DNA of 64,000 nucleotides from Lagopus muta (lineage: Eukaryota; Chordata; Aves; Galliformes; Phasianidae): assembly GCF_023343835.1 (NCBI RefSeq), contig NC_064437.1, forward strand, positions 1,250,001-1,314,000. The letters are read 5' to 3'. A model generated the notes under the pieces. It had not been told where the DNA came from. It saw only the letters and a list, made by a program, of their open reading frames with translations, and ran no database searches. This document shows positions 1 through 64,000 of this stretch, piece by piece (positions within the stretch are counted from its first letter, which is position 1; the number at the start of each line of letters is the position of its first letter). Both the position numbers and the translations under genes were made by a program.

Positions 1-428
1 GTTGGGAAGACAGAGATGGGATTATACTCAAGTTCAGGGTCGTCTTCAGTAGTGTCTGTGACCAGTGGTGAGATGGCTGAGGGCAGGTAGGCTGTAGCTC
101 TGTCAGTGACTGTAGTAGCAATGTACTCAGAAACGGGTTGTGTTTGCTCTGTCACTTCCAGCACCATCTTCTTGTACAAGTCGGGAAGCTGATGCTCGTA
201 ACCATCTCCATCTGTGGTGCTGGGTAGAGGCCTGTACTCCGACTCCTGCTTCTCAAAGCTGCTTTTCAGTTGCCAGTCACGATTGCTGCTGCTGCTGAAG
301 ATGAGCCTGTCCTGGAAAACCTGGCAGTCTGTCTGCACAAAGCTTTCCTCTACTTCTGTTGTTTCAGGCTCTTCAAAGCTGCTGATGTTGTGTAAGAGCA
401 GACTGGAAGGCACGCTCAGCTCACCCTG
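1..428 (-). CDS. IL12RB2: IL12RB2 cytoplasmic tail exon (partial)
   Basis: Phase-0 exon starting after the AG at 430-429; an alternative AG three bases on would drop one Gln. It encodes residues 680-821. Tyrosines in motifs are Y756 (YEHQ), Y764 (LYKK, aligned with human LYKV) and Y793 (YLPS, aligned with the human STAT4 site GYLPSN). The frame is still open at base 1 at ISVFPT, which matches human LSVFPS about 30 residues before the human stop. Confidence 0.93.
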
Positions 429-3400
429 CTGGGGGGGCACGCGTACAGCAGCGCTCATTAATCCTGCACTCGGTGCCTTGTGCCCTCCCACCCAGCCCCG
501 AAATGCAGGCATCTCCACCACTGCTAAGCAGCAAATAGCCCTGCACACTTCTGCAGTCTGTGTGTGATGCACACTACGTGTAACACAATACAGAGCAGAG
601 CTGCTTCCGTGCCAGAAAGTGCAGGACTTGCTCTGTTAAGAGGCAACTGATTCGCATAGCTCTGATGCTTTTTCTGCTGAAGATGATGGGGTTAGAAGGA
701 AAAAAAAAGGTCTGATTTACCTTCCTAGACTTGTCGTTCTTAGCCCATGTAGCGTTAGCTGGATCTGGAATGGCTTTGTTGTACCACTGAGGTACAGCGG
801 CAGAAAAGAGCAAGAGTAATCTGCGGATGGAACAGGTGAAGTTAAAAGCACAAATGCCAATACCTGCGAGTTCTGCTGAGCTGGAATGTGCTGTTTGTGA
901 GTGCAATTACTGAAGATTCTGCGTAATGAGTCTGCGTTGCTACAGAATAGCAGAAACTCGGGCTGGGTGGGACTGGCAGAGCCTGCCCAAGTTTCTGAGG
1001 ACGCAGCAATTTTGGCTGATTGGAGACTGCGCAGCATCGAGTTTCCACTTTTTCAAATGCTTTTGGCCAGGACTCCACTTATGAGCACATATTGTTGCCC
1101 ACTGGTCTGTAGTCTCCAGCGTGTTTGGTTTTGGCTGTTCCAGATGCTAATATTTCCAGGTGCAAAGCCAGCAGTGAGGTAACACTGAGCAAGTACTGAC
1201 TTAGCAAAAACCAGTGCAGCACAGCATCGTCCTGCAGCCAGCCCTCATTAGGTGTGCATGACTAACAGCAGAGCATGCTCAGCACAGCCATGAACTCAGC
1301 CCTGGAAAATCGGGTTGGGGATGTGTTTATGTTGCTTTAAAGAAAAAGGGCTTTTTGTCACAGGCTCTGACTTCCTTCTCAGGAAGTGACCAAGGTTTGT
1401 ACCAGCTTGGGTTCAGTGGAAGCTGGCCTTAAGATCTCTGTTACAAACTCATGATGTGAACTATAGCTATCTATAGCTATCTCGTAACACAGTGTGGTGT
1501 TGTTACCACTCTCATTATCCAAAACCTTTGTTCAAAACAATCCTCCCTGTTCCCCAAAATGTCTCCAGAGCTCGTTAATGTGCCCTCTAGCAAAACTCCC
1601 ACGTGTTACTGGAATGCAATGCATCGATCCACTCACAGTTTTCTTGCAGGACGCAGGGAGCAAATGCAGGCTGAGAGTATGAAGAAGCTGCAGGTGAGCA
1701 CAATAATCCAGTCCACTGCACCTGGAACAAGGAACGGACATTTTAACCTTGTTTTAATGAAGAAAAGTTTATTCTAGTTCAATCTGGACAGCACTCATAG
1801 CTTGAGCTTGTAAAGAATACCAGAAGTTTGAGGTTTTAAATCAGGGGTCTGAATGAAGCGCTGACATTTGAGCACAACAGTACTTTATAACGTTAGAATG
1901 TCTACAACTGTTGAGGTAGGCAGTGCATAATCCAAAATACATGATTGCTGACCTTCTAGAACTGAACCTCCCACTGACACAGGGCACAGATTTGTTTTTG
2001 CAGCCCCTGGGCAGCGCAGAAGCAGGGACCACACGCAGGACTCTGTTGGTCCCTCTCCCCCAGCAGGCTCCTTACTTTCCAAGCAGACCAGCTCGCTGTT
2101 TCCCCAGGGGCTTTCTCCAGCATCTGTCAGTGCTGTCATCCACAGGACATAACACTCCCCACGCTGTAGGTCTGTGATGTAAAACGAATGCTGGGATGTC
2201 GTATTACAAATGGCTGAAAGAGAAAAAGGGAAAAGCAAATAAAAATCCTAGCATGTGTTCTTACTGCATTTAACTCTAAGAATTGTGTTTCCAGAAGGCG
2301 GAACGTGCAGAAGTTCTCTATTGCTGTAAGTAACCTCCTTGTCTATGTCACTGAGTCCTTGGAAGGGCTGTAGGAGGGGCTATAGAGAGCTCAGGCCATT
2401 GGGGCTGTTGTGAGACCTGTCGCACTGCACGCAGTAGAACAGATGCTGCGCAGCACTGGCTGCCCTGTCCTTGGATTATTGTAGTTTGGTAAATCAGTGT
2501 CTAAATCTAAAATGAGGTTTGCATGGTGGAACTACAAAACATCCATTAAAAGCTGCTGTGTAACTCCTGAATAAGAGAAGAAAAAGCGTTCCTTGTCCTG
2601 GAGGGAAGCATGGGAGTTACACACGTGGAGAAAAAGGCCGTGCACAGGGAGGGCATCCAAGTGCAGGAAGGCAGTGCCTGTTACCTGCTGTGTCTCACCA
2701 TGCTGATGTTTGTTGAATACAGCTCTTAGCAAGTCTGTTATTCATACCTTGCTGATAATTACAGCGCTGTGACTTATGAAAATAACAAAAAGAAAAAAAA
2801 AAAAAAGAAGGGGAGAATTTTTTTCATTCAGAATAACTGAGAATTGTCTACCTTAATGTATGAGTATGAAAATGCAGCCTTGTTCGTGAGCAGCTGTAGC
2901 AGAGAACTGGATCTTGCTGCCAGGTGAGCTGCCTGGGGCTCCTTCCTGCAGCCTCTTTCTTCACCACCCCTCTCCCCTCAATAAACAGCACTTGCACATC
3001 ACGTTGTTTTTACCAGGTTCCTACCATAGACGTAAGGATCCACGTTACTGTTCTTTTTTTGCAGGTATATATTGTACTGTGTGATGCAGCCCATCTGCTG
3101 GTGGGAAGGGATTTCTTCCCACCAAACCAAGACGCCGTTTGTCTGTGGCTTTGTGGACACTTGTGGCCCAGCTGATGGTGCTACAAAACATAACATAACG
3201 TGCAACTTTTAATGCTGAGCAGTTTAAGCTGGCTTTAAACAATGTGAAAGAGAATTACTGCATTACCTTTTTCTCTCGAGTATCCCCTCACTGATTTGAC
3301 TTGCCCAGCTCTGTCCTGATACAGCGCAAACACAGTAATGTGATAGCACACGTTATCTTCTATGTGCTCTACATGGAGAAACAGAAAGAATTATCCCATT

Positions 3401-6400
3401 AAAATATTCACAGTTAGGGCTAAAATATTCACCTGCTCAGATCTGTCCCCAGGCCTTAACGTGGGCTATGGTAGAGCGACAGTAATTAATGCTTCCCTTT
3501 CTTAAAGCAGGGTACAAAGTAATGGCATGAATGTGTTATTTTTCTTCTGCTTGCTTGAGAGCAGGGATTTAAAACCCTGGGAGGCACAGCACCAAGGCAA
3601 TGTAGGAAGGACTAACTGGAATAGCAGCAGCACTCTAATTGTAACTTTGAAGCCATCTAGGATAAAGAATATTGCTGCTGTAGTTCCGTTTGGGTCAGTG
3701 ACCAACAATGGGAGGCATTCAAGGCCAGGCTGGATGTGGCTCTGGGCAGCCTGGGCTGCTGGTTGTGACCTGCACACAGCAGGGGTTGGAACTGATGAGC
3801 GTTGTGCTCCTTTGCAACCCAGGCCATGCTGTGATTCTATGAACAACTAGGAGATGGGAATGCTCTTGATCCTTGAGGTCCCTTCCAACCCAAGCCGTTC
3901 TATGATTCTCTTCTTAAATCTCTGTTCTTTGTCTTACTGCGTTTCAGAAGGACTGATTTTATTTATTTTTTTCTGAGGCATTCCACTTACCAGGCAAATC
4001 TCATTTGAGGGACTGCCAAACCACTCGTTTTTTTCCTCCCATGTAAAAGGCTTTAAACGTGACAGTCTCTTATGCTGCATTAGTAACAATTAGAGTCTGA
4101 CTTGTTCCTTGAAAGGCTTTCACAATTAAAATAGTACATCAACAATATCCTGCTTCTCTGTGCTGCTCACCTGGTATCACTATAGACAGGTTGGATGCAA
4201 CAAGTCTTATCCAGCTTGGATGGGGCTCCAGGCTGCTCTTCCTATGGGTGTTTATCCATTCCACAACGTACCCATTGATGGATGCAGTGGATTTAATGGG
4301 AGGTTTCCAGCTGACCAAGATGCTGTTATTTCCCATCGCCACAGCAGAGACGTTCTGAGGAGAGGGTAAATCTGTCATGGGAGAGAGAACAGCCAAACAG
4401 AAACCACACCGTCAGCACAGATTTGCCTCAGCCTTAAGGTGACGTGGTAAGTTTGATACCTGGTTTTTACCACTTGCCATCACACTCCCTTCAGTTCTGC
4501 CTCCCCTCACACAAAACAAATGAAAAGAAGCCATTACTCTTCTTTTTTTTCATAGTTAGATGTCTGCTGTGTCAGGCGCCTGGGTGGCTTGCACTGTCAG
4601 CAGGAGGGGTTAAAGTTATGGCAGTGCTGACTGAGGGCAACTTGGCTCATCAGGAAACCACACTGCAGTCCTTGACCACATTTGTGAGTGGATCTGAACT
4701 GCGGTCACTGCGGATCCCTGGAGATGTGTGCAGATCAACATGAAGGAGCACCAAGTGGCAGAATCTGAATGCTTTTGTGGTACGTAGCTGTGAGCAGTGC
4801 AAAGCAGAGCTGAGGTGATTTCCAGTGGCTGAGAACAGTGGAAGGCTTTACCTTGGATGCTCAGGTTGGTCAGGATGGATGCAGGAGGTGAGCTTCCCCT
4901 CGAGTTATCAGCAGTGACTGTTATCTTGTAGTCCATCTTTGGAGCAGCTTTGGTGTAACTGGTTTGTGTGGTTGTTTCTGTTGCTTTGGGCTCCCCATGG
5001 CTTAGTGCTTCAAAGGTCACTGTGTAATGCAGGATTTTTCCTCTTGCCTCTGACTTCTGCAGAGCCTGCAAAGAAGATGTGCTTGGTACATTTTTAGTCA
5101 AGGGAAAAGCCTGGAATTGGATGGATTACATGGATTGTCCTGCAGAAAATTCTGATGGTACCAGATTGATGTTTTAAACCTGCTCAGGGAAGGAGGCACT
5201 GGTTTGTCTTCCTGTGCTCAGACAGCCAGCTGTTCCAGGTTTGCTGCCTCTCTGCAGGACAAACGTGTGTCACATAGCTGCAGTATCAGCGTTCCACATG
5301 GGGGTTAAGTGCAGGAAAACAAAAGGCTTCTCTTCAGCCACTGACAGTGAGTGGATCGTTCAGCTGATTTGGCCACCAGGAACCAAATCCTCCATCCGCT
5401 TAGAACCAGACCTTCTCTCAGAAGAGAGATTTCTGTTACACTTACAGACCCTCCTGAGCAAGGAGGAGCTCACACACATCTGCCTGCAGATGGTTTTTTT
5501 TTGCCCATTCATTGTGAGATTCCCAACGAGCAACAGCTGCAGAGCCTTTTCCACGTGAGGCGATGAAGGAGGCAAAGCCTCATTTCAGAACCTGCCGTGA
5601 AGGCGGTTGGGACACTTGTTATTTCCTGGCATGAATGAATCAACATGGTTTTTTTTCCTTTCCAGGAAAGATTAAGTCCAAAGTAAGGTTTCAGTGCCTC
5701 CTAGGAGCTGGTGATCATCATTAAAAAGTCAGAAAGATCACCAGATTTGCTACCAGCTCTGTGCTACCATCAGTCTGCCCCTATCAGCCCTTTAATATAC
5801 AGGCTCGTGGCAGATGGTGGCTTCAAAGCTCCTCCCTAGTTCGAATGCTCAAGCTACCTGCCTTAAGAGAGGAGCTTTCACTTGAAGGTATTTTATTCCT
5901 CCCTTTTTGTTCCCATCATAGTAAAGAAATTCCTTACAGCGACAGCATCACTTGCTGGACAATAGCAAATACCAGCTAATGTTCTTTGGTAACAAACAAT
6001 TGGTTTTTACTTTCTCCTCTCTTAAAAGTGGAAAGAAACATGGCTTTCCAACAACTTGGTGCTTGCACAAAGATGTTTCCCATTTCGTAGTGTTCAGCTG
6101 CTAAATGGAGTTCCCCACTACCAGCTGCAGCTCTCAGAAAGAAGGACCCTTGCAGTCTCTCCCTCATTAAATCCATTACCTTCTTCTATGTAGTGTCAGA
6201 TGTCTTCATATTTGATTGCTGGTTTTGTTTGTTTTAAAGCAAAATTGTAACTGAAGTGAATTAATTCCCTAATGGTAGTGACAAGAGCATACATTTTAGC
6301 TGAGATTCCTTCTAGAGGTTGCATATCTATTTCTTATCTATTTCTTATTTTTCCTGTGTAATTCCAGTCTAGTGAAGCTCTTCAGCTCCTTGCTGCCTAA

Positions 6401-9400
6401 AAACAAACTTACTTTCACTGCAGCAGGGTCTGTGCTGATAGGACAAGGGGAAATGGTTCCAAACTTAAAGAGGGGAGATTTAGGTTGGATACGGGGAAAT
6501 GGTTTGAAGTTGAAGGAGGGAAGATGTAGGTTGGATGTCAGGGGGAAATTGTTTGCTGTGAGAGTGGTGAGGTGCTGGAACAGCTGCCCAGAGAGGCTGT
6601 GATGCCCCGTCCATCCCTGGAGGTGTTCAAGGCCAGGTTGGATGGGGCCCTGGGCAGCCTGGGCTGCTGTGAAATGTGGAGGTTGGTGGCCCTGCATTGG
6701 GGGGGAGGCTGAAACTTGATGATCCTTGGGGTCCCTTCCAACCCAATCCATTCTATGGTTTTACAATAAGGAAAAACTCACTTTCTTATAGGGCCTCATT
6801 CACCAGCTTTCTGAAAGCTCTGCCCTTTCTGTATGGAAACACTTGCTCTGAGCTTGTCCAGTTTCAGATCTACAGTTGTATCATTGGCCAACTATTCTGC
6901 ATGTGCCCATCTCCTGCTTCACACCTGTACAGAGACATGTTTTCTGTCTGCTTCTGCAGTATAACAAGGGATTCAGCTGACCATGGGCAAAGCACCAATG
7001 TGGACAGAGCAGCTGAAATCACCCAGGCTATATCCAGCCTTTTAAAAGCTGTACAGAATTTGGTTACTTTAAGGGAGAGCCAGTTAGAATGACTCAGCTC
7101 CTCTGTCTCCCCCGTTCTTCATCACCCTGCTCTTCATCTCAGAGCAGAAGCTCCTCTAAAAGGAGTTCATAGTCCAAGGCACGCATGTGAAGTAGCTGCC
7201 TACTGATCACATGGGGCACAGCATCCCCCTCTCCTCCAATGATTTGTGTTCTGACTGTATACAGTAAGGTAGAAAATGAGGAAGGTCTTGGGTAGTAGAG
7301 TTGTTCTGAGTAATTACATAGCTCTGGACAAAGCACTGCTGTGCCCTGGTTCAACTCCTTTCCTGCAAACACATTACATATGGTTCCCCCTCCAAAGCTG
7401 CTCATTATTTCTGCATATGCCAAGTTTCCCTTAACTTACCTTCCAAAAAAGAGAAATGTTCTGCATTTGAGAGTCTATATCCTGCTTTTTGTACCAGACA
7501 TCTAAGAGCCCAGTAGGCACTGGTTGGGAAAGAAAAGAAACAGAATTAATGACGGTGTTTTGAAGCAAACAAGACATCAAATAGTCCACAAAATGCCGAC
7601 CTGTGCTACCTGCTGTAGGGAACCTGCTTTGGCAGGGGGTTGGACTCGATGATCTCTGGAGGTCCCTTCCAACCCCTACAATTCTGTGATGCTGTGATTT
7701 GGAACCTCAGAAATCATGCAAGTGCTGTAGTCCTAAAAGCATCATTTTGTATTTTGAGCTTATATTTGCTATTACAGCTGGAGTTCAGCTGCAGTGCTGA
7801 CTGCCCAATGGCCGCAGTCACAAAGAAGAAACCATCTCAGTAAGAGGGGTTCTGGTCTGCCTGAGCCTTTATTCTGCACTCAGGAACCACTGACTTCCAA
7901 GAAAGCCTATAAATCAAAGGGACAGTATTAGCTCTCATCTTTGCACAAAAGTTGAGGTGGATGAAGGTCCAAGGAAGATGCTTCCTGAAATCCCTCGATG
8001 TTTAAAATGATACTCACTGAACCCTACTGTTTTTGACTGCAAAAGCTAATAAACAACGTGCTGCAACAATTCGGAGTTGGATAAAGAGATACGAAGAAAG
8101 GCAGTGTGACAAAGCTTGGCTCCTCAAGGTCCTTGAGCACAATTAACTCATCAAAATCAAAGAAGCGTTTCTAATAACCTAACAGCAGGCAACTGATGCA
8201 CAGCCCTATTTAGACTGGGGCTGAGGCTGTCTGCTATTTCTTAAAGGCAGAAAAAATCCTCAGTGCCAGCAATGTTAAGAACTATTTGCCCTGCTTATAA
8301 TAGTGAGTGGAAATAGAAAAAAAGAAAGAAAACAACAGAAAACAAACCTTGATCTCGCAGGTCGTTTCCAGCCTCGATTCTGTGATTCTATGGAACCATG
8401 GGATGCACAGAAGAAATGCAAGCAGAATGCACTCAGTGTGAGCAGGGGGCAAGTTCAAAGCAGGAGGGAAGAAAACAGATTGTATCTGTGGAACGGCAGC
8501 CCAGATTTTAAGGCTCTTTTCACACATGAACCACAGAAATCAGGTGGAAAAGAAAGGCTCACGTCACTGAAGTGTCTGCAGAAAGCAAGTTTTGTGGCCT
8601 GGAAAACATGGGGAAAAAAAACAGCTTCTAAGTATAAAAGGTGCAGTCTTGAATTCGCTGGAGGCCAAAGGAGTGTGAAAACTTCAGCTATTTTGAAGAA
8701 GAGGAAGAATTATGCACGTTTTGCTCATCGTCTGCAGCCTCACCTCCCTCATCAGAAACATTCCCTGAGCCGTTGAGGAGAGTCTTATTCTGCAGCACCG
8801 GCTGGGGAAAGAGGGGTGATGACCACAGACACCATAGCAACGCTGAGTGCATTGAAAAGGTTAAGAAAACTGTTGAGAGGAAGGTGGGGGAGGGAAGAAG
8901 TTCGCACCTTTTGCATCAATCAATGCTTCTTACAGAAACTGTTGCTGGCAGAAGTGGTAAACAGCATGAGTAATAGATGGAGGAGCCTGGAGAGCTGGTA
9001 GTAATTCACAAGAAAAGAGCAATGAAAGCCAACCACGAGATGAAAGGAGGGGATGCCAAAGAAGGCAACGCATCTGCGCTGAGATTCTTCTTGAGAAGCT
9101 TTCTTCTTCCATAAGAACATGCAGGAGTTGGGTGTGCAGATGAGGACCTGCATCTGACCGAAGGCTTCTGGTGTTAGAATTGGTGTAAAAGAGGAGAATT
9201 GAGCTCGTGTCTGTGCTGCATCCCCTGGACTCTGCTGTGCAGTCCCACCAAGCAGAAATGCTGTGCTCTCATGTTCTCATTCATGGTGGGGTAGCACTGT
9301 GAAATGCCAAGTCCTCACCCATTAAGGCTGCAGAGATCTCCAGTGACTGCACTGTTTAGAGGAGAGAGCTAGCTGGCAATTCTCTAAACAAAATATTTTC

Positions 9401-12400
9401 TTTACTCAGGAAAAGATGAATCAGCAGATTTAAACCATTTTGTCACAACCTGTAACTGAACTGAACCAGAAGAAGCAGTTTTCTGGGCCCAGCTCCTCAG
9501 CAAAGTGCCCAGCAGGCTCATGAACCCAGCGTGTGTGTCCCAAAGGTGATGTTCCTCAGTGACTGAGTGTCCCCTGCCAGCCGTGCTGCCTTTTGTGTGG
9601 GATTGCTGCAGTAATTCTGCAAATGCTTTGATAGAAACCAATGCGAAACGTTTTCCTTTTCCCAGTTAAGCAGCACAGATTTCTCTGGCTTTTCCAGCAG
9701 TGTGACAGGCTGCAAACCCCCTGCGCAAGGCACAGAAAATTCCTCCAACCTTCAATCATGTGGAAAGAATACATCCTTCAGAACTTCTCAATGACCTCCT
9801 GAAATTCCTGCTTCATCAGAAACGTGAACTGATTGTTTTCCATTCACAAAAAGGACCTGTTGTGTTATAGAAGTTTACTTCCCTGCTGGCTTTGTTTCTG
9901 GATTTACAGATTCTCACCAGGAGCAAAAAGCAAACAGTGTTCTGAGCTCCCCCCCCCCAGAGGGTGGTGAGGCACTGTTCACAGGCTGCCCAAGGAGGCT
10001 GTGGATGCCCCATCCCTGCAGGCATCCAAGGCCAGGCTGGATGTGGCTCTGGGCAGCCTGGGCTGCTGGTTGGTGACCTGCACACAGCAGGGGTTGGAAC
10101 TGATGAGCGTTGTGCTCCTTTGCAACCCAGGCCATTCTAGGATTCATTAGCTACATAGGCTTGGTGTAACAAATCATATTACCTGCTTCTGGAGTCTGGG
10201 ATTGGAATGCACTCCAGTTACTCCACAGTCCCCTCTCAGGATGAATTTTACAGCTCACTTGAAATTCATACTCTGTATGAGGCTCCAGACCTTGAAGGCT
10301 GCATTTTTCAGTCTCTAAATTTTCAACCTTCAGTGAAGATAAAGGACATGTAACATTAAGCTCACAGGGAAACAGGAGTTTATATTAACTCCTATATGTT
10401 ATTATAGGAGTTAATAAGGAGTTCTATGTTCATGCATTTTACTCAACTTCAAGCAGTTCCTTCATTTTAGCACTTAAAATACAAGCTAAGGATTCCAACC
10501 AGCATTAAAGAAGACACAAGCATTTGGAAAATGTGCACCCAAAGCCTTGAGCTACAATGAGCAGAAATGACCACGTTTTAGTAGTGGTGTGCCAAAATAA
10601 GCTCTGATTTGTTGTGCTTTATACTTGATATATGGCAGGTTGTTTTGTGTTTCTTTTTTTCATGCTAAGTGTTGCACCTTCATTATCAGTTATCAGGTAT
10701 CTTATCTGATACCTGCAGTATCAGACCAGCAATAGAGGCTTAGAGGAGCGGGCAATAGTTTTTCTTAATTAAGATGCTACAGAGCAGACCTGAGAGAGAA
10801 ATAACAATATTAAAGGAGCATCCAAGGATCATAGTTTAATTTATTCTTCAGAAGAGGATTACCATGTTCCAGGTGGAACTGCTAACTGGACGGTATCTCG
10901 CTCTGCAGTGCTGCCCTCGGACTTCACTGTGCCAGAACAAGGTGCAGTTTGTTGCAGAGTTTTCAAATTCCACTAAAAGGTTTGGAGGATGTGGTTTCAC
11001 TGGCAGCAAAAACAGAAACAAAACAAAGAAGCAGCACTCAGATGTGCATCACAGCAAGTAAAGGAGGGCTAGGTAAATAGAACGGGTGATTGAGATGGAT
11101 GGGTGGATGGGTGGATGGATGGAGGGATGGAGGGATGGATGGATGGATGGATGGATGGATGGATGGATGGATGGATGGATGGATGGGTGGATGGGTGGAT
11201 GGGTGGATGGGTGGATGGGTGGATACCTCCTCTGACAGGTTTGAACAGCAAAGACAGAGTGCTCAGTTTGCACTTTCTCTAAACAGCCAGTGCTGACTGA
11301 AAGAAGGTAAGCGAGGCACTTACCTACGTCTATTAGCATGAACTTAAGTGGCTGAGAAAAAGCACTTCCTAGCTTGTTGGAGGCGACAACCACAAGTCTG
11401 TAAGTAGATTCAAAATTCAACTTTGTACTCAGAACCAGCCAGCCAAACTTGTTACTCAGACTTTCTTCTGAAAAGCACAAGGTGTCAGTCCCGTCTGATA
11501 GCCTAGAACAGAAGGAAAGCCCTTGGTTAATACCCTTTTGTACACTGTGGCAGATAAATCCGCCTGTTCCTTGCTCAAGGCTTGCTGCAGAGGCCTGCAG
11601 TCTATTTCAGGGAAAGCTCAGCAAAGCCAGAGAGAGCTACAGTGCTGTTGGTTCCTTAAGAGGAAGCAAAAATAACACAGTTTGGAAAAGTTCTCTCTCC
11701 ATCTCCTTAGCTGAACTGTGAGACACAGTGAGAGGCTCAGGACTGAGGTTTCCTGGTGCTGGCATTGTTAATCACAACATCTCTATGTAGAGAAGATCCA
11801 TGATGGGAAAACAGCAGCCAATTTAAGGCTTCTTCTACTATTAAACTTCCTATTACAATGAAGGAGCCATGAATTGGCATATTCTCTTAGTGTGCTTAAC
11901 CCAGAAGTAACTAAACTACTGCTGTGCAGCACACGGCTGTAACCAGAAAAGGTCTTTGGTGATCATGGCAGCCTTGTATTCAGAAAGCAGCTCTTGTGTG
12001 AGTTGATAAAGGGTAAATCTGTAACAAACAACCTAAAACTAACATGAAGACCCCCCTAAGATGTGATTACAGGCTTTAAAGAACCCACTTCCCCATGTTA
12101 CTTACTGTATCACGTACGTAGTGTTCATGTGTGTAAACCTTCCTTTGTCCCAGGTGCAGGTAAGGTTGCCATCCGTCCCATCCTGGATACATGACACATT
12201 TCTTGGCTGATCTGGAGGATCTTAAGCAGATATTCTGATCAGTCTCTTCCTTTAAAACGTTGAGAGCAGCAAGCTGCTGACATGCAAGTGTTGCCACTAC
12301 ATATAAAGCAGCAGGGGAGGTTTGTCAGAGGTGAGAGACAGCGGGTGCAGAGAGACAGACATCACACAGAGCCCTCCAGATGCCCACATCCCCATGGGGG

Positions 12401-13440
12401 GCTGGGACTCAGGGTGAGAAAGGCTCTGTTGTGTTGCATGGTTCCAGCCAGCAGCATTTCAGATATCAAAGCAATACAACACAGCACCTTCTCTAGGAGA
12501 GGCCACCCCTCTGAGCTCCTAACCTCTGCTTCAGAGGCACCCCAGAACACCCGAAAGAACAAGGAACAGTGAAACTCTCCTTACTTCCAGACTCTATATC
12601 AATTCCACAAATGAGTTTTTTCTTGTATTCACAATCTATTTTGCAGGTAAACATGTGTTTGCCATACGTATTGACTGGAAATGTGTTGCTTACTGAAGTG
12701 CCATAATTGCTAGTCAGTTCAGAACTGTTAAAGAAAAGAGCAATCTTGCACTGCTCGCTGTATTTCAGTTGCTTTAGCTGGCATGAGAGGGTAATGTTGG
12801 TTCCAGGCTGGACGTGAGCAGCAGTGTTAGCAGTCATGTTTCCTTTTTCACATATTTCTGCAACACCGTGGGGAAGTTTGCTGGCAGACACATTTCCTTT
12901 ACTGCACGCTTCTGCAACAGAACGGGAAAACAAACCTTTCAAATGGATATATTGCTTATCTCATAAAACATGCTACCTCTGGGAAGACAGTCGTGCCAAG
13001 TTTATCACATAAGGATAAGGATTCTTGTCTCTGAGTTGTAACTCACGATGTATGACTGTCCAGTCTTCACTGGTTGGATTAAATGGAGATCAGAAACCAA
13101 AGCCTAACTCCCAGTGATCACACCAAAAAGCCCCCAGGGCAAAATCTACTCATCTAAACTGCTTTTTTCGCTGCTGTTTAATGAATGTTGCCATGAAGAA
13201 TGGGAAGACACTCAATGGTAGCAGTGCACCAATGGGCTCTTAAGGAAAGTAAACCTAACTGAGCATCAGATTTTGCTCTCTCTAATAAGAAAGATGTTTA
13301 CTGGTGTGTCCAAATGAAAACACTAATTACCCAGTGCTTCTTTTAAGTGCTAATTGCTATATACATAAAAACGAAATCTTACCTGCTGTGATGGACATCA
13401 ACAAACAAATTGTGGCAGGTACAATCCATGCAAATTGCAT
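1..13440 (-). CDS. IL12RB2: Interleukin-12 receptor beta-2 (3' end cut by window)
   Basis: Type I cytokine receptor that pairs with IL12RB1 to bind IL-12 and signals through JAK2/TYK2 and STAT4 in T and NK cells. Coding exons, 5' to 3' on the minus strand: 13440-13383, 12911-12585, 12220-12106, 11502-11324, 10999-10863, 10327-10183, 7519-7440, 5065-4852, 4371-4171, 3368-3267, 3180-3025, 2213-2076, 1721-1637, 820-721 and 428-1 (runs off the window). Every junction has GT-AG ends and matching phase, giving about 821 codons here; the human protein is 862 aa. Order: signal peptide, Ig-like D1, two cytokine-receptor domains with WSNWS (residues 307-311), three FNIII domains, one TM helix (about 619-640), box1 IPDPAN (663-668), STAT4-type YLPS (Y793). 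Resemblance to human IL12RB2, from memory, runs the whole length, for example VLWMTALT in D6 and [10 protein letters not shown] in D4. Confidence 0.97.
721..1721 (-). CDS. IL12RB2: IL12RB2 transmembrane and box1 exons
   Basis: Exon 1721-1637 encodes the single-pass helix ([18 protein letters not shown]) and a basic stop-transfer (RPARK). Exon 820-721 completes a split Leu codon and encodes the juxtamembrane box1 region [19 protein letters not shown], close to human PQWCSREIPDPANSTCAK. Box1 is the JAK2-docking element in this family. Confidence 0.94.
2076..7519 (-). CDS. IL12RB2: IL12RB2 three membrane-proximal FNIII domains (D4-D6)
   Basis: D4 is made by exons 7519-7440 ([11 protein letters not shown]...) and 5065-4852 ([19 protein letters not shown]). 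D5 is made by 4371-4171 ([17 protein letters not shown]) and 3368-3267 ([12 protein letters not shown]). D6 is made by 3180-3025 ([18 protein letters not shown]) and 2213-2076 ([15 protein letters not shown]). Phases are 1-0-1 for D4, then 1-1 throughout. The order and sequence follow human D4-D6. Confidence 0.95.
3711..3842 (+). repeat. CR1 LINE 3'-end fragment
   Basis: Contains the shared CR1 core (GGCATTCAAGGCCAGGCTGG, then GATGTGGCTCTGGGCAGCCT) and ends in CTGTGATTCTATGA, the short terminal repeat typical of CR1. A second, older CR1 end follows at about 3866-3909 (CCTTCCAACCCAAGCCGTTC, TATGATTCT). It lies antisense within an IL12RB2 intron. Confidence 0.9.
5066..7439. other. IL12RB2 intron between the two D4 exons
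   Basis: A 2.4-kb intron with one CR1 fragment at about 6430-6762. No other coding signal was recognised. Confidence 0.7.
6430..6762 (+). repeat. CR1 LINE fragment
   Basis: Begins near GGACAAGGGGAAATGGTTCC and ends GGTCCCTTCCAACCCAATCC, ATTCTATGG. One of the longer copies. A 34-39 bp piece (TTTAGGTTGGAT/AGGTTGGATGTC context) is internally repeated. Lies in an IL12RB2 intron. Confidence 0.88.
7628..7699 (+). repeat. CR1 LINE 3' remnant
   Basis: Reads GGCAGGGGGTTGGACTCGAT, GATCTCTGGAGGTCCCTTCC and ends ATTCTGTGATGCTGTGATT, a truncated CR1 terminus. It lies about 110 bases from the IL12RB2 exon 7519-7440 acceptor. Confidence 0.85.
8361..8394 (+). repeat. CR1 terminal remnant
   Basis: A short piece, TTTCCAGCCTCGATTCTGTG then ATTCTATGG, that looks like the last bases of a CR1 copy. 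Confidence 0.6.
9952..10146 (+). repeat. CR1 LINE 3'-end fragment
   Basis: Contains GAGGGTGGTGAGGCACTG, GGATGCCCCATCCCTGCAGG and ends CAACCCAGGCCATTCTAGGA. It belongs to the closely related set at 3711, 20401, 25163, 33254, 45232 and 49511. It ends about 35 bases from an IL12RB2 exon donor (10183). Confidence 0.9.
10183..12220 (-). CDS. IL12RB2: IL12RB2 cytokine-receptor homology region (four exons)
   Basis: Exons 12220-12106, 11502-11324, 10999-10863 and 10327-10183 encode D2 and D3 (residues about 129-320). The first reads [11 protein letters not shown] and [10 protein letters not shown], the standard C-x-W opening of a class I cytokine receptor. The last carries the WSXWS box as WSNWS just before QTPEA. 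Phases run 1-2-1-0-1, the usual pattern for this family. A GGAT microsatellite (11095-11224) sits about 100 bases downstream, in transcript sense, of the 11324 donor. Confidence 0.95.
11095..11224 (+). repeat. GGAT/GGGT tetranucleotide microsatellite
   Basis: About 130 bases of GGAT units. The middle is uninterrupted, and GGGT variants lie towards both ends. Located in the IL12RB2 intron after exon 11502-11324, about 100 bases from its donor. Likely length-polymorphic. Confidence 0.97.
12585..12911 (-). CDS. IL12RB2: IL12RB2 Ig-like D1 exon
   Basis: A 327-nt exon, phase 1 to phase 1, encoding residues 20-128. It holds the cysteine-rich N-terminal Ig-like domain ([27 protein letters not shown]). 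The end corresponds to the 'ICGKDISSG' end of human IL23R D1, which shows the shared origin of the two receptors. Several N-x-S/T glycosylation sites are visible (NVSAS, NMTAN, NITLS, NSSEL). Confidence 0.93.
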
Positions 13441-13479
13441 TTTGCTCCCTCCACAGAAATGATCACCATTTACCAGTTC
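13383..13479 (-). CDS. IL12RB2: IL12RB2 start-codon exon with signal peptide
   Basis: The acceptor is after AG at 13481-13480 and the donor is GTAAGA at 13382. The ATG is at 13440-13438, with A at -3 (AAAATGC). It encodes a 19-residue hydrophobic leader ([19 protein letters not shown]) and ends in phase 1. About 39 nt of 5' UTR precede the ATG in this exon, so at least one non-coding upstream exon is implied, as in the human gene. Confidence 0.93.
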
Positions 13480-14559
13480 CTAAAAAGTGGGAAAGAAATC
13501 ATTTCAGAACTTCAGAAAATTCAAAATCCTTCCTTCATCAGTCCTTTCTGATTGATTAATGAACTCTCCTTGCTAACACTGCTGAGCTGTGGCACCAGAT
13601 GCAATCCTAAGCAGCAGCTGGATGTTACACTGGCTCTCCCCTGGCACACAGAGTCACAGACACTTGGACATGGTGCTTCAAGGAGAGGCATACTTCCTCC
13701 TTTCCCTCTCAAAGATGCTCTGCAAGCCCAGAACCAAAAACCTTGCTGCGAAAGAGAACCAGAACAGACCCTCAGTACCCCCCCATGCAAAGGACAAAGG
13801 TTTTTCTCATTCATTTCTGCTTTTGGACCTCCTGCACTGCACACTTGCAATTTTAAAATAAACTTCTTCAACTCCTTGTGACAGCTAAAATTCAACAGAA
13901 GCTGAAGCAGAAAGGACACGCCGTGCCAAGGACGTTTGAACAATCAGTATATAGAAGCACCAATTCTCAACCCTCTTCATTTTCTTCTCAAGGGAGAACA
14001 CGTGCTATTTCTCCCCAAAATGCCTTTTTTACTTGCTGCATTCCAGCAGCTGTCACAGCCCTGAAGTCCTGCACCTCTTTTGCAGCATGAACTCCTCAAT
14101 GTGCTCCTGCCAGCCAGGCAGCCTGCAGAGGTGCTGATGTAGCCCAGGGCACACAGCTCAGGCTGCCTGCACACCCAGCCTGCTGTCTGCCCACTGCTGC
14201 TGCCTACCCAGGGTTTCTGACGCTGCTGAAACCAACCAGCCACCTCACATGGGTGTCACCCCAGCCTGTTCACCACCATCCCATCCGCCTTTTAGCTCTG
14301 TCACCTCTAAGCAAACAGAACAAACGCAGAACAAGATCTGTTTCTTTGGGGAGCAGAGATGAAGAAAGAAATGAAGAAGAAGGGAGGGGTAAGAGACAGG
14401 ATGGAAACGTCTGAGGCTTCCTAGAGCCCAACACTGACACCTTCCTCACCTTTTGCAGGTGGATTTTTCTCCCCTGTCCCGTGGCAGTCTGCTGTGGCAC
14501 ACATTCGGATGGGGCAGCCAACAGCTGTGAGAGCACCAAGGAGATGGAGTTAAGGACAC
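13480..14559. other. IL12RB2 5' intron / upstream region
   Basis: No coding exon is supported. A minus-strand donor-like AAAAG|GTGAGG near 14450 could end an alternative untranslated exon. Open frames here are short and show no domain. Confidence 0.5.
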
Positions 14560-15470
14560 ACCAATGAATGGCGAGGAGAGAAGGAGCGGGTCTGCAGCGT
14601 GGGGAAACCCTGCTGAGAATCCAGAGCCAAATCCGATGTCCGCAGCGCAGACGGGAGGACGCAGCGCTCCCGCTGTTGAGGACGCGGGTTCTCTTCCACT
14701 GACCTGAGCCGGGACTTCCTACAGATTCATACAAACGTTTCATTTAAATCCTCGAGTTCTTCGGATGGAAACGTTTTGCTGCAGCACCTCGGCTCCACAC
14801 CGACACGCTGACAGCAGCCAAGTCTGTAGGTGAGTCGTAAGTGCCGGGATGAGCAATCGCAGCCCCGCGCTTCTTCAGATAAACGCTCTGCCTTCCAATA
14901 AACTGAAATTGCCACTGTGACTGGGTAAACATCCTTCTCCTTCGCTGCCAGCAAAGCCGTGCCCCAGACGCCTGAGTGAAACCCAGCAGCAGCGGATCGC
15001 TATGGAAGTGCCCTCCTCCCGCCTTACCGGCACCACGAGGAGCGCGCAGCGCCGTCGCGTTACACCCCGAAGTAAAAACGTGTTTATCGGAGGCCGTCGG
15101 GAGCACCGAGATCGGGAGCCGCCTTTACCGGGGCCGCCGGCAGCGCAACGGCGCCCGGCCGAGGGTCGTCCCGCCCGGCTGAGGTAAGCGGCCGTTAAAG
15201 GAGCTCCGCCCGCGGGGGTTTGGCTCTCGGAGCATCGCTGCCCGCCCCGGGGCGCTGGGCTCAGCTCCGCGCGTCCCACACGTGCATGCTGCCCCAGCGG
15301 CCGCGCCGCTCCCCCCGAGAAGGAACCGCGCAGCAGCAGCGCAGAACCCCGCAGGCGCGGTGCTGGGAGCCCAAATCGCGCAGCCCTGCCCGGAGCGGCC
15401 GCTGTACGGGAACGCGGGGCTGGAGTCTTGTTCCTCACGCCGTTAACGGCCGCCGCCGTATCTGAGAGAA
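14560..15470. promoter_or_regulatory. CpG island, likely IL12RB2 promoter and first non-coding exon
   Basis: A block rich in CG dinucleotides and GC boxes, densest at 15000-15460, lies 1.1 kb upstream of the first coding exon of IL12RB2. Minus-strand donor-like sites GTAAGG (exon end near 15028) and GTAAAG (near 15127) could end a non-coding exon 1. A plus-strand GAG|GTAAGC at about 15183 suggests possible divergent transcription as well. The exact start site cannot be set from sequence. Confidence 0.6.
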
Positions 15471-18400
15471 TTCCTGATGAAGCCCCTCGTTGCTCGTTTT
15501 GCTCTCGGCTGGATGTGGGTGACCGCCGTTTGGTTAAGGACAGACTTTTGCTGCGCTGAATGCTGAGCAGAGGGAGGTATTCTGCAGAGCCGCAGTGCCC
15601 CGCTCCTGAATCACACCGTAATATTCACCCTTTTTTTATAGGCAGAAGGAAATGCTGACAAAGCTCACCATCCCGTGCACTGCATGTGTCTGTGCCCTGC
15701 GAGGCTCCAAATATCACCGGTTTCCTTTTATATGTCTGTCTAATTTCCCCTCTACCTTCTTTTGGTTCACGCTACGTTTATACCTTCCAATCACACACTG
15801 TGAAGCCAGGGTCGGTGTATTTTAAAATAAGACTCCAATAGAAGTTTATATGGCAGCACATCTCTCATCGAGGCCTCATTCATTGCTTTGCCCCGCCAGG
15901 TGCCTTTAGCTTCCATTTCCAGAAGGTTTGGCAGCAGCAGCCACACACTGTGCTCAGCTGGCACCAGCAAGGCTTGGGCTGTGTCTTAACTGGTGGGTGA
16001 TGCACTGAAGGGAAGGTGCCCCCCAGGTGGCCCAAGCCATCAGATCCCTGTGTCACAATGGCAGGAACTGAACTGAGAAACACCAATCCACTGCCCACCA
16101 TGAAATGCAGTTGCTTTCTTTGTTTCTGCTTGAGGTTCAGCAGCAAACTCTGCTTTTCCATACAGTTCTTTCTCGCTGAGTTGTGTTGAAACAGAGTGTG
16201 TGTTTCCAAGAGCTGTCATGGAGCAGTTGTTGATATGCCAGGTGTTGCATAAACCTTCTGGTTTTCTATGAGGCTTTTATATGGAGTATTTCCTAGAATT
16301 AATAGAATCATTAAGGATTTGCCAAGTATTATTTTAACTGTTACTGAATTCCGCAATCTGATTTGCTTTGCTGTTGGTTGTGAAGGTCTTCATGTGCAGA
16401 GCATTCCTCCAAGGCAAGGGAACAAAGCTGAGCCTAAAGTAACTCTGTGTCATCTCTCTCAAGTCTGAATTAAGACACAGTGCTGCAAGAGCAAGCACTA
16501 CCAAAAGCTTAACCTTGTGCTTGACTGCAAAAATAAGATTGAAAGAGCACGGCCCCTGCTGCAAGTGGAGATATCGTGTGCTGAGCTCTGTACCAACCTC
16601 CCTGCACTGCCAGGGCTTCTTGGAGCAGAAGGTGATGTCAAGGGAAGTTCAGAGTCATCAGTTCTCTGAGGTGAGGTGGTGTCTGCAGTTCTAAAATGCA
16701 GCTTGGGAAAGCACCATCAGTGTCTGACATAAGGTGATGTTTGGTAGTGATGGTGAGCACGGGCTGTGGAGTATTTGTAGAAAGCAGAGAGGGCTGTGGC
16801 AGAAGAGGCCAAAGGAAAAGGTTCTAACAGTACTATTGATGGTTGCAGTGTCAGCTCTTAGAGCCCAGGCTCTTTGCCTTCTGAGACCCACAGCTGCCAG
16901 GGGTGAGCAGCAGAGCTGTTCTTCCACTGAGTCAGTTCTCAAGGGAGAAGTTTGTATGATCGAAATGAGAATGTGCCAAAGCAGAGCTGTACATGCAACA
17001 CATATGGCAACCTGGTGGGTGCAAGCTTACAGGCAGGGGGAGAATTACAAACTGTTGTATCAGATATTTACTGCCTAAATGAATTGTGGTGATTACAGAA
17101 ACAGGGGAAGGGAGGGCTTCTCTCACAGGTGGGATATGAGTCACAGGCCTGGTGCTGCCAAGCTTCCAGAGGTATAAATCTGAAAGGAGTCACCATTAGT
17201 TGTGAATAATGTGTTGAGGTCAAGGTGCTGCATGCTTCAACTCACTTTTATGATCCAATGAATGCTGGAATTAGAGAAAAAGTGTGAGCAAAGAATATGG
17301 ATTTTCCTGAATATAGGGGTGGCTGGGGGAGGCTTGGGGGTAAGGGAATCAGATATAAATGATACAATGGAATGGGAATTTATGTCATTGGCAATTTCTG
17401 CTCAACTGCCAGAAGTGAAAGATGAAATAATTTATCTGGGATCAAGTTATGTACAAAAGGAGACTTGCAAAGCAAAACAAAGCAATGCAAAACAGAGAGC
17501 TGAGAAGGGCTTAGTTGGCCAGTGCCTACAATGGGTTTGTAAGGTAAAAAAAGCTATCTAAAAATGCAATAAGTTCCAGATATTGAAAAGCCTCCTCTTT
17601 CCCAAATATTTTAATGAGAATTGGAGAAAGTTAGAGCTGATGAGGGAAGAAGACTGGAGCTGGGTCAGAGAACAGACAAGGGCTTGTGTTAAAGTTATTG
17701 CTAGAGAACACAGCATTCAAACTCAAAAGTGAAATCAGCAGATGCAGACATCACACTCTGGTTATGTCGAGCTGTAGATCTGGAAATAACCTTGAGAAAG
17801 AGCAATTGTGAAGGAAAGGTACTGAGTCATCAGCAACAAGATGATAAGTGAGGAGGGACGGCTGCGAGTTAACTACTGAATGCTTGAAAAACCATGAGAG
17901 ACAATGGGAGCCGACCCCCAGAATCTGCTGTGACTGCCATCAGTGATGGGTCATGAAAGGTAAATGGTTGCTTTTTCTCATGCGTTGGTTTCATGTAATG
18001 GTACATTTTTTGTGTGTGCTTCTGCACATCCAATGGTGCATGAGGCAACACCAAGGCAGTCGTAATGCTTGAGAAGCACAAGTATTGGTATTGTAATTAT
18101 GGTCAGTGTAATGGTTTGAGCTCACTACAGATCAGAAGCAGCACTCTCCTTCAGGCTCCACGTTTCAGCGAGTTGTGTGCACATCACAGCCTCCTTCCTT
18201 TCCTTTTCTCTTTAGGCCTCTTGGTCAGCTTTGCTCACTGGCCTCCCGCTTCCCACATTAGCAATAGGTTTGCCTGCCCTTTCGTTTGAATGCTTTTCTC
18301 CAGACAGTCGTTTCTAAAAGTTTCCTTCAGGGCCCCATTCAGCGATCTCTTTTCTGGCAACACTGCAGTTTGTGCAGCTCCCACTCTGGTGATGGAGGCC

Positions 18401-20400
18401 CCTGTGCTGGTGTGAGCTGGGTGATTCAAAGCAGGAAAACGCCTGGCTGGAAAGCAATCCAACTTACTGTGCAAGACCACGACTCACATTGTAGTAGAAG
18501 AGGAAACCCTAACTGTGGTTGAGGAGAGCCGTGTCAAACCATGGCTGAAGCTGCCCTGTGCTTGCTGCATTCATCCCATCTGCCTTTCTGCCCACCATAC
18601 CTTCAGTGAGCTTCAGCTGCCCACTGTGCAGGGTAATATTGGAGCAGCTGCTACAGCAGTCTGTGGGGTAACGATGACTTGTGTGTCTGTTTCTTCAGTG
18701 TTCCAGGTAGTCCAAGTGCTGGGTTTACAGCTGTTGTTCACACCAGTGAGCCTGCATTTGCCTTTGCCTAGCAGAATGAAATTGGTTACTTAGTTCTGCA
18801 AGCACAGCTGCTCTGCCTCCTTGAAACCAAGCAAAGTGTGGCTGAATTCACTCTGAGATATGAGTCCAACAGGGCAATTCTAGGGAATCCTACGGGGGAT
18901 GCAGTGTCATACTGCATCTTCTATGAAGTTAAGAATGATGGGGTTTTGTTGCTGCTGTTTCCAATATTCTTGTGGCAAGATAAATTCCCTTCTCTTAAGG
19001 GAGGACTTGGCTTTTTTGGTAAATATCAGTCTTGAAATCTCCTTTGATAGATCGCTTCTATAATTTGTGTTATATCCACTGTATTTAATGCTTGCTTTGA
19101 TCTTTTATCACAGTGCTGCTCCCGTTGTTTTACAAGTATTATTTCTAAAGGATTTGACTTTGTGAAGCTAACATTCACTGAAGCCATTGAAGATGTGAAA
19201 CCACAGCCTCGCTTCTCACATCCTCTTCTACAAAATTCACATTTAGTTTCAGTCTCTGCTGCTGTGCTCAGTCCTCCGACCCTTTCAAAAACTACTCTTC
19301 CCTCTTAAGGAGTGGATCCTCCTGAAGAATAGCAGTGATGAAATGCTTCAAACAGAGCATTTTTAATTGAACCTTCATACGGTCATTGCATGACTATTTT
19401 ACCTGCTGGCTTTTTTCAGCTGCCTTGTTTTCAGAATGATTTTGCTGATTGGGGCATTTGTTCATAGTGCTGTTTGCAGGTCCTGATCGCAACCTGGGCT
19501 TTGCTCTTCTGTCTCTGCATCCAGAAATCCCCAGTTTGCAGCTGTTATTTAGCTTTGTGAACCTTTACCTTCAGTTTACAGTCTAATTTTAGTCCCTGCG
19601 GCACATTTGTAGCTAAATCTCTCACAATTTACAGACAAATGTTTGTAAACCTTTCAGCATGGAGTAGACAAGCAAATGCACGTGCAGAATGCAATGAGCA
19701 GCACAAGATTACTCACTGAACATTTCCATTATCTTTGTATTCTTGTACTGTTCCAACTACTGGATGCCACATGGCGTGTTTGGACTCCAGAGGCCTTATT
19801 AGAAATAGTAATCATTGCTGTCCAGATTTTGTGATTGAGCAGCTGAGGCAATCTAACTTGCCAGTGGCTGAGCTGAGAGCAGCAGTCATCTCCTTTGTGC
19901 TTCAGTTGCAGACAGCATGCTGTGTTCTCCAGGAGAATGCATGGTATGGTGGCTGTGCAGCAGCGTACGTGATTCAAAACTGTAGCTAGTTCTGCATATT
20001 TAATGCATAACTTGCCCTATGTTTTGTTTCAAGCACACCTTCTGAGGGGTAACAGTGTGCAACAAGGCCCAGAGGGGCAGTGTCAGTACCTCTTCCATCT
20101 CAGTTTACGCTGGTAGAAGTTCACACTTGATACACTCTATGCTGACATGATGGGCTGGAGATAAGAGCTAGCAGTGAATGGCTTTGCTGTGGTCAGAGCC
20201 TGTTCAAGCTTTGAAAAGATTGCTTTTCATTTTCGTATTCCTTTTTTCGTTTATTCTCTTTTGCCATATGAAAAGATCCTTTTCACTGAGGTTGGTTTGA
20301 GCAGCAGTGAGAAACAGCACCATGGTACATCTGTGTGCCATGAACTATAGCGCCTTGAAATTTAATTACTTTACATTTAACATCCTCATCACTGAGCTCT

Positions 20401-20580
20401 TTCAGACAGTGGTGAGGCACTGACACAGGTTGCCCAAGGAGGCTGTGGATGCCCCATCCCTGCAGGCATTCAAGGCCAGGCTGGATGTGACTCTGGGCAG
20501 CCTGGGCTGCTGGTTGGTGACCTGCACACAGCAGGGGTTGGAACTGATGAGCGTTGTGCTCCTTTGCAACCCAGGCTATG
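20401..20580 (+). repeat. CR1 LINE 3'-end fragment
   Basis: Has the shared core from GTGGTGAGGCACTGACACAG to TTTGCAACCCAGGCTATG. Lies between IL12RB2 and IL23R. Confidence 0.9.
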
Positions 20581-22970
20581 TTTAAATGACTCTGCAGTCT
20601 CACGCGGACCAGTGATAGTTATGTGAGAGATTGGTGCTTGTTGGTGTATATGGTCCATGTGTAGGGACACTAGTTGGCATATGGATCCTCTGTGTGCCTC
20701 CAAAGTACTCAGAGCCCATGTTACAGTCATGGTGAAGAACCCATGCAACTCAATGTCGGACTGGTAAATAACCTGTGGAACTCACTGGCACGCAATACAG
20801 CTGCCAACAATGTAAGCAAGCTTAGAAAAAGGTTTTGAAAACATAAATACCAAGAACCAGAGAGCATGTCATATTTGGGGAAGAGGTGAATCTGGAGATG
20901 CTAAAATAAGTGTGTTAAGAATGTCACTGCAATTTGATTACGACTGCTGAGCCATCCATGTATTCAAGGTTCCCGTGACGAGGATCTTGGTGTTGTGCTT
21001 GCACGACAGCTACTTCAGTTCCTGGCACTCAGGATGCTGGGTTTTACCACTCAGTTCTGCACTTAGTGGAAAGAAGGCCCAGGCCTGATGAAAAGGCCTT
21101 TGCAAGGTCAAAGCAGGCAGAGACAAAAAGCAGACAGAAGAGCAAATCTAACAAGTCGAACATGAAGCTGAGGTCGTGACATGGCACTGGGCTGCTGACA
21201 AAATGAGAGCTGCCCTCATGCCCCAAAGCTCTCGCTGCCAGAGGCGAGCAACACAGGCATCTCCAGACCTAATCTGTTACCATGACCTACATGGGTTACA
21301 AGGGAGAGGGGGAGCCGTACTGGGTATTTTTTTGTCCTTCTTCCATTTTCTCCTGGTAAGCTGCCCATATTTTTTGGCTGCAGCATTCACCTGTGCAAAG
21401 AGACAAATCCTTCCATCCCAGTGAAACTGAAGGCAGCTCTGCTGTTAATGTGCGTGCAGTGAGACAGGGGTGAAGGTTTCAGCCCCAAACCACCGCGTGC
21501 GATGGGTTCAGCAGGGAAGGAGCCGACCTCCTCCTTGAGCACTGAAATGCTCTCAGGTATCTCTCCCAGCCAGCAAGCTGCAAGGTAAGACCAAGCTTTC
21601 AGTGCTGGTATTTGGAAGGATGAGCATTTCCATGCAGCAGTAAACACCCCACGTGTTGTGGCAGCTCAGGTAACGCAGGCAGCTCAACTCTCAGGATGTG
21701 GACATTGAAAAAAATACCTTCCACACCTCACATTCTGGCTGCTGATTGTATGTGGCTGTTCTCTTACAATTTCCTTCCTGCACAGGCAGCAATCACTAAT
21801 TTTAGACTGGCTTACATGTGAGAGTAGCATTTCAGGCTTGGAAACGGTTTTGCTACTTGCTTCTTAAGAACAAACCTATCCCATCTTTCTAGGTGACGTG
21901 CTGCTCTGTGAATGTAAGTGACAGATGGCAGAGCTCTTGATTGCGAAGAGGAAGCAACCATAGCACGCAACTATTTTGGCTTGAAGGTGTCCAGGACTAA
22001 ATGACAAAACTGATCGATTTGTGCAATAGCTGTTAGAGAAAAGCACACATTGCCTAGCAACATTCAAAAGGAAAATTATAATCTCTAGGTTTTGCTGCCA
22101 ACAGTCATCAAGTGGGTAATACTAGACAACTAATTACATGTAGGGTAGCATTTATATTAGCTTTGTAATTCTTATAAAAGTATTCTGAGTCTTGCTATGA
22201 CTGTTTTACAGCCTTTGGTTTGGTAATGCACAGTCAGGTGATCTTGTTTCCTTTTTTTCTTTTATTTTTTTACCATTTTGTTCATGTCAGCCTTACAAAA
22301 TACATCCCCTGCGTGTGTTCCCTGCAACGTGCGCAGCCAGCTCCGTTACCCTGAGCTGGGTGAGATGCACAGACCCCTCAGTGAGTGAAATCACACATAT
22401 TGACACGCAGTTCAGAGGCTCCTTTGTGCTACCTGTTGTTAGCGGTGCTGCAGTGCCCAAGATCCTGCTCTGAGCAGCATGGAGGAGGCTTCAGGACCAA
22501 TGCCCTCCCCTCGCTGCACCCTGAGCCCCATGCAGTGCTGCCTGCATGGCACTAACTCCTGCCCACCCTGAGCACACAGCTCTGGCATAAAAACAGTCTT
22601 TGCTGTGATAAGAGGTAGGAGAGAAGGACCAGTAGAACAAACCTTAGGGAGAGCATTGCTCATGGAATGCTGAGCCATTTTACAGGGTATAGTAAACTCC
22701 TTCTATGCTTGTATTCCTTCAGAGCATTTCAAGTGTTTCCTTAAAAGGTTGGGGTGATCAGTCAAAGAAGTGATAATAATCCAACCTCTCACATTCCCAG
22801 GGTGTTTCTGCTTGCCATCTTGCAAGGCCACCTCTGACATCCTGGGCAAACTTTTAACTGCTTTCAAGACCACTCAGCAGGAAGGAGACTCTGATATTTT
22901 GTTTTCTGCATCTCAGAAGATCCAAATTTCCTCATATGCACTGAATATGAGTGGGAGCTATTGGTGATGG

Positions 22971-23035
22971 GTGAACGGTTGGACTGGATGATCTTTTAGG
23001 TCTTTTCCAACCTTGGTGATTCTATGATTCTATGA
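22971..23035 (+). repeat. CR1 LINE 3' remnant
   Basis: Reads GGTTGGACTGGATGATCTTT, then TTCCAACCTTGGTGATTC and TATGATTCTATGA, with the duplicated terminal octamer. Confidence 0.88.
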
Positions 23036-23749
23036 ATAAATGCCATTTCTCTCTGCCGTGTTCTGCTTCATACAGAGCAGCAAAGCCAAACTGCAGACAA
23101 ACTGACATGAGGTGATGAATCCTTCATCCAAAATGAAGAATCTGCCCAGTGACAAATGGAGACAGAGATTTTCAGCGGGGCTGGCAGGCCAAGATGATGA
23201 AGGTTTGTTCTTACCTGATGGATTTTTTTCTTACTGAATGGAAAGGAAAATGGAATTGGGCTATTCTGTCAAACAGAAAAGATTTCGTATGGTATCCATG
23301 GCTGCTGCATAATGTGTAAATTGTCCTCATTGTAGTGTCTCTTCATTGGGGGTGATCCCAAGCTATTTTACACGCTTCAGCCAGAATATCTCAGGGATGG
23401 TTTTATCCATCTTGAAGGCAATCAGCTCCAGGTGTTACATGTTCTGTATATTTAACAAGAGAGTGCCTTAGGCTAATAATTGAAGCAGAATGCATCCTGT
23501 AAGAATCACCTGCTTTGTATTGCAGTTCCTACAGGAATCCAAGCTCACATTTTTGTGTTTGTAAAAACATGAGGTAAAATTAAAATGATGTTTTACTGGC
23601 CAAGGCATCCAAAAGCTATCTGTGGTCAGTTAAGGGGGAGAGTTTCAGATCTGGAGTTTTGTTTTGGCTCTGATGTTTGAAATCTCAAAGGCAGATATGT
23701 GTCACGATGGGATTGTCACAAGTCTGTGGGCTTTTAATCACGGCTTCTC

Positions 23750-24376
23750 TCAAAACAATCTCCCGATGCTCTGTGGAAAGCAGGTCTGTATATCCACAGA
23801 TCCTCTATTCGTTGCCCTTAAGCAAGAAACCAGCTCATCTGGAACCAAGGTTTGTTCCTGAGCTCCTTCACTGTACAGTGTTTTTTCCCACTGGTTTTCC
23901 AAAAGTGTATTTTGTTCCTCCTGGGCAGAGCTGAACGCGTGGTTTTGCCCGCTTCTGTCGTTGTTTAAAACCAGGTTGATCTTATCCAGCAGGCAGATCT
24001 GGGGCCCTTCAGCTCCTTGAGCATCCCACAGGTAGCTGAAGGGGCTGCTGTAGTCTCTGAAGAAAATACTTGTCTCTGGTTCTGGAGGTGGTGTGTAGGG
24101 CTGTATTAGGCCGATGTTGGCAGCTACATATCCCAGTGTGTTTGCATCAGAGATCTGGGGTTTGTAGTCACCGACCTGCTCCGTGGCCGTGCTGTGGGGG
24201 GGTGCTGAGCTCTGTGGGTGCTCCACGTTCTCAGGGACCACGCTGCTGGGTTCCTTTTTGATGTCCACCTTCTTGTATCTCTTGTGCCCTGACAGCTCCT
24301 GTATTTCTGTAATTGTGGGGTCACTGTTATCCGGGACCGGCCCACTGAAAATGCTGCTTGTGAATTCACTCTTTTC
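23750..24376 (-). CDS. IL23R: IL23R cytoplasmic tail exon
   Basis: A phase-0 terminal exon of 627 nt including TGA at 23752-23750. It contains DYKPQIS (Tyr at 24166-24164, residue 647), matching human GYKPQIS with its STAT3-site tyrosine. The C-terminal block ([25 protein letters not shown]) is close to the human tail (LSLILNQ, MLLEN, EQTLLPDEFVSCL). Other tyrosines include GYVAAN and [10 protein letters not shown]. Confidence 0.95.
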   Translation of the reverse strand, partial: EKSEFTSSIFSGPVPDNSDPTITEIQELSGHKRYKKVDIKKEPSSVVPENVEHPQSSAPPHSTATEQVGDYKPQISDANTLGYVAANIGLIQPYTPPPEPETSIFFRDYSSPFSYLWDAQGAEGPQICLLDKINLVLNNDRSGQNHAFSSAQEEQNTLLENQWEKTLYSEGAQEQTLVPDELVSCLRATNRGSVDIQTCFPQSIGRLF

Positions 24377-27300
24377 CTAGAAAAGAAAAGGATGACTGCA
24401 CTAACAAACAGGCAAATGTTACCAATAGGAGTGATATCATGGGAGGACCACAAGGGGGAAATGGGACAATGACTTCTTGGTCTTCATCTCAGCATCCTCT
24501 TCTCTTTCCTCCAATCACCACCACAAAGCAGATTACAGTGAGATGTGGAGAACAGGCAGAAGAGCTGCATATCTCCATGTTTACATGGACACCTCGAGGT
24601 CAGCTTGATTCGGTTCTACTGCATGAAATTTATATCGAGACAAGGTCTAAAGATCAAGCTAAGCTGGGTTCCGGTGCCCAGTGCAAATGGGAGGACAAGG
24701 ATTCTCCGAGTTCTACCTCCCCTAGGGCTGAACTCTTTTCTTGTCCATATTTCTCACACTTACAGAGTGATTTTCCATCTGAGTATCTGTAAGTGAAAAA
24801 AAGCTGGGATGCAGTGGTGCAATTACCTGGAAGGACTTTATCACCCTGCTGTTTTCCACGTGGGGGAAATCTTCAAGCAGCCATTTTGGCAAGACCAGTG
24901 CCACTGCTGCCTTAGTTCTTCATCAAAAAAAGAGAGAGAAAACAAGAGTTAGTCTATTTTGTTGTCACTCACTTGTCCATTCTGGATGAAATCGTCCCCA
25001 GGGTGGTGGGGGAACTCCAAGCGTGTTGCTCACTCATGGCCTTTGTGGAAGGCTCGGAAGCATTGGGTTTACAGACCCTTGTTCAGGTAGGTTTTCCCAT
25101 TTGAGCTCTCCATCCTGCTGCTCTGGGTTCCATTTGTGGCAGTGGTGGAGGGTGCTCAGCATAACAGTGATAAGACAAGGGGGAATGGCTTTAAACTGAG
25201 ACAGGGGAGGTTTGGGTTGGATAGGAGGAGGAAGTTTTTCAGCCAGAGGGTGGTGAGGCACTGTTCACAGGCTGCCCAAGGAGGCTGTGGATGCCCCATC
25301 CCTGCAGGCATTCAAGGCCAGGCTGGATGTGGCTCTGGGCAGCCTGGGCTGCTGGTTGGCGACCTGCACACAGCAGGGGGTTGGAACTGATGAGCGTTGT
25401 GCTCCTTTGCAACCCAGGCCATGCTGTGGTTCTATGGTAATGTCACACTGTGTGACACTCCCCAGTCTCTGCCAGTACCAGGGTGCAGATGTGAGGGGCA
25501 GCCAACAGACCCTGCAAGGGACAGCATTCTCTCCTCGTTCGAAAGTAGCAGAACCAAATTCTAGTACAAAACTTACATAAAGAGAGCTGTGTTTTTCCTC
25601 TCTCTTCTTTCACTCCCCCTGTATGCACTGTATAATAACAATATATCATGTGTCCCTAAGCCTAGCTTCAATGGGGGAATCATTTTTGCTCTTTCAGTTG
25701 TTTTCTCCCGTGCTGTGGAATTCACAGGTATCCTTTTCTGCAGCAGTGTGATCAATGGGTGCAGCTGCCCTCAGGGAGAGCTGAGCACAGAGAAAAGGAT
25801 CCGTTTCTGTAGTTAACTTTAAAGTATTCTGGAAGAAAAGCATGAAATAAGGAAAAAAATGTGACACAAGTGATACCTTTTCCTAGCTGATTTTTTCAAC
25901 ATCAGAATGACAAGAACCACAGATAATACGATCACACTGACACCCATTCCCAGGAAAAACCTGATGTCATCATCTGAAAAAAAAAGAAAAAAAAGGATAA
26001 AGAGGGAAAAAATTAATCAGGCAGCTTAAAGATGGTGTTTGTGGTCTGATTCCTCCCTTGTGAATAATTGTGCATCCACAATCAGTCACGCTGACCTCAA
26101 CTCCTCACATTCCTGTTGCTGTCCCTACAGGTTTACCCTCAGCTCTGATGGCCTGCAGGAAGAACGCCTGCATTTAAAGCTGGAGGCAGTGAAGCACCAG
26201 GCTGAGCACTGAGGGCCCTTTCCTGTGCAGATGGGAGCTGTAGGCAAGTAATTCTAAGAAGTGTGGTCATTGTGTTTAACCATTTCCCACGCAGAGGTAC
26301 CTTCCAGAAATGCTCAAGTGAATTTTTCAGTTCACGTCGGTTTTGTTTTGTTTTAAATACTGAAACGGATCACAGCATAACCTTTACCAGAACGCATGCA
26401 GAACACAACTGCAGTTAGAAAAATAGATGGGAAAAGTTTAAACAAGTCTTTGGCTCAGATTGTAAGGGCACAAGTCAGTCAGTGTTAGGCTACTGCGTCT
26501 GCTAACATTCCTTCTCATAGGCTGGATGTGGCTCTGGGCAGCCTGGTCTGCTGGTTGGTGACCCTGCACATAACAGGAGGTTAAAACTAGATGAGCACTG
26601 TGGTCCTTTTCAACCCAGGTCATTCTGTGATTCTATGATCTGTTATTTTCCTTATTTTCTTACCTCCAATTTTCCGGAATGTACATTTTATTACATGTCT
26701 CATAAGAAAACAAAGCTTAAATTGCAGGATGATGCGTGTTCTGCTCACTCTGCTCACTGCTTTCTCACTATGTGGCTTACTTTCCTGTCAAGTGAAAATC
26801 TCTTTTCTGGCTCTGACCTCTCCAAAATATGTGGAGTTTTCTCCTTTCCTAAATCTCCAGATGCCACACTTGCTGCTCTGGCCAAAACTCTTCTGCTCAA
26901 GCAGAAACTCTCGCTTACCAAGGCTGAAATACTCTGCTCTTACCATGCGAAACCTCCTGGTAGATGATGTCCAACATCCTGTCCTCCGAAGAAACTGCAG
27001 CAGAGAGAGGAAAAAATGCCCATCACTTCATTTACAGAAGTGGGTGAAGTAGAAGTTATTGTTAATTTTATTCATATTATTTAAAAAAATGGCTTCCAGA
27101 AACATGATGCCCCTCTGCAAGAACCACAGGCTGGTCGTGCTTAGGCTGACTGGCTTTGATAAGGACACAGCTAACATCCTCATCTGCAGTCTTGGAGCTG
27201 ACAGAGACAATTCAGAACACCCAGCACCACGTCCTGAGCTCATAGGCTGCTTGAGTCCACCTGGTAACTTCTACAAGAGTCACTGATCTGTGAGTTTGGA

Positions 27301-30300
27301 CTGATTTGGATGAAAAGGAGTGAAAACCATTTGGAATTCACAGTGATTTAATGAACCAATGACTGGTGGTCAGTGCACTGAGCTTGTCCAGGCCTGGCAA
27401 AGCCATGCAGGCACAGAGGAGAAATGCCCATCTGAATTCTGCTTTGCACCAGCTCCATAAAGACCAGCACAAACCCACAGGGAAAGCCTTCACTGCTTTG
27501 TAAAGCTATCCGTGTGCAGTTCTCCCTTCCAAACTCTGCCTACATGGTACTGTACCAGAGAGGCATGCAGCAATGTCAGCCCTGGTGTCCAACTGTATTT
27601 CATGTCACCAAGTTGGCACTGGGCTTTGACCTGAGCTGACCCGGCTAATGTTGCAGCTGTTTCAGCAAAGCTGTAATGAAATTCTCTAGCAAAAATCAGG
27701 GGCAAGAAATCATGGAAAAGGTCTTTAATTTTGTATATTTGAGACAAATGCTTTTCCTAGCAAGTACTTCAATTCCCTCACACAGAGCAGCTTAGAGGGA
27801 GAGCACACTCAGCTCCACATTACAAAGCAGCCCTTGGTTATGTGGAATTGTGGAAGGAAAGTGCCTGAGCCAACAACTCAGCAGCACTGGAATGAAGCAC
27901 TTGTGGAGGACGGTGTCACACTGGCACATTTAGCTGTGGAACAGCTCTGGGGCTGCTGGGAGGTGTCTTCTGCACTCAGCTTTTGGGCTGTGCATGGCTT
28001 GTTCTGGCTTAGGAAACGGCCATCAGGATGTGCAGCTCCTGAGGGCAGTCACAGCCTACACACATTGCTGGAGACGAGAAATAGATTGTTCTTACTGTCT
28101 CTTTTAATCGGCCCATGCCCTATTTAATATTAAATACTTTCCAGAACTGAAGCCTGCCTACATCCAGCTCCAGGTGAGATGAGACTGGCTGCAGCTTGGC
28201 CGGTTCTCTGTCAAAGTTGGCTTTGTTTTGTCTTTACTTTAACAACTGCCAAACAGGGAAAGCAGCAACCTCATCTGCTCCGTCCCAAAAAGGGAGAATG
28301 ACTCCAGTGATGTATTTTGTACAGTAAGATGCAATTCTCAGGTGTGCTGTTAGAGATCTGTGCATGATAGCAAGGAGTATCAGCTAGAAAAGGCTTTCAT
28401 AGAGGTGTGTTAAAGTCTGCAGTGTGTCCTGCAGCCATAAGATTTCCTTCTAGACCTTGCTTTTCTCTCTGGTCCACGGCAGGCTTTTACCTCTTGTTTC
28501 TAAAACTACAAAACTGGCAGACTGTGAGGATACCACCAAGCTGAGCTCTGCAGCTCCACCACAGCAGGCAGCAATTTCTACACACAGAGCTCACCTTGGC
28601 CAGAGCTTGGTTTGCTCACTCCGTCTGGGTAGGCTGCATACACTGACACACTGATGTGGCTTCCTGCTGCTGCATCCTCTGGAAAGAAGCAATAGTTGCC
28701 TTTAAGTTGTATCTATTAGCTGCTTTTAAAGCTGTGGATTTGCTCAAGAGCTTCTGATAGAGCAGTGAAAGGAGAGGAGGTGTGGGGTTTACAGATGAAA
28801 GGGCAAAGGCTTGGCCAGATAACTGTTTAGGAAGTGCCCTGAAGCCAACAAACACCAGAATGAAGGTGGGAACCAGGAGACAGGTGGGACAGGTCTGAGA
28901 TCTCGCTGCTGCTGGGCTCGCAGGTTGGCCATTGCAGGGCCATGAGCCCTGGCCATTACAGGGTGAGGAGATGAGCTGAAGTTGCAGCCTCATTACATCA
29001 AGTGTTTTGCCCTCTCTCTCTGTATAAATGCACATCTGTATTTCTGTGCTTTCACAAGCTCCAGGCATTATCCTACTTTCACTCCCTGCCACCTTGCTCA
29101 TCTCTTCCTTCTCTTTCTCTGCCTCTTTTTCCCTCCTGGCCTTCACCTGTGGGACCAAATGCCACTGGGTGCCCTCAAGTCTTCTATCACTTCGCTCTTG
29201 AATGCTCCCATGCTCCAAAATCAAGTGGGCAGGGGCTCAGTTCCAAATGAAGTATTGATTTTACAACACCTTGACAATCTGCACCCAACAGCAAAAAGGA
29301 CTCTTGGATATCTTACCTTGGATGTAGGTGTGGGTGTCCTGGCCTGGGACTTTCTTCCAAAAGAACTCTTCCTCGTGGCTGTATGGAGCTGTACAAACCC
29401 ACTCCACTATGTACCAGAGTGGGGGGGTCCTGCTGTGCCGGGGGGGCTGCCAGGCCACCAATATGGTGCTCTGGTTCTTGTGCTGCACATCCACAGCCAG
29501 TGGTGGTGGGAAGGCTGCAAAGAGAGGAGGTGGCATGAGGAGCTGTAGTGAGAGCAGTGAGATTGGAGGGCTGCTGTGCCGGAGGGGGTACGGGCTGGGG
29601 GGGGGGGAGGAGATGTTCTTGGAAGCAGTGATTTAATATCTCCATCTACGTCTGTCTGTCTGTCTCTATATTTGATATTGAGATATACACACACATGCAT
29701 GCCACACAAAAGCACGTGTTCAGTTTTGTCATGTCTCCTCCGTCTGAAATGCTTTACCTGACAGATTTACAGGAAACCCGTGTGATTCTGATCAGGAGGA
29801 GATTAGAGAATTTTTTCCACCTTGTTTATACAGCAAAGCATCTATTTAGTCACACTCACTGTTTGTCCTTCATTTGAATGGGACTTTCCCCTCCCATTGC
29901 TCACAAAAAAGAGACATTTTCAAAAATAGGAAAGTGCGGCCGTGGGGAAAACCACAACGTGTGGCACAGGGAGCCTGAGGCACCCAGGAGCCTTTTTCGT
30001 CCCTTCATGCCTGGCAGCTCCAGCTCCTGGCCTGGACACTCTGGCTATTTTGGGAGCTGCGAGCACGGACGGTGCCCTGCCAGCAGGACAAGCTTATTTT
30101 TAAACTCCTTGCTGCAGCTTTCGGAGGCGAAGCGCTGAGCTGTGCTGCTGGGGCATCTCCAAGGACTGTGGCCTTGTCTGGAGGACACTGCGTTCCCTTG
30201 GCAGAAGGGCTCCGCTCTCGCTTTAAACCCACGTGCGTGCACGATAACGTTTCTCCCCTCGCCATTCAGATAAAAGGCCGAAGCAGGCGAGCTCGAAGTC

Positions 30301-33300
30301 CCACCTTCCGGGCTGGGGTCCCGGCGGAGCGGCACACGGGCAGGGCTCGAAGCCCCCCGGGCGTTGTAGGCGGTGACGCGGAGGTCGAGCAGTGCTGGAG
30401 GCAGGAGGAGGCTGCAGGCTGTGCTCGACGTGTTGCATAAAGGACGCGAGGCTCCGGCCCAAACGACGTAACCCAGGATGGGTGTGCGAGCATCGCGGGG
30501 CGGCTGCGGGGGGCGAGAGGTGGGGATGGGGATGGAGTGGGGATCGTGGTGGGGATGGGGATGGGATGGAGATGGGGTCCCCGCCCTCTGATGCCGTCGT
30601 CACCGTCATTCGGTCGCTGCGGCGAGCGAAGCGTTGCTTGCTACTGCCCCTTAGTGTTTGGAGCTAACGTGCTAAAAGAGAACAAGAGCCGCCCCGAAAG
30701 GGCCTTACCTTGATCAAGACTGTCACCTCGTGGCTGCCGTTGGGGAACTTCCGGCCCAGCCGCCGCCACACGTCGGGTGCTGCCGCGGGGGCTGAGGGAC
30801 ACAGCCGGGACGTGCCCTGAGATGCCCACGTCGGAGCATCGCCTGCGTGCCCATTTCTGGCTGCCCTGAGCCCCCGGGCCGGACTGTGTCACACCGAGGT
30901 GACGGTGTGTGGGAAAGGATAAGAGCTGCCCTGGGCTCCTCGCCCTGCTGCTGCCGGCCAGAATATCTCAGCTGGCTTCACCCAGTCCCATCCTGGTGCT
31001 GATAGCCCAGTTTCAAAGGGGAAAGGCTGCCATGAGGGGGCTGGGGGACCAATCATGGCATTGTAGAATCGTCTGAGTTGGAACAGGCTTTTAAAAACCA
31101 CCTGGTCCCACTCCCTGCAATGAGCAGGGACACCCACAGCTCCATAGGTGCTCAGAGCCCCATCCCTGACCTTGGGTGTCTGCAGGGCTGGGGCACCCTG
31201 CCTCTATGGGCGCCCTGTGCCACCGCCTCACCTCCCTTAGTGTAAAGAACATTCTCCTTACTTCCCATCTAAATCTCTCCTCTTTTAGTTTGAAGCCATC
31301 TCCTCTTATCCTATCAAGGACACATCCTACTAAGGAGTCTGCCCCCTTCTTCCCAATTTACTGGAGGAAAGCAAGTTACCAAAGATGGAAAAACACACCG
31401 AATCCCCCCTTTTTTTGGAGTCTGCACAGCTCAGCACTTCTGCAGCGACCTCAAGAGCCAGACAAGCCACCAATGCACACAGCACAGCGTGGCCCTGCAA
31501 TGCCCTACCACCACTTACCAGCCTCAGGTGTGCTGTAGATGAAGGGCAGACCCCAAGCACTCCAGGGGCTGCCCGCAGCGCTGAGCCGGCACCGTGCCTG
31601 GAACACGTAGCTGGTGGCACTCTGAAGTTGGTGTCCACGCTGCACTGCACTGTCCCATGCTGTCACCTGCAGGGCAAACAGGCAATAGGGCCACCACGCT
31701 CACCTGGGGACGCTCAGCCCACTGAGCACGTGGTGCTGCTAAACCCACAGTGCAGCCCAGCCTGGGGGTCTGCTGCTGAGGAGAAAGCAGTGGGTGAGCA
31801 CAGCCGGAGAGCGTGAGCAGGTGCCCATGCTTGGCACAGCAGTTGGGCTTTTTCAGGTTTCCCTGCACCACTTTGGAGCTCATGTAGTACACATGGTGGG
31901 AATGATCTTGGAGGTCTTTTCCAGCCTTAATGACTCTGTGATTCTTTGATTCATATGCATTAAAGTCAGGGGAAAGACAACTGAACCCATTTAACCCAGG
32001 ACACCGCAGAGCTCTGTCCCACTGGCACCGGGCCAGTCCCCCATTTTGGCAGCTCTGCTGAGTGCTGGGACTGAGGGTCAGCCATCTGCCAGCCCCAGGG
32101 AGGGCTCCAAAAAGGACCTTGGTGCAGTTTGCCCAAGTGTAGTTGTGTGTGTGTCGATGAGGAGGGAATTGATTAAGTGGGTGTTTGCTGAGCACCACCA
32201 GTGGCCTTTTTGCACCTTGCCCTTGCAGAGCTAGATAAGATTTACAAATATGACAATTTCTGCTTTTTGCTTAAAGAAGCAGAGTTAATGCTAATGGAAA
32301 GGCTGTTCTACCCACCCTGCTCCCCAGGGACCCCAACCCGTGGCTCTACAATAGGGCCTTTGGGGCTCAGTGCCATCTCACCTGCCACTCCGCAGCACCC
32401 ACTGCCTTGTGCCGCTCCTCGCAGCGCACGTCCTGCAGCTCCGTCTGCTGTCGCCAGTGGATGGTGGTGGTGGGAGGTGACCCCGCCGTCGTCTCCGCGC
32501 TCTCAGCCAGGGGAACGGCGGGCACCACTGCAGGGAGAGCAGCAGCCATCAGCCGGGGATCACAGCACCGTGTGGGCACGGTGTGCTGGAGATGCCCGTG
32601 GTTGCAGCCCCAGCGCAGGGCACGGTGTGTGCCGCGGCGTACCGAGCTGCTGCAGGTCGAGGTGCTGAGGAGCTGAGCGTGCCGTGCCCAGTGCATTGCT
32701 GGCCTGCACCCACGCCAGGTAGTGACTGCTGCCATTCAGTGCACTCAAGGGCACCGGTGCATCCGTGGGGAACACATCCTCCTGCGCCGTCTGCGTGCTG
32801 TGGGGCAGAAAGCAGCCACGCTCAGAGCCCTGCGTGGGGAACAGTCATCTCCAGAGCTGCAGTTTTTCACTCTCCAAGTGAACTAGCAAATCATTTTCTT
32901 TGGTTCCTGGCACTGCTGCATGGCATTCATGTTTCTGCTGCAGGAAGGGAGTTCCCACAGCTCGCTCAGGCTGCAGGGTTCAGAGTTTGCACCCCAGGGG
33001 CTCCTTTGGTGGTTCATCAGAAAACCCACACAGACTGCACGTAATTGAATAGCAGAGTGGGTTGAGAATGAAAGCCCAGCCGCCTCACGCCGTGGGGGCT
33101 TGGCCTTGCATGTGGCACAGCATGTGTAGGGCTTGGGCAGGAAGGCCACTGGTTGTACCAGTCCTTATTTCCTCATGGCGTTTTTGTTTAGGTCCTTGGG
33201 CACCCTTAGGTTCATGCTGGGAATGGGGTTGCTGTGCACTGGGTGCTGGATGTCCAAGGAGGCTGTGGATGCCCCATCCCTGCAGGCATTCAAGGCCAGG

Positions 33301-34329
33301 CTGGATGTGGCTCTGGGCAGCCTGGGCTGCTGGTTGGCGACCTGCACACAGCAGGGGTTGGAACTGATAAGTGTTGTGCTCCTTTTCAACTCAGGCCATT
33401 CTGTGATTCTGTGATCTGGTTCCACAGTGCCTGTGTGCCCCTACCTGCGCAGGTGGAGGCTGTAGTTGGTGTGCAGCAGTGTCGGCTGCCCGGCGTCCCA
33501 TGTGCATGCCAGGCTCCCCGAGTGCTCAGGGATGGCACAGCTCAGGTTGGCGGGGGGGTCTGGGGGGTCTGCAGAGAGGCAGCATCAGCATCCCCACCTT
33601 CAGCCCCACCGCTCCCCCATCACCCCTAACCCCACAGCGGTACTCACAGCCGGCCCAGAGCTCCGTCCCACAGATCACCTCGTTCCAGTAGCTGTTGGGG
33701 CAGCGGGCAAGGCAGGTGATGATGCTGAAGGGCAGGCGGAAACCACGCAGCTGTAGCTGGGCTGCACTGCTGTTGAGAAGGCGTGGGGGACCCTCGGGGG
33801 CTGTGAGGTTGAGCAGGATGGAGAGGCTCGCCCACGGGCAGTTCAGCGCCGAGACACAGGTGATGGAGACGTTGGAACCCATTGGCACCACTGAGCCTGG
33901 CTCGATCCTCACGTGCCCCAGGCACCTGATTTGGGCAGCACCTGCGCAACGCTCACAGCTTCAGTGCAGCCCCCCAAGTGCAGGGTAAAGCCCGTGCAAG
34001 CAGCTGGTGACTCATTGCTCAGCTCGGAAACAGCCTCACCAGTTTTACCTTCTGCTCTAATGCTTGAATGACTGCAGGGAAATAACGCATAGACTGAAAG
34101 CTCTGATCCCTGAGATTACAGCAGCGCCCTGACTCGTGCTATCAGATTGGGGCTCTGCAGCAGCACTGATAAAGCTCATGCTCAAATGACATCAGCTCAA
34201 TTTGGCTTTCCTGGAACAGGCACAGCTATGCCATGCCGTGTTGTGCCATGCCGTGCTGGATGGCCACTTACCTCTGCCCAGGATGCAGAGCAGAATATGG
34301 AGCACGAAAGCCTCTCCGCCTCCCGCCAT
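23750..34329 (-). CDS. IL23R: Interleukin-23 receptor, with two extra FNIII domains
   Basis: IL-23-specific chain; pairs with IL12RB1 and signals through JAK2 and STAT3 (Th17, innate lymphoid cells). Coding exons on the minus strand: 34329-34272, 33941-33648, 33568-33445, 32797-32643, 32527-32382, 31666-31519, 30791-30709, 30503-30305, 29514-29317, 28678-28595, 26994-26944, 25973-25877, 24917-24827, 24376-23750 (TGA). They sum to 2355 nt, 784 aa, with every phase consistent. Order: signal peptide, Ig D1, cytokine-receptor D2-D3 with WSAWG (294-298), FNIII D4 and D5, 17-aa stalk, TM (about 518-541), cytoplasmic tail. Human-like stretches from memory: SGYPPD-type D1/D2 join, [39 protein letters not shown]. 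Human IL23R is 629 aa and lacks D4-D5. The start ATG sits in GCCATGG, a strong Kozak context. Confidence 0.94.
24827..25973 (-). CDS. IL23R: IL23R transmembrane and juxtamembrane exons
   Basis: Exon 25973-25877 encodes [20 protein letters not shown] and the rest of the helix up to the basic LKKSARK. Exon 24917-24827 completes Arg and reads [20 protein letters not shown], aligned with human RRILLLIPKWLYEDIPNM. The acceptor chosen (GATGAAG|A) is the one that keeps phase 2. Two downstream AGs are out of frame. Confidence 0.92.
25163..25438 (+). repeat. CR1 LINE 3'-end fragment
   Basis: A longer copy starting near GTGATAAGACAAGGGGGAAT, with GGTTTGGGTTGGATAGGAGG and the shared core, ending CATGCTGTGGTTCTATGG. 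It lies in an IL23R intron, antisense to the gene. Confidence 0.92.
26515..26638 (+). repeat. CR1 LINE 3'-end fragment
   Basis: Diverged copy: GGCTGGATGTGGCTCTGGGC, AGCCTGGTCTGCTGGTTGGT, ending CATTCTGTGATTCTATGA. It lies in the IL23R intron between the stalk and TM exons. Confidence 0.88.
26944..26994 (-). CDS. IL23R: IL23R short stalk exon
   Basis: A 51-nt exon, phase 1 to 1, between a strong acceptor (CTCTCTCTGCTGCAG) and donor GTAAGA. It adds [16 protein letters not shown] between D5 and the TM exon. It keeps the frame whether included or skipped, so it may be alternatively spliced. Support comes from splice sites, phase and position; the peptide itself matches nothing I recognise. Confidence 0.65.
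28595..29514 (-). CDS. IL23R: IL23R extra FNIII domain D5 (two exons)
   Basis: Exon 29514-29317 (198 nt) encodes [24 protein letters not shown] and [10 protein letters not shown]. Exon 28678-28595 (84 nt) encodes [20 protein letters not shown]. Both are phase 1 to phase 1. They mirror the IL12RB2 D5 exons of 201 and 102 nt ([25 protein letters not shown]). Donors are GTAAGA and GTGAGC. This domain directly precedes the short stalk exon. Confidence 0.87.
30305..30791 (-). CDS. IL23R: IL23R extra FNIII domain D4 (two exons)
   Basis: Exon 30791-30709 (83 nt, phase 1 to 0) encodes [19 protein letters not shown], matching the IL12RB2 exon that reads LLDVWYKK...LFWK. Exon 30503-30305 (199 nt, phase 0 to 1) encodes [11 protein letters not shown] and [18 protein letters not shown], a typical FNIII E-F-G strand end aligned with IL12RB2 [12 protein letters not shown] and [15 protein letters not shown]. 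Both have good acceptors (CCCTCAG, CCCCGCAG); the second donor, GTGGGA, is weak. The sequence is very GC-rich with many CG dinucleotides. Human IL23R has no equivalent. Confidence 0.83.
30518..30580 (+). repeat. GGGGAT-rich tract
   Basis: Runs of GGGGATGGGGATGG on the plus strand. On the minus strand this is the pyrimidine-rich CCCCATCCCC tract just upstream of the acceptor (30505-30504) of an IL23R FNIII D4 exon. Confidence 0.8.
31063..31350 (-). repeat. CR1 LINE fragment, minus orientation
   Basis: Plus-strand TTGTAGAATCGTCTGAGTTG, GAACAGGC and later CTGCAATGAGCAGGGACACC is the reverse complement of a CR1 3' end. It continues through CTCCTCTTTTAGTTTGAAGC. Sense to IL23R, within the intron between D3 and D4. 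Confidence 0.85.
31519..33941 (-). CDS. IL23R: IL23R Ig domain and cytokine-receptor module (D1-D3)
   Basis: Exons 33941-33648 (Ig-like, [20 protein letters not shown]), 33568-33445 ([17 protein letters not shown]), 32797-32643 ([14 protein letters not shown]), 32527-32382 ([17 protein letters not shown]) and 31666-31519 ([21 protein letters not shown]). Phases 1-1-2-1-0-1 match IL12RB2 exactly. The last WSXWS residue is Gly instead of Ser. Each exon has a counterpart in human IL23R, for example human VWVQAANALG and KYVFQVRCQ. Confidence 0.94.
31893..31953 (+). repeat. CR1 LINE 3' remnant
   Basis: Reads GGTGGGAATGATCTTGGAGG, TCTTTTCCAGCCTTAATGAC and ends TCTGTGATTCTTTGATTC. Confidence 0.8.
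33254..33418 (+). repeat. CR1 LINE 3'-end fragment
   Basis: Contains the shared core and ends GGCCATTCTGTGATTCTGTG. It ends about 27 bases from the donor of the IL23R exon 33568-33445. Confidence 0.9.
34272..34329 (-). CDS. IL23R: IL23R signal-peptide exon
   Basis: 58 coding nucleotides, the same length as the IL12RB2 signal exon, encoding [19 protein letters not shown] and ending in phase 1 at GTAAGT. An acceptor-like CCCCAG lies just upstream (about 34368), so a further 5' non-coding exon is possible. An upstream out-of-frame ATG lies at 34363-34361. Confidence 0.9.
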
Positions 34330-36592
34330 GGCCTGGGCTGCGGCTGCTGCCTGTGCAGGGCATAGCCTGGGGATGAAGGAAGGCATCAGTGCTGCCAGAC
34401 ACCCAGCCTGGGGTGCTGGGGGCAGTCGGGGACACTGGGAAGCCAGCCCCCATGCCCAGTGTCAAGAGATCTGATGGAGCAATGGCTGCACAGCTGGGAT
34501 GGAGATCAAAATTCCACTGAAACTCAAGGAAAAATAATTTTGCCATAAAGGGGCCGGGGCTTGTGAGTGGGCTGCTGTGGAGCCTCCATCCCTGGAAACA
34601 GCCAAACCCACATGGCTGTGGTGCCATGGGATGGGAACACCAAACTCTCCTGATGTCCCCAACCTACTGTGATCCAGCTGCTGCCCCTCAGACCCAGCAG
34701 GGGCTTTCCTACCTCTTCAAGGACACAAGCTCATGGCTCCAGGCTCCCCTGAAGTTCCCTGCACTCCCTTCACCCTCCTTCCCACCTGGCTCACTTCTCC
34801 CATCCCACTGCACCCGCTGGCCCTGGGGGCAGTGATGAAGGGCTCCTTTTTGGGAACGGGGCACAGAATCCACTGTAAAAGCTTCAAAAGAGCATTATCC
34901 ACCTCGAGCTTCGAAAAGCTTCAAAGCAGCACAGTCCATCCCGAAACAACCTCCCAAATGCAGCTCACGCCTTTGCACTTCTCCCCCTGTTACCTTCGGG
35001 ATGTGTGCGCTGACCTCATTTTCTTCAAGCACAGTGAAAGCATTCATAAGGAGCAGCCAGGCGCCAAACTGACCCAGGGAGGGGCTCTGAAGGCCTCCCA
35101 GCTGCCCGCACACCTCCTGCAAGTTGGAGCAAATTAAAAGAAACAACACTCGTGGTCTAGGAAGAACTCTGAGCAAATAATAAATGCTCACGGCAGCCAG
35201 TTGCAGCATGAAGTCACAGCTCTGCTCCTCAGGGCATTTCTTATGCACACGTTTTCATTCCAATTTACAGCACTGGCAAACTCCAAAGCCAGAAGGCACG
35301 AGAGCAGTCTCGTCTCCAGATACGTCTCTCTGATCCCATCTCTGTTACAAATCCCCCAGCACCCTGTTGCCGAATAGATGAAAAGCAAAGAGCAAAGCAG
35401 AAAGAAGCCATCTCAGCCCTCAAGCCTGCAGATGGTTACCGGGGTCAGGAGCACGCGGGAGCCGAGCGGTGACAACAGGAGTGGGGCTGCTGCCCCATGG
35501 CGATGGGATGGGGACCCATTGCAGCCTCACTGCTGGTCACAGAGAGCAGCAGCAGCGACTGCCAGCAGCACTGACCTACATTGCGTGCTGAGAAAGCACA
35601 GTTTCCACTTTGAGTCAGTCCATGGGAAAACCCAGCATCCCTTAAAGCAACAGGCTCACGTGTGTGCTTCTTGCCCTCTTGCAGGATGATGTTTTCCTGG
35701 CAAACTCCGTGATTTCGTTACGCTCGTCTCACTTTGTGCTCTGCAACAGACACCTCACGCTGCCATCCCCACCACTGCAGGGGCTGCTGAACCCCAGATT
35801 TCACCAAGGAACTCTTTTATGTCCTGTGACTAAACCCCAAAGCCTCCGGTGACACAGCCCATAGGAGCGGGGCTGTGCGTGCCCATTCCTCTGCTGCTGT
35901 TTCCCAGTGCACAGGGCTGGAAAACCCGGGTGAAGCAGAGCAAGGGCTGCTGGTGCCGCCCTCCCTGTTTGCCCCAGTTTGTCCCCTCCACTCCCACCCC
36001 GTCAGCGGAAGGGTTAACCTCAGTGACAGTGTTAACCTCTTTAGATGCTGCAACCACAGGAAATACCGCACAGCTCGGCTCACCCTGCAACACAAGTAAA
36101 GGTCATGGAACATCGTTTCCCAGGCAGGGCAGCCCTCTCACTGGGGCTCTGGTGGATCTGTGCCATGGTGCTGGGAGGTGAAGGGCAGCGGTGGGCAAAG
36201 CTCTGCCCTGCTGCAGTGCCAAACAAGAGGCTGCGATGCCTTTGGACACGGAGTGAGCTCACGGGGCTGCAGAGGGAATCTGAGCTTGTTACTGACATGT
36301 TTCATGCAATATGGAAGGAAAAAGTACTTGTGTCATCCAGTGACATTTTCAGGGGCTCTTGCCTTCCTTTGGAATAAAATCTCACTTCTTTCCCTTCTCC
36401 GCACTGACAAACCCAACACTCCGTCCTCCCCTCGGAGCAGCTGCAGCTCTGTGTTCTCCCACCCCTCTGCCCTTCCCTCTGGGGCTTTTCATCTCCTGCT
36501 TTATCTGCCCTGTGGCCTGAGTTCTAGAGGTGGAAATAGCCCTGCTGCTGCTGCAGAGGGAGTCCTGATGGCACAGGACAGCGTGGCACAGC

Positions 36593-36690
36593 ATGGAATC
36601 ACAGAATGGCCAGGGTTATAAGTGACCTCAAGGATCATGAATTTCCAATCCCCCAGCCACATGCAGGGCCACCAGCCTCCCCATTCAATG
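36593..36690 (-). repeat. CR1 LINE remnant, minus orientation
   Basis: Plus-strand CATGGAATCACAGAATGGCC, AGGGTTATAAGTGACCTCAA and CATGCAGGGCCACCAGCCTC is the reverse complement of a CR1 terminus. A minisatellite starts right beside it. Confidence 0.85.
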
Positions 36691-36720
36691 CTAGGAATGC
36701 CACAGTATGGTGCAGCACAG

Positions 36721-36800
36721 CACAGCACTGCATGGCACGGTATGGCACGGCATGGCACTGTATGGCACAGCATGGCACGGCATGGCACAGCATGCCACTG
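36721..36800 (+). repeat. 10-bp minisatellite (YATGGCACRG)
   Basis: At least seven head-to-tail 10-base units (CATGGCACGG, TATGGCACGG, CATGGCACTG and similar), with degenerate units before and after. Lies between IL23R and SLC35D1. Confidence 0.9.
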
Positions 36801-37182
36801 CACACTTTTCCACCTTGCTGCACATTTCTCCCCATCCTCTTCCCATCCCTGCACCCCCATTCTGAAGCCTTTGCTCCGGCTTCATTCCCTCCCTCCAGTG
36901 CCAGATATTCCAGTCTGAGTGCTGGGCATCACCCAGGCAGAGCCCCCAGATTTGCCCAGGAGGGGAAATACGGAGGGTCCTCGCTGCCATCCCCTCACCA
37001 CACACGGGTGATGGCATCTCACAGCCACTTCCTCGCCCGCCCTATTGGGGTGAAATCGGTGGATTTTGTTACTTTTGGTGAACTCAGAGCTGAGAGCCCC
37101 GCGGAGCTGGTTGTGTGGGGACGTGGTGACAAGTGGGTGCGACGCACGTGGCTGTGCGAGTGGCAGCGCGGTGATGCGGACA

Positions 37183-37215
37183 GCTGGTCCCGCTGGTCCC
37201 GCTGGTCCCGCTGGC
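37183..37215 (+). repeat. Short 9-bp tandem repeat GCTGGTCCC
   Basis: Three and a half copies of GCTGGTCCC upstream of the SLC35D1 CpG island. Confidence 0.85.
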
Positions 37216-37249
37216 TCTGACCGCAGCCGGCAGCCCCGAGAGCCATAGC

Positions 37250-43742
<6,493 letters not shown>

Positions 43743-45045
43743 GCACGGATTTGAGCTGCTGAACGTGCGCTCTGCTGAGCCCAGCGCTGGCAGAGCAGAG
43801 AGGAGTTGGAGTGTCTGCTGCCTAGTGATGGTGATGGCCTTTGATTTGCACAATCCAGATTGCTGCCTTCAAAAAATTATGGGAAAGGTGAATGACTGCA
43901 CACGTAAGCATTAATCTGATTAAGTCTGATTGACTGTGAGGGATTCCTGGCTGTTAAATGACACCGAGGCTTGGCTCGTGTCGGTGGTGCAAGGGATTGA
44001 ACTGCAGGGAACTCCGGGGCACCTGGGAGTTGTACAGCACAGAGGTGGTGGCTGTGCCGGTCCTGCAGGCTGGCTGTGCTCCTGGGGCAGAGGTTGGTGT
44101 CCCCAGTGCTGGCTGTCACCACGTGCTGCTGCAGGCTGTTGTCTTTGCTTTAACAGAACAGGGTTTTAATGCACTGAACAGCGGGGCTGACTTCAAGTTG
44201 TCTTACATAGCACTTCTTTCTAGGTCTCTCCTTTAACTGTCTTTTGTTTTTTGTTTTTTTTTAAACGAAACTTCTTTACAATTTTTGGAAGAGAAGAATT
44301 TAGTAGAGCCACGTGAGGTTTTTGTACACCTTGCTTTGTTTCTGGAAGAGACGTGAGCAGCGTTAAAGCAGCCGTGTGCTTCACAGCACCTCCTCTCTGG
44401 GGCTGCGTGCAGCTGCACAAAACCTGGCCGTGCTGCTGGCACGTGTGCTGCCCTGCTGTCCCCTGGCTGGGACAGGATAACAGCAGCTCCGGAGCACAGC
44501 CCTGCCATGGCTGAAGGCTCAGACTTTGCAGCACTGCAGGGCTTTGCTCTCAGGAGGGGGGAGAGGACACAGCTCTGGGCAGATCTGAGTGCTGGGACGG
44601 ATCCTCAGTCCCTGCAAGTCCCCGTCCTCCACCTGCGTTTGTAACGTTGCTGTGCTGAGGCATTTGCAGTCAGGATGTCTATTCTGGTGAGAGCTTTTCT
44701 TGTTTATTGTCGAATCTACTGGTTAGATTTCTTGTCCAAACGGTTGAAATATTTTTTAAAAGCTTATTTTGTTTGTAAATGTGCACACTTGGGTGCCAGG
44801 TCCGGATGGAATTGCATACACTGGGAAAGCAGAGTTCCTACCACAGTATTTTCTATGCTATTAATCTACTAAGATGTTTTTCTATACAGAATCTATTTAC
44901 AAAATGAGCAATTTAGTGATTAAAAGATGACCTTATTTGAATGTACGGCGGGCTGCCTAGGTCAGTAATAGGGGGAGAAATAAAAGGATTTAATGTGCCT
45001 CAGTATTTTTGTACTGGCTTCCAATAAAGCAATGAACGTCCTCCT
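43743..45045 (+). other. SLC35D1: SLC35D1 3' UTR
   Basis: About 1.3 kb from the TGA to the end of the transcript. It becomes AT-rich towards its end. ATTAAA (about 44920) and AATAAA (44979-44984) precede the best poly(A) signal. Confidence 0.75.
45023..45028 (+). terminator. SLC35D1: SLC35D1 poly(A) signal AATAAA
   Basis: Canonical hexamer in CCAATAAAGC, followed about 20 bases later by the GT-rich stretch TCGTGTGTGCTTTGGGG, the usual layout of a cleavage site. An earlier AATAAA at 44979-44984 could be used as well. Confidence 0.75.
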
Positions 45046-45231
45046 GCCTCGTGTGTGCTTTGGGGCTGTGCAGGCTTCCACCCAGCAGGAGAGCTGGAGA
45101 GAGCTGGAGCACCTCTGGGGAGAGAGGTTGAGGGAACTGGGCTTGTTTAGCTGAGGGAAGGGAAGGGAAGGGAAGGTGGGGAGCTTGTTGTGGCCTTGCA
45201 GTGCTTGAAGGGAGCGGATAAACAGGAGGGG

Positions 45232-45523
45232 GAATGGCTGTTTGTGAGGGTGGATGGTGATAGGACAAGGGGAATGGCTTTAAAGTGAGACAGGGGAGGT
45301 TTGGGTTGGATATGAGGAGGAAGTTTTTCAGTGAGGGTGGTGAGGCACTGGCACAGGCTGCCCAAGGAGGCTGGGGATGCCCCATCCCTGCAGGCATCCA
45401 AGGCCAGGCTGGATGTGGCTCTGGGCAGCCTGGGCTGCTGGTTGGTGACCTGCACACAGCAGGGGTTGGAACTGATGAGCGTTGTGCTCCTTTGCAACCC
45501 AGGCCATGCTGTGGTTCTGTGCT
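45232..45523 (+). repeat. CR1 LINE 3'-end fragment between two gene ends
   Basis: A long copy from about GGGGGAATGGCTGTTTGTGA to GGCCATGCTGTGGTTCTGTG with the shared core. It fills much of the gap between the SLC35D1 poly(A) site and the distal end of MIER1. A GGGAA simple repeat (45154-45177) lies just before it. Confidence 0.92.
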
Positions 45524-45629
45524 AAGTCATGTCCCACGTGCTGCAGGAAGGCTCTGCCCATCACTGGGCCCCAGCTCTGATGGCACCGCGCAGGAATTGG
45601 GGATGCACACAGTATGTTTACAAAAATAT

Positions 45630-45635
45630 TTTAAT
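45630..45635 (-). terminator. MIER1: Candidate distal MIER1 poly(A) signal ATTAAA
   Basis: Minus-strand ATTAAA in CTTATTAAAATATTTTTG, followed by TGTAAACATACTGTGTG. It would place the MIER1 3' end about 550 bases from that of SLC35D1, the two genes being tail-to-tail. Confidence 0.4.
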
Positions 45636-47677
45636 AAGCTTTGTCAGAATTGCAGACAGGGAACAGGGTTAAGACGAGGGGGAGAACTAACAGTGCAAAA
45701 TTACTATGTGTGACAGAACGTATAAAAACTAACGGTGAAGTCGTGGCTGTGTCCTTTGTGACACCGCTGCCGCCCTCCAGGCGCCCCACGGAGCTCCTTC
45801 AGTGTGAGTGGCTGCAGCTCAGGCTGCGTGGAGCCCCGTCTTGCATGGCTGTGATCTGTGCTCTGTCCCATGCAGCTTGGAATTGAGTTCAACACCTTCT
45901 GGGCTCCACTTGTACTGAATGCTTTCTAAATAAAACCGGTCGCTAAATGTCTAGAATTAATTTAAATAGCCTTAGTAGTGCAATGACTTATCGAGTGACA
46001 GTGGCTGCAGGTTGAAGGACGTGAACAGGTATTGCATATAAAACACCAGCATGAACAGAATGCAAATTATAATTAAATATTCTTAAAGTCTAGCTGAGCA
46101 TTACGTACTTATTGATTATGGAATGTCTCTTCTATTATCACCAGAAAAAGTAAGGAAAAACAAAGCAACAGTCCTGAAAATATACACGGTGCTGTATTTC
46201 ACACACAAGCCTGAGACAATTTACGTACTTATAAACTTACTTATAAACTTTCCTATAAATTTTTGGAAGCATTTCCAAGTCGCGAACAAAAATGCGTAAC
46301 CATAAACTAGAAAACAGGGCTGGAGGAGGAAAGATGAGTCTGCAGCCCCCCAAAGCCCATCTCCACGGGAAGGCTGCGACGCTTTGGGTTTCTGTTACTG
46401 GAAGAGATTGCCAAACCAACAGCAACCTCTTTGGAAGCCCAGCCCTGCTGTGGGATGTGCAGGAACCACCTGTGTGCCCCCCACAGCTGCTGCCCAATGC
46501 CAGGTGGGTGCTGCTCCACAGCACAGCAGCTCACAGCGCTGCGCTTCCCTGTGCTGGCAGAGCTGGGCTGCACCCAGAGCTGCAGCTCCTCCCCCAGCAC
46601 GCAGTCTGAGTGCCCGTGGCTGAGGAGCACAGTCCTGTGCAGCTGCTTTTCCAACCCTCGGGCCGCACGTTTAAAGCTGATATTGTGAAGCCTCATAAAC
46701 TTGCAAATAGGTTTAGTGAAAACAAGTGCAGGAGGAGGCGAGATTATGAACGATGCAAACACTTTTTCCTATTTTTAACACGGCAGGGTGTGTAGCTGCA
46801 GCTTAGAAACAAACAAACCAAAACGTGAGGTTTTTGTTCCTTTGTTTTAAGAGAAACAAACACTGCTATTAAGGATGTTTCTGTGTCACGGATGTGACCC
46901 TACATCAGCTGGGGTCGGTGGGAAGGTGAGCAGCGCCACTTCCGTCCCTCAGCAGGTGGTGCTACACACCGTATGCACACACAGCTGCAGAATCACACGT
47001 GGCAGCGCTGCTCCCTCGGAACCATGCAGCCCCGCGGGGTCGCAGCGCTCGAGGCACCGCCTCACCCCTCGCCTGTGACACGAGGTGACATCTCACAGCT
47101 GAGCTCAGCGAGCACGGCGTGGCAAACTGCAGCGTGGGGCTGACACGGGATTGCTCCGAGCTCAAAGTAAAAGGGGAAATGCAGGAGGAAAGCCAAAGAA
47201 CTCGTGCCTCACTAATCCTTCGCATGGCTGTCACAGAACAAGGATGTTTGAAATCAAATGACTCGTAACCGTTCTGGATGTTTGTGACTTACTGCTTTAG
47301 AGAAGACAGCACCACCCTGGTGCCTGAGAAGCATCTTTTCTTTTCTAGGTCAGTTGGTTTGGTTTGGCTTCTTTTTTTTTGTGGTTGTTTTTTTTTTTCT
47401 TTTTCTTAGAAAAGACTTCAGCAAAATAAAACGAAGCTGACATCAGACTCAGGATATCAATTCTCTCATAAAAGTTTACCAACTGTACAAGCTAAGAAAA
47501 TTATACAAGCTTTTGTTTTAAGAAAGGACAGTTTGATCAAGACGTGAAGTACTGTAAAAATCTTTCAAAGGCTACAAAGAAATCTGGAAAAATACAGAAC
47601 GTATTTCTTTAGCCCAGATAAGAATATGGAAAGACATCATTGATGTCAACAATTTTACATAGACAAACCTGACCTGG

Positions 47678-47683
47678 TTTATT
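47678..47683 (-). terminator. MIER1: Candidate proximal MIER1 poly(A) signal AATAAA
   Basis: Minus-strand AATAAA (GGTAAATAAACC) about 520 bases after the stop codon. It would give a short 3' UTR form. Confidence 0.4.
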
Positions 47684-48202
47684 TACCTTTTAAAACTTCT
47701 ATATATAAAAATAGTTGTGCTCGTAACTTTCAGGATTCATGCGGGTTCCTTACCAGCCAGGTGACACGTGCTGCTCTGCTAGGAGTCTCTGTGCCCTCTC
47801 TGTGCACGTCTCGGGGTTTGGGATTCGTTTTTAACTTCCCCCAGCGATCAGAAATTGTAACCAGCCCCTGCTTTGTTCACCTGTGCAATGCTCACATCAA
47901 CTTACACCCAATTTCCTGCTGGCTGCAAGCATTTTTACAGAAAATCACTGATTTGTTGCTCAAATGCTCCCTAAGTGCCTCCGTGTTCCCAGAGCTGCAG
48001 CTGGCACCTCAGGAACAGAATATTCTGCTGCTGCCTTTCAGCACTGCCACAACCAAAGAAGCAGATCTGCGGAGCTGACCAGAAGCTATTAGAAAAATCT
48101 CAGCAGTGTTTTATGGAACTGGATTCTGCAAGGTAACCCATCAACCCTGAAAATTCTAGACACCCAAGATTTACTCCAAGGAATAAAATCTGCTCCTATT
48201 AT

Positions 48203-64000
<15,798 letters not shown>

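Follow-up and report, generated by a model that had tools for sequence, protein, structure and literature searches.

Exons predicted to encode two membrane-proximal FNIII domains in the IL23R gene of Lagopus muta

The short ectodomain of the drug target IL-23R is regarded as the standard form of this receptor. Does a bird IL23R gene follow this design, or does it encode additional domains next to the membrane? This question is raised by a locus of Lagopus muta contained in a window of 64,000 nucleotides (contig NC_064437.1, positions 1,250,001 to 1,314,000), which is the whole stretch of DNA that was analysed; the positions below are those of the window, and all exons lie on its minus strand. 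The fish/mammal difference in FNIII content is not itself new and has been in print since 2007: zebrafish il-23r has FNIII domains, and the available part of that report describes tetrapods as being without them (Liongue and Ward, 2007, PMC1963337).

IL23R can be joined from 14 exons through GT-AG junctions into a single frame of 784 residues (34329-23750). IL12RB2 runs from 13440 to below 721 on the same strand, so that the two genes stand in tandem. The joined frame of IL23R begins with a signal-peptide exon (34272..34329), followed by the exons for D1, which is Ig-like (33648..33941), D2a (33445..33568), D2b (32643..32797), D3a (32382..32527) and D3b (31519..31666), the last of which contains the WSXWS-like motif WSAWG. 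The D1 to D3 exons are also placed by matches to PDB chains: bird residues 21-308 match IL23R in the PDB (E 5e-59), the four best PDB matches for D1-D3 are IL23R chains (E 5e-59 to 2e-57) with IL12RB2 next (1e-37), and 103 of the 286 aligned residues in D1-D3 are identical between bird and mammal. These three domains and their order are those of mammalian IL23R (PDB 6wdq, 5mzv, 8oe4, 9mfg). Farther along the same frame are a 51-nt stalk exon (26944..26994, phase 1 to 1), a transmembrane exon (25973-25877) whose helix was judged by eye, a membrane-near cytoplasmic exon with a sequence that we take to be Box1-like (24917-24827) and the last exon, which extends to the stop codon (24376-23750). 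A membrane helix and a signalling tail are predicted in the bird receptor as parts of one reading frame with the remaining exons. Mammalian IL23R likewise has a membrane helix and tail, and the human stalk is longer than the approximately 23 residues of the bird's. Identification of this gene as the bird orthologue of IL23R is one part of the explanation favoured below, which we regard as probable when taken whole.

Four further exons separate the stalk exon from the one with the WSXWS-like motif. D4a (30709..30791, 83 nt, phase 1 to 0) would encode the first part of the FNIII domain D4 and carries a DVW motif, and D4b (30305..30503, 199 nt, phase 0 to 1) would encode its remainder; D5a (29317..29514, 198 nt, phase 1 to 1) would encode the FNIII domain D5, of which D5b (28595..28678, 84 nt, phase 1 to 1) would supply the end. 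The preliminary description had given the same sizes and the phase series 1-0-1-1-1, both of which agree with our measurements, and the five junctions that it proposed (31519-30791, 30709-30503, 30305-29514, 29317-28678 and 28595-26994) are all GT-AG. No stop codon or frameshift interrupts the 188 codons of this cassette, and its eight splice signals are intact. Ranked against every GT site on the minus strand of the window, and scored with a frequency table, the donors of the four exons fall in percentiles 98.0-99.9.

The assignment of these exons was assessed by comparison with the neighbouring gene. When the exon proteins of IL12RB2 were compared with the 5.5-kb stretch 25974-31518, D4b scored 58 and D5a 74, against maxima of 43 and 39, respectively, among 14 control stretches taken from the window. 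The shortness of D4a and D5b keeps their scores from exceeding the controls (28 against 23-29 and 31 against 25-37), and the best match to IL12RB2 D4a within 25974-31518 is not exon D4a of IL23R. Similarity of single exons was accordingly discarded as proof of D4a or D5b, the scores being within the control range. Assignment of D4a is instead based on size, phase, the DVW motif and the frame, which does not lead from D3b into D4b unless D4a lies between them. As proteins, the two domains differ in how readily they are recognized. A search with Pfam fn3, suggested in the preliminary description, detects D5 (D5a plus D5b, 27.5 bits against a cut-off of 25) and gives no match for D4 by itself, whereas D4 of the bird IL12RB2 scores 30.3 bits; the D4-D5 pair of IL23R yields two fn3 stretches with 36.2 bits in all. 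In the PDB, the first match of D4-D5 is IL12RB2 (E 1.3e-7, over D4b-D5a), and gp130 D4-D6 constructs, which match both domains at E 0.004, are outranked by several generic FNIII proteins. D5 alone again finds IL12RB2 first, at IL12RB2 D5 (E 0.00029), and a PDB search with D4 alone gave no convincing match.

In IL12RB2, D4 is encoded by exons 7519-7440 and 5065-4852 and D5 by exons 4371-4171 and 3368-3267. As the preliminary description had it, these counterparts measure 80, 214, 201 and 102 nt and have the same phases as D4-D5 of IL23R. The places of the introns within the two domains are also equal. Pairing is domain by domain: D4 with D4 gives a z of 7.7 and D5 with D5 a z of 13.3 (0 of 1000 shuffles each), and the ten other pairings between the two genes lie between -0.7 and 3.2. 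Identity in the IL23R/IL12RB2 comparison is 30% over D1-D3. The D2b exon of IL12RB2 is intact, with D2 identity at 37/92 (40%). The earlier reading of the four exons as two FNIII domains in one frame is borne out by this match, and their belonging to IL23R and encoding D4-D5 is supported by the predicted gene structure.

IL12RB2 (PDB 8odz) thus resembles bird IL23R from D1 to D5, with equal intron places and phases, on the same strand and head to tail with it, and differs by one more FNIII domain, D6 (exons 3180-3025 and 2213-2076), where bird IL23R has its 51-nt stalk exon. No trace of D6 was found in the stretch 25974-31518, the best scores for D6a (33) and D6b (30) being within controls of 27-46 and 28-46. 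The D6 domain of IL12RB2 does not figure in the preliminary description. Resemblance extends to gp130 (IL6ST; PDB 3l5h, 3l5i, 3l5j), which shares the Ig domain, the cytokine-binding pair and FNIII domains, with D4-D5 aligning in register. gp130 has D4-D6 and another ligand set than IL23R. Like gp130-type (Group 2) receptors, bird IL23R would have FNIII domains separating its cytokine-binding part from its membrane helix (D5 by Pfam, D4 by homology to IL12RB2), although it shows no trace of the third domain of the D4-D6 set. In mammalian IL23R, by comparison, an unstructured stalk without membrane-near FNIII domains has been described (PMC7600943), and the predicted exon structure of the bird gene departs from this type in having D4-D5 together with the short stalk.

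The D4-D5 exons are probably used in the mRNA. They could instead be relics or an optional cassette that the main bird transcript skips, giving a mammal-like D1-D3 on a short stalk, and splicing would permit this, for the frame is kept by skipping all four exons (564 nt), D4 alone (83+199=282 nt) or D5 alone (198+84=282 nt). We consider this improbable in light of the uninterrupted cassette, its intact splice signals and its strong donors. For instance, in a neutral simulation of 4000 runs, frame and splice sites were both kept in 18.7%, 3.8% and 0.2% of runs at 0.05, 0.1 and 0.2 changes per site, and in 0/4000 at either 0.3 or 0.5, so such a cassette rarely lasts beyond 0.2; the simulation ignores indels, and its neutral distances are assumed values. 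Moreover, in the skipped form D3 would be linked to the membrane by only ~23 residues, and removal of the stalk from the human or mouse receptor is reported to produce active homodimers (PMC7600943).

The same report assigns the human stalk the role of a spacer, and D4-D5 probably do this job in the bird. The bird ectodomain would consist of D1, the cytokine-binding pair D2-D3, D4-D5 and the stalk, followed by one membrane helix and the signalling tail. D4-D5 would most likely form a stiff, glycosylated spacer that keeps the head, which binds IL-23, at a fixed height next to the partner chain and lets the two membrane helices and their kinases meet only once IL-23 bridges both chains. They would also stop IL-23R chains from pairing by themselves. 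In human IL-23R this spacer role falls to the flexible stalk.

The preliminary description further proposed that the long ectodomain is ancestral. This remains the most likely origin, with the mammalian line having lost the cassette, because intron places match those of IL12RB2, the divergence looks ancient and FNIII domains are reported in zebrafish; a tree of five sequences does not favour it. D4-D5 would predate the tandem duplication that gave rise to IL23R and IL12RB2, and would have been kept in Lagopus muta and lost toward mammals as a unit of four exons. Such a loss would have cost no frameshift because the cassette has phase 1 at both ends. This suggests that the short human form was cut down later from a longer original.

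Alternatively, D4-D5 may be a late acquisition of the bird or reptile line, copied as exons from the adjoining IL12RB2, with mammals keeping the original short form. The two genes stand in tandem, and exon copying too would yield a one-to-one pairing of domains. We find this scenario unlikely: D4-D5 of bird IL23R match the bird IL12RB2 (27%) no more closely than the mammalian one (28%), and the 42% identity between those two in D4-D5 argues against recent capture, as do the FNIII domains reported for zebrafish il-23r (PMC1963337). The tree comprised bird IL23R, two IL12RB2, gp130 and OSMR, with long branches. Its best topology groups IL23R with gp130 (support 73/61, AU 0.756), followed by IL23R with OSMR (AU 0.395) and by IL23R as sister to the two IL12RB2 (AU 0.135), which is the grouping predicted by ancestry. 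Topologies with IL23R inside IL12RB2, as late gain would have it, are lowest of the five (AU p 0.064-0.065), and none of the five is rejected at 0.05.

That the four exons are a separate gene or a gene-prediction artefact between D3 and the stalk, as the lack of significant similarity of D4a and D5b by themselves and of a Pfam match for D4 alone might suggest, is highly improbable given phases that agree with D3b on one side and the stalk exon on the other, a domain order and intron places equal to those of IL12RB2, and no second D4-D5 copy among 14 matches in the 1.03-Gb genome. In exon-by-exon genome searches, IL12RB2 D5a ranked 9th of 14 with the IL23R query and IL23R D5a 21st of 33 with the IL12RB2 query, generic matches standing above each. 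The genome has one partial match to the p19 family (PF16649), which at 29.6 bits exceeds the cut-off of 27. Among viral and prokaryotic contig collections, no relative of the D4-D5 protein was confirmed, as expected there. On this evidence we hold with fair assurance to the combined explanation of an orthologous bird IL23R, ancestral D4-D5, loss of the cassette in mammals and a spacer role.

If the D4-D5 exons are used, the bird gene contradicts the statement that tetrapods lack these domains (PMC1963337). Zebrafish il-23r shares with it FNIII domains like those of IL12RB2 and synteny with IL12RB2, and is reported without a membrane helix, which the bird gene is predicted to have; the fish and bird forms therefore appear to differ in design (PMC1963337). 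In a survey of 405 species, elephant-shark IL23R homologues are placed, in the available text, in Group II, with 1-2 C-terminal fn3, and Group IV, described as 'rarely followed by fn3' (PMC12162339), and the FNIII domains of a medaka paper belong to IL-22 receptors (PMC8573258). According to a chicken IL-23 dataset, IL-23 acts via IL-12RB1 and IL-23R, the available text giving no description of the receptor domains (PMC5848064). No description of a bird IL-23R ectodomain was found in titles and abstract openings among the matches listed, and annotated gene models, in chicken for instance, may exist unpublished.

More broadly, we lean slightly towards the view that the short human IL-23R and the geometry of solved IL-23 complexes are a mammalian invention that arose through loss of D4-D5, with birds, and probably other non-mammals, having a tall IL-12R-like receptor. 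Since D4 and D5 each form a cassette of 282 nt that begins and ends in phase 1, alternative splicing could even give birds receptors of three heights. A longer form in both birds and fish would mean that the mammalian stalk is derived. The bird receptor, if the prediction is true, would be a natural experiment on how the height and stiffness of a receptor determine its signal, and would directly test why a stalk is needed for a silent receptor. It would also correct the printed statement on tetrapods and caution against using the human complex as a model of IL-23 signalling in chicken.

Spliced reading of the window gives a complete IL23R gene on the minus strand, with 14 exons, a 784-residue product and GT–AG ends at all 13 introns. 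By homology and by eye, the product can be divided into a signal peptide, D1–D3 (an Ig-like domain and the cytokine-binding pair), a WSXWS-like motif, a membrane helix and a tail. Residues 21–308 retrieve IL23R chains as the four best matches in the PDB (E 5e-59 to 2e-57), with IL12RB2 next (E 1e-37). Between the WSXWS exon D3b (31666-31519, -), which ends in phase 1, and the 51-nt, phase 1-1 stalk exon (26994-26944, -) lie four exons (D4a, D4b, D5a and D5b) whose sizes (83, 199, 198 and 84 nt) and phases (1-0-1-1-1) agree with the preliminary description. Their counterparts in IL12RB2, the adjoining gene on the same strand (from 13440 to below 721, -), measure 80, 214, 201 and 102 nt, have identical phases and are followed by two exons for a further domain, D6. 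In the protein alignment, both genes place the D4a/D4b intron behind the same lysine and interrupt the same glutamate codon with the D5a/D5b intron. With D3b ending in phase 1 and D4b starting in phase 0, IL23R needs D4a to join them; its size, phase and DVW motif are as in its counterparts, and LDVW also starts D4 of OSMR. Three N-glycosylation sequons (NGS, NTS and NQS) can be read in D4–D5. D5 (29514-29317, -) has one cysteine (EWVCTAPYS) with no partner within the domain, which is possibly free or interchain.

The exons, their phases and the domain alignments confirm that the IL23R gene encodes two extra FNIII domains. IL23R aligns with IL12RB2 at z 7.7 over D4 and z 13.3 over D5 (0/1000 shuffles each), compared with -0.7 to 3.2 for ten other domain pairings, the highest being IL23R D4 against IL23R D5. 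When IL12RB2 exon proteins were used as queries against the IL23R stretch and 14 control stretches of the window, D4b scored 58 (control maximum 43) and D5a 74 (control maximum 39), and D4a and D5b did not rise above the 14 controls. In the PDB, the D4–D5 pair matches IL12RB2 best (E 1.3e-7). Weaker matches include gp130 D4–D6 constructs at E 0.004 and the leptin receptor at E 0.015; unrelated FNIII proteins, for example contactin-4 at E 0.0005, rank ahead of or among them. Searched singly in the PDB, D5 also retrieves IL12RB2 first, at E 0.00029 and aligned over its D5, and D4 retrieves no convincing match (best titin, E 0.65). The Pfam fn3 profile likewise recognizes D5, at 27.5 bits against a cut-off of 25, and does not detect D4 by itself; bird IL12RB2 scores 30.3, 35.4 and 34.5 bits for D4, D5 and D6. 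Exon-by-exon searches of the genome (1.03 Gb, 165 contigs) place IL12RB2 D5a 9th of 14 rows with the IL23R query and IL23R D5a 21st of 33 rows with the IL12RB2 query. With generic hits ranking above the partner in these searches, it is exon order, intron places and domain-by-domain alignment that tie the exons to IL12RB2. No second copy of the D4–D5 exons was found among 14 matches in the 1.03-Gb genome.

Over D4–D5, bird IL23R is 27% identical to bird IL12RB2 and 28% to mammalian IL12RB2 (8odz), and the two IL12RB2 proteins are 42% identical; over D1–D3, bird IL23R is 30% identical to bird IL12RB2 and 36% to mammalian IL23R. From these identities, D4–D5 look as old as the IL23R/IL12RB2 pair. 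If the exons were instead useless and evolving neutrally, frame and splice sites would both survive in 18.7% of simulations at 0.05 changes per site, 3.8% at 0.1, 0.2% at 0.2 and 0/4000 at 0.3 and at 0.5 (4000 runs per assumed distance, substitutions only). A recent copy out of bird IL12RB2 should be far more similar to it than the observed 27%. The best topology of a five-sequence D4–D5 tree joins IL23R to gp130 (support 73/61, AU 0.756), followed by IL23R with OSMR (AU 0.395); the expected grouping, IL23R sister to both IL12RB2, is not favored (AU 0.135), topologies placing IL23R within IL12RB2 reach 0.064–0.065, and with five sequences the AU test rejects none.

Comparison with the IL12RB2 D6 exons (3180-3025 and 2213-2076, -) revealed no D6 or D6 remnant in bird IL23R, including 28594-25974 (-). 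The stalk exon occupies the expected place of D6. Because it does so with D4–D5 present, the gain or loss of D6 was probably an event separate from that of D4–D5. Phase 1 stands at either end of the 564-nt D4–D5 block and of each 282-nt half. A single deletion or altered splicing would therefore yield the mammalian layout with no frameshift, making loss on the mammalian line mechanically easy. Extrapolating from the literature on human and mouse, mammals in general would lack D4–D5.

Exon pieces at about 37.5–43.7 kb (+) resemble those of SLC35D1; three pieces tested had no Pfam match. SLC35D1 beside IL23R would fit mammalian gene order. MIER1-like exons lie at about 48–59 kb (-), with an ELM2 domain in 52108-51725 (-; 25.6 bits, cut-off 21.7). 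The IL-23 p19 family (PF16649) has one partial genome match by profile search (L009, C31:3068991-3069128, -; 29.6 bits, cut-off 27); the ligand side of the IL-23 system thus seems to be present in the same genome, with this match its likely candidate gene.

The proposal that birds keep a longer ectodomain and mammals lost it is largely right, D4–D5 appearing as old as the gene pair, but is partly in print already for fish. For zebrafish il-23r, Liongue and Ward (2007; PMC1963337) report FNIII domains and no membrane helix, and they state that these repeats are absent from tetrapods. Bird IL23R retains the helix. If the bird exons are used, they show that the statement as it stands there would not be valid for all tetrapods. 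A 405-species survey assigns elephant-shark IL23R homologues to Group II, given as "1-2 fn3 at the C-terminus", and to Group IV, given as "IL6Ra-bind, rarely followed by fn3"; the sections consulted contain no discussion of bird IL23R domains (PMC12162339). A review describes IL-23R as having an unstructured stalk in place of three membrane-near FNIII domains, a spacer whose deletion yields active homodimers (PMC7600943).

By homology, D1–D3 would bind IL-23 as in mammals, and D4–D5, with three sequons, and about 23 stalk residues would lift this head over the membrane. In human IL-23R, by contrast, the stalk alone carries the head. The bird IL-23 complex should therefore be taller and stiffer, closer to IL-12RB2 yet, with no D6 found, one domain shorter.
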